NCBI RefSeq assembly: GCF_038024855.1
Contig: NZ_CP139089.1
Coordinates: 372,001-436,000 of the forward strand
Source: Methylocella tundrae
Lineage (GTDB): Bacteria > Pseudomonadota > Alphaproteobacteria > Rhizobiales > Beijerinckiaceae
Length of the DNA: 64,000 nt
Reading direction: 5' to 3'
The translations under genes were made by a program, and so were the position numbers. The notes beneath the pieces are model-generated. The model had not been told where the DNA came from, searched no databases, and worked only from the letters and a program-made list of their open reading frames with translations. Below, piece after piece: positions 1 to 64,000 of the stretch (its first letter is position 1; the number at the start of each line of letters is the position of its first letter).

Positions 1-192
1 GCGTCCAACACATCCCGTGCGCGGCCGTGCGGCGCTACGCGCATTTGAGCCAATCCACAAGGCTGCGACCGTGTTACCGTGAAACTTACCGGCAGTTTCA
101 GTCACAAAATTGAAGCCCGGGCAATAGAAACCGTACATGCGCCGCTCTTTCTTGCAGAATCGCGCGGCGAGTTCTATAAATAGAACGAGCGG
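1..192. other. Non-coding start of window
   Basis: I see no gene in this stretch upstream of rsmI. It holds the 16-bp palindrome listed at 171-186. A divergent gene could start left of the window, so part of this may be a shared promoter region; that is inference. Confidence 0.4.
171..186. promoter_or_regulatory. Palindrome upstream of rsmI
   Basis: GTTCTAT and ATAGAAC form perfect 7-bp arms around a 2-bp centre in an otherwise GC-rich stretch, 85 bp before the preferred rsmI start. The AT-rich symmetric form fits a dimeric repressor site. It does not match the alphaproteobacterial LexA box (direct GTTC-N7-GTTC). The function is unknown. Confidence 0.35.
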
Positions 193-270
193 ATGATTTA
201 TCGAACGGGCTGCGGGAGCGTTCAACCCGCGGGCCCGGAGACCGGCCGGGAAACCAGGGCGGAGCGGACC

Positions 271-1260
<990 letters not shown>

Positions 1261-1285
1261 TCCTTGACACGCGACAGGAAAATCC

Positions 1286-1660
1286 TTGCGCAGCGCGGAT
1301 GATCGGCGCGCCGCGCTTTGGCAGGGGCTGACGGCCGAGCGCGTCGCCATCGCGGCCTTGCGGTTCAAATTCTACGCGATCCTCGCCTGCCGCTATCGCG
1401 TTCACGGCGGAGAGATCGACATTATTGCCAGGCGCGGCGACACCATCGCTTTTGTCGAAGTGAAGGTCAGACCGACCCTCGACGAAGCGCGGGCGGCGAT
1501 TTCCGCCGAAAAACGCCGCCGCATTTCGCGCGCCGCGAGAGTCTGGCTGGCGTCCAACTCTTTCGCCGCCGCTTTGACCCTGCGCGGCGACGCTGTTTTC
1601 GTCGCGCCCTGGCGATGGCCGCGTCATGTCGTCTCGGCGATCGATCTCGACATAGGATGA
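1286..1660 (+). CDS. yraN: YraN/UPF0102 family endonuclease-like protein
   Basis: This is a small UPF0102 protein of 124 residues, the usual length, with a restriction-endonuclease-like fold. The motif GGEIDIIARRGDTIAFVEVKVR carries the E-D-ExK-type acidic/lysine pattern of that fold; the biological role of the family is unsettled. The start is a TTG at 1286 preceded by AGGA in the gap after rsmI; no in-frame ATG gives the conserved N-terminal GxxAE region. It is probably co-transcribed with rsmI. Confidence 0.85.
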   Translation: MRSADDRRAALWQGLTAERVAIAALRFKFYAILACRYRVHGGEIDIIARRGDTIAFVEVKVRPTLDEARAAISAEKRRRISRAARVWLASNSFAAALTLRGDAVFVAPWRWPRHVVSAIDLDIG

Positions 1661-1745
1661 CCGAGGGTCGCCGATGGATGGCGCTCGTCCCCGACAAAGA
1701 TTAGATATAAGCGCGTCATCGGGGCCTGTTCAGAGCGCATAAGTC

Positions 1746-2729
1746 ATGGCATCGTTTCAGGAGCGAGATATCGTCGGGGCGCAGGCGCGCGCCAGTTCGT
1801 CCGCGATTCCCGTCGCGGAGGGGAAGGGCATCGCCGCCGATCTCATCGCCGTGCTCGTCGCGGTCACCTGCGGCGACCCGCGCGTTTTGACGATCCAGGA
1901 TCAGCGGGCCCTGCCTTCGGGTCCTTTTCAGATCGCGCATCGCTCGCTTCAATCTGGCCTTCGCGCCTGGGTCGAACGCCAGACTCGCCTGCCGCTTGGC
2001 TATGTCGAGCAGCTTTACACTTTCGCGGACAAGGATCGCGCTGGCGCCGAGCAGCAGATCATCTCGATCAGCTACCTTGGCCTTACCCGTGAACAGCCCG
2101 CCTCTGGCGAATATGAAGCGAGCTGGGGCAGCTGGTATTCCTATTTTCCCTGGGAGGATCATCGCGTCGGAGCCCCCGCCATGATCGAAACGACGCTGGC
2201 GCCGCGCCTGCGCTCCTGGATCGACTCCGCGGAAGAGTCCGAACTGCGGCAGGAGCGGCTTCAGCGCGCGACGATCACCTTTGGCCTCGATGGCCGCGCC
2301 TGGAACGAGGAACTCGTCCTGCAGCGGTACGAGCTTCTCTTCGAGGCCGGGCTCATCGCCGAAGCGCGCCGCGGAAGCCCGATCACGCCGCCGGAGGGCG
2401 GGCGCTCGATGATCCTTGATCATCGTCGCATCCTTGCGACCGGGATCGCAAGGCTCCGCGCAAAGATCAAGTATCACCCCGTTGTCTTCGAGCTCATGCC
2501 CGAGACTTTTACGCTCTTGCAGTTGCAGCGCTGCGTTGAAGCTTTAGCTGGACGATTGCTGCACAAACAAAATTTTCGCCGCCTGATCGAACAGCAGGAA
2601 CTCGTCGAAGAAACCGGGGAAACCAGCCAGGATACAGGGGGACGGCCCGCCAAACTCTTCTGCTTCCGTCGCGCCGTTTTCACGGAGCGCGCCATCGTCG
2701 GCACCAAGTTGCCGATCGCGAAGGCTTGA
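1746..2729 (+). CDS. nadQ: NadQ-type transcriptional regulator of NAD synthesis
   Basis: The 327-residue protein has a NUDIX-related N-terminal region (about residues 30-230) but no clear NUDIX catalytic box, and a C-terminal winged-helix-like region (about 235-320). This matches the alphaproteobacterial NAD regulator family (COG4111), an NrtR relative. Its position directly before nadA-nadB-nadC supports the assignment. The reading frame ends at 2729, just before two tandem palindromes that are good candidates for its operators. The start at ATG 1746 has only a weak ribosome-binding site. The effector (an NAD-pathway metabolite) is not visible from sequence. Confidence 0.82.
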
Positions 2730-2736
2730 CAAATCT

Positions 2737-2755
2737 TATACTCATCCCCAGCATA
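2737..2755. promoter_or_regulatory. Putative NadQ operator, site 1
   Basis: TATACTC (2737-2743), 5-nt spacer, CAGCATA (2749-2755). The left half-site equals the reverse complement of the right half of site 2. The right half-site matches that consensus at 5 of 7 positions. It overlaps a plausible promoter that starts with TTGACA at 2725-2730, so a bound repressor would block RNA polymerase. Assignment to NadQ is inferred from position. Confidence 0.6.
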
Positions 2756-2764
2756 TGGACCAAT

Positions 2765-2783
2765 AATGCTCAGAGGGAGTATA
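2765..2783. promoter_or_regulatory. Putative NadQ operator, site 2
   Basis: AATGCTC (2765-2771), 5-nt spacer, GAGTATA (2777-2783): the same 7-5-7 geometry as site 1, with centres 28 bp apart. The outer arms of the two sites, CTTATACTC (2735-2743) and GAGTATAAG (2777-2785), are perfect inverted repeats. Site 2 overlaps the nadA ribosome-binding site. Confidence 0.6.
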
Positions 2784-2788
2784 AGTCC

Positions 2789-3826
2789 ATGGCTCTGCCG
2801 TCGGAAGTTTTGCGTGTCGACAATCGCGGCGAGGAGCCTCAGCGCGCGCGCCGGGCCGTCGCGCCTCATGCGCGCGATCTCTACGCCAAGGTAAGCCACG
2901 CGATCCCGGCGATCGAATGGCCTATTTACGCAGCCGACATTGACGCCATCATGACGTTGAAGCGCACCCGCAACGCGGTGGTGCTCGCGCATAATTATCA
3001 GACGCCTGAGATCTTTCACTGCGTCTCGGACATCGTCGGCGACAGCCTCGCCCTCGCGCGTGAAGCCATGAATGTCGACGCCGATGTGATTGTTCTGGCC
3101 GGCGTCCATTTCATGGCGGAGACGGCGAAACTGCTCAATCCGGACAAGACGGTGCTGATCCCCGATCTGGGAGCCGGCTGCTCGTTGGCCGAGTCGATCA
3201 CGCCTGAGGATGTGCGGCGGCTTCGCCGGACTTATCCCGGCGTCCCGGTGGTGACTTATGTCAACACGTCGGCGGCGGTGAAGGCGGAATCGGATATCTG
3301 CTGCACGTCGGGCAACGCCAAGGCTGTTGTCGAATCGCTCGGCGTCGATCGCGTCATCATGCTGCCGGACGAATTCCTTGCGCGCAATATCGCCGCGCAG
3401 ACGAAGGTCAAGATCATCAACTGGTCAGGCCACTGCGAAGTGCATGAGCTGTTCACCGCCGCCGAGGTGCGCGAACTGCGTGAAGACTATCCGGGCGTCG
3501 TCGTTCTGGCGCACCCCGAATGTCCGCCGGAAGTCGTGGCGGAAGCCGATTTTTCCGGCTCGACAGCGGCGATGCAGGCCTATGTGGCGCAGCATCGTCC
3601 GGCGCGGCTGGTGCTGCTCACCGAATGTTCGATGAGCGACAATGTCGCCGTGCAATATCCCGAGCTCGAGTTCGTGCGCCCGTGCAATCTCTGTCCGCAC
3701 ATGAAGAAGATCACGCTCGGCAACATCAGACGCGCCCTTGAGACAATGCATCATGAGGTGCGCATCGATCCCGCGATCGCCGCCCGCGCGCGCGTCGCCG
3801 TCGAGCGCATGCTGGCCGTCAGTTAA
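2789..3826 (+). CDS. nadA: Quinolinate synthase NadA
   Basis: NadA condenses iminoaspartate with dihydroxyacetone phosphate to quinolinate, using a [4Fe-4S] cluster. From ATG 2789 the protein is 345 residues. The three predicted cluster ligands are Cys131 (GAGCSLA), Cys216 (SGHCEVH) and Cys302 (CNLCPHM). The substrate motif [10 protein letters not shown] lies near residue 66. ATG 2789 is preferred over an in-frame TTG at 2726 because AGGGAG sits 9 nt upstream and the TTG lies inside the operator/promoter region. It heads nadA-nadB-nadC and is presumably repressed by NadQ. Confidence 0.95.
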
Positions 3827-3880
3827 GTCCGGCTGGCGTGATCGAACCAACACACCGAACACAGATTTAGGGTGACCGAT

Positions 3881-5401
3881 ATGGACGCCACGGGCGCTTG
3901 CATCATTGTCGGCGGCGGTCTCGCCGGATTGTCGACGGCCCTTGCCTTGGCGCCGATGCCAGCCATCGTCTTGAGCAAGGCGCCGCTGGGCCTTGAAGCG
4001 TCGAGCGTGCTCGCGCAGGGCGGCGTCGCGGCGAGTCTTGGACCGGATGATGACGTCGCTTTGCATCTTGCCGATACGCTCAAAGCCGGCGACGGGCTGT
4101 GCGATGCGGCTGTCGCGCATTCCATTCTCAGCGCCGCCCCCGCGGCGATCGAGGAACTGATCCGCTATGGCGCGCCGTTCGATCGTGACGCGGAAGGGCG
4201 TCTTGTGCTTGGCCTTGAAGCCGCGCATTCGCGCCGCCGCATCGTCCATGCCGGCGGCGACAGCAGCGGCCGCGAAATCATGCGCGCGCTGGTTGAGCGC
4301 GTCCGCAACACGCCAACGATTACGGTTATCGAGGGGATCTCGGCGCACCGTCTGATCGTCGAAGACAATGCCGTCACCGGCGTCGTCGCCGAGGCGGAGA
4401 CCGGACCCGTTCTGTTCGCCTCCAATCACATCGTCATCGCAACAGGCGGCGTTGGCGGCCTCTACCAATATGGCACCAACCCGGCAGGTTCTTTCGGTCA
4501 AGGGCTGGCGCTGGCCGCGCGCGCAGGGGCCGTGATGGCCGACCTCGAATTTGTGCAGTTCCACCCAACGGCGCTCGACAGCGACTCTTTTCCGCTGAAG
4601 CTCATCAGCGAGACCGTACGGGGCGAAGGCGCCATCCTGATCGACGAAACCGGACGCCGCTTCATGGCCGGCAAACCCGGCGCCGAACTTGCGCCGCGCG
4701 ACATCGTGGCGCGCGCTGTCTTTGCGCAACTGGCGGCGGGGCATCGTGTTTTTCTCGACGCGCGCGAGGCCGTCGGCGCCGGTTTCGCCCAGCGCTTTCC
4801 CGCGATCACGAGCTTTTGCCAGGCGGCGGGCGTCGACCCAGCGACGCAGCCGATCCCGATCCGTCCGGCGGCGCATTATCACATGGGCGGCGTCAAGGTG
4901 GATCTTATGGGACGAACTTCGGTCGAAGGGCTCTGGGCGTGCGGCGAGGCGGCCTGCACGGGCCTCCATGGTGCGAACCGGCTTGCCAGCAATTCGCTGC
5001 TCGAGGCGGTCGTTTGCGGCGGCTTCGTCGCAGAAAGCGTCGCCTCGACCAGCCCCGTCCGCCGGCGGAAAGTTCACTGCGATCTTCAGCCCATTGTCCC
5101 CGACGATCCGGCTCCGGTGCGCCAGATCATGACGCGCGCGGTTGGCGTTTTGCGCGACGGCGAGGGACTACGCGAGGCCGTTGGGACATTGTTTGCTTTG
5201 GCGCGGGATCACCGGGCGGCGAGCGACGCCGCCATCGTCGGATTGATGATCGCGGTCGCGGCGTTACGCCGAAATGAAAGCAGAGGCGCTCATGCGCGCA
5301 CTGATTTTCCATGTCCCGCGGCTACGCCGCAAAGATCCACTTTGCAGCTTGAGGAAGCGATGCGCGCGGCGCAGGCGCTTGTTCCCGAACTGGTCGATTG
5401 A
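3881..5401 (+). CDS. nadB: L-aspartate oxidase NadB
   Basis: NadB is a flavoenzyme that oxidises L-aspartate to iminoaspartate, feeding NadA. The N-terminal GGGLAGLSTAL is the FAD-binding Rossmann motif; ASSVLAQGGVAA, FVQFHPTAL and the HYHMGGVKVD and GLHGANRLASNSLLE blocks are typical of the succinate dehydrogenase/NadB flavoprotein family. ATG 3881 is preferred: AGGG lies just upstream, whereas an in-frame GTG at 3872 directly abuts that same AGGG. The stop codon TGA is the first three bases of a GAGCAT-type intergenic repeat. Confidence 0.95.
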   Translation: MDATGACIIVGGGLAGLSTALALAPMPAIVLSKAPLGLEASSVLAQGGVAASLGPDDDVALHLADTLKAGDGLCDAAVAHSILSAAPAAIEELIRYGAPFDRDAEGRLVLGLEAAHSRRRIVHAGGDSSGREIMRALVERVRNTPTITVIEGISAHRLIVEDNAVTGVVAEAETGPVLFASNHIVIATGGVGGLYQYGTNPAGSFGQGLALAARAGAVMADLEFVQFHPTALDSDSFPLKLISETVRGEGAILIDETGRRFMAGKPGAELAPRDIVARAVFAQLAAGHRVFLDAREAVGAGFAQRFPAITSFCQAAGVDPATQPIPIRPAAHYHMGGVKVDLMGRTSVEGLWACGEAACTGLHGANRLASNSLLEAVVCGGFVAESVASTSPVRRRKVHCDLQPIVPDDPAPVRQIMTRAVGVLRDGEGLREAVGTLFALARDHRAASDAAIVGLMIAVAALRRNESRGAHARTDFPCPAATPQRSTLQLEEAMRAAQALVPELVD

Positions 5402-5476
5402 GCATTTCCAGGCGAGGCAAATGCCGTTTGGCGTAGCGCCTATCCGGTTCTTTGAAAAACGCCCGATCCAACGTGG
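5399..5476 (+). repeat. GAGCAT-type intergenic repeat (degenerate)
   Basis: This stretch between nadB and nadC begins TGAGCATTTCCAGGCGA and resembles the short intergenic elements widespread in Rhizobiales. The first three bases serve as the nadB stop codon. Related copies occur at 18131, 35885 and 55565. The match is partial, so family membership is tentative. Confidence 0.4.
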
Positions 5477-5488
5477 TTGAGACTTGCG

Positions 5489-6352
5489 ATGAGCCTTGCG
5501 TCAACTCTTGCGCCGCTGCCAAAGATTGCCATCGAACCACTCGTTCGCGCCGCACTTCTTGAAGATCTCGGCCGGGCCGGGGACATCACCTCCGACGCCA
5601 TCGTCCCCGCGGGGCTGAATGCCCGGACCGTGTTGGTCGCGCGCCAGCCCGGCGTCATCGCCGGGCTCGACCTTGCGCGGCTTGCTTTCGAACTGATCGA
5701 CGCGCGGATTTTTGTCCGCGTTGAGCGTCAGGATGGCGCGGCGGTGGGCGCGGGGGATCGCATCGCGGTCGTCACCGGACCAGCGCGGGGCATTCTCACA
5801 GCCGAGCGCACCGCTTTGAATTATCTTTGTCATCTAAGCGGCGTCGCCACCGCTACGGCGGCGGTGGTCGCGGCGGTGCGCGGTTACGGCGCCAAGATTG
5901 TCTGCACCCGAAAAACCACACCGGGCTTGCGGGCGCTCGAAAAATATGCGGTGCGCGCCGGCGGCGGCGGCAATCATCGCTTTGGCCTCGATGACGCCGT
6001 CCTGATCAAAGACAATCATGTCGCGATCGCCGGCGGCGTCAGGGAAGCGTTGCGGCGCGCGCGCGCAGGCGCCGGCCATCTCGTGAAGATAGAGCTTGAG
6101 GTCGATACGTTGGAGCAGCTCGTCGAGGCGCTTGAAGAAGGCGTCGACGCGGTGTTGCTCGACAACATGAGCCCCGAAACGCTGACAAAGGCCGTCGCGC
6201 TGGTCGATGGCCGCGCGCTGACGGAAGCGTCAGGCCGCATCACCCCGTCGACAGCGCCAACTGTCGCCGCCTCGGGCGTCGACCTGATTTCAATCGGCTG
6301 GCTGACGCACAGCGCGCCTATCCTCGATATCGGGCTCGATTTCGAGCCCTGA
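5489..6352 (+). CDS. nadC: Nicotinate-nucleotide pyrophosphorylase NadC
   Basis: NadC converts quinolinate and PRPP to nicotinate mononucleotide, CO2 and PPi. Family blocks are visible: [16 protein letters not shown] near the N-terminus, [33 protein letters not shown] with substrate-binding basic residues, [15 protein letters not shown], and the C-terminal ASGRI and [12 protein letters not shown] 5489 is chosen, but a TTG at 5477 in frame is possible; neither has a strong ribosome-binding site, and the intergenic repeat just upstream obscures the signal. It completes the de novo route from aspartate. Confidence 0.95.
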
Positions 6353-6362
6353 GCCGCCGCGC

Positions 6363-6617
6363 TTATTGATCGGACGAATAGCCCTTGTAATCAATCGGGC
6401 GCGCAAAATCGTCGAATGCGCCGGAGATTTCGCCTGGACGCTGCGCGACGAACGCGCTGCGGCCTTCTCGCAGCGGCGCTGTCGGCTCGACGCCGATCGC
6501 GGGCGCTGAATACTCCGACGGCGACGCGCTCATCGGGAAAGGCGTTTGCGCGTAAAGCGTGGTGGCGCCGAGGGCAAGCCCCGAAAAGAGGGTGAGTGTC
6601 AAGAGACTGCGCGTCAT
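6363..6617 (-). CDS. Small secreted protein at the 3' end of the buf operon
   Basis: The 84-residue product starts MTRSLLTLTLFSGLALGATTLYA, a clear Sec signal peptide with probable cleavage after the Ala-Gln region near residue 24. The mature part is Pro/Ser/Ala-rich and has no cysteine. I do not recognise a family. It lies 96 nt downstream of the DoxX gene on the same strand, so it could be the last gene of the bufferin operon or an independent unit. It is convergent with nadC, 10 nt away. Confidence 0.6.
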   Translation of the reverse strand: MTRSLLTLTLFSGLALGATTLYAQTPFPMSASPSEYSAPAIGVEPTAPLREGRSAFVAQRPGEISGAFDDFARPIDYKGYSSDQ

Positions 6618-6713
6618 TCTTTTTCCTCCTGCCTGAAGCGTCGCTACAAGCCAGAATGCGCAAGCTGGCAAAAAGTTCCGCGTGGCTTGGACGGAGGGAC
6701 GAAAAGCCCGGCT

Positions 6714-7196
6714 TTATCGCTTGTTTCCAGAAAAGCCGAAGCGCCGCGCGATCAGATGGTCGAGCGAAAGGGCGCCGGGACCCCGCGCGATGACCACGAG
6801 AAAGCAGGTCGCCCAGACGCCATGCGTCGGCCAGGCGTCGGGATAGACGAAGATTTCAATGACCGCGGTCATGCCGAGTAGAGCCAATGCGGCAAACCGG
6901 CTGGCGAGGCCAAGGACCAGCAGAACCGGAAAGAAATGTTCGGCGAAGGCGGCAATATGCGCCGCTATCGAAGGATCGATCAGCGGAAGCCGGTATTCGT
7001 CGCGAAAGAGATCAATCGCGCTGTCGCTCAGACGCCATCCGTCGACTTTCGTCTGGCCCGACATCCAAAAGACGGCGGCGGGAAAGATGCGCGCGCAAAG
7101 GGACACAAAAGATTGCGGAATGCGATCGAAACGGTCGATCGCGGCGCGGATCGGACGAACCGTGTTCGGCGCGCCATAGCTTTGCGAAATGTCCAT
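6714..7196 (-). CDS. bufD: DoxX family membrane protein (BufD-like)
   Basis: The 160-residue protein has about four hydrophobic helices. It has DoxX-type features: [17 protein letters not shown] in helix 1, then the [19 protein letters not shown] segment and a final helix with [18 protein letters not shown]. DoxX proteins are frequent fourth genes of bufferin operons; their role there is not firmly established, and export or redox support is inference. The start ATG 7196 has AAGGAACGAG upstream and lies 15 nt after the bufC stop. Confidence 0.82.
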
Positions 7197-7211
7197 CAGC
7201 TCGTTCCTTCG

Positions 7212-7982
7212 TTATGAAATGATTGTCCGAATGGCGAGGCCGGCGCTGACGAGCGAGGCGAGGTTAATCGCCAGATCGAAACTGCGACTATCTTGCCGCG
7301 CGACCGCCGCGGCCTCGCCCAGGGGCTCGCCGGATTTGAGGCTTTGAAGAAACGCCGCCGCCCCGGGCGGCAAGCGCCGCACCTCGACTTCGAAGGCGGG
7401 ACGCAGGATGAGCGCATCTTCGCCGCGCCAATGCGCGACTGGCGCCAAGACCATTTCGCCCGCGTTCATCGCCCAGATCGTCACCACAGGAAAAGCGGAG
7501 CGGACGATCTCCAGGGAAGGGTGCAGCGCGAAACGCAGTTCGCCTATGGCCCCAGCGGAGACGCCCGCGAGGTCTGACGCCGCAAGCGGGCGGACGTCGG
7601 CTGCGTGATAGGCGCGCGTGCGCGCCGCCTCGATGCGCGTGACGTCGGCGAGATACGGGACCTTGGCGGCTGGTTCGAACGCCGCGAGGAAATCGGGAAA
7701 TTCATCGCCATAGGTCATCATCAGGGGCGAATGTGGTGGATGCGCCCCTGCGAAGACGCGGGCGCTCGCCTTGAAGAACTCTTCGCCGACGATGCGCCGC
7801 GTCGCCGGAAAGCGCGTCTCGAGCGCGCTGATGAGGCCGACCATGACATTGTTGCGGTAGACCGCGAAGCGCTTGGCCGGCGCTGGCGCGACGTCTGAGA
7901 CGATCCCGGCCGGAGGCGCCAGCGAGGGATCGCGCAACGCGGCGGCGAAAGCATTTTGCAACTGTTGCATGATGTTGCTCAT
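7212..7982 (-). CDS. bufC: DUF2063 family protein, BufC/HvfC-like partner of the MNIO enzyme
   Basis: The 256-residue protein begins with the DUF2063 block (QQLQNAFAAALRDPS..., then KRFAVYRNNVMVGLISALETRFPATRRIVGEEFF), long annotated as a putative DNA-binding domain but now viewed as a partner of DUF692/MNIO enzymes that helps engage the precursor peptide. The start at ATG 7982 follows the bufB stop by 7 nt; the frame stays open further upstream inside bufB, but that part reads as out-of-frame bufB. The tight spacing implies translational coupling. Confidence 0.85.
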   Translation of the reverse strand: MSNIMQQLQNAFAAALRDPSLAPPAGIVSDVAPAPAKRFAVYRNNVMVGLISALETRFPATRRIVGEEFFKASARVFAGAHPPHSPLMMTYGDEFPDFLAAFEPAAKVPYLADVTRIEAARTRAYHAADVRPLAASDLAGVSAGAIGELRFALHPSLEIVRSAFPVVTIWAMNAGEMVLAPVAHWRGEDALILRPAFEVEVRRLPPGAAAFLQSLKSGEPLGEAAAVARQDSRSFDLAINLASLVSAGLAIRTIIS

Positions 7983-7989
7983 CCTCTGA

Positions 7990-8865
7990 TCAGGCGGCCG
8001 GCCGCGTTGCGATGTCGCGCGAGAACAGATCAAGCCGAGCCTGCGCCGCGAGCGCCTCTCCGAGCAGAACCTCGAAAGGCGGCACGTCATTGTCCCACTC
8101 AATCAAAGTTGGCAGCGGGCCGGCGCGTTCGATCGTCATATCAAACAACATGCGCACCTCATTCGCTACAGGCGATCCATGCGAGTCGATGAGAAGCGGT
8201 GCGGATGCGTCGTCAACAGTCTCAAAGAATCCAGCGAGGTGGATTTCGCGGACGAGATGCAAAGGGAAATCGTTGAGATAGGCGTTAGCGCCGGAGCCGT
8301 GATTGCGTGCGCTGACGAAGACGTTGTTGAGGTCGAGCAACAGCCCACAGCCGGTCGCGCGAGCGAGTTCGGCGAGAAATGTCGTCTCTAGGATCGTGCT
8401 TTCCGCGAAACGCACATAGGTCGCCGGATTTTCGATAAGAATCTGCCGTCCGAGCGCGCACTGCGTTTCATCCACGTGGGTGATGACGGCGGCGAGCGTG
8501 GCCTCCGTATAGGGCAGCGGCAGAAGATCGTTGAAGAAGGCGCCGCCGTGCGAGGACCATGCAAGATGCTCGGAGAAGCTCTCTGGCTGGTAGCGATCGC
8601 AAAGCAGTCTGAGGCGGCGAAGATGTTCGCGGTCGAGCGGTTCCGTCGATCCGATCGAGAGGCCGACGCCGTGCAGCGAAAGGGCGTAGTGGTCGCGCAG
8701 GAAACGCAGTTGCGCGTGTGGAACGCCGCCGTCGCCCATATAATTTTCCGCATGGACTTCAAAGAAGCCGATGGGCTGACGTTCCGCCGTGATTGCCGCG
8801 AAATGCTCAGGCTTGAAACCAACGCCGGTGGCGGCGGGAAGGCGTGAGGTCGAAAAAAAGGACAT
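7990..8865 (-). CDS. bufB: DUF692/MNIO iron enzyme, bufferin maturase BufB
   Basis: This is a 291-residue multinuclear non-heme iron-dependent oxidative enzyme with a TIM-barrel fold. In bufferin loci it converts precursor cysteines to thiooxazole heterocycles that bind copper. Metal-site motifs are visible in order: [72 protein letters not shown] and LIDSHG. The start is ATG 8865; the frame is open much further upstream but that part lies over bufA and the promoter. The gap to bufA is 68 nt. Confidence 0.92.
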
Positions 8866-8933
8866 GGCAAACCCTTGCGGCGTCGATGAAAAGGGAGGCG
8901 CGAGGATGATCCCGCGCGCCTCGATGCGGATCT

Positions 8934-9230
8934 TCAGGACTTGGAGGGGGTCATGGATCCCATGCCATGCGGGGTCGTGATGGTGTCGCATGTGCCCTTG
9001 GCGACATATTTCCAATGGGCGCCGTCGTAATCGACCTTCGAGGTGCCGGCGCAGGTCGTGCCCGCGCCTGCGGCGCAATCGTTTTGACCCTTGAGGGCAA
9101 CGCCGTAGCATTTGTCCTTGCCTGGCTGCGCGGGGGCGGGGCCGGCGGAGGCTTGCGAAGCGAGCAGGGTCAGAGCCGTCGCAAAAGCGCCGGCGAGGGA
9201 GGCGGAGGCCATCTTGTCCTTGGCGGTCAT
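8934..9230 (-). CDS. bufA: DUF2282 bufferin precursor peptide BufA
   Basis: The 98-residue precursor has a Sec-type signal peptide ending near residue 29 ([10 protein letters not shown]). The core has four cysteines at positions 41, 52, 60 and 81 in the DUF2282 pattern: [13 protein letters not shown], then TTC, then KGTC. In characterised bufferins the two central cysteines become copper-binding thiooxazoles and the outer pair forms a disulfide; assignment here is by homology. AAAGGAAAC lies 6 nt before ATG 9230. It is the first gene of the minus-strand operon, about 55 nt after a predicted ECF promoter. Confidence 0.92.
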
Positions 9231-9290
9231 GAATGTTTCCTTTATCGAAAAGTAGGATAGGCGCAGGCTGCTTCAGCCCGGCATTGTCTA

Positions 9291-9317
9291 TTACGGAGGC
9301 TGGACGGCCAGCGTTAC
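9291..9317 (-). promoter_or_regulatory. ECF (SigF-type) promoter of the buf operon
   Basis: On the minus strand GTAACG (9317-9312) is followed by a 16-nt spacer and CGTAA (9295-9291). The same -35 element and identical spacing occur before the divergent sigma gene (CGAAT there). A GTAAC-N16-CGAA type pattern is what I recall for SigF promoters in Caulobacter. The predicted start site is near 9285. Confidence 0.72.
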
Positions 9318-9374
9318 GGCTGCTTTTGCGCTTTCCCGGTTGACAAAAAAGTGACCGTGAAGCCGCGCTACAGC

Positions 9375-9401
9375 GTAACGCAGGGGCCCTGGAAGCCGAA
9401 T
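9375..9401 (+). promoter_or_regulatory. ECF (SigF-type) promoter of the sigma/anti-sigma genes
   Basis: GTAACG (9375-9380), 16-nt spacer, CGAAT (9397-9401). The -10 ends 2 nt before the first in-frame ATG (9404), so transcription would begin at or after that ATG. This suggests autoregulation by the sigma factor and argues for a start codon further downstream. Confidence 0.72.
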
Positions 9402-9421
9402 GTATGAACGATGGAGCGCGC

Positions 9422-9979
9422 GTGCGCGTTGAGGACCGCGAAAAGGAATGGGCCCGACTGATGCGCGCGAGCAACGCGGGCGACGCGGCGGCGTACCGGC
9501 GGCTGTTGCTTGAATTGACTCCGGCGTTGCGAGCCTTCGCGCGAAAGGGCGTAGTGCGCGCGGGGGCGGCGATAGCGGAGGCCGAGGATGTCGTGCAGGA
9601 GACGCTGCTCGCGGTGCACCTCAAACGGCAAACCTGGGATCAGGACGCGCCGCTCAGCCCCTGGCTTTTCGCCATCGCGCGCCACAAGCTGATCGACGCC
9701 CTACGCCGGCGCGGCCGCCGGATCGAGCTTTCGATCGACGATTTCGCGGAGGTCCTGCCGGGCGTCCGTGATGATTCTGAGTCTATCGTCTCGGACGTCA
9801 GCCGCCACCTCGACGGCCTGCCGCCCGGACAACGCAATGTCGTGCGCTGCATCGCGGTCGAAGGCGCCTCGATCGATGAAGCCGCCACCCGTCTGTCGAT
9901 GAGCAACGGCGCCGTTCGCGTCGCCCTGCATCGCGGACTGGCGGCGCTGGCTGCGAAGTTTCGAAGAGTTGAGTCATGA
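9422..9979 (+). CDS. sigF: ECF sigma-70 factor (SigF-like)
   Basis: From the preferred start the protein is 185 residues with the two ECF domains: region 2 ([20 protein letters not shown], then [23 protein letters not shown]) and region 4 ([16 protein letters not shown], then the helix-turn-helix [27 protein letters not shown]). GTG 9422 has GGAG 6 nt upstream; ATG 9404 lies 3 nt after the predicted -10 and so would fall outside or at the very end of the mRNA. The gene overlaps the anti-sigma gene by 4 nt. It probably controls itself and the bufferin operon. Confidence 0.88.
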
Positions 9980-10611
9980 AGACGAGCGAACTCATCAACG
10001 CGCTTTCCGAAGATCAGGTCACGCCGCCGGCGCCTCGCCGCGCGTTGACGCTTGCTTTGATCCCCGCCGTCGTGATCGCCGTGTGCCTGTTTCTCGCGGT
10101 TCTGGGGCCAAGGCCTCATTTTCTGGCGCTGCTCGCCGAGCCGCGATTTTTGTTCAAGCTGATCGTCTGCGACTTGCTGGTCGCCTTCTCCGGCCTGCTG
10201 GTCTTGCGCCTGTTCCGGCCGGGCGCCGCCGTCCACGGCGCTTTGATGCTGGCCGTTGTCGCGCCGGCGTTGCTTGCGATCGGCGTCGGCGTCGAACTGG
10301 CCGTCGTTCCGGCCGCGCAATGGGGTCAAAGGCTGGTCGGCTCCAATTCGATGGTTTGCCTGAAAAGCATTCCCTTTCTTGGCTTTGCGCCGCTCATTGC
10401 GACATTGTTCGCGCTGCGCAATGGGGCGCCGGAGCGTCCGGCTCTCGCCGGCGCCGGAGCGGGGCTTTTCGCCGGCGCGATCGGCGCCGCCCTCTACGCG
10501 ACGCATTGCCCGGACGATTCGCCTCTTTTCGTAGCGGTCTGGTATCCATTGGCGATCGCGCTGCTGACAGGCCTCGGCGCCGCGCTGGGCGCGCGCCTGC
10601 TGCGCTGGTAG
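9976..10611 (+). CDS. nrsF: NrsF-type membrane anti-sigma factor (DUF1109)
   Basis: The 211-residue protein is predicted to have six transmembrane helices with a short cytoplasmic N-terminus ([14 protein letters not shown]) expected to hold the sigma factor. Two family cysteines are present, Cys128 (SMVCLKSIP) and Cys178 (THCPDDSP), spaced 50 residues apart as in Caulobacter NrsF, where they are needed for signal response. Gene overlap with the sigma factor (ATG inside the sigma 3' end) implies coupled synthesis. The likely signal is metal or oxidant stress such as copper. Confidence 0.87.
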   Translation: MKTSELINALSEDQVTPPAPRRALTLALIPAVVIAVCLFLAVLGPRPHFLALLAEPRFLFKLIVCDLLVAFSGLLVLRLFRPGAAVHGALMLAVVAPALLAIGVGVELAVVPAAQWGQRLVGSNSMVCLKSIPFLGFAPLIATLFALRNGAPERPALAGAGAGLFAGAIGAALYATHCPDDSPLFVAVWYPLAIALLTGLGAALGARLLRW

Positions 10612-10615
10612 CGGG

Positions 10616-12370
10616 CTATGCTTTCGGGGGATCGGCCTCTAGGAGCGCCTCCATCCGCAGATTTCTGCGCAGGATCTTGCCGACATTCGATTTCGGCAGA
10701 TCATCGCGGAAGGCGACAATTTTCGGAGTCTTATAGGCGGCGAGCTGCGTCTTGCAGAAGGCGCGGACGGTTTCCGCGTCAAGCGATTCGTCGCTGCGGA
10801 CGATAAACGCCTTGACGGCTTCGCCGGAGCATTCGTCGGCGACGCCGATCACCGCGCATTCCCTGACGCCCGGAAGCTGCGACAACACCGCCTCGACCTC
10901 GTTCGGGTAGACATTGAAGCCCGACACGAGAATCATGTCTTTGCGCCGGTCGACGATGGTGAAATAGCCCTCGCTGTCCATGGTGGCGATGTCGCCGGTG
11001 TAGAGCCAGCCATCGCGCAGGGCGATCTTCGTCTCCTCGGGCTGGTTCCAGTAGCCGGCCATGACCTGCGGTCCGCGCGCGATCAATTCGCCATGTTCGC
11101 CCGGATGCGCCTCTCGGCCGGCGTCATCGACGCATTGGATCTCCGTCCACGGCAGAGGCACGCCGATGGAGCCCGGCTTGACGCGATAAGGCGGATTGAA
11201 CGTCAGCACGGGCGAGGCTTCGCTGAGGCCGTAGCCTTCGATCAGGGGCGATTTCGTAATCGCCTCCCATCGGCGCGCGACGCTTTCGTGCAGCGCCATG
11301 CCGCCAGCGGCCGACAGCTTCAGGGCAGGCGGCGGATTGTCGGTAAACCAGGATTCATTGAGAAGCCCGTTAAAGAGCGTGTTGACGCCTGTGATGAAGG
11401 AGATCGGCTGTTTGGCGAAGGCGCGCCGCATGTTGATCAGCGGGCGCGGATTGGGGATCAGCACATTATGCGCGCCGCGGAAGAAAAAGCCGAGCATGTT
11501 CACGGTGAAGGCGAAGGAATGATAGAGCGGAAGGGCCGTCAGGACATGATCGGATTCCGCGATCGCACCGCCGACGAACACCAGGAACTGCGCCACATTG
11601 ACGATGAGATTGCGGTGCGTCAGCATCGCCGCCTTGCTGACGCCCGTCGTGCCGCCGGTATATTGCAGACAGGCGGGGGAGGAGGGCTCAAGGCCGGCGG
11701 CATAGGCCGCGAGGTCGGCCCCCGATGCGACCTTGTGAGCGCCCATCGCAAGGGCCTTCGCGATGGGGACGGAGGCGAAGCGCGGCTCTGGAACTTCCCT
11801 GCGCAAATGTTTCTGGACAAAACCGATGATCAGCCGCGCATGCGGTGGAAAAAGGCTCGCCGCCTCGCTGAGAATGACATGAGGAACAGGCGCTTGCTCC
11901 AACGCCGTCGCCAGCTTTTCCGCGAACATGTCGATCACGACGATCACAGAAGGTTTGGCGTCCTTGAAGACATGGATCATCTCGGCGGCGGTATAGAGCG
12001 GATTGATGTTGACGAGAACGCAGCCGGCCTTGAACACGCCGAAGGCGACAATCGGGTAGGCAAGTCCGTTCGGCGTCTGAATGGCGACGCGCGATCCCGC
12101 CGCAAGGCCGAGGCAGTCGCGCAGATATGCGGCGAAGGCGCCGGACAGGCGATCGACCTCCGCAAAGCTCAAGGAGCCGGACATGCCGTTTGGCATGATG
12201 GTGGTAAAAGCGCTGCGCCCGCCCCAGCGCGCCGAAAGATCCGGCGCGGCTTCGCCAAGCAACCGATAGCGCGGCTGCTCGATCCCGGCCGGAACGCCGG
12301 CGGGGTAAACCTTAAGCCAGGGCAGGTCAGCGGCGCTCGCCGGCGGCGCATCGAGCTCCTCTCGCCTCAT
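10616..12370 (-). CDS. fadD: Long-chain fatty-acid-CoA ligase
   Basis: This 584-residue AMP-forming acyl-CoA synthetase activates fatty acids at the inner membrane for beta-oxidation or lipid synthesis. It shows the P-loop YTGGTTGVSK, the linker GYGLSEASPV, and the C-terminal hinge GDIATMDSEGYFTIVDRRKD followed by GFNVYPNEVE and the catalytic-lysine region KSNVGKILRR. The length is close to typical FadD. It converges with nrsF 4 nt apart and appears to be a single gene; it has a divergent small membrane gene upstream. Confidence 0.9.
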   Translation of the reverse strand: MRREELDAPPASAADLPWLKVYPAGVPAGIEQPRYRLLGEAAPDLSARWGGRSAFTTIMPNGMSGSLSFAEVDRLSGAFAAYLRDCLGLAAGSRVAIQTPNGLAYPIVAFGVFKAGCVLVNINPLYTAAEMIHVFKDAKPSVIVVIDMFAEKLATALEQAPVPHVILSEAASLFPPHARLIIGFVQKHLRREVPEPRFASVPIAKALAMGAHKVASGADLAAYAAGLEPSSPACLQYTGGTTGVSKAAMLTHRNLIVNVAQFLVFVGGAIAESDHVLTALPLYHSFAFTVNMLGFFFRGAHNVLIPNPRPLINMRRAFAKQPISFITGVNTLFNGLLNESWFTDNPPPALKLSAAGGMALHESVARRWEAITKSPLIEGYGLSEASPVLTFNPPYRVKPGSIGVPLPWTEIQCVDDAGREAHPGEHGELIARGPQVMAGYWNQPEETKIALRDGWLYTGDIATMDSEGYFTIVDRRKDMILVSGFNVYPNEVEAVLSQLPGVRECAVIGVADECSGEAVKAFIVRSDESLDAETVRAFCKTQLAAYKTPKIVAFRDDLPKSNVGKILRRNLRMEALLEADPPKA

Positions 12371-12585
12371 CAGGCTCCACCCCTTTTTAGAACGTCGTCG
12401 GCCCGTTTTCGTGCCGGCAGTCTGCCTCGATGACGCTTTCGCGACGACGGCGCACCGGCTCGACCGCTTGCTCCTGGCGCGACTATGATATAGTGGCGAG
12501 ACGAATTTGCCTATCTTTTCGCGTATGCTTGGCGTTTCCGAGCGTTCGACGCGAGGGCGCGGCGCGGCACTGGAGAAGATGCGAC

Positions 12586-12864
12586 TTGGCTCAAAACCCG
12601 GCTCAACCCAAAGATTTGGCCAAAGGCGCCGCAGCGCAGAAGCCGATCAACTGGCTTCATCTTTCGACGCTCATCGCAGTCGCCGTTCTCGTCGGAACCG
12701 AAATGGTCGGCGCATCATGGGCCGCCGGATGGGCGATCGGCGGCCTGTTGCAGCTCGATCCCACGGTCAGCCGCGTCATTGAGGTCGGCTTTACGCTCTG
12801 CGGTTTCGTTTTGCTGTATTATTTCATGCGTATCGCAATTAAGCACGAGCCCTACCGCGGCTGA
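12586..12864 (+). CDS. Small two-helix membrane protein
   Basis: The 92-residue protein has an Ala/Gln/Lys-rich N-terminus and two hydrophobic segments, at about residues 24-46 (LSTLIAVAVLVGTEMVGASWAAG) and 60-80 (VIEVGFTLCGFVLLYYFMRIAI), ending in a basic tail. TTG 12586 is chosen because GGAGA lies 9 nt upstream; the frame remains open to 12430 but the extra N-terminus is Arg-rich and unlikely. I do not recognise a function. It is divergent from fadD. Confidence 0.55.
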   Translation: MAQNPAQPKDLAKGAAAQKPINWLHLSTLIAVAVLVGTEMVGASWAAGWAIGGLLQLDPTVSRVIEVGFTLCGFVLLYYFMRIAIKHEPYRG

Positions 12865-13022
12865 GCCGCCGGGCCCGACGCCGCTGTTCCACAAAAACCC
12901 CCGAGCCGTGAAATCCCCGGGACTTCAGCGTGATGGATACGCGTCACGACCATGCGCCGAAAGAGATGCTTTCCGAGCGCGGAAGGCTCCCACCCGCAAA
13001 GCAGCCAAGTTAAGGAGACGAC

Positions 13023-14600
13023 ATGACCAAAGCCTTTGACCGGAGAGCGGTGTTGAAGGCCGCCGCGGCCATGGGCTTTGGCGCCGCCGGAATCAGCGAG
13101 GCTGTGGCGCTGGAGGGCCTGAAACTTGGACCCGCGCGGCCGTTTTCTTTCGATCATCTGAAGGCGACGGCCAAGCGCATGGCGGGCGAGGCCTATGTCG
13201 GGCCGCCGCACCCGGCGCCGGACATTGTCGGCAAGATCAATTACGAAGCCTGGGGCAAGATCTCCTTCGACATGGATCACGCCCTCTATGCCGAGGGCGG
13301 AGGGCGCTTTCCGGTCAGCTTCTTTCACCTTGGAATGTTCTTTCAAAAAGCGGTCGAGATGAATGTCGTCGAGGGCGCGAGCGCCCGCGAGATCATCTAC
13401 GACCAAAGCTATTTCACCATGCCAGCCGATTCGATTGCGAAAAAGCTGCCACAAGGGGCGGGCTTCGCCGGCTTGCGCATTCAGGAGCCGAAGGGCGGCG
13501 CGCTCGACTGGCGCAAGAATGACTGGGTGGCCTTTCTCGGCGCCGCCTATTTCCGTGCGATCGGGGCGATGCGGCAATATGGGCTTTCCGCGCGGGCCGT
13601 CGCGCTCGACGTCGCGGTCGCGGGCAAGCCGGAAGAGTTTCCCGACTTTACGAAATTCTACATCGACGGCGCCCATGCGACGGATTCGCTGACGGTCTAC
13701 GCCTTGCTCGATGGGCCGTCGATCACCGGCGCCTGCCGCTTCGTGATGACGCGCGGCAAAGGCGTCATCATGGACATCGAACAGGCGCTGTTTTTGCGCG
13801 CCGACGTCGCAAGGTTCGGCATAGCGCCAGTGACCTCCATGTATTGGTTCTCGGAGACCAAAAAGGAAACCGGGGTGGATTGGCGCCCGGAAGTTCACGA
13901 TTCCGACGGCCTCGCCATCTGGACGGGAACGGGCGAAAGAATATGGCGCCCTCTCAACAATCCGCCGCGCATCATCGTATCCTCCTTCAGCGACCAGAAT
14001 CCGCGCGGCTTCGGCCTGCTTCAGCGCGACCGCAATTTCGACCATTATCAGGATGGCGTTTACTATGACCGCCGGCCGAGCCTTTGGGTCGAGCCCCTGG
14101 GGCAGTGGGGCAAAGGCGCCGTCGAGCTCGTCGAAATTCCAACCGACGATGAAATCCACGACAATATCGTCGCCATGTGGACGCCGGAAAAGCCGGCGAC
14201 CGCGGGCGAGGAGCTGGCGCTGTCCTATCGCCTTTACTGGGAGGCGGACGAGCCGTTTCCGACCAATCTCGCGCGCTGCGTGGCGACGCGTCTCGGCAAC
14301 GGCGGCCAGCCCGGCCAGCCGCGCCCCAAAGGCGTGCGCAAATTCATGGTCGAATTTTCAGGGCCGCCGCTTGCCGATCTTCCTTTCGGCGTGAAGCCGG
14401 AGCCCGTGCTCTGGGCTTCGCGCGGAACCTTTTCCTATGTTTTCACCGAGGCCGTGCCGGACGACACGCCGGGTCATTGGCGCGCCCAATTCGATTTCAC
14501 GGGCGGCTCCGGAACTGAGCCGGTGGAGATGCGCCTTTTCCTCCGGTCGGGGGAAAAAATCTTGAGCGAAACCTGGATGTTCCAATATCATCCGTTCTGA
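13023..14600 (+). CDS. opgD: Periplasmic glucan biosynthesis protein OpgD/MdoG family
   Basis: The 525-residue protein belongs to the OpgG/OpgD family that shapes osmoregulated periplasmic glucans. A twin-arginine motif (DRRAVLKAAAAMG) suggests Tat export, which is characteristic of OpgD rather than OpgG. Family blocks include FSFDHLKATAKRMAG near residue 40, then LRADVARFGIAPVTSMYWFSE, WRPEVHDSDGLAIWTGTGERIWRPL, NPRGFGLLQRDRNFDHYQD and RPSLWVEPLGQWGKGAVELVEIPT. GGAGAC lies before ATG 13023. There is no adjacent opgH glucosyltransferase in the window. Confidence 0.9.
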   Translation: MTKAFDRRAVLKAAAAMGFGAAGISEAVALEGLKLGPARPFSFDHLKATAKRMAGEAYVGPPHPAPDIVGKINYEAWGKISFDMDHALYAEGGGRFPVSFFHLGMFFQKAVEMNVVEGASAREIIYDQSYFTMPADSIAKKLPQGAGFAGLRIQEPKGGALDWRKNDWVAFLGAAYFRAIGAMRQYGLSARAVALDVAVAGKPEEFPDFTKFYIDGAHATDSLTVYALLDGPSITGACRFVMTRGKGVIMDIEQALFLRADVARFGIAPVTSMYWFSETKKETGVDWRPEVHDSDGLAIWTGTGERIWRPLNNPPRIIVSSFSDQNPRGFGLLQRDRNFDHYQDGVYYDRRPSLWVEPLGQWGKGAVELVEIPTDDEIHDNIVAMWTPEKPATAGEELALSYRLYWEADEPFPTNLARCVATRLGNGGQPGQPRPKGVRKFMVEFSGPPLADLPFGVKPEPVLWASRGTFSYVFTEAVPDDTPGHWRAQFDFTGGSGTEPVEMRLFLRSGEKILSETWMFQYHPF

Positions 14601-14756
14601 TGCACGCGGTGGTGGAAGGGGTCCGGCGTCTTGCGGTTGGTGACCGTCGCATCGCCGTCATCCTGCTTGCATAAGCGGGCGTGCGGCGCATTCTGCTTTG
14701 CCTCAAGATGCGCATGTTGAACAGAATGCGACGCTCCCCTTTCACTGCGAGATCCC

Positions 14757-15737
14757 ATGCTGAGTTTCCACTCGACGACCGCCAAGGGAGAGATCAAGGT
14801 CGGTCTTGACGCGGCGGCGCTTCCAATCGAGGTGAACTGGATCGACGCCTTCCGGCCGGACGAGAAGGAAGTCGCATTCCTCGAGCGTATTTTGAACATC
14901 AAAGTGCCGACGATCGAGCAGCTGCAGGAAATCGAGACGTCGAGCCGTCTCTATCGCGATAAAGACCATTTGTTCATGAGCATGCCCGCGATCGTGCGAT
15001 TGGCGAACGGCGCCGCGCAGACCTCGCCGCTCGGTTTCGTGCTGGCGAAAGACTATGTGCTGACCATCCGCTACAAGCAGATCAAGGCCTGCGAGGATCT
15101 GCATTACGCCGATACGGTCGAGAACGGGCGCGCCGCGGACGGCCCTGGCGGCTTCATCACTCTGTTTGAAGCGGTCATCGACCGGAGCGCCGACGAATTG
15201 GAAATGATCAATGCGGATCTCGACTCCTTGTCCCAGATGATATTCGGCGCGAATGGTCTGCAACGCGGCCCAAGTCAGGACAATAAGGATTTGCGCAAGG
15301 TTTTGACCCAGATCGGACGCAATGGCGATCTGACCTCGAAAATCAGCGACGTGCTGCTCGGCATGTCGCGCATGCTGCCCTTTGTCACCAGTGAAGCCGC
15401 TTCCTATCTGACCGACGATCAGCGCGCCAAAATCAAGAGTCTTGGCCGCGACATCAGCTCCCTCAATGAATATGAGACGCGGCAAACCGAAAAGATTCAT
15501 TTTCTGTTGGATGCGACGCTTGGACTGACCAACATCGAGCAGAACAACATCTTCCGGCTTTTGACCGTGGTTTCCGTCGTCGGCATTCCACCGACCCTCG
15601 TCGCCAGCATGTATGGAATGAACTTCAAGAACATGCCGGAGCTGGAATGGACCTATGGCTACGCATGGGGCCTCGCCCTCATCTTCTTGAGCGCCCTCGT
15701 TCCATTCCTCTGGTTCAAATGGCGCGGCTGGTGGTGA
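14757..15737 (+). CDS. corA: CorA family magnesium/divalent cation channel
   Basis: The 326-residue protein has a long cytoplasmic N-terminal domain with coiled helices and two C-terminal transmembrane helices. The selectivity signature GMN occurs as ASMYGMNFKNMPE between the two helices. Length and arrangement match CorA pentamers. The downstream pseudouridine synthase overlaps its end, so the two may be translationally coupled. The 156 nt before the gene show no recognisable Mg riboswitch. Confidence 0.92.
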   Translation: MLSFHSTTAKGEIKVGLDAAALPIEVNWIDAFRPDEKEVAFLERILNIKVPTIEQLQEIETSSRLYRDKDHLFMSMPAIVRLANGAAQTSPLGFVLAKDYVLTIRYKQIKACEDLHYADTVENGRAADGPGGFITLFEAVIDRSADELEMINADLDSLSQMIFGANGLQRGPSQDNKDLRKVLTQIGRNGDLTSKISDVLLGMSRMLPFVTSEAASYLTDDQRAKIKSLGRDISSLNEYETRQTEKIHFLLDATLGLTNIEQNNIFRLLTVVSVVGIPPTLVASMYGMNFKNMPELEWTYGYAWGLALIFLSALVPFLWFKWRGWW

Positions 15738-16441
15738 GTCTCGCCGGGACGCAAGAAGCCACTCTTTCGGAAGCCGAACTGAGCGCGCGGCTGCTCTATC
15801 GCGACGCTCTGATGCTGGTGCTCGACAAGCCGGCCGGCATCGCCGTTCACAAGGGCCCGAAGGGCGGCGAAAATCTCGAAGCCTCATTCCATCATCTGCG
15901 CTTTGGCCTGCCGCGCAATCCGGCCCTCGCGCACCGGCTCGATCGCGACACCTCCGGCTGCCTGGTCCTCGGGCGGCATCACAAGGCGCTGGAAAAGCTT
16001 GGTCTTTTGTTCAAGCAAGGCAAGATCGACAAAACCTATTGGGCAATCGTCGAGGGGCGCCCCGAAGAGGATCAAGGCTTGATCGACCTGCCGCTCGGCC
16101 GCCTGGACGAAAGCCGCGGCTGGTGGATGAAAGTCGATCCCAAGGGTCAAACAGCACAGACAGAATGGCACATACTCTCGGAGGGAAGCGGCCTTACGCT
16201 GCTGGCGCTGACGCCTTTGACCGGCCGCACGCATCAATTGCGCGTGCATTGCGCAGCCAAGGGCTGGCCCATCCTCGGCGACCCTATCTACGGCAACCGC
16301 GGTCCGACGCAACTGCAACTGCACGCGCGAACCATTGAAATCCCGCTCTACAAGAACAAGGAGCCGGTCCGGGTCGAGGCGCGGATCCCCGGTCACATGC
16401 GGGCCGCGCTGGAAGCCGGCGGCCTCAGCTTCGAGGATTAA
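15719..16441 (+). CDS. RluA-family RNA pseudouridine synthase
   Basis: This is a pseudouridine synthase of the RluA/RsuA superfamily that isomerises specific uridines in rRNA or tRNA. The catalytic aspartate lies in the motif AHRLDRDTSGCLVLGRH; LLVLDKPAGIAVHKG-like and LTGRTHQLRVHCAAKGWPILGD blocks frame the active site. From ATG 15719 it is 240 residues and overlaps corA by 19 nt; a GTG at 15734 overlapping the corA stop is an alternative. There is no S4 domain. The target site cannot be assigned from sequence. Confidence 0.85.
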   Translation: MARLVVSLAGTQEATLSEAELSARLLYRDALMLVLDKPAGIAVHKGPKGGENLEASFHHLRFGLPRNPALAHRLDRDTSGCLVLGRHHKALEKLGLLFKQGKIDKTYWAIVEGRPEEDQGLIDLPLGRLDESRGWWMKVDPKGQTAQTEWHILSEGSGLTLLALTPLTGRTHQLRVHCAAKGWPILGDPIYGNRGPTQLQLHARTIEIPLYKNKEPVRVEARIPGHMRAALEAGGLSFED

Positions 16442-16445
16442 GACC

Positions 16446-17471
16446 TCACCGCCCGATATATTGACGGACGGCGGCCTGCACGGCCTCTTTTTCTTTCGGA
16501 GTGAGCTTGGCGAGTTCGCCGTCGAGCCATTTGTCCTTGACGCCCGCCGCGCGCGCTAAAATATGCCACTTCATCGCCTCGACCATGTCTTTGGGCAGGC
16601 CTCGGCCCGCCGCAAGGACGCGGGCGGCGCGATTTTGGGCGACGGGATTGTCGCGCGCCGCCGCCTTCAGAAACAGCTTCGCGGCCGCGGTCTCGTCCTT
16701 CGGCACGCCGACGCCGTTGAACAGCATGATGGCGTATTCGATCTCGGCGGGAACATTATTATCCTTGGCCGAGCGGGCGATCCATTCGGCGGCGCGCTCG
16801 TCGCTTTTTTCGACGCCTGTTCCATTGCGGTAGAGCAGGCCCAAAGCATAGGCGGCGTCGGAATCGCCAAGATCGGCCGCCTGTTCAAAAAGCTTCGCGG
16901 CCTTTGTAAAATCCGGCGCGACGCCGCCCTTGTTCTCTATCGCCATGACGCCGAGATTGTAGAGCGCGCCCGGATGATCTTGCGCGGCGGCCTTTTCAAA
17001 CAGCTTCTGGGCTTCGTCGCGATCCTTTGCCGTCCCGTCGCCGACGAGGTTCGCGAGCGCGAGGCGAAAGGTCGCCTGCCGGTCGCCGCGATCACTGGCG
17101 AGCTTGTACCAGCGCACCGCCTCCTTCGCGTCCCGGCGCACGCCAAGACCCTGGGCATAAAGTTCGCCGACCAGCGTCATTGCGGCCGCGTCGTCAGGGT
17201 TGGCCGCGATCCGCTTCATCGCTTCGGCCAAAGCGGTCACGTAATAGCCGCGCTGATAGGCGCCGAAGGCAAGATCCGGCGTGTTCTCGTCGGCTTTCGG
17301 AGGGGAAGAGGGCTGCGGTGCCGCTTCTTTGTTCTGCTCTGTCGTCTCGTCTTGGGCCTGCTGCGTCCGTCCCCCGGCGCGACTCGCATCCGAACAATAG
17401 GCTGCTTGCGCGAGGCCGGCGCAAAGCACGAGGATCAACCGGCTGAGAGCCGGATTATTGCGCTTTTTCAC
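16446..17471 (-). CDS. Secreted Sel1-repeat protein
   Basis: The protein has a signal peptide (LSRLILVLCAGLAQA), a Gln/Glu/Pro-rich linker to about residue 65, then about five to six Sel1-like repeats of about 36 residues with the recurring pattern A..LG.LY..G.GV.KD...A..W...AA..G (for example YALGLLYRNGTGVEKS). Such repeats form alpha-solenoids for protein contacts at the envelope. GTG 17471 is preferred; ATG 17498 is possible. It overlaps the end of the upstream ThiE-like gene, which suggests an operon. Confidence 0.78.
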   Translation of the reverse strand: MKKRNNPALSRLILVLCAGLAQAAYCSDASRAGGRTQQAQDETTEQNKEAAPQPSSPPKADENTPDLAFGAYQRGYYVTALAEAMKRIAANPDDAAAMTLVGELYAQGLGVRRDAKEAVRWYKLASDRGDRQATFRLALANLVGDGTAKDRDEAQKLFEKAAAQDHPGALYNLGVMAIENKGGVAPDFTKAAKLFEQAADLGDSDAAYALGLLYRNGTGVEKSDERAAEWIARSAKDNNVPAEIEYAIMLFNGVGVPKDETAAAKLFLKAAARDNPVAQNRAARVLAAGRGLPKDMVEAMKWHILARAAGVKDKWLDGELAKLTPKEKEAVQAAVRQYIGR

Positions 17472-18087
17472 GCGTCTTCGCCAAGGTAGCAGCGACATCC
17501 GCCAGCGCGGCGGCGGGGCCGCGCGGATCTTCGAACACCGCCTCGCCAAGAGCGATGAAGTCGGCGCCGGCCTCGGCGAGTTCGCCAACGTCGGTCAGAG
17601 CATGCGCGTAAGCGACACAGGGAATGTTGAAAATTTCCGCCCACCAGCGGACCCGCTCGAGGATGGCTTCGTGCGGCTCTGCGTCATCTGGACCGCCGAA
17701 CATCAGATAATCGACGCCGGCCTCTCCCGCCGACATCGCGTCGTCGCGGCTCATCAGGCGCCCCGCGCCGACGATGCGGTCCGGCTGCAGCGCCGCGAGG
17801 GCCGCCGCCAGCGGCTCGCCAACGCTCTCGACGTGACAGCCGTCGGCGCCGGAGCGGATCGCGAGTTGCGCATCGTTTTCGACGAGCAGGGCTGCGTCTC
17901 GATCCTGCGCCAGCGGAGCGAGGGCCCGCACGATTTTCTTGTTTTCGCCAAGGTCGCGCCCTTCCGTGCGCAGCAGCACGCAAGCGACGTCGCAGGCTTT
18001 GAGCGCCGCGTCCAACGTCGCGGCGAAAGCGGCCGCGTCGGAGATCTTCGGCGTAATCAGGAAAAGACGGGGCGAATCGGACGACAT
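17455..18087 (-). CDS. Thiamine-phosphate synthase-like protein (ThiE/TenI fold)
   Basis: The 210-residue TIM-barrel protein resembles ThiE: it keeps VENDAQLA (the Asn-Asp that binds Mg/pyrimidine) and SGADGCHVES. However, the usual HLGQ is HVES, and the phosphate-binding T-x-T-K block after the GADY motif is replaced by GGPDDAEPHEA. Canonical thiamine phosphate synthase activity is therefore doubtful. It is transcribed with the Sel1 gene. It may be a paralogue with another substrate; this is hand alignment only. Confidence 0.7.
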   Translation of the reverse strand: MSSDSPRLFLITPKISDAAAFAATLDAALKACDVACVLLRTEGRDLGENKKIVRALAPLAQDRDAALLVENDAQLAIRSGADGCHVESVGEPLAAALAALQPDRIVGAGRLMSRDDAMSAGEAGVDYLMFGGPDDAEPHEAILERVRWWAEIFNIPCVAYAHALTDVGELAEAGADFIALGEAVFEDPRGPAAALADVAATLAKTREKAQ

Positions 18088-18130
18088 AGCGGAAAGGAAC
18101 TCGCTCGCAATTGCTTATCTGTCCCCTCAT

Positions 18131-18188
18131 TAGAGCATTTTGATCGAAAGTGGATACCAGATCGCGTAAAGAAATTGCGACCAAACTC
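18131..18188 (+). repeat. GAGCAT-type intergenic repeat
   Basis: The sequence starts TAGAGCATTTTGATCGAAAG and continues with GTGGATACCAGATCGCGTAAAG, closely resembling a short intergenic element common in Rhizobiales genomes. It lies between the ThiE-like gene and secB. It contains no reading frame of note. Confidence 0.55.
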
Positions 18189-18334
18189 GACGCCGGACAT
18201 ATGAGCCTGTTTTCGGACGGCTTTGACGCAGGGCGCGTCAATTGGCGAGGGGCGCCGCCGCAACGCGCCGGCGCTTCGAAGCGCTTGTTCCCGTTTGGCT
18301 TCCGTGCTACCCGCAGCCGCGGGAGAAAAATGCA

Positions 18335-18832
18335 ATGGCTAATGGAAACGGTAACGGCAGCGGGGCGACGTTCGACGAGAACACGGCCCCGGCGATCAAT
18401 GCTTTGGTGCAGTATATAAAGGATTTTTCGTTTGAAAATCCGAATGCGCCGCGTTCGCTCGGACCTCAGGACAAGCCCCCGAATATTCAGATTCAGGTCA
18501 ACGTCAACGCCCGCCAGGTCGCCGAGACCGAGTTCGAGGTCAATATTCTGCTCGAAGGCTCCGCCAAGGCCGAGTCAGACGTCCTGTTCAAATTCGAGCT
18601 CGATTACGCGGGTCTGTTTCGCCTCGTCAATATTCCCCAGAGCGACATGCATCCGGTCGTCATGATCGAATGCCCGCGCCTGCTGTTTCCATTTGCGCGC
18701 CATATCATCGCCGAGGCCGTGCGCGGCGGCGGTTTTCCGCCCCTTTACATTGATCCGATCGATTTCGCGGCTCTCTATCGCCAACGCCTGAGCCAGGTCG
18801 CCGCCAATGCCGAGGCGCCGACGATCGCCTGA
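18335..18832 (+). CDS. secB: Protein-export chaperone SecB
   Basis: SecB is a tetrameric chaperone that keeps preproteins unfolded and hands them to SecA. The 165-residue protein has family blocks [76 protein letters not shown] lies 9 nt before ATG 18335. The gene stands alone, with a GC-rich hairpin candidate downstream. Confidence 0.95.
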
Positions 18833-18881
18833 GCGGATCGAGCGAAGCGAGACAGGTTCTGCGACGAAGATGTCCCGCCTT

Positions 18882-18906
18882 CCCGCCTGGTTGGGCAGCC
18901 GGCGGG
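18882..18906. terminator. Possible hairpin downstream of secB
   Basis: CCCGCC (18882-18887) and GGCGGG (18901-18906) can pair over a 13-nt loop. No T-run follows, so an intrinsic terminator is uncertain. Confidence 0.25.
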
Positions 18907-18924
18907 GGCTTCCGATCCAACGTC

Positions 18925-19112
18925 AATGCAGATGAGGTTCGCGCCGGAGCTTTGCGGACAGCGCCCTTCGGCTTGGCGCCGCCGCTGAATAATTCCGCGA
19001 GGTTTTCCGTCATGGCGCGCCTCCGAGCTCCTCCGCGTCGACAATGGTGACGGCGCGCCGGAAATAGCGCGTCGATCATGGCCGATGGCGATAAGTTGTC
19101 GCCGGCGGGTCA
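18925..19112 (-). pseudogene. Decayed inverted copy of the cobT 3' end
   Basis: Read on the minus strand, this matches the last ~170 nt of cobT (about 23075-23264). Shared blocks include GCGCCGTCACCATTGT and CTCGCGGAATTATTCAGCG; in protein terms [24 protein letters not shown] versus [24 protein letters not shown]. The copy has a 6-nt deletion, a 2-nt insertion that shifts frame before the MTE- block, and an 11-nt deletion near the end. No start or upstream cobT sequence is present, so it is a non-functional remnant. It lies between secB and bolA in inverse orientation to cobT. Confidence 0.85.
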
Positions 19113-19168
19113 GGATAAAAGAATTTCAGCTGGGCGTGGCCTTTAGCCGCATAAGCGCGGCGACGGCC

Positions 19169-19498
19169 TCATTCGCCGGGCGCTTTGGCGTCGATGGCGA
19201 GGGCGTGGACGCCGGCGTCGAGCTCATGCGCCAAGGCCGCGTTAATCGCGCGATGCCGGTCGACGCGGCTCTTGCCCTGGAACGATTGAGAGACCACTTT
19301 GACCTTAAAGTGCGTCTCGCCCGCGGCGTCGGCGCGGCCGGGCTTCGCGGTTACGGCATGGGCATGACCGGCGTGCTTATGTGATTCATCAATGACTTCG
19401 AGCGAGAGTGGCGCGAACGCCGCTTCCAGTTTCGCCTTCATCGCATCGGCGACCGATGGTCCTGTCGGACGGGCCACGGTTTCTGTATGATTGCTCAT
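19169..19498 (-). CDS. bolA: BolA family protein
   Basis: The roughly 109-residue protein has the BolA fold: KLEAAFAPLSLEVIDESHKHAGH, then ETHFKVKVVSQSFQGKSRVDRHRAINAALA. BolA proteins pair with monothiol glutaredoxins in Fe-S trafficking and stress responses; the conserved histidine near FQGKSRVDRHR fits. ATG 19498 is preferred over the ATG two codons earlier because AGGAG abuts the earlier one. It is divergent from the J-domain gene, a pairing common in Rhizobiales. Confidence 0.88.
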   Translation of the reverse strand: MSNHTETVARPTGPSVADAMKAKLEAAFAPLSLEVIDESHKHAGHAHAVTAKPGRADAAGETHFKVKVVSQSFQGKSRVDRHRAINAALAHELDAGVHALAIDAKAPGE

Positions 19499-19617
19499 CC
19501 GCATCTCCTGCGCCGCGTGTAAAATCCAGCGGCTTCTCGTACAAATGGAACTCGATTATCTTTTTACCGCGCTGACGCGCTTGCGGCCACCCCAAAGACA
19601 TTCATAATGCCGAGGTC

Positions 19618-20220
19618 ATGGATCTAAATTCTCGTATCTTCGATCGCATCAGGGTCAAGCGTGAACCCAAACAGGCCATCCGTGCGGACCAGCCGCGCTG
19701 CGACTTTCCCGGGTGCTCCGCGCCCGGCGGACATCGCGCGCCGATGGGGCGCCTGCGCGAGGGCGAATATTTTTCCTTCTGCATTGACCATGTGCGGGAG
19801 TACAATGCGACTTACAATTATTTCAATGGGATGAGCGCGGAAGATGTCGCCTTGTACCAGCGCGACGCCCTTGTCGGGCATCGGCCGACATGGACAATGG
19901 GCGCCAATCGAGGCGAAAAAGGCTTTCGCGAAGACGGTGACATTCCTGGGACGCCCGACCCGCTCGGCATGGCCCGGCCGCATGGGCGCCGCGCCGCTCG
20001 CGTCGAAGCCGCGAAGCCGCGCTACGGAGTGGCGGCCCTGAAAGCCCTCGACCAGCTGGGCCTCGACGACACGGCGGATGCGGCCGCGATCAAAGCCCGC
20101 TACAAGGATCTGGTGAAGCGCCTGCACCCGGACGCAAACAGCGGCGATCGCTCCAACGAAGACAAGCTGCGCGAGATCATTCGCGCGTACAATTATCTGA
20201 AAACGGTCCGGTCCGCTTAA
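19618..20220 (+). CDS. J-domain (DnaJ-like) protein
   Basis: The 200-residue protein has an N-terminal module with [10 protein letters not shown] and a further cysteine (SFCIDHV), possibly metal-binding, and a C-terminal J domain. The J-domain HPD is in [12 protein letters not shown], flanked by [10 protein letters not shown] and [12 protein letters not shown] domains stimulate Hsp70 ATPase; the partner is not known. Lack of the Gly/Phe and zinc-finger regions separates it from DnaJ itself. It precedes cobS by 82 nt. Confidence 0.85.
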
Positions 20221-20302
20221 CGCCGGCCGCGCCGGATCGCCAAGCGCCTGGCGATTCCCGCGATTGACCAAACTTGACCGAGCCCATCGGAACGGAGGGA
20301 GA

Positions 20303-21304
20303 ATGCAAAGCGCAACTATCGACGAGAGCGCCCCGGTCGCCGGCCTTCCCGACATGAAGATCTCGGTCCGCCAGGTTTTCGGGATCGACACCGACATGGA
20401 GTGTCCCGCCTATTCCAGCGGCGATCCGCATGTGCCGGATCTTGATCCTGACTATCTGTTCGATCGTGATACGACTCTCGCCATCCTCGCCGGCTTTTCC
20501 AAAAACCGGCGCGTGATGGTGACGGGCTATCACGGCACCGGCAAATCGACCCATATCGAGCAGGTCGCGGCGCGCCTCAACTGGCCATGCGTGCGCATCA
20601 ACCTCGACAGCCATGTCTCGCGCGTCGATCTCGTCGGCAAGGACGCCATCGTCATCAGGGACGGCAAGCAGGTCACGGAGTTCCGGGACGGCATTCTGCC
20701 CTGGGCGCTGCAAAACAACATCGCGCTCTGTTTCGACGAATATGACGCGGGGCGTCCCGACGTTATGTTCGTCATCCAGCGCGTTCTCGAAGTATCTGGC
20801 CGTCTGACCCTGCTCGACCAGAGCCGGGTGATCCGGCCCCATCCCGCTTTTCGCCTTTTTTCAACGACCAATACGATCGGTCTTGGCGACACCTCCGGCC
20901 TCTATCACGGCACGCAGCAGATCAACCAGGGACAGATGGACCGCTGGTCGATCGTCGCTACCCTCAACTATCTGCCGCACGACAAGGAAGTCGATATCGT
21001 TCTCGCCAAGGTCAAGCGCTTCAAGGAGACCAAGGAGGGCCGCGATCAGATCGGCAAGATGGTCCGCGTCGCCGATCTCACCCGCAACGCGTTCATCGCC
21101 GGCGACCTTTCGACAGTCATGAGTCCGCGCACGGTCATCACCTGGGCGGAAAACACCGAAATCTTCAGCGACGTCGGCTTCGCCTTCCGCCTGACCTTTC
21201 TCAACAAATGCGATGAACTGGAGCGCGCGCTGGTCGCCGAATTCTACCAGCGCTGCTTTGGTAAGGAGCTGCCCGAAAGCGCGACCAATGTCGTAATGAC
21301 CTGA
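20303..21304 (+). CDS. cobS: Aerobic cobaltochelatase subunit CobS
   Basis: CobS is an AAA+ ATPase that with CobT drives cobalt insertion by CobN into hydrogenobyrinate a,c-diamide. The 333-residue protein has Walker [10 protein letters not shown], Walker [11 protein letters not shown] and [31 protein letters not shown], typical of CobS. GGAGGGAG directly precedes ATG 20303; an in-frame TTG at 20264 is rejected. It forms an operon with cobT (28-nt gap). Confidence 0.95.
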
Positions 21305-21332
21305 GAGCCGAGAAGAATCGCCCGGAGCCGTC

Positions 21333-23264
21333 TTGACCGCCTCGAACCAGAAACCGCCTTCCAAAATGGAGAGCCCGCAAGAGCCGTTCAAGCGGGCGGT
21401 CGCCGCCTGCATGCGCGCGATGGCGAAAAATCCGGCTCTCGAGGTTGTCTATGCGCCCGAACGCCCGAGCCTGATCCAGACCGGCTCCGCCGCCAAGGCC
21501 CGTTTGCCCGATCCGCCAAGGAGACTGGATGCACGCGAAGCCGCGATCGTTCGCGGCCACGCTGATTCTATGGCGCTGCGCCTCGCGTGCCACAACAGCG
21601 ACATGCATCGCCGCCTGACGCCACAGGTCGCAACGGCGCGGGCCGCGTTCGACGCCGTTGAGCAGGCGCGCGTCGAAGCGATCGGATCGCGAAGGATGCA
21701 GGGTGTCGCCGCCAATCTCGACGCCATGCTCGATGACAGGTTTCTGCGCGCGCGCTACGCCGACGTCGCGACGCGCGCCGACGCGCCGATCGAGGATGCC
21801 CTCGCCATGATCGTGCGTGAGCGCCTGACCGGCCTCAAGCCGCCGAAGAACGCCCAGCGCATCGTCGATCTCTGGCGGCCCTTCATCGAGGAACGCGCGG
21901 GAGCGGACCTTGATAGGCTGAGCGGCTCGATCGAAGATCAGCGCGCCTTCGGCCAGTCGGTGCACAAGCTCTTGACTTCGCTCGAAATGCTCGACGAAGG
22001 CAGCCTCAATGATCGGCCCGAGGATGATGAAAACTCCACGGACGAGGCCGATGAAGGCGACGCCGATGTCGAAGGCGAAAAAGGCGATGAGGATCAGAGC
22101 GGCGACACGCGGGAGATGGAGAAATCCGAGGACTCCGCCGACGCGATAGACGAGAGCGAAGCGGAGGCCGCCGACGCCCCGACCGGAGAGTTCGAAGATG
22201 AGGCGGATTTTTCCGACTCGGAGCAGGCGGCCGATCCACGCCGCCCGCCGACGCCAGGACGCGCCGACCAGCGCGGCGTGGAGTACAAGGCCTTCACTAG
22301 GAAATTCGATGAAATCATCGCCGCCGAGGACCTTTGCGACCCCGAAGAGCTGGAACGGCTTCGCTCCTACCTCGACAAGCAGCTGCAAAATCTCTCCTCA
22401 GTGGTGTCGCGGCTCGCCAATCGCCTGCAAAGACGCCTGATGGCTCAGCAGAGCCGCTCCTGGGAATTTGATCTCGAGGAAGGCATGCTCGACCCCGCGC
22501 GCCTCTCTCGCGTCGTCATCGATCCGCAGCAGCCGCTATCGTTCAAGCATGAGAAGGACACCGATTTTCGCGACACGGTGGTGACGCTGCTCATCGACAA
22601 TTCGGGGTCCATGCGCGGGCGCCCGATCACGGTCGCGGCCACCTGCGCCGATATCCTTGCGCGCACTCTCGAGCGCTGTGGCGTCAAAGTCGAAATCCTC
22701 GGGTTCACCACAAGGGCATGGAAAGGCGGCCAATCCCGCGAGGCTTGGCTGCAGGCGAACAAGCCTGCGAACCCCGGACGGCTCAACGATCTTCGGCACA
22801 TCATCTATAAATCGGCCGACGCGCCGTGGCGGCGCGCGCGCAAGCATCTCGGGCTGATGATGCGCGAGGGTCTGCTCAAGGAGAACATCGACGGCGAGGC
22901 GCTCGACTGGGCCTATCGGCGCCTCATGCAGCGCCCTGAACAGCGGCGCATTTTGATGATGATTTCAGATGGCGCGCCGGTTGATGATTCGACGCTGTCG
23001 GTCAACCCTGGCAACTATCTCGAAAAGCATCTGCGCCATGTGATCGAGACGATCGAGACGCGCTCGCCGGTCGAACTCATCGCCATCGGCATCGGCCATG
23101 ACGTGACGCGCTATTACCGGCGCGCCGTCACCATTGTGGACGCGGAGGAGTTAGGCGGCGCCATGACGGAAAAGCTCGCGGAATTATTCAGCGACACCGC
23201 CGAGCCAAAGGGCGCTGTCCGCAAAGCTCCGGCGCGAAAAGCGCGCGAATCTCGGCTGCATTAG
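21333..23264 (+). CDS. cobT: Aerobic cobaltochelatase subunit CobT
   Basis: CobT is the chaperone-like subunit of the CobNST cobaltochelatase. The 643-residue protein has an N-terminal helical region, a highly acidic stretch (about residues 225-310, rich in Asp/Glu) and a C-terminal von Willebrand A domain with the MIDAS motif DNSGSMRG and [14 protein letters not shown] [15 protein letters not shown] 21333 with GGAG 7 nt upstream is preferred; ATG 21366 is an alternative. Its last ~170 nt are duplicated in degenerate, inverted form at 18925-19112. A composite repeat starts right after its stop. Confidence 0.94.
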
Positions 23265-23265
23265 G

Positions 23266-23387
23266 CCGGATGACTTTGGACGGAATCGCGCCGCGATTAG
23301 GTCTAAAGTCTCACATCCGTTTCTGTTCAAGAAGTCAGAGCATAGGGTCGCCCTGAAAGCCGGTTTCCGCTTTTCGGCATCATGCTC
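23266..23387 (+). repeat. Composite intergenic repeat (GGATGACTTTGGAC element plus palindrome)
   Basis: Starts CCGGATGACTTTGGAC two bases after the cobT stop and ends in a palindrome bounded by GAGCAT (23338-23343) and ATGCTC (23382-23387). The first ~31 bases match the copy at 55674 with one or two changes, and the order of the two parts is the same there. Confidence 0.7.
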
Positions 23388-23486
23388 AAAGCGACGCCTT
23401 TTCCCGGCGGTCCACCCTCGTCCCATTCCCGCGCCCAAATCAAAAAAAAAGCCAATTCAGAGGTGTAAGGGTGAACGAAAGGCATG

Positions 23487-23562
23487 TGGTGGGCCGGGCA
23501 GGACTCGAACCTGCAACCAGACCGTTATGAGCGGCCGGCTCTAACCATTGAGCTACCGGCCC
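23487..23562 (-). tRNA. tRNA with CAU anticodon (probably Ile2, possibly elongator Met)
   Basis: The 76-nt minus-strand gene folds as a cloverleaf: 7-bp acceptor GGGCCGG/CCGGCCC, D-stem GCTC/GAGC, anticodon stem GGCCG/CGGTC with loop CTCATAA, T-stem GCAGG/CCTGC, encoded CCA. The anticodon CAT is at plus-strand 527-529 of the 23-kb block (23527-23529). The variable region resembles tRNA-Ile2, whose C34 is modified to lysidine; a Met elongator cannot be excluded. The acceptor pairs fully, arguing against the initiator. Confidence 0.92.
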
Positions 23563-23907
23563 GGCGGCTTGGAAGATCCGTCTCAATGTGACGACAGGTC
23601 GGCCGGGGATGCGGCATTACACCTTTTTTGCGCCGCGAAGCAATGGCCCGCGCCGCTGAAGCATGTCAAAAAGAGAGTTTTCGACCTTACGCAGTGATGT
23701 CGGGCGCAGCCGCGGGGCAAACGAACCGCTCCGCACTGTACGGGTTGGCGCCCTCCTGCGAGGCGCCGGAAAGGATAAATCGCTTCGACGCATGCTGCGG
23801 CCGGCCGCCAAGGCGCTGGCGGAGCCAGCCGGGGGATGAGCCGAAGCCGCAGGCGTCCATGAGTGGGCGCAGCACGCCATTGCCACTGTGACCGCCGCGT
23901 CGGCGCC
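23563..23907. other. Gene-free interval between tRNA and actR
   Basis: 345 nt. Short minus-strand frames downstream of actR are open (for example 23617-23886) but the translations are Arg/Ser/Ala-rich, unlike a real protein, and I recognise nothing. It probably holds the tRNA promoter and the actR 3' end. Confidence 0.4.
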
Positions 23908-24507
23908 TCAGCGCGGGGCGCGTTTGGCGAGAATCCGCTGCAGCGTCCGGCGATGCATATTGAGGCGGCGCGCCGTCTCCGAGACGTTGCGGCCGCAAAG
24001 CTCATAGATCCGCTGGATGTGCTCCCAACGAACGCGATCGGCCGACATCGGATTTTCAGGCAGTTCCACCTTGTCGTTCTGGGTCGCGAGCAGCGCATGG
24101 TAGATTTCATCGGCGTCTGCTGGCTTGGCCAGATAATCGAAGGCGCCGAATTTCACCGCCGTGACGGCTGTGACGATATTGCCATAACCCGTCAGGATGA
24201 TGCCGCGGGCGTCCGGACGCTTCGTTTTCAGATCGACGATGACGTCAAGGCCATTGCCGTCGCCAAGCCGCATGTCGATCACCGCGAAGGCAGGCGGGCT
24301 TTGGGCAATCGCCTCCAGTCCTTCGGCGACGGACCCCGCCATCCTCACAACAAAGCCGCGGCTCTCCATGCTGCGCGTTAGACGCGCCAGGAAGGGCTTG
24401 TCGTCGTCAACGATAAGAAGGGAGCGATCCTGCCCGATGGCGGCAAGCTCGGGAGCTTCCTCATTCAAGCTTACGCCCTGGATCGCTACGGGAGGTTCAG
24501 TTTTCAT
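23908..24507 (-). CDS. actR: Redox response regulator ActR/RegA/PrrA
   Basis: The 199-residue regulator has a receiver domain (LLIVDDDKPFLARLTRSME, phosphoacceptor Asp in AVIDMRLGDGNG, Lys in YLAKPADADE), a short linker and a Fis-type helix-turn-helix at the C-terminus (GRNVSETARRLNMHRRTLQRILAKRAPR). This is the invariant RegA-type DNA-binding motif. It governs redox-dependent switching of respiration, carbon and nitrogen genes. Its kinase actS lies 194 nt upstream on the same strand. Confidence 0.93.
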   Translation of the reverse strand: MKTEPPVAIQGVSLNEEAPELAAIGQDRSLLIVDDDKPFLARLTRSMESRGFVVRMAGSVAEGLEAIAQSPPAFAVIDMRLGDGNGLDVIVDLKTKRPDARGIILTGYGNIVTAVTAVKFGAFDYLAKPADADEIYHALLATQNDKVELPENPMSADRVRWEHIQRIYELCGRNVSETARRLNMHRRTLQRILAKRAPR

Positions 24508-24701
24508 ATCAACCTATCTCAACCAGTCTCTTGTCCAATGGCTGACGCCGCCGATCAGGAAAACGCTTCTCATACAGGCTGCGACAAAACGGCGTCACAC
24601 TAGCCTCATTTAAAGTTAATTTCCACTTTTGAAAGAAAATCGAAGAAAGCGGATGGAGGAGCGCTGCGCGGCCGGACAGCCTGCGAAAATCAACAGCGTC
24701 G

Positions 24702-26042
24702 TCAGCCGATTGCGCGCTCCGGCGGAGCGGCCGGCAGCTTGGCCCCTCGCTCGAACTGCGCCCTTTGCCAGAGAATCGATATGCGGGCGCCGCTCTTTGG
24801 AGGGGGCAGGTTCGCGCAGGAAACAGTCGCGCCGGACCGCTCCAGCAATGTCTTGGCGATGAACAAGCCAAGTCCCAGGCCCGAGCCTTCCTCGGATTTG
24901 GCGCGCCGGTCTGTTTTCGTCGTCACATAGGGCGCGCCGATGCGGCTCGCGACGTCCGGAGAAAACCCCGGGCCGTCGTCCTCGATGATCAGCTTGACGA
25001 AATTCGCATCCCACCGCGCGATGATGCGCACTTCCGAGGCTGCGAAATCGATGGCGTTTTCGATCAGATTGCCAAGCCCGTACAATATGGCGGGGTTACG
25101 CCGGGATACGGGCTGCCGTCCCTCGCCGTCTTCGACGATGGTGATTTTGACGCCGAAATCGCGTTGCGGGACGACGACCTCCTCAAGGAGCAGACTGACG
25201 GTCATCTCGTCGAGAATATTGCCGTCGTCGCCGCCAAGCGAGGTGAGCTTGCCGAGGATGTTTCGGCAGCGGGCGACTTCCTGGGTCAGCAGGGCGACGT
25301 CTTCGGCGATGGGGCCGGCGGAAGGCAGCTGCTTTTCGAGATCCCTGACGACCAGCGTCACCGTGGCGAGCGGGGTGCCGAGTTCATGCGCCGCGGCCGC
25401 CGCGAGGCCGTCCAGCTGAGACAGATGCTGTTCGCGGGCGAGGACGCGTTCCGTCGCCGCCAGGGCGTCGGCGAGCTTGCGCCCTTCGAGCGCGACCAGC
25501 GAGGCATAGATTGCGATGAAGACGGCGCTCACCACATGCGCCGTCCAGAGGCCGGTGGCGTAAACCAGTGGAAGCTGCAAAGAGGCGCCGGGGAACCAGG
25601 GCAGGGGATAATGCGTCGCCGTCAAGAGCGATGCGGCGGCGATCGTCAACGCCGTCAGGATCATCGTGATCCAGCCGGAAAGAGATACGGCGGACACCAT
25701 GACCGGCGCAAGAAAGAGCATCGAAAAAGGGTTTTCAATGCCTCCGGTCAAGTAAAGCAGGGCGGTCAGCTGGATAATATCGTAGGCGAGGATGGCCGCG
25801 GCGGGCCGTTCGTCGAGCTGATTGACGCGTCCGTAGCGAACCCGCAGCGCGACATTCAGCAAAGCCGAAACGGCGACGACAAGAAGGCATGGCCCGATCG
25901 GAAGCGAAAACCCCAGCACGTCATAAGTGAACAGAATCGCTGCCGCCTGGCCGAGAAGGGCGAGCCAGCGCAACTTGACCAGCGTGTGGACATGCAGGCG
26001 CCGCGAGCCGCGGCCAAGATCAAAATCGGAAAAATCAACCAT
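24702..26042 (-). CDS. actS: Redox sensor histidine kinase ActS/RegB/PrrB
   Basis: The 446-residue kinase has six predicted membrane helices in the first ~185 residues, with the quinone-binding motif TGGIENPFS between helices 3 and 4. The H-box is AAAAHELGTPLATVTLV, and the redox-switch cysteine lies in EVARCRNILGKL. ATP-binding boxes are NLIENAIDFA, DDGPGFS and GSGLGLGLFIAKTLLE. It senses the ubiquinone pool and phosphorylates ActR. Together they form a split two-component pair transcribed in the same direction. Confidence 0.93.
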   Translation of the reverse strand: MVDFSDFDLGRGSRRLHVHTLVKLRWLALLGQAAAILFTYDVLGFSLPIGPCLLVVAVSALLNVALRVRYGRVNQLDERPAAAILAYDIIQLTALLYLTGGIENPFSMLFLAPVMVSAVSLSGWITMILTALTIAAASLLTATHYPLPWFPGASLQLPLVYATGLWTAHVVSAVFIAIYASLVALEGRKLADALAATERVLAREQHLSQLDGLAAAAAHELGTPLATVTLVVRDLEKQLPSAGPIAEDVALLTQEVARCRNILGKLTSLGGDDGNILDEMTVSLLLEEVVVPQRDFGVKITIVEDGEGRQPVSRRNPAILYGLGNLIENAIDFAASEVRIIARWDANFVKLIIEDDGPGFSPDVASRIGAPYVTTKTDRRAKSEEGSGLGLGLFIAKTLLERSGATVSCANLPPPKSGARISILWQRAQFERGAKLPAAPPERAIG

Positions 26043-26476
26043 CGGCGAAGCTTTAATCGAGCCGGACGACTGTGCAAGCTGCTTTGTGCAAAACGTCCAG
26101 ATGGGTCTTGCCCGCGGCGCATATGCGGCTCAAAAAAGGAGCCCCCTTGGTGGAGGCTCGTGGCCTACTACTCAGGTATTAGAAGCTGATTTCGAATAAC
26201 ATTGCGCCGCGTCGCACGTTAGCCTGCTTAAACTTAGGCCTGAGCTGTGCAATGGCGGATCGGTTCGTACGGAATGGAAGCCGAATCGTGTGATTCCAGT
26301 CACAGAACGACAGAAAATGCAGTGGTATTGCGCATTTCGAACTATTAAATGAGGAAAGTGTTCTTCGACGTGGTATTTCGCCTTCCGAGGCCCAGGAAGC
26401 TTGATAATTGCGGACGAGATGAGGATCCATTTTGATTTTGATGCATTGACCGGTCTGCCGGGAAAGAGGGTGGGAT
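26043..26476. other. 434-nt interval between actS and phaZ
   Basis: No convincing gene. The phaZ-proximal half (about 26240-26440) is noticeably AT-richer than its surroundings and may hold the phaZ promoter. A weak hairpin GAGCC/GGCTC occurs near 26132-26152. A minus-strand open frame over 26179-26490 has no recognisable features. Confidence 0.4.
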
Positions 26477-27766
26477 ATGCCTCCGTTCACTTACGAATTG
26501 CATGAAATCTCTCACCTCGCACTCGCGCCTGCTCGAGCGATTTCGGATATTGCTCAGCTCTGGCTGAAGAGCCCTGTCAATTTGCTGTCCTATACCCATG
26601 TCGGCAAGAACATGGTCGCGACGGTCGAACTCTTTGAACGCATGACGCGCCGCTACGGAAAGCCGGCGTTCGGCCTGTCGAGCACGATTGTCGGCGGCAA
26701 GCGCACGCCCGTGGTTGAAAAGATCGTTTGGCGGCGCCCGTTCTGCAGGTTGATCCATTTCGAGCGGCAGTTGGAAGGCATTCAGGGGGAGCCGCAACCA
26801 AAGCTCCTGATCGTTGCGCCGATGTCTGGCCACCATTCCACCCTGCTGCGCGGAACCGTCGAGGCCTTTTTTCCTTTTTATGACGTCTACATCACCGATT
26901 GGGCCGACGCCCGATTGATGCCGATGTCCGCCGGCCGTTTCGACTTGGATGATTATATTGATTACCTGATTTCCATCTGCGAGCACTTGAGCAAGGAGAA
27001 GGACGGCGTTGCACTGCATACGCTCGGCGTGTGCCAGCCGGCGGCGCCTTTGTTCGCCGCTGTGGCGCTGATGGAGGCGGAGGATAATCCTCACGTTCCA
27101 GCTTCGATGACCTTGATGGGCGGCCCGATCGATACGCGGCGCAGCCCGACCAAAGTCAATCTTCTGGCGCAAGAGCGCGGCAGCGCGTGGTTCCAGCGTA
27201 ATTGCATCAGCACTGTGCCGCTCGGATATCACGGCGCCGGCCGCGAGGTTTATCCAGGCTTTCTACAACTTGCCGGCTTCATGGCGATGAATATTGATCG
27301 CCACGTCAACGCCCATATCGACCTGTTCAGCCACCTTGTCGAAGGCGACGGCGATTCTGCCGATAAGCATCGCGATTTTTACGACGAATATCTGTCGGTC
27401 ATGGATTTGACCGCCGAATTCTATCTGCAAACCGTCGACACAGTATTCGTGAAGCACGCCTTGCCAAAAGGCGAGATGACTCATCACGGCGCGAAGGTCG
27501 ACTTCGCCGCCATCCACAGAGTGGCGCTCATGACGGTCGAAGGCGAGAACGACGATATTTCCGGAGCTGGCCAGACCTTGGCCGCGCATGATCTCTGCTA
27601 TAACCTTCCAGCATCCATGAAGGCTGATTATCTGCAGGAAAAGGTTGGCCATTACGGGGTCTTCAACGGATCGCGTTTCCGCAACCAGATCGTCCCGCGC
27701 ATTCTGGATTTTCACGCCAACGGCAAGCGTTCGGTGCGTAATCTGTCTTTGGTCGAACGCATCTGA
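26477..27766 (+). CDS. phaZ: Intracellular poly(3-hydroxybutyrate) depolymerase
   Basis: The 429-residue alpha/beta-hydrolase mobilises PHB granules. Family blocks are visible: the N-terminal YELHEISHLALAPARA, LLIVAPMSGHHSTLLRGTVE, DVYITDWADARLMP, the nucleophile elbow HTLGVCQPAAP with cysteine in place of the lipase serine, FMAMNIDRHVNAH, and the C-terminal VGHYGVFNGSRFRNQIVPRI with the catalytic histidine. AGAGGGTGGG precedes ATG 26477. It stands alone. Confidence 0.92.
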   Translation: MPPFTYELHEISHLALAPARAISDIAQLWLKSPVNLLSYTHVGKNMVATVELFERMTRRYGKPAFGLSSTIVGGKRTPVVEKIVWRRPFCRLIHFERQLEGIQGEPQPKLLIVAPMSGHHSTLLRGTVEAFFPFYDVYITDWADARLMPMSAGRFDLDDYIDYLISICEHLSKEKDGVALHTLGVCQPAAPLFAAVALMEAEDNPHVPASMTLMGGPIDTRRSPTKVNLLAQERGSAWFQRNCISTVPLGYHGAGREVYPGFLQLAGFMAMNIDRHVNAHIDLFSHLVEGDGDSADKHRDFYDEYLSVMDLTAEFYLQTVDTVFVKHALPKGEMTHHGAKVDFAAIHRVALMTVEGENDDISGAGQTLAAHDLCYNLPASMKADYLQEKVGHYGVFNGSRFRNQIVPRILDFHANGKRSVRNLSLVERI

Positions 27767-27841
27767 CGCGAAGGTCGCGGGGCGCCCTTGATCGCAACTT
27801 GCCGCTAGCGACTCACGCAGCATCCAGCTAGGCTTGCGGCC

Positions 27842-28639
27842 ATGCTGCGTCTGCTCCGAAAGGATGTCCCTCCGGCGAAGAGGGCTGACTTCATTGATGT
27901 CTCGCATAGCGGCGAGACATACCGGATTAGCATCAAGCGCACGGCCTTGGCTCGGCGTTTCACTTTGCGCGTCCGGACGGCGACGCGCGACGTGATGCTG
28001 ACCCTGCCGGCGCGCGCCAGCATCAAAGAGGCAAAATCCTTCGCCGAGCGCCACGCGCCCTGGATTGGCGCGAAATTGCGCAGGCTGCCGGAGAAAATCC
28101 GTTTCGAGCCCGGAGGAGTTGTGCCCTTGCGCGGGGTTTTCCACAGGATCGCTCTGCGGCCGGGCCCGCGCGGAACCGGCGCGGTGACCGCCGCCCACGA
28201 AGAGCAGGGATCTGGCGGTGAAACAGGGGCCGGGCGAATTCTTTATGTCAGCGGCGAGGCCTCCTTCACACCGCGGCGCGTGCAGGAGTTCCTGATTCGC
28301 GAGGCGAGGCGCGACATCGAGACGGCGGTCGCGCGTCACGCGGAAAGGCTCAACGTCAAGCCGCGCAAGATCACCTTGCGCGATACGAGCAGCCGGTGGG
28401 GGTCTTGCTCAGCGTCCGGCGCGCTGAGCTTTTCGTGGCGCCTCATTCTGGCGCCGTCTTTTGTGCTCGATTATCTGGCCGCGCATGAAGTCGCGCATCT
28501 CGTCCATATGAATCATTCGGCCGCCTTCTGGGCGGTCGTCGGACGGCTGTCGCCGGATGTCGAGGCGGCCGAGTCCTGGCTGAAAGCCAACGGCGCGGGT
28601 TTGCTTCGATTCGGCGCCGGCAAAAGCGGCGCCGACTGA
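27842..28639 (+). CDS. DUF45/YgjP-like metallopeptidase family protein
   Basis: The 265-residue protein has the SprT-like zinc motif HEVAHLVHMNHSAAFW (HExxH with a third histidine), preceded by RDTSSRWGSCSASGALSFSWRLILAP, the hallmark of the YgjP/DUF45 family. The N-terminal half (ISIKRTALARRFTLRVR...) is the family beta region. Molecular substrates are largely unknown. It is convergent with the small secreted gene at 28654, 14 nt away. Confidence 0.85.
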   Translation: MLRLLRKDVPPAKRADFIDVSHSGETYRISIKRTALARRFTLRVRTATRDVMLTLPARASIKEAKSFAERHAPWIGAKLRRLPEKIRFEPGGVVPLRGVFHRIALRPGPRGTGAVTAAHEEQGSGGETGAGRILYVSGEASFTPRRVQEFLIREARRDIETAVARHAERLNVKPRKITLRDTSSRWGSCSASGALSFSWRLILAPSFVLDYLAAHEVAHLVHMNHSAAFWAVVGRLSPDVEAAESWLKANGAGLLRFGAGKSGAD

Positions 28640-28653
28640 GTCCTCAGGATGCT

Positions 28654-28896
28654 TCAGTAGTATCTGCGCCGAACGACGGCCCCACCGCCGTAGGGGCCAT
28701 AATGGTGCCGCACGACAACGCCGCCGCGTGGATAATAGGCCGGCCCCCGCCGCACGACAACGCCGCCGCGCGCGCCAGCACAGCCGGCGCGATAGGGACC
28801 GCGCGCGCAGACATAGGCGTCGGCCTTCGTCGATGAGAAGATCGCAGCGCTCACGGCAATGAGAGCGGCGGCGGAAACAAGGAGCGCCTTCTTCAT
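28654..28896 (-). CDS. Small secreted Gly/Tyr/Arg-rich protein
   Basis: The 80-residue product has a clear signal peptide (MKKALLVSAAALIAVSAAIF, cleavage near ADA-Y). The mature part begins YVCARGPYRAGCAG and then has three imperfect GGVVVRR-type repeats with YYPRGG and HHYGPYGGG. Such proteins are frequent in Rhizobiales but their function is unknown. AGGAC lies 8 nt before ATG 28896. The compositional repeats suggest surface or matrix localisation; that is inference. Confidence 0.72.
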   Translation of the reverse strand: MKKALLVSAAALIAVSAAIFSSTKADAYVCARGPYRAGCAGARGGVVVRRGPAYYPRGGVVVRHHYGPYGGGAVVRRRYY

Positions 28897-29324
28897 ATGA
28901 TTTGTCCTGGCTGGGCCGGTTGGTGCGAATCGATGGCGTTTGGATCTGCGACGCGAGCCGGCTGAATAGGGCTCGGTCCGAAACATTGGCGGCGGGCTCA
29001 ACGGCGACCGAACTGGCTGGATCGGCCGGCTGACGATGAAATTACAGCACAATCCGCCGCGAATGGATAGCTTGGCGGTTCGGATCCGTCGCGGGGGACG
29101 AAAGAGTCGAAAAACTCAACTGCATGCAGGCGGCTTGCGCCTTTGCGCGATGATCGCGAGCCTCGGGCAGAAGCGCGGAGGCGTAGCGTGCGGACCAGTC
29201 CGGGAACGATCACCCAAAACAAAACCAGCGGCCGTGAGGCCGCTGGCAAAACCCGTTCAAGCCGACCGAAGCGCGAACGTCCGGCTGCGTGGCACTGGCG
29301 CCCTAAGGCGCGCAGCTCTTGCCC
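28897..29324. other. 428-nt interval downstream of rpmB
   Basis: No gene recognised. It contains the rpmB terminator (29225-29246) and presumably the promoter of the small secreted gene at 28896. Open frames here have no recognisable features. Confidence 0.45.
29212..29246 (-). terminator. Intrinsic terminator of rpmB
   Basis: On the minus strand a perfect 9-bp stem CCAGCGGCC/GGCCGCTGG with a 4-nt loop (TCAC) is followed at once by TTTTGTTTT. It lies about 80 nt after the rpmB stop. It is the clearest terminator in the window together with that at 34956. Confidence 0.88.
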
Positions 29325-29615
29325 TCAGGCGGCGCCGGCCTGCTTCTTGAGGATCTCTCGCTTGACGGCGAGGGCGCCGGTCGAAAGTTCGGCGTCGTCG
29401 GCCTTGACGAGGAACGCGTCGAGGCCGCCGCGATGCTCGACCGACCGCAGGGCCGCAGCGGCGACGCGAAAGCGGAGCTTGCGCTGCAACACGTCGGAGA
29501 TCAGCGTGACGTTGCAAAGGTTCGGCAGGAAACGCGTCCGCGTCTTATGGTTCGAATGGCTGACCAGATTGCCGGTTTGTACGGCCTTGCCGGTCAAATC
29601 GCAGCGGCGGGACAT
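29325..29615 (-). CDS. rpmB: 50S ribosomal protein L28
   Basis: The 96-residue protein starts [33 protein letters not shown], the L28 signature, with [36 protein letters not shown] in the middle. The length fits the longer alphaproteobacterial L28. It is followed by a strong terminator. It diverges from ftsK; the 279-nt gap holds both promoters. Confidence 0.96.
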
Positions 29616-29800
29616 CTTGCTTCCTCTTCAAATTCAAAACGTGGCGCTCTCGGCGGCCCTTGAGCGCAACCTCAGGGGAATCGAGCGCATCCTGAACAAT
29701 GCAGCATGTGAAGGCGCAGGACATAGAGCGCCTAACGCCTCGCGTCAAGGTCGGAACTCGGCATAAGTCGCCGCCGCGGCGATGTCGCGGGCCGCTTTAA

Positions 29801-29819
29801 GGTTAAAGCACCTTTAACC
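29801..29819. promoter_or_regulatory. Putative CtrA box upstream of ftsK
   Basis: TTAA (29803-29806), exactly 7 nt, TTAA (29814-29817), embedded in a perfect 8-bp inverted repeat GGTTAAAG/CTTTAACC. TTAA-N7-TTAA is the full CtrA site of alphaproteobacterial cell-cycle control. It lies 76 nt before the ftsK start. Confidence 0.55.
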
Positions 29820-29894
29820 GCCTCTTGCTAATTTGCTCTTCGTTCGCCTGACGGCGGACGAAGGCGAGGCTCTCGGCAGGCGGCGGTAAAGCGG

Positions 29895-32558
29895 ATGCGA
29901 ACGACAACCAGCATGACGGCGCTCGACCTGATCCCCGAATCGCTGCGCGCTTTCGCAGCGCGCCGGGGGGCGGAGCTCGCCGGGCTTTGCCTCATCGCCG
30001 GAACGATCGCCCTCATCCTCGCTCTCCTGTCCTGGTCCGTCGAAGACCCGAGCTTCAATCACGCCACCTCCGGCCCGGTCCATAATCTGCTCGGATCGAC
30101 CGGCGCGGTCGCCGCCGATCTGCTGATGCAGATGCTCGGCCTCGGCGTGATCGCTTTTCTGATTCCGGTTGGCCTCTGGGGCTGGCGCCTGCTCACGGCG
30201 CGGCGGCTCGAACGCATAACGAGCCGCCTCGTGCTTTGGATCGCCGGCGGCGCGCTCGCGGCGGCTGTCGCCTCGCTGCTGCCGGTCACGACGCGATGGC
30301 CGCTGCCGACGGGCCTTGGCGGCGTCATCGGCGACGCGCTTCTGGCGATTCCGAAAAGGCTGATGGCCGGCTTCGCCCCCGGCCTTCTTTTGCTTGGCCT
30401 TGGCCTGACCGCTGGAGCGATTCTCGCGCTCTCCGCCAGCGTCGGCCTTCGCGATCAGTTCGACGATCTCGACGAAGACGAGGACGAGGATGCGCGTCCC
30501 GTCCGGCGCCGGGCCGACGCCGAGGACGACGACTCGGGCGGTCCGGGCTTTGCGCTGGTCGCGCTTGGCGCTCTCATTCACGCGTTTCTCAGCCTCAAGG
30601 CGGCGCTCGCGCGCCAGATCGCGCGCCGCCGGGCGGCCCGCGTCACAGCGCCAACTCCGGCTCCCTGGCAGACCGCGCCGCAGTTTTCGCCGCGCGACTT
30701 TGATCCTCCATTGCAAGGTTTCGAGCCGCTGGTGGAATCCGATCAGCCCTTCGATTTCGGAGCGGCGCCGCTCACCTGGCCGGAGCAGGGGATCGCCGAA
30801 CCGCGCTTTGACGCGACCGCCTATGCGCCGCCGGCGACGCGCGCCGCCGCGCGCCAGAAAAGCGAAGCCGGCGAAAAGCCCAGATCAGCGGCCGGCCCCG
30901 AAGCCGCCGCGCCGGCGCGCCGCATCGTCGCCCCGCCGCCGGCGCCGGTCCGGCCGGGACAGCGCGCCCAGAAAGAAGCCCATCCGTCTTTGAAGGACCG
31001 ATTCGGGCGCAACGACTATGTCCTGCCGCCGCTGAATATGCTCGCCGAGCCGAAGAAGCTCGTCAGCAATCAGGTCTCCGAGGACGCACTGGGTCAGAAC
31101 GCGCGCCTGCTCGAGGGCGTGCTGGAGGATTTCGGCGTCAAGGGCGAGATCATCAATGTGCGTCCCGGGCCCGTCGTGACGCTCTACGAACTGGAGCCGG
31201 CGCCCGGCATCAAATCCTCCCGCGTGATCGGACTTGCCGATGACATCGCCCGTTCGATGTCGGCGATCTCCGCCCGCGTCGCCGTGGTGCAGGGCCGCAA
31301 CGCCATTGGCATCGAATTGCCCAATCAGCGCCGCGAAACCGTTTTCCTGCGCGAATTATTGGGTTCGGAGGATTTCGAGAAGTCAAAACATCGGCTCGCC
31401 ATTGCCCTTGGCAAGACGATCGGCGGCGAGCCGATCATCGTCGATCTCGCCCGCATGCCGCATCTTCTCGTCGCGGGCACCACCGGGTCGGGCAAATCAG
31501 TCGCCATCAACACCATGATTCTCTCGCTGCTCTACCGGCTTCGGCCGGAGGAGTGCCGGCTCATCATGGTCGATCCGAAAATGCTCGAATTGTCAGTCTA
31601 TGACGGCATTCCGCATCTTTTGACGCCGGTGGTCACCGATCCCAAAAAGGCTGTCGTCGCGCTGAAATGGGCGGTCCGCGAAATGGAGGACCGCTACAAG
31701 AAAATGTCGAAGCTCGGCGTGCGAAACATCGAGGGATTTAATGCGCGCGTCGTTGAGGCTTCGGCCAAGGGCGAAACTCTGATGCGCACGGTGCAGACGG
31801 GTTATGACCGGGAGACCGGCGAGGCGATCTATGAGCATGAGCCCATGGATCTGTCGCCGCTGCCTTTCATCGTCGTCATCGTCGATGAGATGGCCGATCT
31901 CATGATGGTCGCCGGCAAGGACATCGAAGGGGCCATTCAGCGCCTCGCCCAGATGGCGCGCGCGGCGGGCATCCATCTCATCATGGCGACCCAAAGGCCC
32001 TCGGTCGACGTCATTACCGGCACCATCAAGGCGAATTTCCCGACCCGCATTTCCTTTCAGGTCACTTCCAAGATCGACAGCCGCACCATTCTCGGCGAGC
32101 AGGGCGCCGAGCAGCTGCTCGGCCAGGGCGACATGCTCTACATGGCCGGCGGCGGCCGCATCTCCCGCGTGCATGGGCCTTTCGTCGCCGACGGCGAAGT
32201 CGAGAAAGTCGTCGCCCATCTCAAAAGCCAGGGCCAGCCGGAATATCTCGAGGCGATCACTTCAGAGGATGATGTCGCCGACGCCGAAGATGGCGGCGGC
32301 GCTTCCCCCGGCAGCATGGACGCCGAAGAGTCGGGCGACCTCTACGACCGGGCCGTCGCGATCGTGCTGCGCGACCGCAAATGCTCGACGAGCTACATTC
32401 AGCGCCGTCTTTCGGTCGGCTACAACAAGGCCGCCTCTCTGGTCGAGCGGATGGAGCAGGAAGGAGTCGTCGGCGCCCCCAATCATTCCGGCAAGCGCGC
32501 CATTCTTGTCGGCGGCGGGATCGACCGCGGCGCATTCGACCTCGCGGCGGAGGGGTGA
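29895..32558 (+). CDS. ftsK: DNA translocase FtsK
   Basis: FtsK couples chromosome dimer resolution to septation. The 887-residue protein has four N-terminal membrane helices (about residues 25-190), a Pro/Ala-rich linker (to about 350), and the motor: [26 protein letters not shown] alpha domain, Walker [14 protein letters not shown], Walker [15 protein letters not shown], and [22 protein letters not shown]. The C-terminal winged-helix gamma domain ([34 protein letters not shown]) reads KOPS. ATG 29895 or 29913 is possible as start. Confidence 0.94.
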
Positions 32559-32634
32559 TTTTCGGTGGGCTTTATGGCTCGCGAAGGCTCCCTCTGGGCG
32601 CTTATGGGCGGCCGCCCGAAACTTATCGGCTGGT

Positions 32635-33792
32635 TCACCCCCTCGCGTCCAGCGCTCGCGAAAGATCGCCGATGAGATCCGCCTCATCTTCGAGGCCAAC
32701 CGAGAGCCGCAGAAGATTGTCCTTGATCCCGGCGCAGGAGCGCGCTTCGGGCGTCATGCTCACATGCGTCATGGTGGCTGGATGCGCGATGAGGCTTTCG
32801 ACGCCGCCGAGGGATTCCGCCAGGGTGAAGATCTCGACCGTCTCGACGAGACGGCGCACCGCCTCGACTCCGCCGCTGATTTCGAAGCTGAGCATGGCGC
32901 CAAAGCCGCTTTGCTGCGCTTTGGCGACGCCATGCGAAGGGTGCGAGGGAAGTCCCGGATAATGCACCGCCTCGACCGAGGGATGCTGCTGCAGGAAGGA
33001 AGCGATCGCGCCCGCCGTCTTCTGCTGGCGCTCGATGCGGGCAAACAGAGTCCGAACGCCGCGCAACGTGAGATAAGCGTCAAAGGCCGAACCCGTGACG
33101 CCCGTGATGTTGGCCCAGTTTTTCATTTCCTCGACGTCGTCCGCATGCGCGCAGATCACAGCGCCGCCGACGACATCGGAATGGCCGTTAAGGAATTTCG
33201 TCATCGAATGAATGACATAATCGGCGCCGAAGGTGAGCGGTCGTTGCAGGGCAGGCGACAGGAATGTGTTGTCGACGGCGACTTTCGCGCCGACCTCCTT
33301 TGCGCGGCCGCACAGGAGGCGAAGATCCGTGACGCGCATCAATGGATTGCTCGGCGTCTCGATTATCAGGAGTTTGGGGCGCCGGCCCAGGGCGGTGGCC
33401 AGCGCGTCCTCATTGGCAAGATCAATCAGTTCGAGCCTGAAATGACCTTTGTCGGCATGCGCGCTCAGCAGCCTCTGGGCGCCGGAATAGCAGTCATGCG
33501 GAGCGACGACGAGATCGCCGGCTTCAAGCGGCGCAAGCACCAGATTGATCGCGGCCATGCCGCTCGCCAGAGTGACGGCGCCAGCGCCGCCTTCGAGCTT
33601 CGCCAGCGTGTCGGCGAGGACGTCGCGGGTCGGATTGCCGGAGCGCGAATATTCATAGGCGCCGCCCTTCTCAAATCTTTCGAAAGCGAAGGTGCTCGAA
33701 AGATAGATCGGCGGCGTTACCGCTCCGTAGGCGCTGTCTTCCGCGACGCCATTGGCCGCGGCGATGGTCTGGAGCGCTTTTTGTTTACTCAT
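32635..33792 (-). CDS. metB: Cystathionine gamma-synthase-like PLP enzyme
   Basis: The 385-residue enzyme belongs to the Cys/Met metabolism PLP family. Signatures include YEYSRSGNPTRDVLADTLAKLEGG, ASGMAAINL, VDNTFLSPALQRPL and the PLP lysine in HSMTKFLNGHSDVVGG. It probably forms cystathionine from an activated homoserine and cysteine, but gamma-lyase or O-acylhomoserine sulfhydrylase activity cannot be excluded by sequence. ATG 33792 is the preferred start; further upstream the frame is open but unconserved. It is convergent with ftsK. Confidence 0.85.
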   Translation of the reverse strand: MSKQKALQTIAAANGVAEDSAYGAVTPPIYLSSTFAFERFEKGGAYEYSRSGNPTRDVLADTLAKLEGGAGAVTLASGMAAINLVLAPLEAGDLVVAPHDCYSGAQRLLSAHADKGHFRLELIDLANEDALATALGRRPKLLIIETPSNPLMRVTDLRLLCGRAKEVGAKVAVDNTFLSPALQRPLTFGADYVIHSMTKFLNGHSDVVGGAVICAHADDVEEMKNWANITGVTGSAFDAYLTLRGVRTLFARIERQQKTAGAIASFLQQHPSVEAVHYPGLPSHPSHGVAKAQQSGFGAMLSFEISGGVEAVRRLVETVEIFTLAESLGGVESLIAHPATMTHVSMTPEARSCAGIKDNLLRLSVGLEDEADLIGDLSRALDARG

Positions 33793-34110
33793 GGATGATT
33801 GTCCGCATAAAGCTTTAAGTCCCGCCTCATAGAACAGAGTCAAAAGCGGCGACGCAAGCGGCTGATCGTCTCGCAGGGCTCTCCGCCGCATAACCGCAAA
33901 GCTTGATTGTTCGGCGTCCCGGACGGAAAGTAGGCTTTCAATCGCGCCATCCGATTCGCAACGGGCCGGCCGGCCTGTTTCTTTTTGCCGCTGCCCGTTT
34001 GGGGCGCGCGCCCTTGGGCCGGTGTCCTATTGACGCCATATCCGTTTTCTAAGCGTGATATTCAAATTGTCGCGACCCCGTCAAAAGTCGCAATCTCCAA
34101 GGAAGGTTTT
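33793..34110. other. 318-nt divergent interval between metB-like gene and lolA-like gene
   Basis: No gene seen. It includes a GGCCGGCCGGCC palindrome and a TTGACG element about 80 nt before the LolA-like start that may be a -35 box. It presumably carries two divergent promoters. Confidence 0.4.
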
Positions 34111-34812
34111 ATGAAGCGGACGGCAGGATTTGTTCTCGCATTCGTCGCTGGCGTGGCCGCCGTTGGGCTCGGCGCCGGACTGTCCCGCGCCGAACCCTCT
34201 CCGGTTATTCCGAAGCCGGTCAAACCTGTCGTCGCGCCTGCGCCCGCGCCAAAGCCCTTCGTCCCGATGGACCCCCAACTCGCGATCCAGAAGGCGAATG
34301 ACTATTTCAACGCGGCGACGACAATGGTCGGCGATTTCGTTCAGATCGGCCCCGACGGAAAACGATCGGAAGGCAAAATCTACGTCCAGCGGCCGGGAAA
34401 ACTTCGCTTTGAATACGCCGCCCCCGCAACGCTTGAGATTGTCGCGGACGGGCTGTCCGTCGCGGTTCATGACCGCAAGACGGCGACGAAAGACGTTTAT
34501 TTCATCAGCCAGACGCCGCTCAAGTTTCTTCTCAAGGATCACATCGACCTTGCTCACGACGTGAAGGTCGTCAGCGTCGCGAGCGATCCGAGTTCGGTGA
34601 TCATTCAGGTCGAGGATAATGCGACCTTTGGCGGGACGTCCGAAATCAAGCTGATTTTCGATCCTGCAAAGTTCACGCTGAAGCAATGGCAGGTGACCGA
34701 TCCGCAAGGTTACGAAACAGTAATCTCTTTATTCAACATTGATTTGACCAAGAAACCAGACCCAAACATTTTCCAGCTGACCCAAGAGAGGTTGTCGAAC
34801 ACAAATAATTGA
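34111..34812 (+). CDS. lolA: LolA-like outer-membrane lipoprotein carrier protein
   Basis: The 233-residue periplasmic protein begins with a signal peptide (KRTAGFVLAFVAGVAAVGLGAGLSRA), then a Pro/Ala/Lys linker, then the LolA fold: ANDYFNAATTMVGDFVQIGPDG, GKIYVQRPGKLRFEYAAPATLEIVADG, LKFLLKDHIDL, and KLIFDPAKFTLKQWQVTDPQG. It should carry lipoproteins across the periplasm. AAGGAAGG lies 4 nt before ATG 34111. A strong terminator follows, so it is a single-gene unit. Confidence 0.88.
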   Translation: MKRTAGFVLAFVAGVAAVGLGAGLSRAEPSPVIPKPVKPVVAPAPAPKPFVPMDPQLAIQKANDYFNAATTMVGDFVQIGPDGKRSEGKIYVQRPGKLRFEYAAPATLEIVADGLSVAVHDRKTATKDVYFISQTPLKFLLKDHIDLAHDVKVVSVASDPSSVIIQVEDNATFGGTSEIKLIFDPAKFTLKQWQVTDPQGYETVISLFNIDLTKKPDPNIFQLTQERLSNTNN

Positions 34813-34955
34813 GGCGGAGCGTTCGGGCTTGAATCGCAAAACAGGCGGCTTATCTTTGTTTTATGTGAGCGATTAAGCCGATCGGACGTATTCCCCCCCG
34901 CTTCGTCTGATTCGACCTGCGCCGGCCCCCCCTCCCGGCAAAGCTTCGCTCCTAG

Positions 34956-34991
34956 GGCGTCCGGTCTCTGGCCGGGCGCCCTCTTTTTTCG
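34956..34991 (+). terminator. Intrinsic terminator after the lolA-like gene
   Basis: AGGGCG/CGCCCT arms extended by CCGG/CCGG inside, with a short loop, followed by CTTTTTT. It lies about 145 nt after the lolA-like stop and before xthA on the same strand. Confidence 0.85.
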
Positions 34992-35077
34992 ACTCGCCGC
35001 GCGCAATTTCTGTGGGCTGCCCGCTGCGCCGCCTTGCGGCGCGAGCTTCAGCGTGATCAATCGCGGGCGGAGGTCAC

Positions 35078-35887
35078 ATGCGCCTGACGGTCGCTACCTG
35101 GAACATCAATTCGGTTCGCCTGCGGATCAATCTCGTCGCGCGTTTCCTCAAGGAGCATGCGCCCGACGTCCTGTGCCTCCAGGAGACCAAATGCCGCGAC
35201 GCCGAGTTTCCGCTCGGTGACTTCCATAAGCTCGGCTATTCGCACGTCGTGATCAACGGCCAAAAAGGGTATCACGGCGTTGCGATCGCCTCGAAACTGC
35301 CCTTGACCGAGGCTGACCGCCGCGGTTTCTGCGATAAGGGGGACGCGAGGCACGTCGCCGTGACGTTAACGCCCGCCGCCGATAAACCGGTCAGGCTCCA
35401 CAATTTTTATGTGCCCGCCGGCGGCGATGAGCCTGACCCCCTGATTAATCCGAAATTCGCCCACAAGCTGGCGTTCCTCGACGAACTGGTCGCCTGGATG
35501 AGCGCCGATGGGGTCGCGAACACGGACGCGATCATGGTCGGCGATCTCAATATCGCGCCGCTCGAGGCCGACGTCTGGAGCCACAAGGCGCTGCTGCGCG
35601 TCGTCAGCCATACGCCGATCGAAGTCGAGAAGCTTGGTCTCGTCCTGCGGGCAGGGCCGTGGGTCGACGCCATGCGGCGCTATGTGCCGGCCGATGAGAA
35701 GCTCTACACCTGGTGGAGTTATCGCGCGCGGGACTGGGCTGAGTCCAACAGGGGGCGCCGGCTCGATCACGTGTGGGTTAGCGAAAGCCTGGCTCCGCGC
35801 CTCGGCGGCATGCGGGTGTTAAGCGAAAGTCGCGGCTGGGAGCGCCCCTCCGACCACGTGCCCGTACTGGTCCACCTTGATTATTAG
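35078..35887 (+). CDS. xthA: Exodeoxyribonuclease III (AP endonuclease)
   Basis: The 269-residue enzyme of the exonuclease III family repairs abasic sites. Active-site blocks are ATWNINSVRLRI, CLQETKC (metal Glu), NFYVPAGG, VGDLNIAP (Asp/Asn), TWWSYRARDWAESNRGRRLDHVWVSE and the C-terminal SDHVPVLV with catalytic His. ATG 35078 is preceded by GGGCGGAGG. The stop codon TAG is the first part of a GAGCAT-type repeat. Confidence 0.95.
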   Translation: MRLTVATWNINSVRLRINLVARFLKEHAPDVLCLQETKCRDAEFPLGDFHKLGYSHVVINGQKGYHGVAIASKLPLTEADRRGFCDKGDARHVAVTLTPAADKPVRLHNFYVPAGGDEPDPLINPKFAHKLAFLDELVAWMSADGVANTDAIMVGDLNIAPLEADVWSHKALLRVVSHTPIEVEKLGLVLRAGPWVDAMRRYVPADEKLYTWWSYRARDWAESNRGRRLDHVWVSESLAPRLGGMRVLSESRGWERPSDHVPVLVHLDY

Positions 35888-35962
35888 GGCATGACGCCGC
35901 AAAGCCGCAGACTTTCCGGTCCCGCATCATGCGTCGAAACACTGGCTTAAAAAGCAGGACGC
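35885..35962 (+). repeat. GAGCAT-type intergenic repeat
   Basis: Begins TAGGGCATGACGCCGCAAAG and resembles the copy at 55565 (TAGAGCATGATGCCGGAAAG) base for base over most of the first 20 nt. The first three bases are the xthA stop codon. A stem between GACGCCG-like and CGGTC-like parts is possible. Confidence 0.6.
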
Positions 35963-35969
35963 TGAGCAG

Positions 35970-36452
35970 CTATTCGCCTTCGGATCGAGCGGCCTCGGCG
36001 GGCTCCGGCCCGTCTCCCCAAACGGCCGCGAGTTCAGCTGTAAACCCGGTGAGCCGCGCCGCCAGCGATTGTTGCAGCCGCTCCGCGCTGGATGGATATT
36101 CGCTGAGGATACGGCGAAAGAGCTGCTGCGAGATGCGCAGGACGCTCGAGGGTTCGCGCGCGATCGCCGTCGCAGGCCGCTTCGTCTGCGTCAAAAGCGC
36201 AAGTTCGCCGATGAGGGCGGGCGGCCGCACGATCCGCGCCGTCGCCACGCCATGATCTGACGGATCGAGCGCGACCGAGCCGGTAAGCAAAGCGAATCCG
36301 CCATTGGACACGTCATCGCGGCGGAACAGAATATCCCCCGCGCGCAAAATGCGGGTTTCGGCCGAGAAAGCTAGAAGCCGCAGCGCTTCGGGGCCGAGCG
36401 CCGCGAAAATCCCGTTGCGCGCAAGCTTGGCGACGTCGTCCTCCAAAGCCAT
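35970..36452 (-). CDS. Cyclic-nucleotide-binding-domain protein without DNA-binding domain
   Basis: The 160-residue protein has one cNMP-binding (Crp N-terminal type) domain: LRAGDILFRRDDVSNGGFALLTGSV, then IGELALLTQTKRPATAIAREPSS, which resembles the phosphate-binding cassette. It has no helix-turn-helix. It is next to an OmpR-type regulator and an L,D-transpeptidase in a cluster common in Rhizobiales; a link to envelope control is inference. It lies 36 nt after the regulator on the same strand, so probably in one operon. Confidence 0.8.
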   Translation of the reverse strand: MALEDDVAKLARNGIFAALGPEALRLLAFSAETRILRAGDILFRRDDVSNGGFALLTGSVALDPSDHGVATARIVRPPALIGELALLTQTKRPATAIAREPSSVLRISQQLFRRILSEYPSSAERLQQSLAARLTGFTAELAAVWGDGPEPAEAARSEGE

Positions 36453-36488
36453 GGCGATGCTTTCCTCGAGGCGGCGTTGGCCCGGCGA

Positions 36489-37175
36489 TCAGGGGAGCAG
36501 CTTGTAGCCGCCGGCTTCAGTGATGAGCAGTTGCGCCTTGGCGGGATCGCGCTCGATCTTTTGCCGCAGGCGGTAAATATGGGTTTCGAGCGTATGCGTC
36601 GTGACGTTGGAGTTATAGCCCCAGACTTCGCGCAGCAGCACTTCCCGGACGACGACGCTCTGTCCCGCCCGGTAAAGGAAGCGCAGGATCGCGGTCTCTT
36701 TCTCCGTAAGGCGGAGCTTTTCGCCCTTTTCGCTGATCAACAGCTTCGCGCCCGGCTGGAAGGTATAGGGCCCGATCCGGAACAGCGCTTCCTCGTTGGT
36801 TTCGTGCTGGCGTAGATGCGCGCGCATGCGCGCAAGCAAAACGGCGAAGCGGAACGGCTTCGTGACATAATCATTGGCGCCCGAGTCGAGGCCCTGCACG
36901 GTGTCCCACTCGCTGTCGTGGCCGGTGAGCATAATGATCGGGTTTTTGAAGCCTTCCTCGCGCATGCGTTTGACCGCCTCGCGCCCATCCATATCCGGAA
37001 GGCCGACATCCATGATGATCAGGTCCGGCGTCTCCTGACGTGAAGCGGACAGCGCGCCCTCCGCCGAATCAGCGTGGACCGCCGAAAATTCTTCGTGCAG
37101 GGACAGTTGTTCGGCCAAGGCGGCGCGCAAATCGGCGTCATCGTCCGCGATCAAGATTTTCAGAACCTGCGTCAT
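36489..37175 (-). CDS. OmpR/PhoB-family response regulator
   Basis: The 228-residue regulator has a receiver domain (KILIADDDADLRAAL, phosphoacceptor in LIIMDVGLPDMDGREA, Lys in VTKPFRFAVLLAR) and a winged-helix output (LRLTEKETAILRFLYRAG, then VWGYNSNVTTHTLETHIYRLRQKIE). No histidine kinase is adjacent, so it is an orphan here. ATG 37175 is preferred; the frame is open further upstream. The neighbour gene upstream, divergent, is an L,D-transpeptidase. Confidence 0.87.
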   Translation of the reverse strand: MTQVLKILIADDDADLRAALAEQLSLHEEFSAVHADSAEGALSASRQETPDLIIMDVGLPDMDGREAVKRMREEGFKNPIIMLTGHDSEWDTVQGLDSGANDYVTKPFRFAVLLARMRAHLRQHETNEEALFRIGPYTFQPGAKLLISEKGEKLRLTEKETAILRFLYRAGQSVVVREVLLREVWGYNSNVTTHTLETHIYRLRQKIERDPAKAQLLITEAGGYKLLP

Positions 37176-37368
37176 GGACTCGTCCTTGGTTGATCTTGCA
37201 TCCTCACGTCCTGCATAATCTGTCGAAGGCAATTGACGCGCCGTGATTCGGTCAGATCCAGACGCCATAGTAACAAGCCTTCTCGGAAAAGGCTCATTTG
37301 CATTCTGTGCTCCACAAGCGCCAAATCTGGCTTGCGCAAATCAGCGTCTGGCAAAAGCATAGTCTTCT

Positions 37369-37974
37369 ATGAAATCTCTTGCAAAAGACTTGAGAAATCC
37401 CTTGCGGACAACCTCAAGCGCACCCTCTCCAGCCCGTCCTCAACTTAAGCGTTGCCTTGATCGCCTGACGGCGACCCGCGTTCCCGGGCAAACCCCTCCC
37501 ATCGGCAGGCTGCATGCTGGCTCCCTGGTTCTGCGCTGCGCCATCGGAGGCGGCGGCGTCAGACGCGACAAGCGGGAGGGCGATCGCGCAAGTCCGGCTG
37601 GAAGCTGGCGTCTCCTTTCAGCTTTCTATCGCTCAGAAAAACTACGCATCAGGCCGTCGTCTCTGCCCATGCGGCCAATCCGCAAAGATATGGGCTGGTG
37701 CGATGATCCCGACAGCGGGCTGTATAATCGACCGATTGTGGCGCCTTTCCGGCAATCTCATGAAAAGTTGTGGCGCGCCGATCACCTCTACGACATCGTG
37801 ATTGTGCTCGACTACAATATTATGCCGCGACGGAAGATGCGCGGCAGCGCCATTTTCCTGCATTGCGCGCGTCCTGGCTTTGCCCCGACCGAGGGCTGCG
37901 TCGCCCTTGCCGCCGATGATTTCCGCCGGCTTCTGCCGCGCCTGTCGCAGCGGACGGTGCTGACGATCAGGTGA
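37369..37974 (+). CDS. YkuD-type L,D-transpeptidase family protein
   Basis: The 201-residue product ends with a YkuD catalytic motif: IFLHCARPGFAPTEGCVALAADD (His and Cys catalytic). The earlier part KREGDRASPAGSWRLLSAFYRSE is the common substrate-side loop of this short L,F-transpeptidase-like subfamily. A signal peptide is not evident at ATG 37369, and no clear ribosome-binding site precedes it, so the true start may differ. It is convergent with the YggS gene (19-nt gap) and divergent from the OmpR regulator. Confidence 0.78.
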   Translation: MKSLAKDLRNPLRTTSSAPSPARPQLKRCLDRLTATRVPGQTPPIGRLHAGSLVLRCAIGGGGVRRDKREGDRASPAGSWRLLSAFYRSEKLRIRPSSLPMRPIRKDMGWCDDPDSGLYNRPIVAPFRQSHEKLWRADHLYDIVIVLDYNIMPRRKMRGSAIFLHCARPGFAPTEGCVALAADDFRRLLPRLSQRTVLTIR

Positions 37975-37993
37975 CTCGTTAAACCCGTCCTTC

Positions 37994-38686
37994 TCAATTT
38001 TTGGGCCTTGCGCCAAAAATGGCGCTGCCGACGCGCACATGCGTGGCGCCGAGTTGAATGGCGAGCTCGAAATCGGCGCTCATGCCCATTGAGAGCTCTT
38101 TGAGCCCATTGCGCGCGGCGATCTGGTTCAGCATGGCAAAGTGCGGCGAGGCCTGATCATCGACGGGCGGAATGCACATCAGCCCCGCGACGCCGAGACC
38201 GAACTCGCCCCGGCAGCGCGCGATGAAGCCATCGGCCTCCCCCGGCAAAATCCCCGCCTTTTGCGGCTCCGCTCCCGTATTGACCTGAATATAGAGCCTT
38301 GGATGGCGTCCGGTCTTCTGGATTTCGACCGCCAGCGCCTTGGCGATCTTGTCGCGATCGACCGTCTCGATGACGTCGAACAGCATCACCGCCTCATGCG
38401 CCTTGTTCGATTGCAGCGGGCCGATGAGGTGAAGCTCAACCCCGCAATAGGCCTGTCGCAGCGGCGGCCATTTTTCCATCGCCTCCTGCACGCGATTTTC
38501 GCCGAACACTCTTTGGCCCGCGGCAAGCAAGGGTTCGACCTCGGCGGCGGGAAAGGTTTTCGATACGCAGACCAGCGTGACGTCCTGCGGCCTGCGCCCC
38601 ACGTCCCTTGCCGCGCGGGCCATCGCCTCGCGCACCTCTTCAAGCCGATCCAGCGGGTTTTCCGATTTCTTCACGGCTTTTTGCAA
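37994..38686 (-). CDS. YggS-family PLP homeostasis protein
   Basis: The 230-residue protein is a PLP-binding (alr-racemase fold) carrier. Key parts: VTLVCVSKTFPAAEVEPLLAAG with the PLP lysine, GENRVQEAMEKWP, ELHLIGPLQSNKAHEA, YIQVNTGAEPQKAGI, GLMCIPP, and LSMGMSADFELAIQLGATHVRVGSAIFGAR. It buffers free PLP and affects amino-acid balance. It is divergent from leuS. Confidence 0.92.
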   Translation of the reverse strand: MQKAVKKSENPLDRLEEVREAMARAARDVGRRPQDVTLVCVSKTFPAAEVEPLLAAGQRVFGENRVQEAMEKWPPLRQAYCGVELHLIGPLQSNKAHEAVMLFDVIETVDRDKIAKALAVEIQKTGRHPRLYIQVNTGAEPQKAGILPGEADGFIARCRGEFGLGVAGLMCIPPVDDQASPHFAMLNQIAARNGLKELSMGMSADFELAIQLGATHVRVGSAIFGARPKN

Positions 38687-38867
38687 ACCTCTTGCCTTTC
38701 AGTCAGACTAAAGACGCGCATTTTGAAGCGCGCCCGCTTAAATGAGAGCGGGGGCTCGGCCGCGCAAGGCGGAACCTTTGCAAGGCAATTGACCCCGCGC
38801 GCCAAATAATGCTGTGTGCCAGCAAATCAAACGTATTCTTCAAGACTCTAAGCGACAATCGGACAGC

Positions 38868-41495
38868 ATGGACTTCGAGCGCTATAACGCCCGCGAAACT
38901 GAACCCAAATGGCGCAAGATTTGGGAAGAATCGGCGACCTTCAGGACCGATAACGCCGATCCGCGCCCAAAATATTATGTGCTCGAGATGTTTCCCTATC
39001 CGTCGGGACGCATCCACATGGGGCACGTCCGCAATTACACGATGGGCGATGTCATCGCCCGGTACAAGCGCGCGCGCGGCTTTAGCGTTCTTCACCCGAT
39101 GGGCTGGGACGCGTTCGGCATGCCGGCCGAAAACGCGGCCATGCAGAACAAGAGCCATCCGGCGGCCTGGACCTACGCCAATATCGCGAGCATGCGCGCA
39201 CAATTGCAGTCGATGGGGCTCTCGCTCGACTGGTCGCGCGAAATAGCAACCTGCGATCCAAGCTACTACAAGCATCAGCAGAAGATGTTCCTCGACTTTC
39301 TGGCCGCGGGTCTCGTCGACCGGAAGCAGTCGAAGGTCAATTGGGATCCTGTCGACCACACCGTTCTCGCCAATGAGCAGGTCATTGACGGGCGCGGTTG
39401 GCGCTCCGGCGCTCTCGTCGAACAGCGCGAACTGACGCAATGGTTTTTCAAGATCAGCGATTACGCCGAGGATCTGCTGCTCTCCCTCGACGGGATGAAG
39501 CGCTGGCCCGACAAAGTGCGGCTGATGCAGGCGAACTGGATCGGCCGCTCCGAGGGCCTGCTCGTGCGCTTCGAGCTTGAGCCGACCTTGAGCGTGCGCG
39601 AGAGCGAGGTTGAAGTCTACACGACGCGGCCGGATACGCTGTTCGGGGCGAAGTTCATCGCTATCGCGCCGGACCATCCGCTCGCCGCCGACTGCGCCAG
39701 GGCCGACCCGGCGCTCTCCGCTTTCATCATCGAATGCCGGCAAAGGGGAACCTCGCTCGCCGCGATCGAGACGGCTGAAAAGAAAGGCTATGACACCGGC
39801 CTCAAGGCGCGGCATCCTTTTGACGAAAACTGGCTGCTGCCGGTCTATGTCGCCAATTTCGTGCTGATGGATTACGGGACGGGAGCGATCTTCGGCTGTC
39901 CCGCGCATGATCAGCGCGACCTCGATTTTGCCAATGCCTATGGCCTTGGCAATACGCCGGTGATTTGTCCGCCCGGCGCCGATCCGCGGAGCTTCGTCGT
40001 CGCAGACGTCGCCTATGACGGCGACGGCGTGCTGATCAATTCGCGTTTTCTCGACGGCATGGACGTTGAAGCCGCGAAAGAGGAGGTCGCGCGGCTTCTC
40101 GAGGCGAGCACGATCGGAAACCGGCCACAGGCGAAGCGCCAGGTCAATTACCGGCTGCGTGACTGGGGCATTTCGCGCCAGCGCTATTGGGGCTGTCCGA
40201 TTCCGATCATCCATTGCGAGGAGCACGGGGCGGTTCCCGTTCCGGCCGCTGACCTGCCGGTTGAACTGCCGGCTGACGTCACCTTTGATCAGCCCGGCAA
40301 TCCTCTCGACCGCCATCCGACCTGGAAACATGTCACATGTCCCATCTGCCGCGCCCCCGCCCGGCGCGAGACGGACACGATGGACACTTTCGTTGATTCC
40401 TCCTGGTACTTTGCGCGCTTCACCGATCCCTGGAACGAGGCCGCGCCGACGAGCCTTGAAGCGATCGAGAGGTGGCTGCCGGTCGATCAATATATCGGCG
40501 GCATCGAGCATGCGATCCTGCATCTGCTTTACGCCCGCTTCTTTACGCGCGCCATGCAGGCGACCGGCCATGTCGGCGCATTGAAGGAGCCTTTCGCCGG
40601 CCTCTTCACGCAGGGCATGGTGGTGCATGAGACCTACCGCTCGAAGGAGGGCGAGTGGGTCTCGCCGGCCGAGATCCGGCTGGAGGCCGCCGCTTACGGG
40701 CGCAAAGCGTTCCGTCTCGACGATGGCGAGGAAATCGTCATCGGCGGCATAGAAAAAATGTCGAAGTCGAAGCGCAACACGGTCGATCCCGACGAGATCA
40801 TTTCGACCTTCGGCGCCGACACCGCGCGCTGGTTCGTTCTCTCTGACTCGCCGCCCGAGCGCGACGTCATCTGGACGGAGGAGGGGGTGCAGGGCGCCGG
40901 CAAATTTGTCCAGCGTCTGTGGCGGCTCGTCGGCGAGCTGATTTTCCTCGGCGGAGAAGCGTCGGCCGCGCCGGCCGAATTCTCGCCGGCCGCGGCGGCG
41001 ATCCGCAGGGCGGCGCACGGCGCGCTCATCAAGGTCGAAGAGGATATCGAGCGGCTGCGCTTCAACCGCGCCATCGCGCAGGTGCATGACCTTGCCAACA
41101 GGCTCGGCGCGGCCGTTGGCGCGATCGACAGCGAGATTGTCGCGCCGGATCTGCGCTACGCCTTCCGTGAGGCGGCTGAAATTCTGGTTCCGTTATTTGC
41201 CCCGATGATGCCGCATCTCGCCGAAGAATGCTGGTCGCGGCTCGGCCGTGAAGGACTGGTTTCCGAAGCCGCGTGGCCGGTCGCCGATAGGGCGCTGGTT
41301 GTCGAAGAGACGATGGAGTTGCCGGTGCAGGTCAATGGAAAGAAGCGCGCCGATCTCGTCATCGACCGCGCCGCCGACAATCCGGCGATTGAGGCCGCGG
41401 CCCTGGCCCTGGAGGCGGTTCAGCGCGCGCTTGAAGGCCGGCCCGTCAAGAAAATCATCATCGTTCCGCAAAGGATCGTGAATGTCGTCGCATAA
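38868..41495 (+). CDS. leuS: Leucyl-tRNA synthetase
   Basis: The 875-residue class I synthetase has the HIGH-type motif in [20 protein letters not shown], the KMSKS loop in [14 protein letters not shown], the editing domain ([22 protein letters not shown] and [19 protein letters not shown]), the zinc-like insertion [31 protein letters not shown], and the C-terminal anticodon-binding region. ATG 38868 follows GGA; an upstream frame to 38814 is unlikely. It overlaps lptE by 14 nt. Confidence 0.97.
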
Positions 41496-42021
41496 ACCTA
41501 TGCTTCGCCAGCATTTTTCGCGCGGCGCGGCGCTTGCCTTCGTCGCGGCGGCGAGCCTTTCCCTGGCCGGCTGCCTTCAGCCGCTTTATGGCTCGCTTGG
41601 GGGCGGCGGCGACGTCGCCAGCCGATTGCAGACGATCAAGATCTCGCCGATCCCTGATCGCCTCGGCCATTATCTCGAAAACGAGCTGCATTTCGGGTTG
41701 AACGGGACGGGCGCGCCCATCGATCCGAAATATGTGCTGAAGATCAGCGTGCGGGAAAGCGTGCAATCGCCCCTCATCGACACTGTGACTGGCTATCCGA
41801 CCTCCGGCACCGTCGTGGTCGCGGCCGATTACACGCTGACGCCGCTCGAAGGGGGCGATCCGGTCACCAAGGGCACGGCGACCGTGGTCGCAAGTTACGA
41901 TCGCAACTCGCAACGTTTCGCCAATATCCGCGCCTCGCGCGATGCTGAAATCCGCGACGCGCGCATGCTCGCGGAGCAGATCCGCACCAATCTCGCCGCC
42001 GCTTTCGCCGAAAAGGGGTAG
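41482..42021 (+). CDS. lptE: LPS-assembly lipoprotein LptE
   Basis: The 179-residue lipoprotein has a lipobox LSLAGC (lipidated Cys near residue 31) followed by LQPLYGS. It partners with LptD to insert LPS at the outer membrane. Low sequence conservation of LptE makes position important: leuS-lptE-holA is the standard order. Its ATG lies within the leuS 3' end (14-nt overlap), implying coupling. The C-terminal [22 protein letters not shown] is typical. Confidence 0.87.
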
Positions 42022-42072
42022 GCCGGTCCGCCGCGAGCGATGAGCGGCTCAGCTTGAGGAGAAGCCGGCAAA

Positions 42073-43095
42073 TTGGTCGCAATCAAAACCTACGAGGCCG
42101 ACAAATTTCTCGCGCGCCCGGCGCCGCACATATATCTCTATCTGGTCTTTGGCCCTGATTTCGGTCTCGTCGCCGAGCGCGCCCGCGCTATCGTCCAGCA
42201 CGCGGTGGATGATCCAAAGGACCCCTTCCAATTGCTGCGCATCAGCGGGGACGACATTGCCGCCGATCCGCTGCGCCTGGCCGACGAAGCCAACACGATA
42301 GGGCTGTTCGGCGGCCGGCGCGCGATCTGGATCGAGGCGCAGGGAAAGGCCTTCGTCACCGCGATCGAGCCCCTGATCGCCGCACCGCCACAGGATTGCA
42401 CCATCATTATCGAGGCCGGCGCCCTGAAGAAGGACGCGCCCCTGCGGCGGCTTTGCGAACGCGAGAAAAACGCCGCGGCGATCGAGTGCTATCCGGATTC
42501 GGCGAAGGATGTCGCCCTTCTCATCGAAGCGGAGGCCGCGGCCGCCGGACTGAGGGTCTCGCCGGAGGCCCGGATATTGCTCGTTTCGCTGCTCGGCCAG
42601 GATCGGCTGGCGACCCGCTCGGAACTCGCCAAGCTCGTTCTATACGCGCGGGGAGCCGGAGAAATCGGTCTCGATCACGTCGAAGCGATCGTCTCGGACG
42701 CGTCGAGCCTGATGCTGGATCATGCCGTCAACGACGCCTTCCACGGTGATTTCGCCGCGCTTGAGACGGGCGCGCGCAAGACATTCGCGCAGGCCGTCGA
42801 CGTCAACCAGCTGCTTGGCGCAGCGCTCCGCCACGCCTTGACGCTTCGCCGGGCGCGGCTCGACGTCGAAGCGGGGATGGGGGCCGGGGAGGGGCATGGC
42901 GGCGGCTTCGGCCGCGCCCGCGCGATCGACGCCCATCTTCGCATCTGGACCTCGGCAAAGCTTTTGCGCGCCATCGAGATTTTGGCGGAAGCAATCGGCA
43001 AGGCGCGGCTCGAGCCGAAGCTGGCCGAAGCGATCGCTCTCCGCGCGCTTTGGAGCGTCGCTCTCGCCGCCCGGCCGAAGCCCGCCCCCCGCTAA
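42073..43095 (+). CDS. holA: DNA polymerase III delta subunit HolA
   Basis: HolA opens the sliding clamp as part of the clamp loader. The 340-residue protein shows YLVFGPDFGLVAERARAI (N-terminal wrench), DPFQLLRISGDDIAADPLRLADEANTIGLFGGRRAIWIEA, then the helical collar RVSPEARILLVSLLGQDR. The start is TTG 42073 with GAGGAG upstream. It is the third gene of the leuS-lptE-holA series. An antisense-looking overlap does not exist; the next gene starts 270 nt on. Confidence 0.88.
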   Translation: MVAIKTYEADKFLARPAPHIYLYLVFGPDFGLVAERARAIVQHAVDDPKDPFQLLRISGDDIAADPLRLADEANTIGLFGGRRAIWIEAQGKAFVTAIEPLIAAPPQDCTIIIEAGALKKDAPLRRLCEREKNAAAIECYPDSAKDVALLIEAEAAAAGLRVSPEARILLVSLLGQDRLATRSELAKLVLYARGAGEIGLDHVEAIVSDASSLMLDHAVNDAFHGDFAALETGARKTFAQAVDVNQLLGAALRHALTLRRARLDVEAGMGAGEGHGGGFGRARAIDAHLRIWTSAKLLRAIEILAEAIGKARLEPKLAEAIALRALWSVALAARPKPAPR

Positions 43096-43368
43096 AATCT
43101 CCGTGTCCCGAACCAGCGAAGCCACCCAAGCTAAAGTCGAGCTTGCGTTGTTTTGCCGCTGCTGCTCCCCATTCCGTGATGCCAGGGTTGCGCCCCAAAA
43201 TATCCTATGTTAGCAACCCTTCGCTGTATGGGTGTGGCCGCGTTCCTTCGCCGCGCCCGGACTTCTTCATCTCAGTCTCCGGTTTAAGCCTTTTCGCGGA
43301 TTGCCGCGAAAGGCCAGCGCCTCTAGAAGCGCGCGGACACGGGACATTTTGAACATTTGGGGCATCGG
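43096..43368. other. Leader region of the atp operon
   Basis: No gene seen in about 270 nt between holA and atpH. A strong hairpin is at 43289-43313. A TTGCGC element near 43177 and AT-rich bases after it may be the operon promoter; this is weak. Confidence 0.4.
43289..43313 (+). promoter_or_regulatory. Hairpin in the atp leader
   Basis: CCTTTTCGCGG, 4-nt loop ATTG, CCGCGAAAGG: a 10-bp stem with one bulged T, about 55 nt before the atpH start. No T-run follows, so it is more likely an mRNA leader structure than a terminator. Confidence 0.4.
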
Positions 43369-43931
43369 TTGGCGAAGCAAGAAACCCTCGTTTCCGGAAT
43401 GGCGGGCCGATACGCTCAGGCGCTGTTCGACCTCGCCCACGAAACCTCCACGACCGACGAGGTCGCGGCCGATCTCGCGACATTCGCAGGTCTCCTGGCC
43501 GAAAGCGAAGACCTGCGAGACTTCGTGCGCAGCCCGGTCTTTTCCGGCGAAGAGCAGGTCAAGGTGCTGACCGCTCTGCTCGACCGGGCGTCGATTGGCG
43601 GAACGACGGCGAAGTTCCTGAAACTCGTCGCCACCAAGCGCCGTCTGTTTGCGGTCAACGATATGATCCGCGACTTCAACGTTCTTTATGACCATGCGAG
43701 AGGGCTCAGCCGCGCTTCGGTCACCGTCGCCGAACCGCTTAAGGATGAGCATGTCGAGGCGCTGAAAAGCGCGCTCGCCGCGATCTCCGGCAGCGATCGC
43801 GTCGAGGTCTCCGTCAAGGTGGATCCGACGATCATCGGCGGCCTCATTGTCCAACTGGGCTCTCGCATGGTCGACGGCTCTCTCAAGACAAAACTCAATT
43901 CGATCCGCGCACGTATGAAAGAGGTCGGCTG

Positions 43932-43932
<1 letters not shown>
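43369..43932 (+). CDS. atpH: ATP synthase F1 delta subunit
   Basis: The 187-residue delta subunit (OSCP) links F1 to the peripheral stalk. From TTG 43369 it reads [23 protein letters not shown], the usual alphaproteobacterial N-terminus, followed by the six-helix domain and the C-terminal [29 protein letters not shown]. An upstream TTG at 43357 is possible. The stop overlaps the atpA ATG (TGATG). Confidence 0.92.
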
Positions 43933-45461
<1,529 letters not shown>

Positions 45462-45515
45462 AGACCTTCGCGTGAAGCATCAAGCGACCTTTGGACATAG
45501 TCAGGCGGATATGCC

Positions 45516-46394
45516 ATGCCCTCGTTGAAGGATCTGCGAAACCGGATCGCCTCGGTCAAGGCGACGCAGAAGATCACCAAAGCCATGCAGATGGTGGCGG
45601 CGGCGAAACTGCGACGCGCTGAAAATGCGGCGGCGGCGGCACGGCCCTACGCCGAGCGAATGGAGCAGGTGCTGGGCTCGCTCGCCGCCTCGATAAGCCC
45701 CGGCTCGCCGGCGCCGCAGCTTCTTGCCGGCAGCGGCCGCGACGGCGTTCATCTGCTTGTCGTCTGCACGGCCGAGCGCGGCCTGTGCGGCGGCTTCAAC
45801 GCATCGATCGCCCGGCTGGCCCGCGACGCCGCAGTCTCGCTGATCGGTCAGGGCAAGACGGTGAAGATCATCTGCGTCGGCAAGAAGGGTCATGATATCC
45901 TGCGCCGGCAGTTCGAGCGCGAGATCATCGAACTCGTCGATCTGCGCGGCGTCAAGACGCTGGGGTTCGATAACGCCGACGCGATCGGCCGCAAGATCGT
46001 GTCGCTTTTCGAAGCCGGCGAATTTGACGTCTGCACGCTTTTCTTCGCTCGTTTCAAGAGCGTGATTTCGCAACTTCCGACGGCGCTGCAACTGATCCCG
46101 CTGAACGTCAGCGGGGAAGGGCGGGCGGCCGAGCCGCAGGCGGTTTACGATTATGAGCCTGGCGAAGAGGAAATTCTGACGACGCTTCTGCCGCGCAATG
46201 TGTCGATCCAGGTTCTGCGCGCCCTCCTCGAGAACGCAGCTTCCGAGCAAGGCGCGCGCATGAGCGCGATGGACAACGCCTCGCGCAACGCGGGCGAAAT
46301 GATCAAGAAACAAACGATGCAGTATAACCGCTCCCGTCAGGCGATGATCACGAAAGAACTGATCGAGATTATTTCTGGCGCCGAAGCGCTTTGA
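45516..46394 (+). CDS. atpG: ATP synthase F1 gamma subunit
   Basis: The 292-residue rotor subunit has an N-terminal helix [32 protein letters not shown] and a C-terminal helix [42 protein letters not shown] that together form the coiled-coil shaft. The 54-nt gap after atpA and 27-nt gap before atpD fit an operon. Confidence 0.97.
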
Positions 46395-47873
<1,479 letters not shown>

Positions 47874-47891
47874 CGGTCACCATCGCAATCG

Positions 47892-47925
47892 GCCGCGCGG
47901 CGGATCATTCCGCGCGGCGCTTTTT
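47892..47925 (+). terminator. Terminator-like hairpin between atpD and atpC
   Basis: A perfect 9-bp stem GCCGCGCGG/CCGCGCGGC with a 9-nt loop, followed by GC and TTTTT, lies in the 101-nt gap between atpD and atpC. It could be a partial terminator or an mRNA processing/stability element that lowers epsilon-subunit expression relative to beta. Confidence 0.6.
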
Positions 47926-47974
47926 GAGCCGCGGGTCGCATTAGATCGGCGGAAATCAATGTCAGGGACGCGCA

Positions 47975-48376
47975 ATGGCGGACTTTCATTTCGAACTCGT
48001 GTCGCCTGAAAAGCTGATGTTTTCGGGCGAGGTGCAGACTGTCGTCGTGCCCGGAACCGAGGGTCAGTTTACGGTCCTCAAGGATCACGCGCCGCTCATG
48101 TCGACGCTGAAGCCCGGCGTGATCGACATCGAGGAATCCCGGACGAACAAGCTACGGTTTTTCGTTCGCGGCGGCTTCGCCGACGTGTCGCCCGCGGGCC
48201 TCACGATTTTGGCGGAACAGGCCATCCCGCTCGACGAGGTCGACGCGGCCAAGATCGCGGCTGATATCAAAGACGCGGAAGAAGACGTCGCCGACGCGAA
48301 GAATGACGAGAGCCGCCGCCTTGCGACCGAAAAGCGTGATCAACTGCTCGAGCTCAGAGACGCTCTCAAGATATGA
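47975..48376 (+). CDS. atpC: ATP synthase F1 epsilon subunit
   Basis: The 133-residue subunit has the N-terminal beta-sandwich ([47 protein letters not shown]) and a C-terminal helical hairpin ([29 protein letters not shown]) that can inhibit ATP hydrolysis. It is the last gene of atpHAGDC. Confidence 0.96.
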
Positions 48377-48481
48377 CTGGCTGCGCGGACAAGCCGCCTA
48401 GCCTCGAGCGCGGACGCTGGCGGCGACGGTAAAGGGACGCCCGTCCTCACTGCGGCGAACATGATCCGCGCCGCGGTCGGC

Positions 48482-49198
48482 CTATGTCTTGAAATCCAGC
48501 GCATCCTCCTTATCGCCGATCATCGCCACCAGGCGGGGCACGTCGACGAGGGTCAGCGCGCCGCGCCCGCGCCGCACGAGCCCCTCGCGTTCCATTGCGC
48601 TCAATTCCTTGGTGACGGTTTCGCGGCGGGTGCTGATGCGCCCGGCAAGATCCGCGTGGACGGGAGGAGGCGAGACGATCGCTTCTCGAGGATCTGCGCG
48701 ATTTGCCCGCGAGAGCCGCAGCAGCTCCGTGATCAGCCGTTCTCGAATCGCGAGAGTCGTGAATTCATTCACGCGATTGGCCAGCATGCGAACCTGCCCG
48801 GTGATGAAGCGGAGCAGGCGCAGGCTGACATCGGGGTGGCTCGTGACCGTTTCGATGAATGTCGTGGCCGTCATTTTTGCGATCGTCGCATCGGTGATGG
48901 CAAGAATACTGGCGGACCGCGTCTGGCCATCGATCGCGGCGAGTTCGCCGAAAAATGCGCCGGCCTCGATATCGCGCAGGATCGTCTCACGGCCGGAAAT
49001 CGACCGGATCATCACGCGAGCGACGCCGGTGATGAGAAAAAATACGTCCGTGCTCTCGTCCTGATAGTCGATGATCCATTCCTTGGCCCGCGCGCGCCGC
49101 CAGATACAGCGTGTGTCGAGCCGGGCGATGGTGTCTGGCGGCAGGGAGTGGAAAAGTTCGACGCGCGCGAGCGTTTCAGATGGCCTGATGGTCGTCAT
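48482..49198 (-). CDS. Crp/Fnr-family transcription factor
   Basis: The 238-residue regulator has an N-terminal cyclic-nucleotide-binding domain (TDVFFLITGVARVMIRSISGRETILRDIEAGAFFGELAAIDGQTRSASILAITDA, with the GELAAIDGQTRSAS phosphate-binding cassette well preserved) and a C-terminal helix-turn-helix (HADLAGRISTRRETVTKELSAMEREGLVRR). No N-terminal Fnr-type cysteines are present, so it is of the cAMP-binding type. Its start is 1 nt after the stop of the cyclase gene, so the two form an operon; the cyclase probably makes its ligand. Confidence 0.88.
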   Translation of the reverse strand: MTTIRPSETLARVELFHSLPPDTIARLDTRCIWRRARAKEWIIDYQDESTDVFFLITGVARVMIRSISGRETILRDIEAGAFFGELAAIDGQTRSASILAITDATIAKMTATTFIETVTSHPDVSLRLLRFITGQVRMLANRVNEFTTLAIRERLITELLRLSRANRADPREAIVSPPPVHADLAGRISTRRETVTKELSAMEREGLVRRGRGALTLVDVPRLVAMIGDKEDALDFKT

Positions 49199-49199
49199 G

Positions 49200-50930
49200 T
49201 CAATTGGCCTCCTGCGCGATCAGATGATCGAGATCGTCCTTCGTGCGAAACACGATCAATTCGATTTGCCTGGAGACGCTACGGATCTGCACGCGGCGGG
49301 TCTCGACCGGCGGCATCGCAAAGCCTGCGCGCTCGACCATCTCGCGCGAGAGAATCATTGTGCATTTCAGCTCCTTGGTTAGGCTCTCGAGCCGTGACGC
49401 GATATTGCCGACCTCGCCAAGAAACTGCGCCGTCTGCCGGCTCTCCAGTGCGCCGACGACGGCAAGACCGAGATGGCAGCCGGCGCCGAAACGCAGCGGG
49501 AAATCGAAGGCGGACTCGAATTCGGTGCTGAGCGCGTCCAGCGTTCTCCACAACTCTTGAAGCGCGAAAATCGCCGCGCGGGATGCGGATCGCGCGTCAC
49601 GGTCGCCACCGAAAAAACTCATGACGCCGTCGCCGGCGATGCTGGTGACATGGCCGCCGCTCGCTTCGACCGCATGGCAAACCGCGCCTACATAACGATC
49701 AATGACATAGAATGCGTCATAGGGGAGGCGTCCATCGGCGAGTTTGGTCGAATCGCGCAGATCGATGAAAAGAGCCGCGATCTCATGTTCCATTGATGCG
49801 CTGAGGTTGGCGGCGAGCGCTTTTGTCTCCCACCGCCCGAGAGTAAGAAGCGGCGTGACGTCGACGTCTCCATGCGGCCTAACCTGACACGCCAGTCGAA
49901 TATTGGTCTCGGCCTGGATCGCGGCGAGGGTGTTGGCTTCCGCCACATTGGGCGAAGGCAGCGTTTCGAGGCCGGCCCGGACGCGCACGCGGCAGGTCGA
50001 GCAGCGTCCACGGCCGCCGCACATCGACATATGCGAGACGCCGGCCCAGCGGCTCGCTTCGAGAATCGAGAAGCCGCGCGGCACCACGGCCTGCTTGCCG
50101 CCAGGATAGGTCACCGTCACGGCGCGATAGCGCCGCTGCAGCCATTCCCGCAAACCATGACCCGCGAAGACCGCGCCGACGAGGCCGATGTAGACAAGAA
50201 TCGACAGCTCGCCGATCTTGGCGAGCATCGCTGCCTGAGCCGGGCTCTGAAGGTTGAACGAGGCGAGAAAATTCCGATCCTGCGCGGCGGTCGCATCGAA
50301 ATCATGACCCGCGTCGATGATGCCGCTGATGGCGAGAAGCGGAATCACGGTCGCGAGGGCGGCGAGAACCGGCATCCATTTCGGATACCAGGGCTTGAAG
50401 CGCATCGCGCTGCGCAGCCCGATACAGCCGTGGATCCAGAGCACGAGCAGCAAAAGGAATTGCCGCGGCACGCCGACAAAGGGCGACAGATGCCAATAGC
50501 GATAGATCAGCCATGGGTAGCTCTCGGGCAGGCCGAATAGAAAATGACCGACGCGGACATTCACCGCGTGAAGGATGATGAGCGGTGGAATCGACAGGCC
50601 GAGGAGGATTTGCGCGAGTTCGGCCGGCGGAATCCGCAGATGACGGCGGCGATAGATCGCGAAGAGGCCGAGGCTGCCATGCGTCAGCAGCGACCCGTAG
50701 AGCAGCGTCTGGCCGACATAGGTTCGCCACGGCCATAAGAGGACGAGCCTGATCGCCTCCATCGTTGGGAGGCGCAGCACGCCGCAGGCGTGGTTCAGAA
50801 AATGAGTCGTCGCGAAACTGAACAGGATAAGGCCGGTCGTCATCCGGAGCGTTCGCTCCACCGGCGGAAAACGGGACGCCTTGACGGGGGCGCCCTCTAT
50901 AGCTTCTGGGGCCTGCGTCACGCGCATCAT
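49200..50930 (-). CDS. Fusion of cytochrome-b-like membrane domain, [2Fe-2S] ferredoxin and class III nucleotide cyclase
   Basis: The protein is about 576 residues. The N-terminal ~265 residues hold about five or six hydrophobic helices with several histidines (THFLNHACG, LTHGSLGLF, ILHAVNVRVGHFLFG, WIHGCIGL) as in succinate-dehydrogenase-like di-heme b anchors. A ferredoxin domain follows with the plant-type cluster pattern MCGGRGRCSTCRVRV and a final cysteine in RLACQVRP. The last ~195 residues are a class III cyclase (ALFIDLRDST, SIAGDGVMSFFGG with metal aspartates). Heme- and quinone-linked cAMP synthesis is inferred. The start is ATG 50930 or GTG 50921 (GGAGG abuts the first ATG). Confidence 0.87.
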   Translation of the reverse strand: MMRVTQAPEAIEGAPVKASRFPPVERTLRMTTGLILFSFATTHFLNHACGVLRLPTMEAIRLVLLWPWRTYVGQTLLYGSLLTHGSLGLFAIYRRRHLRIPPAELAQILLGLSIPPLIILHAVNVRVGHFLFGLPESYPWLIYRYWHLSPFVGVPRQFLLLLVLWIHGCIGLRSAMRFKPWYPKWMPVLAALATVIPLLAISGIIDAGHDFDATAAQDRNFLASFNLQSPAQAAMLAKIGELSILVYIGLVGAVFAGHGLREWLQRRYRAVTVTYPGGKQAVVPRGFSILEASRWAGVSHMSMCGGRGRCSTCRVRVRAGLETLPSPNVAEANTLAAIQAETNIRLACQVRPHGDVDVTPLLTLGRWETKALAANLSASMEHEIAALFIDLRDSTKLADGRLPYDAFYVIDRYVGAVCHAVEASGGHVTSIAGDGVMSFFGGDRDARSASRAAIFALQELWRTLDALSTEFESAFDFPLRFGAGCHLGLAVVGALESRQTAQFLGEVGNIASRLESLTKELKCTMILSREMVERAGFAMPPVETRRVQIRSVSRQIELIVFRTKDDLDHLIAQEAN

Positions 50931-50949
50931 CCTCCATCATTCTCAGGGC

Positions 50950-51240
50950 GGTTTTCGCGTTCGCCGGCAATGGCCGCGCATGCGCGGCCAAGTTGCATTG
51001 CAAGCGCCGGTTCCTGCCCTCGAGAAAGTGTAGGAGAAGCGATCGCTGGTATCCAGCGGGGAAAGTGGAAATCCGCCGCCGCGACGGCGCGCGGAATTCC
51101 GCATGATCGTGGAGGGGCGCCACGGCCCCGGGGCTTGCCCGCGATCTTCGCCGGGCGGAAAGCAAAATCGCTGATCTTGACCTTCGCGCCCTTGACGCCG
51201 CCGCTCGCGCGAAGCTGCTCAGCTTCCGGGGTTTTGGTCA
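50950..51240 (-). pseudogene. Decayed cupredoxin (amicyanin/plastocyanin-like) gene
   Basis: Minus-strand reading from about 51240: frame 1 gives GAKVKISDFAFRPAKIA and later IPRAVAAADFHFP; frame 2 then gives DTSDRFSYTFSRAGT; frame 3 gives LQCNLAA; and frame 2 again gives PRMRG. In order, these match a cupredoxin (VKI.DFAF.PA.I, D.IPH.V.AAD, LDT.D.FSYTF..AGT, Y.C..HPRM.G). Two or more frameshifts and the loss of the first histidine (H to R) show decay. It lies directly upstream of the cyclase gene. Confidence 0.62.
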
Positions 51241-51345
51241 AAAGGACGCGGCCGTCGCGTTCAAGATGATTTTACCGGCTCCAACTTCTGCAAAATGCTG
51301 TAGATCGTCGGTTCGTTTTCGTAAACCGCAAGGATTTTCGCCCGG

Positions 51346-53160
51346 ATGGCGCCTCCTCTTCTGCTGCTGCAGGACATTTCACTGACCCTTGGCGGGCGGC
51401 CCCTCCTTGAGAGCGCGGAGCTGTCCGTTTCGGCGGGCGAGCGTCTTTGTCTTGTCGGCCGCAATGGCTCCGGAAAATCGACTCTTTTGAAAATCGCAGC
51501 GGGGCTTCTCGAAGCCGACGGCGGGACGCGCTTCATGCAGCCGGACGCGAGCGTGCGCTATCTGCCGCAGGAGCCGGATCTTTCCGCCTTCCCGACCGCC
51601 TTCGCTTATGTCGAGGCGGGGCTCGGTCCGCTCGATGATCCCTATCGGGCAAGACAGCTCCTGAACGAGCTCGGCCTCAGCGGCGACGAGGAGCCGGCGC
51701 GTCTTTCCGGCGGCGAGGCGCGCCGCGCGGCGCTGGCGCGGGTGATGGCGCCGGAGCCCGATATTTTGCTGCTCGACGAGCCGACGAACCATCTCGATCT
51801 GCCCGCCATCGAATGGCTCGAGGCCGAACTCAAGGGGCTGCGTTCGGCGCTCGTCATCATCAGTCACGACCGGCGTTTTCTGCAAAATCTGTCGCGCAGC
51901 ACGGTCTGGCTCGATCGGGGCCGCACGCGAACGCTGGCGCGCGGCTTTTCCGAATTCGAGGCCTGGCGCGATCAGGAACTCGAAGAAGAAGAGCGCCAGC
52001 AGCACAAGATCGACCGCAAGATCGTCGCAGAGGAGCATTGGCTGCGCTATGGCGTGACCGCGCGCAGAAAGCGCAACCAGAAGCGCCTCGCCGGGCTGAA
52101 CACGATGCGCAGCGAGAGGCGCCAGCGCCAGGCCGCGACAGGCGACGTCAAGCTCGTCGCCACGGAAGGCAAGGTTTCCGGCAAGCTCGTCATCGAAGCC
52201 GAGGCTATCTCGAAATCTTTCGGCGAACGTCCCATCGTTCAGAATTTCTCGATGCGTCTTTTGCGTGGAGACCGGCTCGGCGTTATCGGCGCCAATGGGG
52301 CAGGGAAGACGACGCTCATCAATCTGCTGACCGGCGCGCTTTCGCCGGATTCGGGCCATGTCCGCCTCGGCGCAAACGTCGAACTGGCGACGCTTGATCA
52401 GGGCCGCGCGAGCCTTGATCCCGACACCATATTGAAGGACGCGCTGACCGGCGGGGGTAGCGACTTCGTCGAGATCAACGGCGAGCGCAAACATGTCATC
52501 GGCTATATGAAGGATTTTCTTTTCGGGCCGGAGCAGGCGCGAACGCCGATCGGGCGGCTGTCCGGCGGCGAGCGCGGGCGGCTGATGCTCGCCCGTGCGC
52601 TGGCGCGCCCCTCGAACCTCCTCGTTCTCGACGAGCCGACGAACGACCTTGATCTTGAGACGCTCGATCTTCTGCAGGAAATGCTCGGCGACTATAAAGG
52701 CACGTTGCTGATCGTCAGCCATGACCGCGATTTTTTGGATCGCGTCGCGACCTCGGTCCTGCTCGCGGAGGGCGGCGGCCATTGGATCGAATATGCGGGC
52801 GGCTATTCCGATATGGTGGCGCAGCGCGGCTCCGGCGTCGGAACGGCGCCGATCACCGCCGCCAGTTCCGGAGCAAAGCCCAAAGCCGCGCCGCAGCCTC
52901 GCGCGGAAAAACCGGCCGGAAAACCGCGCTTGAGCTTTAAGGAAAGGTACGCGCTCGAAACCCTGCCGGCGCGCATGGAGGGGCTTCGCGAACAGATGGC
53001 GAAGTTGAAAGCCCTGCTCGACGATCCGGAGTTTTACGCGCGCGACCCGTCGAGGTTCGCGCAGGTCTCAGCCGCTTTCGCCAAGGCCGAGGCTGAGCTG
53101 CTGACCGCGGAGGAGGATTGGCTCGCGCTGGAAATCCGTCGCGAGGAGATCGAAGGGTAG
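51346..53160 (+). CDS. uup: ABC-F ATPase Uup
   Basis: The 604-residue soluble protein has two ABC domains: Walker A GRNGSGKSTLLK, signature LSGGEARRAALAR, Walker B ILLLDEPTNHLD, and in the second GANGAGKTTLINL, LSGGERGRLMLARAL, LLVLDEPTNDLD. A charged linker and a C-terminal coiled-coil domain (SFKERYALETLPARMEGLREQMAKLKALLDD) identify Uup, which binds DNA/ribosome-related substrates and affects precise excision of transposons. AAGGA lies upstream of ATG 51346. Confidence 0.92.
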   Translation: MAPPLLLLQDISLTLGGRPLLESAELSVSAGERLCLVGRNGSGKSTLLKIAAGLLEADGGTRFMQPDASVRYLPQEPDLSAFPTAFAYVEAGLGPLDDPYRARQLLNELGLSGDEEPARLSGGEARRAALARVMAPEPDILLLDEPTNHLDLPAIEWLEAELKGLRSALVIISHDRRFLQNLSRSTVWLDRGRTRTLARGFSEFEAWRDQELEEEERQQHKIDRKIVAEEHWLRYGVTARRKRNQKRLAGLNTMRSERRQRQAATGDVKLVATEGKVSGKLVIEAEAISKSFGERPIVQNFSMRLLRGDRLGVIGANGAGKTTLINLLTGALSPDSGHVRLGANVELATLDQGRASLDPDTILKDALTGGGSDFVEINGERKHVIGYMKDFLFGPEQARTPIGRLSGGERGRLMLARALARPSNLLVLDEPTNDLDLETLDLLQEMLGDYKGTLLIVSHDRDFLDRVATSVLLAEGGGHWIEYAGGYSDMVAQRGSGVGTAPITAASSGAKPKAAPQPRAEKPAGKPRLSFKERYALETLPARMEGLREQMAKLKALLDDPEFYARDPSRFAQVSAAFAKAEAELLTAEEDWLALEIRREEIEG

Positions 53161-53212
53161 AGTTAGCCTCCCTCGGCGTTGCGCCAGCCGCGGCTTGGCG
53201 CGCAATGCTCCG

Positions 53213-54136
53213 TCAGGTCCATTTGCGGTCAGCGGTAAAGCACACATTCAGCCAAAGCGGCGCGCCTCCTTCCCCGATCTCGGAGGCGATTTCTTCGCGG
53301 ATCTTGTCCAGCGCCTCGACCCCGCCGATCGGAAAGCTCGCGTGGGCGATGATATGCGCGTCGATGAAGCGGGCGCGGCCGGTCTTGGCGACATAGCTGG
53401 TATAGCCTTGAAATCCGTGGCGCTTTGTCACCGCGTCGAGAATTCTGCGTACGTCCGCGTCAAGATCGGGCGGCGCGACGAGAAAAATCTCACGCAGCGC
53501 CCGCCAGACGGAAAACATGGGGATCGGCGCAAGGCACAGCGTGACCGCGATCAGAATGGCCGGATCGGCGAAGGGAGCCAGGTGGCGATAGCCAGCGCGT
53601 TCGAGAGCCATCGCGCCTAGGAAGCTCGCGAGCAAAGCGAGGCTCAGCGCGCCTCCCATCAAAAATCCGCGCGCGTCAATGCGCAGGAGGTCGGAATCGA
53701 GCGCCTCGCTCGCCCGGCGCATCCGGCGCGCCATGACGAGGCAGGCGGCGCTGACAAGGATCGCATAGATGGCCGCTGGGCCGAAATCGAGCCTATGGCC
53801 CCCCTGGATCAAAAGGCCGACCGCGTCCAGGAACGCATAGATGCAGGAGAGTGACAGGATGGTTCCGTTGAAGGCCGCAACCATAGGCTCGAAATGCCAG
53901 TAGCCGAACTGAAAGCGACGGCTGCCTTCGCGCGTCAGCAGTTTGGAGACGATGAGGGCGAGGCCCGTCATGGCGACGTCGACAATCGAATAAACGCCAT
54001 CGAACAGAATCGACCGCGAGCCGATGGCGAGGCCGGCGCTGACGCCGATGAGGCCAAGGACAAATGTCACGGCGATCGAAAGCCGCAAAAGATTCTGTTC
54101 GGCGCGTGTGTCGATAGGCTCTGGGCTCTCGCTCAT
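53213..54136 (-). CDS. Cation diffusion facilitator-family protein with eroded site A
   Basis: The 307-residue protein has six helices and a C-terminal cytoplasmic domain (YVAKTGRARFIDAHIIAHASFPIGG) as in CDF transporters. In hand alignment to YiiP the helix-2 metal pair is only half kept (SIVD retained, the first Asp replaced by Tyr in VYSIVD), and helix 5 shows RIDARGFLMGG where HxxxD is expected. It may transport a different ion or lack transport. It is divergent from the small gene at 54308. Confidence 0.78.
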   Translation of the reverse strand: MSESPEPIDTRAEQNLLRLSIAVTFVLGLIGVSAGLAIGSRSILFDGVYSIVDVAMTGLALIVSKLLTREGSRRFQFGYWHFEPMVAAFNGTILSLSCIYAFLDAVGLLIQGGHRLDFGPAAIYAILVSAACLVMARRMRRASEALDSDLLRIDARGFLMGGALSLALLASFLGAMALERAGYRHLAPFADPAILIAVTLCLAPIPMFSVWRALREIFLVAPPDLDADVRRILDAVTKRHGFQGYTSYVAKTGRARFIDAHIIAHASFPIGGVEALDKIREEIASEIGEGGAPLWLNVCFTADRKWT

Positions 54137-54307
54137 GCGTCCTCGTTCGGGGATTGCCCGCCTTGCGCTGCCGACACACTCTACTCAGGTGACCGGCGGT
54201 CGCATGGCGCATGCGAACATGCGGCGGATTTGAATGAATCTTCGCAGCCTCGTGCAAGCTTTGCCCCGTAATGTTGAGATCTCGCTAGGCTGTTAAGAGA
54301 GAATCAC

Positions 54308-54529
54308 ATGTCGATTTCCGCACTCAACGCGACGTCAAACACAATTTATACCCCGCCGACGCAAACTGTTTCCGCCAATGCGCAAGCGGCGGACGGGGAT
54401 TATAAAGCGCCGGCCGCCGGGCGGGTCAAAGATAGCGACGGGGATTACAAAACCATCACTCATGCCTCGACGCCGCCGATATCAAGCGCTGCGTCGCAGG
54501 CGCTGAGCTCGCTCAAGGCAGGCGGCTGA
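54308..54529 (+). CDS. Small Ala/Thr/Ser-rich protein with DGDYK repeats
   Basis: The 73-residue protein starts MSISALNATSNTIYTPPTQTV and carries DGDYK twice (residues 29-33 and 44-48), each preceded by a short spacer. The sequence is low in hydrophobics, so it is probably disordered. GAGAG lies near the ATG. I do not recognise a function; similar small proteins occur in Rhizobiales. Confidence 0.6.
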   Translation: MSISALNATSNTIYTPPTQTVSANAQAADGDYKAPAAGRVKDSDGDYKTITHASTPPISSAASQALSSLKAGG

Positions 54530-54838
54530 AGCGCGAGTCTGATAGCCGTAATCTTTTCCAAGCAAACCATTCGATAAGCTCACGCGGTGGACACCCCACG
54601 GTCCATCGCGCGAGCATGCGCCGCCGCCCGCCGCCTGTTCCAAAGCTCCGGCGCGCCGCCGAGGCGATCGCGGCCTTCGCGGCGGCGGCTTGCTGGAGCC
54701 GACGCCATGCCGCGGCCGCCGCATTTTGCGCTTTCGCTGCTTCTTGCTTGGCTCGTGGCATCTCTATAAGCTTGTATCGGACCATCCTGCCGATGATCGG
54801 CGGATGGGTCACCGATCAAGCACGTAAGAGTGGCTCGC
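54530..54838. other. Gene-free interval before the carbonic anhydrase
   Basis: 309 nt. Overlapping open frames occur on both strands but translate to Arg/Ala-rich, low-information sequence, and I cannot support any as a gene. Confidence 0.4.
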
Positions 54839-55567
54839 ATGTCTGATTCGATTGTGCAAAAAATCGATGCTGCGCCGGCGCGTCCGCTGCTGCCGGACCG
54901 GCTTGTGTCCGGATATGAGGCGTTCCTCGGCGGCCGGTTCGCGCGCGAACAGGATCGTTTCCATCATCTCGCCGAGAAAGGGCAGAACCCTCGCATTCTC
55001 CTGATTGGATGTTGCGATTCGCGGGTCTCTCCGGAGGTGATTTTCGACGCCGGTCCGGGCGAGATTTTCGTTGCTCGCAACGTCGCCAATCTGGTGCCCC
55101 CCTATTCGCCCAACGATGATCTGCACGGCACGTCGGCGGCGCTCGAATACGCGGTGCTCGGACTGCGCGTCGAGCACATCGTAATCCTCGGCCACGCGCG
55201 TTGCGGCGGCGTCCGTGCGTATGCGGAAGCCGATTTCGACCCCTACCAGAAGCCCCTATCGGCAGGTGATTTCATCGGAAAATGGATCAGCCTGATCGCG
55301 CCGGCGGCCGCAAAAATCGGTCCGGCCGCGGAGCCTCTCGACGAATATTCCGAACGTCTGGCTCTCGCTTCAATCATCCAGGGCCTCGCCAATCTTCGCA
55401 CCTTTCCGGCGATTGCAACGCTCGAAAAGCGCGGCCTCCTCACTCTTCACGGCGCCTATTTCGGCATCCTTGAAGGCAAGTTGCTGGCGCTCGATGAAGG
55501 AGCCGGAAAATTCTTGCCGGTCTCGCAGGACGCCCACGCCGCTGCTCTTTCCGAACCACGATTCTAG
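54839..55567 (+). CDS. Beta-carbonic anhydrase
   Basis: The 242-residue enzyme interconverts CO2 and bicarbonate. Zinc ligands are in GCCDSRVSPE (Cys, Asp) and LGHARCGGV (His, Cys); the tail AYFGILEGKLLALDE is typical. ATG 54839 is preferred over an in-frame GTG at 54830. The stop codon TAG is the first part of a GAGCAT-type repeat. It stands alone. Confidence 0.93.
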   Translation: MSDSIVQKIDAAPARPLLPDRLVSGYEAFLGGRFAREQDRFHHLAEKGQNPRILLIGCCDSRVSPEVIFDAGPGEIFVARNVANLVPPYSPNDDLHGTSAALEYAVLGLRVEHIVILGHARCGGVRAYAEADFDPYQKPLSAGDFIGKWISLIAPAAAKIGPAAEPLDEYSERLALASIIQGLANLRTFPAIATLEKRGLLTLHGAYFGILEGKLLALDEGAGKFLPVSQDAHAAALSEPRF

Positions 55568-55640
55568 AGCATGATGCCGGAAAGTTGCAGAGTTTTCGGA
55601 TCCACATCATCCGTTGAAACAAAAGGCTTAGAGAGCCCAA
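55565..55640 (+). repeat. GAGCAT-type intergenic repeat
   Basis: Begins TAGAGCATGATGCCGGAAAG and includes the carbonic anhydrase stop codon. CCGGAAAG and TTTTCGG can pair. Same family as 35885, 18131 and probably 5399. Confidence 0.65.
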
Positions 55641-55673
55641 CGCCCGCTGCTTGAACGCATTTCTGTTCTCGGC

Positions 55674-55782
55674 CCGGATGACTTTGGACGCAATCGCGCC
55701 GCGACGCCGTCCAAAGGATCAAATCCATCTCTTATCAATAAGTTAGCATGACGCCGAAAAAAGGCTTTCCACTTTTTGGCCT
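55674..55782 (+). repeat. Composite intergenic repeat (GGATGACTTTGGAC element plus palindrome)
   Basis: Starts CCGGATGACTTTGGACGCAA, nearly identical to the copy at 23266. It ends with GCCGAAAAA and TTTTTGGC arms. The middle part aligns with gaps. It lies between the carbonic anhydrase and the CBS gene, directly after another repeat. Confidence 0.7.
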
Positions 55783-55916
55783 CGCGCTCCGCCGCGCCGC
55801 CAAGGCGCAGGCCGAAAACTTCTGTTGCGCGCTCACGCGAAGGAGTTCATTTTATCGTGACGATTTGACGCCCCGGAGAGGACGCAAAGCCAAAAACGTT
55901 TGGAAGGAGACCCAAA

Positions 55917-56348
55917 ATGACAATCGCTCGCATTCTTGCAGAGAAGGGCCGGAACGTGAGCACCACCCAGCCCCATCGGACGCTCTCCGAGGCGCTGGAG
56001 GTCCTGACAGCCAAAAATATCGGCGCCCTCGTGGTATCCGACGCGGAAGGCAGGGTTCTCGGCATCTTGTCCGAGCGCGATATCGTTAGGGCGATCGGCA
56101 GGGCCGGCGCGAGCGCGCTCAATGACGTCGTTTCGAAACATATGACCGCGCGGGTCACGACCACCACCGACAGCGAGTGCGTTGTCGCGGCGCTGGAAAA
56201 GATGACCAAGCAGCGTTTCCGTCACCTTCCTGTCGTCAGGGACGGCACGCTGGCAGGCCTCGTCTCCATCGGCGATCTGGTCAAGTATCGCCTCGAGGAA
56301 ATGGAGCGCCAGACCCAGGCGATGAAGGAATATATCGCCACGGCTTGA
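55917..56348 (+). CDS. Two-CBS-domain protein
   Basis: The 143-residue protein is two CBS domains (residues about 8-66 and 76-133), each with a GI(L/V)SERDIV or GLVSIGDLVK segment that forms the adenosine-binding cleft. Such stand-alone CBS proteins bind adenylates and regulate partners. GGAAGGAGA is 6-8 nt before ATG 55917. No partner is apparent next to it. Confidence 0.9.
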   Translation: MTIARILAEKGRNVSTTQPHRTLSEALEVLTAKNIGALVVSDAEGRVLGILSERDIVRAIGRAGASALNDVVSKHMTARVTTTTDSECVVAALEKMTKQRFRHLPVVRDGTLAGLVSIGDLVKYRLEEMERQTQAMKEYIATA

Positions 56349-56456
56349 CGGCGCGCTATTGCGGCCAAGCCCATGGAGGCCACGCTGCGCCTTAGCGTGG
56401 CTGACAGGCGCATTGTCCGCGCGCAGTAAACACCCATTGGGCGGCGACAGAACCAG

Positions 56457-56930
56457 ATGTCCTACTATGAATGGTCCTGGCTCGCAGTCGGCGCCTATGC
56501 TGTGCATATTCTGGAGGAATTTGCGCTCGACTGGCGAAACTGGGCGCGGGCCGTCATCAAGCTGCCGGTGGAATGGAGCGATTTTTACGTCACCAACGCC
56601 GTCGTCATCGTTCTTGGCGTCGTTCAGGCGCAACTTTCCACATCGCTTCCGGTCCTTTTTCTCGCCTATGCCGCGCTGATGCTGATCAACGCCACATTTT
56701 TTCATGTGCTGCCGATGATCGTGACCGGCGGGCGGTTCTCTCCGGGAGTGGTAACGGCCGTGTGCCTTTTCTGTCCGATCGGCCTCGGCTCCTTCCGCCA
56801 AGCCGGGACCGATGGCGATTTGAGCGCCGGCGTCGCCTTCGCGGCGGTCACGATGGGAGCCGCGTTGATGGCTTTTCCGATCATCCTGCTGCGAGCGAAG
56901 TCGCGGCCTTATTTCAGGCAGACAGTCTGA
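56457..56930 (+). CDS. HXXEE-family integral membrane protein
   Basis: The 157-residue protein has the HILEE motif in helix 1 (AYAVHILEEFALDWRNW), diagnostic of the HXXEE family, and about four hydrophobic helices in all. A further conserved-looking N (YVTNAVVIVLG) and H (TFFHVLPMIV) follow. Function is unknown; a membrane metal or enzyme site has been proposed from the motif. It is convergent with the patatin gene 12 nt away. Confidence 0.78.
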   Translation: MSYYEWSWLAVGAYAVHILEEFALDWRNWARAVIKLPVEWSDFYVTNAVVIVLGVVQAQLSTSLPVLFLAYAALMLINATFFHVLPMIVTGGRFSPGVVTAVCLFCPIGLGSFRQAGTDGDLSAGVAFAAVTMGAALMAFPIILLRAKSRPYFRQTV

Positions 56931-56942
56931 ATGCTCGCCAGA

Positions 56943-57971
56943 CTATGGCGCGGACTCCTCGCCGCGTGGCGTCAGAGCGATAAACTCAGAGATCTCGGGG
57001 ATGGCGCGTCGCGTCGCCTCGCGACCCATCTCGATCAATTCGTCAGCGCGGTGAAAGTCAAACAGACCAACCCTGCTGACCCGCGCGTTGATGATGACGT
57101 CCGGCGGATCGCCTGCGAGACGAGAGCGGGAAATACGCCCTTGCGCTATATTGAACGCGTCCATCATGGCGCTGCCGATCCCCGGCGCGCCATCCTCCCG
57201 TTTGCCGAAATGACGGCGGTGACCGCCGCGGAAAGCGCCAAAAAACCCGCCTCGCCTAGGCAGCTCTTCGACGGCGACGGTAAATTCTTCGAGCGTCGGC
57301 TCAAGCGAGAGCCGGTCATCAATCACCGTCGCGCGAAATCCATTATCGCCGATCAAATTGACGGCGATGACGATTTCGGCGCCGAGCGCGCGACAGACCG
57401 TGACCGGCACAGGATTGACGAGGGCGCCGTCGAAAAGCCAGCGTCCATTGATGCGGACCGGCTCAAAAATGCCGGGCAACGCATAGGAGGCGCAGATCGC
57501 CTCGACCGCGTCGCCCTTGGTCAGCCAGATTTCGTGGCCGGTGCCGACTTCGGTCGCGACGGCGGCGAACCCCTTGTCGAGATCTTCGAGCCGGCGCCCG
57601 CCAAGCGCCTGGTGGAGCCGGCGCTTTAGATGCCCGCCTGCGAGCAGGCCAACGCCGGAAAAAGACACGTCCATCATGCCGAATACGGTCTTTTTCGTCA
57701 GGCCCCGCGCGAATGTCTCGACATGTTCCAGCTTGCCTGCCGCGTAGCAGCCACCGACCACAGCTCCGATCGAGGTCCCGGCGACGACGTCCGGGTGAAT
57801 TCCATGTTCGCGAAGCTCCAGCATGACGCCAATATGGGACCAGCCGCGCGCCGCGCCCGCGCCGAGCGCCACGCCGACCGAAGGCCGCGTCTGTAGCTTG
57901 ACCGATAACGGCGCATCGACACCGCCCGGATGGTTAGGCCGCCTGCGCGGATCGGGAAGCATTTTGTTCAA
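56943..57971 (-). CDS. Patatin-like phospholipase (RssA-type)
   Basis: The 342-residue lipid acyl hydrolase has the oxyanion hole GAGAARGWSHIG, the nucleophile GTSIG in VVAGTSIGAVVGG, and the catalytic Asp in LFDGALVNPVP (DGA). It fits the RssA/YchK type. TTG 57971 is preferred because AGGAG lies 7 nt upstream; ATG 57962 is three codons further in. Hydrophobic segments are few, so it is likely cytosolic or peripheral. Confidence 0.85.
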   Translation of the reverse strand: MNKMLPDPRRRPNHPGGVDAPLSVKLQTRPSVGVALGAGAARGWSHIGVMLELREHGIHPDVVAGTSIGAVVGGCYAAGKLEHVETFARGLTKKTVFGMMDVSFSGVGLLAGGHLKRRLHQALGGRRLEDLDKGFAAVATEVGTGHEIWLTKGDAVEAICASYALPGIFEPVRINGRWLFDGALVNPVPVTVCRALGAEIVIAVNLIGDNGFRATVIDDRLSLEPTLEEFTVAVEELPRRGGFFGAFRGGHRRHFGKREDGAPGIGSAMMDAFNIAQGRISRSRLAGDPPDVIINARVSRVGLFDFHRADELIEMGREATRRAIPEISEFIALTPRGEESAP

Positions 57972-58291
57972 TCTCTCGCTCCTCGTGAAGTAGAACGCGG
58001 CATTAACGAACGCGCGGCCATACAGACAAAATGCGGCGCTGAAGCAGAACGGTTTAGGACACTTGAGTGTTTCGCTCCGGAAGTTGACAATTGTTGAACA
58101 AAGCGCGCTTGGGCGCTTCTTCAGAGCTGACGCCGCCTTGCCGACGAAAAGAAGACCCATTTGGCGGGATTGCCCCGAGCAGCCGCGCGGCGGCGGCTCG
58201 TCATGCGCGCGGCTCAAGCATGAACCGGTTCGATGGCCGCCCGACCTGCGAATCCTCGGGCAACGAGGAGAACGAAGGCCACGGCCCAGCG
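57972..58291. other. Interval between patatin gene and the small anchored protein
   Basis: 320 nt without a supportable gene. It contains a TTGACAATTGTTGAA stretch near 58083 and a possible AAGCGC/GCGCTT hairpin just after it, which may be promoter or leader parts. Confidence 0.35.
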
Positions 58292-58495
58292 TTAGACCGG
58301 CGCGCCCGTCCGCGCCAGTTGCGCGAACAGAAGAAGGATCACGATCAGGCCGAGAAGCGCATAAGCGAGATAAACCTTTTTCAATGGCCACTCCCTTAAA
58401 AGGCGGCGTTTTCGGCCGGCAAAATTAATTATATCCTGGATCGATGCGATCTGGCGCAATGCTTTTGGCGCGTCGAGCGCATCGCCGACCGCCAT
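58292..58495 (-). CDS. Small C-terminally anchored membrane protein
   Basis: The roughly 67-residue protein has a basic helical N-terminal part (KALRQIASIQDIINFAGRKRRLLREW) and a single hydrophobic segment near the C-terminus (VYLAYALLGLIVILLLFAQLA). It lies just after hisI on the same strand; the frame extends upstream into hisI, so the start is uncertain. No function is known to me. Confidence 0.42.
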   Translation of the reverse strand: MAVGDALDAPKALRQIASIQDIINFAGRKRRLLREWPLKKVYLAYALLGLIVILLLFAQLARTGAPV

Positions 58496-58517
58496 TCCGC
58501 GCGCCCGACCAGTCACG

Positions 58518-58967
58518 CTAATCGAAGACGAGAACCGCTCCGCCATCGCGGCTTACGACCTTGCGGTAGAAGCACGAGCGCCGGCCCGTATGGCAGGCGC
58601 CGCCGTCGCCGCCGGCCTCAACGCTCAGCAATAAGGCGTCCTGATCGCAGTCCGTCCTGATTTCCGTTATTTTCTGCGTTTGTCCGGATGTCGCGCCTTT
58701 GCGCCAGATTTCCTGCCGCGAACGCGACCAATAATGCGCTTCGCCCGTTACAAGCGTCAGGCGCAAGGCCTCGGCATTCATATGGGCGATCATCAGAATT
58801 TCGCCGTCGGCGGCCGCGCGCGTCACACAGACGATCAGCCCGTCGGGGCCAAAACGCGGCGTGAACGCGGTCCCTTCCTCAAGATCGAATTTCGCGCCCT
58901 GTCCTTTGGCGCCGATCGGAGTTGGCGATGGAGCGGGAGGGGTCGCTGTTGCACGCTCGCCGGTCAT
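58518..58967 (-). CDS. hisI: Phosphoribosyl-AMP cyclohydrolase HisI
   Basis: HisI catalyses the third step of histidine synthesis. The 149-residue enzyme has [51 protein letters not shown] and the zinc/magnesium region [31 protein letters not shown] Pro/Ala-rich N-terminal extension of ~25 residues precedes the core. It stands apart from other his genes, next to folE. Confidence 0.95.
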
Positions 58968-59099
58968 GTCGCCGCCCTTTCAGTCTTGCCTGCATCGCCA
59001 AAAAATGCGCGGCAGGGAAAAGCATCTTCCGCGCAACAGGACTATAGGCTGGCGGCGCCAGCTGGACACAGCCCAAAAAAAAGCCTTGAGATTTTGAGC

Positions 59100-59741
59100 T
59101 TATTTGCCGTGCCGCAGCATGGTGAGGAAGCGCGCCTGCTCGGCCGGATCGTCGCGGAAGACGCCGGTAAACTGGGTGGTGATGGTCTGAGCGCCCTGTT
59201 TGCGGACGCCGCGCATCGACATGCACATATGCTCGGCCTCGATCATGATCGCGCAGCCTCGCGGACGCAGATGAACGTCGATCGCGCCGATGATCTGGGC
59301 CGTCAGCGCCTCCTGCGTCTGCAGGCGCCTGGCGAACACATCGACGAGGCGCGCAAGCTTGGAAAGCCCGACGACGCCCTCTTCGGAAGGGTAATAAGCG
59401 ATATGGGCCACGCCGACGAAAGGCACCACATGGTGCTCGCAATGCGACGAGAACGGGATGTCGCGCACGAGGATAATGTCGTCATAGCCGTGCACTTCCT
59501 CGAAGACGCGCGCAAGCACCGAGGTGGGATCCTCGCGGTAACCGGAGAATAATTCTTCATAGGCTTTGACGACCCGGGCCGGCGTATCGACCAATCCCTC
59601 GCGCGTCGGGTCGTCGCCCGCCCAGCGCAACAGCACGCGGACGGCGGCTTCGGCCTCCTCCCGCGTCGGGAGGGGCTCCCGCGCTGAATTGTCGCGCTGG
59701 GGCTGAGAACGTTCGACCAAGGACTTAACCACGGCATCCAT
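59100..59741 (-). CDS. folE: GTP cyclohydrolase I
   Basis: FolE makes dihydroneopterin triphosphate from GTP, the first step of folate synthesis. The 213-residue enzyme has the zinc ligands in [11 protein letters not shown] and [19 protein letters not shown], plus [23 protein letters not shown]. Length is standard. It is upstream of hisI on the same strand, 132 nt apart. Confidence 0.95.
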
Positions 59742-59965
59742 GTGGCGCCTCCAAAAGCATCAATAATTGTCCCTTGCATCCCACCTGACATAGAGGGAGC
59801 GTCGCATCCGACTAAAGAGGGACGGCCTCTGCAGCCAGATGCGCCGAGCGGACGTTAGCCCGGGAGGATCGCTTGGAAATGCGCCAAATCTCGTCGCATA
59901 ACCCTGCCACACCTATATAGTATGCGTTGCCCGCCGTCACCCGCACCTTTATTCCGCGTAGGACC

Positions 59966-60409
59966 ATGCTGACAGAAATATACAACAGTCGAATACTGGA
60001 GCTTGCGGGAAACATCCCGCGGCAAGGCCGGCTCGCGGCGCCGAGCGCCTCGGCGAAAGCGCATTCGAAACTGTGCGGCTCAACCGTTATTGTCGATGTT
60101 GTCATGGATGACGGCAAGATCGTGGATTTCGCGCATGACGTGAAGGCATGCGCGCTGGGGCAGGCGGCGGCCTCGATCATGGCCCGCCATGTGATCGGCT
60201 CGACCGCCGCCGAGATCCGCGCCCTGCGCGACCAGGTTCGCGCCATGCTCAAGGAAAATGGCGCGCCGCCAAACGGGAAGTGGTCGGAAATTGCTGCGCT
60301 CGAGCCGGTGCGCGACTATAAGGCGCGGCATGCATCGACTCTCCTGACCTTCGAGGCGACGCTCGATTGCGTCAATCAGGTCGAGGCGGCGCAGGCGGAC
60401 AATCGTTAG
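59966..60409 (+). CDS. IscU/NifU-like iron-sulfur scaffold protein
   Basis: The 147-residue protein has the IscU-type fold with cysteines in SKLCGST, VKACALGQAAAS and LDCVNQ. ATG 59966 starts the conserved MLTEIYNSRILELAGNIPRQG. It lacks other isc or suf genes nearby, so it is a stand-alone scaffold-like protein common in Rhizobiales, often beside yidD. Here a MipA-like gene on the opposite strand separates it from yidD. Confidence 0.8.
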   Translation: MLTEIYNSRILELAGNIPRQGRLAAPSASAKAHSKLCGSTVIVDVVMDDGKIVDFAHDVKACALGQAAASIMARHVIGSTAAEIRALRDQVRAMLKENGAPPNGKWSEIAALEPVRDYKARHASTLLTFEATLDCVNQVEAAQADNR

Positions 60410-60477
60410 ATGACCGCCCCGCCGAGAGCCTGCCTGCATTCATTTGAGGAGCCGCGCGGAAGGGGCAGCGCTTTAGC

Positions 60478-61317
60478 TCAGTTGCCGACGGGTAAGAACG
60501 GCAGATCCAGATTGAAAGAGTGGGCGACGATCAGGCCGCCGGTATATTGGTTCAGCGAGCCGAGATTGTTCGGCACCGGGCTTGCCGCCGCGCTGCTCAC
60601 GAGACGATTATAGCCGCCGAATACGGTCGCGCTCCAGGTCGGCGTGAAGTCGTATTTGATCGAGCCGAGCACCCCGACCGACGTCAAGCCGCCATAGGCC
60701 TGATAAGGCGTCACTTTCCCATTAAGGAGAGCCTGATAGGGCGTGACCGAGAAATAAGCGTTCATGAATTGAGTGTCGCCCAGCTGCAGGCGCGGGCCGA
60801 CCGCCAGCGTGAAGCCGTTCCATTTCTGGATCGCGTCGAAGGCGATATTCGCGTCTATGCCATCATGGCCATTGACGCCCTGGCGTATTTCACCGCGGGC
60901 GCGGAAATGCTCCGTGTACCAGAGTTCGCCGAAAATGCCGAGCTCCAGAGTCCAGTCGACATTCGGCAGTCCGTAGAAGGCGCCATTGCCGTTGCTCAAC
61001 CCTCTGTTCGGCATGACGCGGCCGACGGGTCCGGCTTTGATCCAGCCATAGTCGAGCAGCGAAATGCCAAAGCCGTCGTCGGGGGAACTGAAGGGCTCGG
61101 GCTCACCGGGCCGGCGCAGAGCCAGCGTTCCAGTCGGCCATACGGTGACGGCCCGCGCGCCGGGGAAAGCGCTCTGAACCTGGGGCCCAAGCCCGACGGT
61201 GACGGTCCAGCCCGATGCCGGGGCCGGCTGCGCAAGAGTCGGCAGGTCCGCCGCGAAGACGGCTGACGTCGTTACGGACAGAAGGCTGGAGAGAGCCAGG
61301 CGTTTTGAAAAAGACAC
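60478..61317 (-). CDS. MipA/OmpV-family outer-membrane protein
   Basis: The roughly 279-residue beta-barrel protein starts with a signal peptide (LALSSLLSVTTSAVFAADL) and has the repeated glycine/aromatic alternation of a barrel: TVTVGLGPQVQSAFPGA, FGISLLDYGWIKAGPVGRVMPNRG, ELGIFGELWYTEHFRARGEIRQGV, and KWNGFTLAVGPRLQLGDTQFMNAYFSVTP. This fits MipA/OmpV. GTG 61317 is the preferred start; no strong ribosome-binding site is seen. It lies between the scaffold gene and yidD, on the opposite strand. Confidence 0.75.
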   Translation of the reverse strand: MSFSKRLALSSLLSVTTSAVFAADLPTLAQPAPASGWTVTVGLGPQVQSAFPGARAVTVWPTGTLALRRPGEPEPFSSPDDGFGISLLDYGWIKAGPVGRVMPNRGLSNGNGAFYGLPNVDWTLELGIFGELWYTEHFRARGEIRQGVNGHDGIDANIAFDAIQKWNGFTLAVGPRLQLGDTQFMNAYFSVTPYQALLNGKVTPYQAYGGLTSVGVLGSIKYDFTPTWSATVFGGYNRLVSSAAASPVPNNLGSLNQYTGGLIVAHSFNLDLPFLPVGN

Positions 61318-61436
61318 GGGCGCACCGGAGGCTTTGAGTCGCAGGATCGAAGCGATACTATGAGACCAGCTCTCCGCGCCTGCCAGTGCATATCTGCCAC
61401 AGTGGCGCCACGATCGTACCAAGTGAGGCGGGATTG

Positions 61437-61946
61437 ATGCCCGAAACCCTTTTGAGACACGCTTCCACAATTGGCCGTTCAGCGGCGCGCTTCTCCATTC
61501 GCGCATACCAGCTGACGTTTTCTTCGCTGGTTGGGTCTCAATGTCGTCATTTGCCGAGCTGCTCCACCTATATGGACGAGGCGATCGCGCGGCACGGGCT
61601 CTGGGCCGGCGGTTTCATGGGCTTCGCGCGCCTTTGCCGGTGTCAGCCGTTTGGCACGGCGGGGTTTGATCCTGTGCCGCAAGCCTTGCCGACGAACGCG
61701 CACTGGTTGCGCCCGTGGTCCTATGGGCGGTGGCGGGGACCGCTGCCGGACGCGCAAGAGCCCGACGCCAACGCCGTGAAATTATCCGGCAAGGCGCAGC
61801 TCAGCGACGGTAAGGGCGACGGCGCAGGCGTTGGAGACGTTGAGGCTCTTGATGGGGCCGCTCATATCGAGACGCGCGACGAGGTCGCAGTTCTTGCGGG
61901 TGAGGCGGCGCAGCCCCTTGCCTTCGCCGCCAAGGACGAGCGCTAG
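61437..61946 (+). CDS. yidD: Membrane protein insertion factor YidD, with long C-terminal extension
   Basis: The protein is 169 residues. The YidD core is residues ~14-80: RAYQLTFSSLVGSQCRHLPSCSTYMDEAIARHG with the three cysteines of the family, then FARLCRCQPFGTAGFDPVP. YidD is normally 80-115 residues; the remaining ~55 read antisense to the 3' end of rlmB with no conserved pattern. GAGG lies 9 nt before ATG 61437. The stop is inside rlmB, giving a 165-bp convergent overlap. Confidence 0.85.
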   Translation: MPETLLRHASTIGRSAARFSIRAYQLTFSSLVGSQCRHLPSCSTYMDEAIARHGLWAGGFMGFARLCRCQPFGTAGFDPVPQALPTNAHWLRPWSYGRWRGPLPDAQEPDANAVKLSGKAQLSDGKGDGAGVGDVEALDGAAHIETRDEVAVLAGEAAQPLAFAAKDER

Positions 61947-62684
61947 CGGACGCGTTAGCGGCGCCGCGGTGAGCGTCGTCTCGCCTTCAGAGTCGAGGCC
62001 GACGCGCAAATAACCGATGTCGCTCAAGCTCTCCAGCGCGCGGGCGAGATTGACGACATGGACAATCGGCACATGTTCGAGGCCGCCCGACGCCGCTTTC
62101 GCCAAAACGCCGGTCATCTCTGGCGCATGGCGTTCGGTCATTACCAGCGCGTCGACCCGAAAAGCTGCGGCGGTGCGCAAGATCGCGCCGACATTATGCG
62201 GGTCCGTAATCTGATCCAGCACGAGGACGACGCCGCTTTTGGACTCTATGTCGGAGATGTTGAGCGGCTCGAACGGCCGCGCTTCGAGCATGATCCCCTG
62301 GTGGACGGCGTTGGCGCCGAGACGCCGGGAGAGGTCCTCCGCCTCAACGATGTGCGCGGAAAGCCCCGCGGCCTCGATGTCAGCCGAAAGCTTTTGCGCG
62401 GCGGCCTTCGTCGCATAAATGTCGAGCAGCCGCCGTTTTCTCACGCGGAGAGCCTCGCGGACGGCATGAAAGCCATAAAGCGCCATGAGGTCCGGGGCGG
62501 GACGGCGGAAAGCGCGTGGATTTGTGGAGGCGACGTCCGGGCCGGCCGGAACGCGCGGCGCCGACGTCCGTGGCGCGTCAGGGCGTCGGGCCATTTCTGT
62601 CTCCGGCGCGGGCGGCCGCGGCGGCTTCGGGCGCGTGCGAGCCGGGCCCTTCTCGCCAAACCGTTTTATCCTGTCGCGCGTCAC
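61782..62684 (-). CDS. rlmB: TrmH-family rRNA 2'-O-methyltransferase (RlmB-like)
   Basis: The 300-residue SPOUT methyltransferase modifies 23S rRNA G2251. An N-terminal basic Pro/Arg-rich tail (~60 residues) precedes the substrate-binding domain (LYGFHAVREALRVRKRRL) and the knot: VLDQITDPHNVGAILRTAAAF, LALVLGGEGKGLRRL, and SLNVSNACAVALTVAE. Its 3' end overlaps yidD by 165 bp. It is divergent from the tRNA-Tyr region. Confidence 0.9.
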   Translation of the reverse strand: MTRDRIKRFGEKGPARTRPKPPRPPAPETEMARRPDAPRTSAPRVPAGPDVASTNPRAFRRPAPDLMALYGFHAVREALRVRKRRLLDIYATKAAAQKLSADIEAAGLSAHIVEAEDLSRRLGANAVHQGIMLEARPFEPLNISDIESKSGVVLVLDQITDPHNVGAILRTAAAFRVDALVMTERHAPEMTGVLAKAASGGLEHVPIVHVVNLARALESLSDIGYLRVGLDSEGETTLTAAPLTRPLALVLGGEGKGLRRLTRKNCDLVARLDMSGPIKSLNVSNACAVALTVAELRLAG

Positions 62685-62861
62685 TTCGATGTCCGTTCGA
62701 AAAGAATGCCTCGATGCGCCACTTTCCTGTCACGCTCGCTCGCCTTGCGCAATGCGCGCGCCGTGGATCAATGCGCCTGGCTTCAGATTTTAGGTTGACA
62801 GCGGCGGGCTCGGTTCGCATAAGCGCGTTCACGAAAGCTCCCGCGTGGCGGGACCTTTCTT

Positions 62862-62946
62862 GGGGGAGTGTCCCGAGCGGCAAAGGGGGCGGACTGTAAA
62901 TCCGCTGGCTACGCCTTCGTAGGTTCGAGTCCTACCTCCCCCACCA
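62862..62946 (+). tRNA. tRNA-Tyr (GTA anticodon)
   Basis: The 85-nt gene has a 7-bp acceptor GGGGGAG/CTCCCCC, the anticodon loop with GTA in GGACTGTAAATCC, a long variable arm (GCTGGCTACGCCTTCG), T-arm GTAGGTTCGAGTCCTAC and an encoded CCA. The long variable arm and GTA anticodon mark it as bacterial tRNA-Tyr. Confidence 0.96.
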
Positions 62947-63202
62947 CGTGTTCGCCGCGCGCGGTTTTTCCAGCGCGCTCCGGCGAGACACTGGCGAGCC
63001 CTGAGAGGGTGACCGCACGCGTCCCAAAAGCTATTTTTGACCGAATTGCCGAGTGATATCCACGCGGCGCCTCTTCAAACGAATCAACGCTCCAGAAGCC
63101 GTGTCCGCACGGCATTTACAGCGCCTTCATCGATTGGCCGGTCCGCCCGGCGAGCGCCCCGCGCCTCTTCTTGAGCGCGGGGCCCCCAAAGGCTTCGGCG
63201 TC

Positions 63203-64000
63203 CTATTCGAGATAGCCGTATTTCGAATAATATTTCCGGTAATAATGATTGCCATGATAGCGCTCGTAGCGGCTTTGGGCGCCCATATCGACCTTGTTCA
63301 GGACAACGCCGAGCAGGCGGTCATAAACGCCCTGCGCCTCCGAAAGGCCGCGCTCGACCACGTCGACCTTCGTCTTGCCCCACTCGATGACATAGACGTA
63401 GGTGTCGATGATGTGGCCGGTCGTCCGGACGTCCACGATCGGAGCGACCGGCGAAAGATCGACGATGATGTAGTCATATTTCGCGCGCAGGCCGTCTATG
63501 AGGCTCTTCATCGCCGCCGAGGCGAGAATTTCATTGGTGTGGGGCAGTTTCGCCGTCGCGCCAGCGGCCAGGAAATGCAGCCGGGTCGAGGGCAATGTGG
63601 CGACGGCGGCGTCGATTGAAATATTGCCGATGACGACGTCGATCAAGCCGGGAGCGTCGGGAGTGAGCCAGCGCGACAGGGAAGGGCTGCGCAGATCGGC
63701 GTCGACCAGGATGACGTTGCCGCCCGCATCGGCGATGAGATGCGCCAGATTGGCGGCCAGCGTGGATTTGCCTTCATTCGGCAGAGTGGAGGTAAGGCCG
63801 ATGACCTTGTGCGATTTCAAGGCCCCATTGAGGTCGGCGGCGATTTTCACCGATCGCACCGCCTCGGCGTAGCGGCCAAAGGGCGCATCGACGACATTGC
63901 GTAGAAACTCCAGGCCCGCCAGCGTTTTGTCGTCGCCACCGCTCGAATCGCCGCGGGGCGAGGAGAATTTGAGCGCCGGCGCCATCGCGAGGCAATTGAC
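63203..64000 (-). CDS. Polysaccharide co-polymerase/BY-kinase, C-terminal part (partial at window edge)
   Basis: The frame is open to the right edge of the window, so this is the C-terminal part of a longer protein on the minus strand. It has the bacterial tyrosine-kinase domain: Walker A STLPNEGKSTLAANLAH, Walker A' VILVDADLRSP and Walker B YDYIIVDLSPVAPIVDV. The last ~22 residues are tyrosine-rich (RYERYHGNHYYRKYY), a likely autophosphorylation tail. It probably controls exopolysaccharide chain length; a Wzz-type membrane domain would be outside the window. Confidence 0.85.
   Translation of the reverse strand, partial: VNCLAMAPALKFSSPRGDSSGGDDKTLAGLEFLRNVVDAPFGRYAEAVRSVKIAADLNGALKSHKVIGLTSTLPNEGKSTLAANLAHLIADAGGNVILVDADLRSPSLSRWLTPDAPGLIDVVIGNISIDAAVATLPSTRLHFLAAGATAKLPHTNEILASAAMKSLIDGLRAKYDYIIVDLSPVAPIVDVRTTGHIIDTYVYVIEWGKTKVDVVERGLSEAQGVYDRLLGVVLNKVDMGAQSRYERYHGNHYYRKYYSKYGYLE

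Follow-up and report, generated by a model that had tools for sequence, protein, structure and literature searches.

What does the gene cluster between positions 6,363 and 10,611 of a 64,000-nucleotide stretch of Methylocella tundrae DNA (hereafter the window) make, what switches it on, and which genes elsewhere in the genome might answer to the same switch? The reading we favour, at a probability of roughly 0.88, is a Buf1 bufferin operon that has descended vertically and is controlled by an ECF16-type SigF-NrsF pair, acting through the copper-chelation and methionine sulphoxide reductase (Msr) mechanism proposed below. The genes, the conserved residues, and the promoter motifs and their conservation are taken directly from the sequences analysed here.

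The six genes named in the initial annotation were all found, in the order and on the strands given there (by open reading frames and by Pfam searches on each gene), and all six pass their curated Pfam cut-offs. The features are as follows:

6363..6617, minus strand: 84-aa exported-looking protein without Cys, a neighbour of the operon, with no Pfam or NCBIfam matches
6714..7196, minus strand: bufD, DoxX-family membrane protein (PF07681, E 4e-17)
7212..7982, minus strand: bufC, DUF2063 partner protein (PF09836, E 8e-29)
7990..8865, minus strand: bufB, MNIO enzyme, 291 aa (PF05114, MbnB_TglH_ChrH, E 3e-99)
8934..9230, minus strand: bufA, DUF2282 (Buf1) precursor, 98 aa (Pfam PF10048, E 4e-24)
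9292..9317, minus strand: SigF-type promoter motif of bufA, GTAACG-N16-CGTA
9375..9400, plus strand: SigF-type promoter motif of sigF, GTAACG-N16-CGAA
9422..9979, plus strand: sigF-like ECF sigma factor (Sigma70_r2 PF04542, E 2e-12; r4_2 PF08281, E 6e-10)
9976..10611, plus strand: nrsF-like DUF1109 anti-sigma factor (NrsF PF06532, E 3e-54)

Gaps of 68, 7 and 15 nt separate bufA, bufB, bufC and bufD, and the sigF stop codon is overlapped by the ATG of nrsF, coupling the sigma factor to the DUF1109/NrsF protein. The locus had been drawn as 6363..10611, of which the left edge does not hold: position 6363 is the end of the 84-aa gene, which had gone unmentioned, and the operon proper ends at 6714 with the doxX stop. 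The bufB start was taken as ATG 8865, with the open frame extending further upstream, and bufC starts at ATG 7982 or 7970. Scans for generic sigma-70 promoters and for terminators were uninformative.

BufA matches its Pfam family PF10048 with 84.8 bits against a cut-off of 22.4. Its N-terminus, assessed by eye without a predictor as were all signal peptides in this work, has a basic start, a hydrophobic stretch and the residues ASA ahead of the mature part. The core cysteines had been placed at residues 41, 52, 60 and 81; these positions are right, and all four cysteines are common to the 94 loci compared (the best 80 of at least 572 relatives plus 14 genus regions, three contigs being counted twice). 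The BufA2 model matches BufA only weakly, which therefore assigns it to Buf1 and not Buf2. BufB scores 370 bits with the NCBIfam model MNIO_BufB (cut-off 310), falls under the cut-offs of each of the MbnB, ApyH, ChrH and HvfB models, and is related in sequence to MNIO proteins of known structure (3bww, 8hci, 7tcr and 7fc0). The bufC and bufD products are above cut-off for DUF2063 (PF09836) and DoxX (PF07681), respectively, and match the narrower NCBIfam models HvfC and HvfX under theirs. The whole M. tundrae genome holds one MNIO gene and one DUF2282 gene; it therefore has no second, methanobactin-type MNIO, nor, in contrast to Caulobacter, a second (buf2-like) operon, and with just one bufferin operon present its function can be tested without a paralogue.

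A DUF2282 precursor, an MNIO, a DUF2063 partner, a DoxX protein and a recurrent sigma factor with NrsF are the described components of the Buf1 class of bufferins or captophorins (PMC12452194, PMC13097082), and the window has the same set with no essential difference. In the accessible text of these reports the central two cysteines of bufferins become thiooxazoles, a disulphide links the outer two, and the resulting peptide is a chelator of periplasmic copper (PMC12452194); captophorins comprise the bufferins and related peptides with 5-thiooxazoles (PMC13097082); and sigma-70 and NrsF domains are found in Buf1 clusters, not in those of Buf2 (PMC12452194). Protein families, conserved cysteines, gene order and both promoter motifs thus support what had been proposed from the letters of the DNA, a bufferin-type locus with its own sigma/anti-sigma pair. 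The further suggestion that its wiring might be undescribed finds weak support at most, and speaking against it are the described place of the sigma/anti-sigma pair as a recurrent Buf1 part and the same wiring, with copper induction, in Caulobacter. This kind of locus is already in print, sigma pair included, and what is new is the instance: among the 20 literature matches listed, out of 111, none linked Methylocella or Methylocapsa to bufferins or MNIO, which is no proof of absence.

The sigF product scores 281 bits with NCBIfam NF009165 (cut-off 198), the match beginning at residue 9 of the longer reading, which uses the first in-frame ATG at 9404. Because only 3 nt lie between the −10 element and this ATG, GTG 9422 is the likelier start and probably the true one; the same kind of correction has been proposed for ecfF of Bradyrhizobium (PMC3420878). 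With 106 bits against a cut-off of 300 for the NCBIfam AntiSigF_NrsF equivalog, the window NrsF lies within the Pfam family and outside that narrow equivalog. Its cysteines C128 and C178 occur in 70 of 70 loci, and C37 (3 of 70) and C65 (5 of 70) are unconserved. Caulobacter NrsF likewise has two conserved cysteines, C131 and C181 (PMC3511200); our equation of C128/C178 with these, and with C129/C179, is by position and not by alignment to those proteins.

Between the divergent operons lie two motifs, one facing bufA and one facing sigF. They are the only two matches in the window, and none of 100 window shuffles gave two (mean 0.12). The sequence thus carries the pattern tGTAACc-N16-CGAA, in close variants, before sigF and its candidate targets, where by analogy with relatives it would act as a promoter; the bufA copy ends in CGTA, a form frequent among those relatives. 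When the best 80 of the at least 572 relatives were scanned with spacers of 15-17 allowed, the motif stood ahead of sigF in 51 of the 58 loci with a sigF match and ahead of bufA in 44 of these (absent in 14); among the 22 loci without a sigF match it preceded bufA in 10 and was absent in 12. Two scrambled patterns gave 0 and 1 matches in the 138 regions scanned across the 80 loci. Fourteen regions were taken from the genus; sigF is visible in 12, all of which have both motifs, a set that includes one region of the window's species and one of Methylocapsa acidiphila, the latter already among the 80.

How widely is this arrangement shared, and has it been inherited or acquired? A scan of genome contigs with the MNIO protein returned at least 572 confirmed relatives, of which the best 80 were kept. 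Wherever a class was named for these, it is Alphaproteobacteria (for two metagenome genomes the label goes no lower than Pseudomonadota or Proteobacteria), and the nearest relative is M. acidiphila (72%). In this best 80, bufA, MNIO and DUF2063 matches occur together in every locus and a DoxX match in 72 (8 being without), while sigF and nrsF are each matched in 58, leaving 22 without sigF; all six genes are found in 54, with several others cut by contig ends. All 15 genus genomes have DUF2282; of the 119 family genomes sampled, each at least 90% complete, 42 have it. The nadC gene and an AMP-ligase gene flank the operon in the window, and 8 of the 12 genus regions in which sigF can be seen share this setting; three more regions (L117, L129 and L130) keep one of these two genes beside the operon, and on one short contig (L127) it adjoins neither. 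Since this setting is kept in most of these regions, the operon appears to have been inherited vertically.

Conservation in a methanotroph genus raises the thought that the bufferin is a store or carrier that feeds copper to cuproenzymes. Indeed bufA occurs in 15 of 15 genus genomes and an AMO/pMMO-family gene (PF02461) in 10, and the single MNIO gene of the M. tundrae genome means that there is no second, methanobactin-type one. The same PF02461 search, positive in those 10, found no member in the M. tundrae genome or in four other genus genomes, and yet all five keep the buf locus; moreover, the same operon is present in many Rhizobium and Rhodobacteraceae (among the best 80 of at least 572 relatives), and the SigF/Msr wiring is of a stress-response type. 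We consider a store or carrier very unlikely. A combined version, in which the bufferin also serves the genus as a regulated periplasmic copper reservoir for cuproenzymes, partly in the manner of methanobactin, with SigF coupling it to periplasmic methionine repair (by MsrP, exported MsrB-MsrA, or both), is very unlikely too.

The proposed link to Msr genes comes from a wider search for SigF-type sites. The genome-wide pattern was GTAACR-N16-CGWA; a narrower GTAAC(C/G) scan misses the msrP site (GTAACA). Nine matches were obtained against 33 for a reversed control, so the motif is not enriched genome-wide, and distant sites therefore rest on position and conservation, a single site meaning little. 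Of these nine, four lie ahead of bufA, sigF, msrP and an msrB-msrA pair; matches within or against open reading frames (L083, L084, L087, L088 and L090) were set aside, and L161 (contig 2) was left out. The msrP motif lies approximately 60 nt upstream of its gene and the other 257 nt upstream of msrB, in a pair whose N-termini look exported. As to conservation, 8 of the 10 close MsrP orthologues in the genus have the motif ahead of them (L171 and L172 do not), the 10 having been drawn from 27 rows of which 17 distant proteins were left out; a close MsrP is absent in 5 of the 15 genomes. The MsrB set comprised 32 rows, for 30 of which a locus was available. In 8 of these 30 (L134 included) the motif is at most 260 nt from MsrB, and in three others (L141, L143 and L147) it stands approximately 0.9 kb upstream, ahead of an msrA that precedes msrB, giving 11 of 30 with a motif near MsrB or an MsrA-MsrB pair; the exported-looking MsrB genes L142 and L146 are without it. 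Three scrambled patterns gave 0 matches in the 450-nt regions of the MsrP and MsrB sets, a control that does not reach the 0.9-kb sites. Counted by genome, the MsrP site is found in 8 of 15, the MsrAB site in 11 and both in 4 (the M. tundrae genome, G040, G007 and G009). Judged by these motifs, repair enzymes for oxidised proteins are probably also under the SigF switch. Msr genes have already been described under ECF16-type sigma factors (MsrPQ in Caulobacter, and others in Bradyrhizobium, perchlorate reducers and Brucella; PMC8224329, PMC3420878, PMC4623255, PMC8315932), and the msr motifs seen here therefore extend a known theme.

At least one of the two Msr sites is present in all 15 genus genomes, which would also fit a locus that is primarily an oxidant (hypochlorite or peroxide) response, with NrsF sensing through a periplasmic cysteine, MsrP and MsrBA as the main output, and the bufferin secondary, limiting copper-driven damage. 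The Bradyrhizobium japonicum pair EcfF-OsrA (ECF16) has the sigma and anti-sigma families found here and promoters of the form GTAAC(g/a) that resemble the window motifs. C179 of OsrA is needed for the response to H2O2, and the regulon includes three MetSO reductases, one predicted to be periplasmic; bufferin genes are not part of it in the accessible text of that paper, where DUF692, DoxX and DUF2282 go unmentioned (PMC3420878). A related ECF16 pair is reported to answer hypochlorous acid, and in perchlorate reducers SigF/NrsF are reported alongside YedYZ and MrpX. OsrA, however, is described as Met-rich, whereas the window NrsF has methionines at 1, 91 and 126 only, and Caulobacter CC3255 and CC3252 are reported to rise at most twofold with H2O2, t-butyl hydroperoxide, paraquat or diamide (PMC3511200), while copper raises the Caulobacter regulon in 4 of 4 conditions tested (log2 1.4 to 6.3; PMC8224329). 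A primarily oxidant-responsive locus is thus possible, if doubtful.

The Caulobacter comparison deserves weight. The buf1 genes CC3254-3257 and sigF-nrsF (CC3253-3252) of C. vibrioides (crescentus) are the same six genes as in the window (PMC3511200, PMC8224329), divergent as here to judge from gene numbers and operon order. The SigF promoter reported there, GTAACC-N16-CGAA, resembles the window motifs (PMC3511200), and the SigF regulon includes MsrP, as the motif suggests for M. tundrae (PMC3511200, PMC8224329), where, as a difference from Caulobacter, the motif also stands ahead of the MsrB-MsrA pair. The sigF mutant of Caulobacter is described as copper-sensitive, being severely impaired on that metal, with a sensitivity profile on chromate and cadmium approximating the wild type (PMC8224329). 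The last observation bears on whether the peptide could be a chelator for another soft metal (gold, silver or cadmium), or serve against chromate stress, with copper not its main target. In Cupriavidus the homologous gig cluster responds to gold and silver as well as copper (as told in PMC8224329), the Caulobacter regulon is inducible by chromate and by cadmium (PMC3511200), and ChrB- and ChrA-like chromate genes adjoin the buf locus in one genus genome (G009). Against these observations stands the mutant's phenotype, and we consider a role in another metal or chromate stress unlikely. Sinorhizobium meliloti RpoE7-EcfR7 has a divergent four-gene target, SMb20527-20530, orthologous to CC3254-3257; according to the accessible text no inducer was found, the orthologous promoters showed no rise with H2O2, cadmium or chromate, and the locus is absent from some strains (PMC6180224).

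For the copper-chelating Buf1 operon that we prefer, we infer from relatives the modification, export and copper binding of BufA as well as the inducing signal. At rest the membrane anti-sigma factor NrsF, with its conserved Cys128 and Cys178, would hold SigF, until envelope stress by a metal (most likely copper) or an oxidant altered NrsF and freed it. Free SigF would fire both divergent promoters, raising bufABCD and sigF-nrsF. In the cytoplasm BufB with BufC would then act on the BufA precursor and make thiooxazoles of Cys52 and Cys60, Sec would export BufA, the Cys41-Cys81 disulphide would form, and the product would chelate periplasmic copper. SigF would also fire msrP and the exported msrB-msrA, so that methionines in the periplasm, oxidised by that stress, could be repaired. 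The candidate regulon of bufABCD, sigF-nrsF, msrP and msrB-msrA is testable. Our data suggest that this methanotroph genus has the Caulobacter bufferin/SigF arrangement, with its promoters, as a core trait, whether or not a genome encodes particulate methane monooxygenase; in each of the 15 genomes searched, a methionine-sulphoxide repair gene with a SigF-type motif accompanies it.

Finally, the 84-aa gene at 6363-6617 is unlikely to encode a fifth operon product, being rare in relatives and tracking nadC instead. A search of 5.8 billion proteins, limited to word-sharing relatives, gave 3 matches including itself; among 40 relatives it was matched in 4, again including itself and always beside nadC, as well as in the same-species genome G040. 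It adjoins nadC in G009 too, although the ChrB- and ChrA-like genes there part it from doxX. From these positions the gene probably goes with nadC and not with the operon. It lies on the same strand as the operon, and M. acidiphila has a weak copy (36%, E 0.001) at the corresponding place; given these two observations, a loose link to the operon is conceivable.

Beyond the window, in its own genome (G000), SigF-type motifs were found upstream of methionine sulfoxide reductase genes on contig C3, and we regard the MsrB-MsrA pair and MsrP as candidate members of the regulon:

G000:C3:2406726-2407567, exported-looking MsrB-MsrA pair, motif upstream
G000:C3:3362026, MsrP, motif upstream

In the genus genome G009, the following genes are placed between the bufferin operon and nadC, and no exact SigF-type motif was found upstream of them in the fetched region (L121):

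L121, about 2550-4800, Rhodanese/ChrB-like and ChrA-like chromate transporter genes

In the same-species genome G040 (L117), the 4.9 kb past nrsF gave no match to the AMP-ligase gene that the window carries after nrsF. Beside nadC, and convergent with it, lies a small gene; matches to its protein so far come from some of the genus genomes and from two database entries that carry no context:

6363-6617, minus strand, exported-looking 84-aa protein with no cysteines and of no known family

Within the operon itself, bufA is doubled in tandem ahead of the MNIO gene in three genus genomes (G011, G004 and G008; regions L118, L119 and L130).
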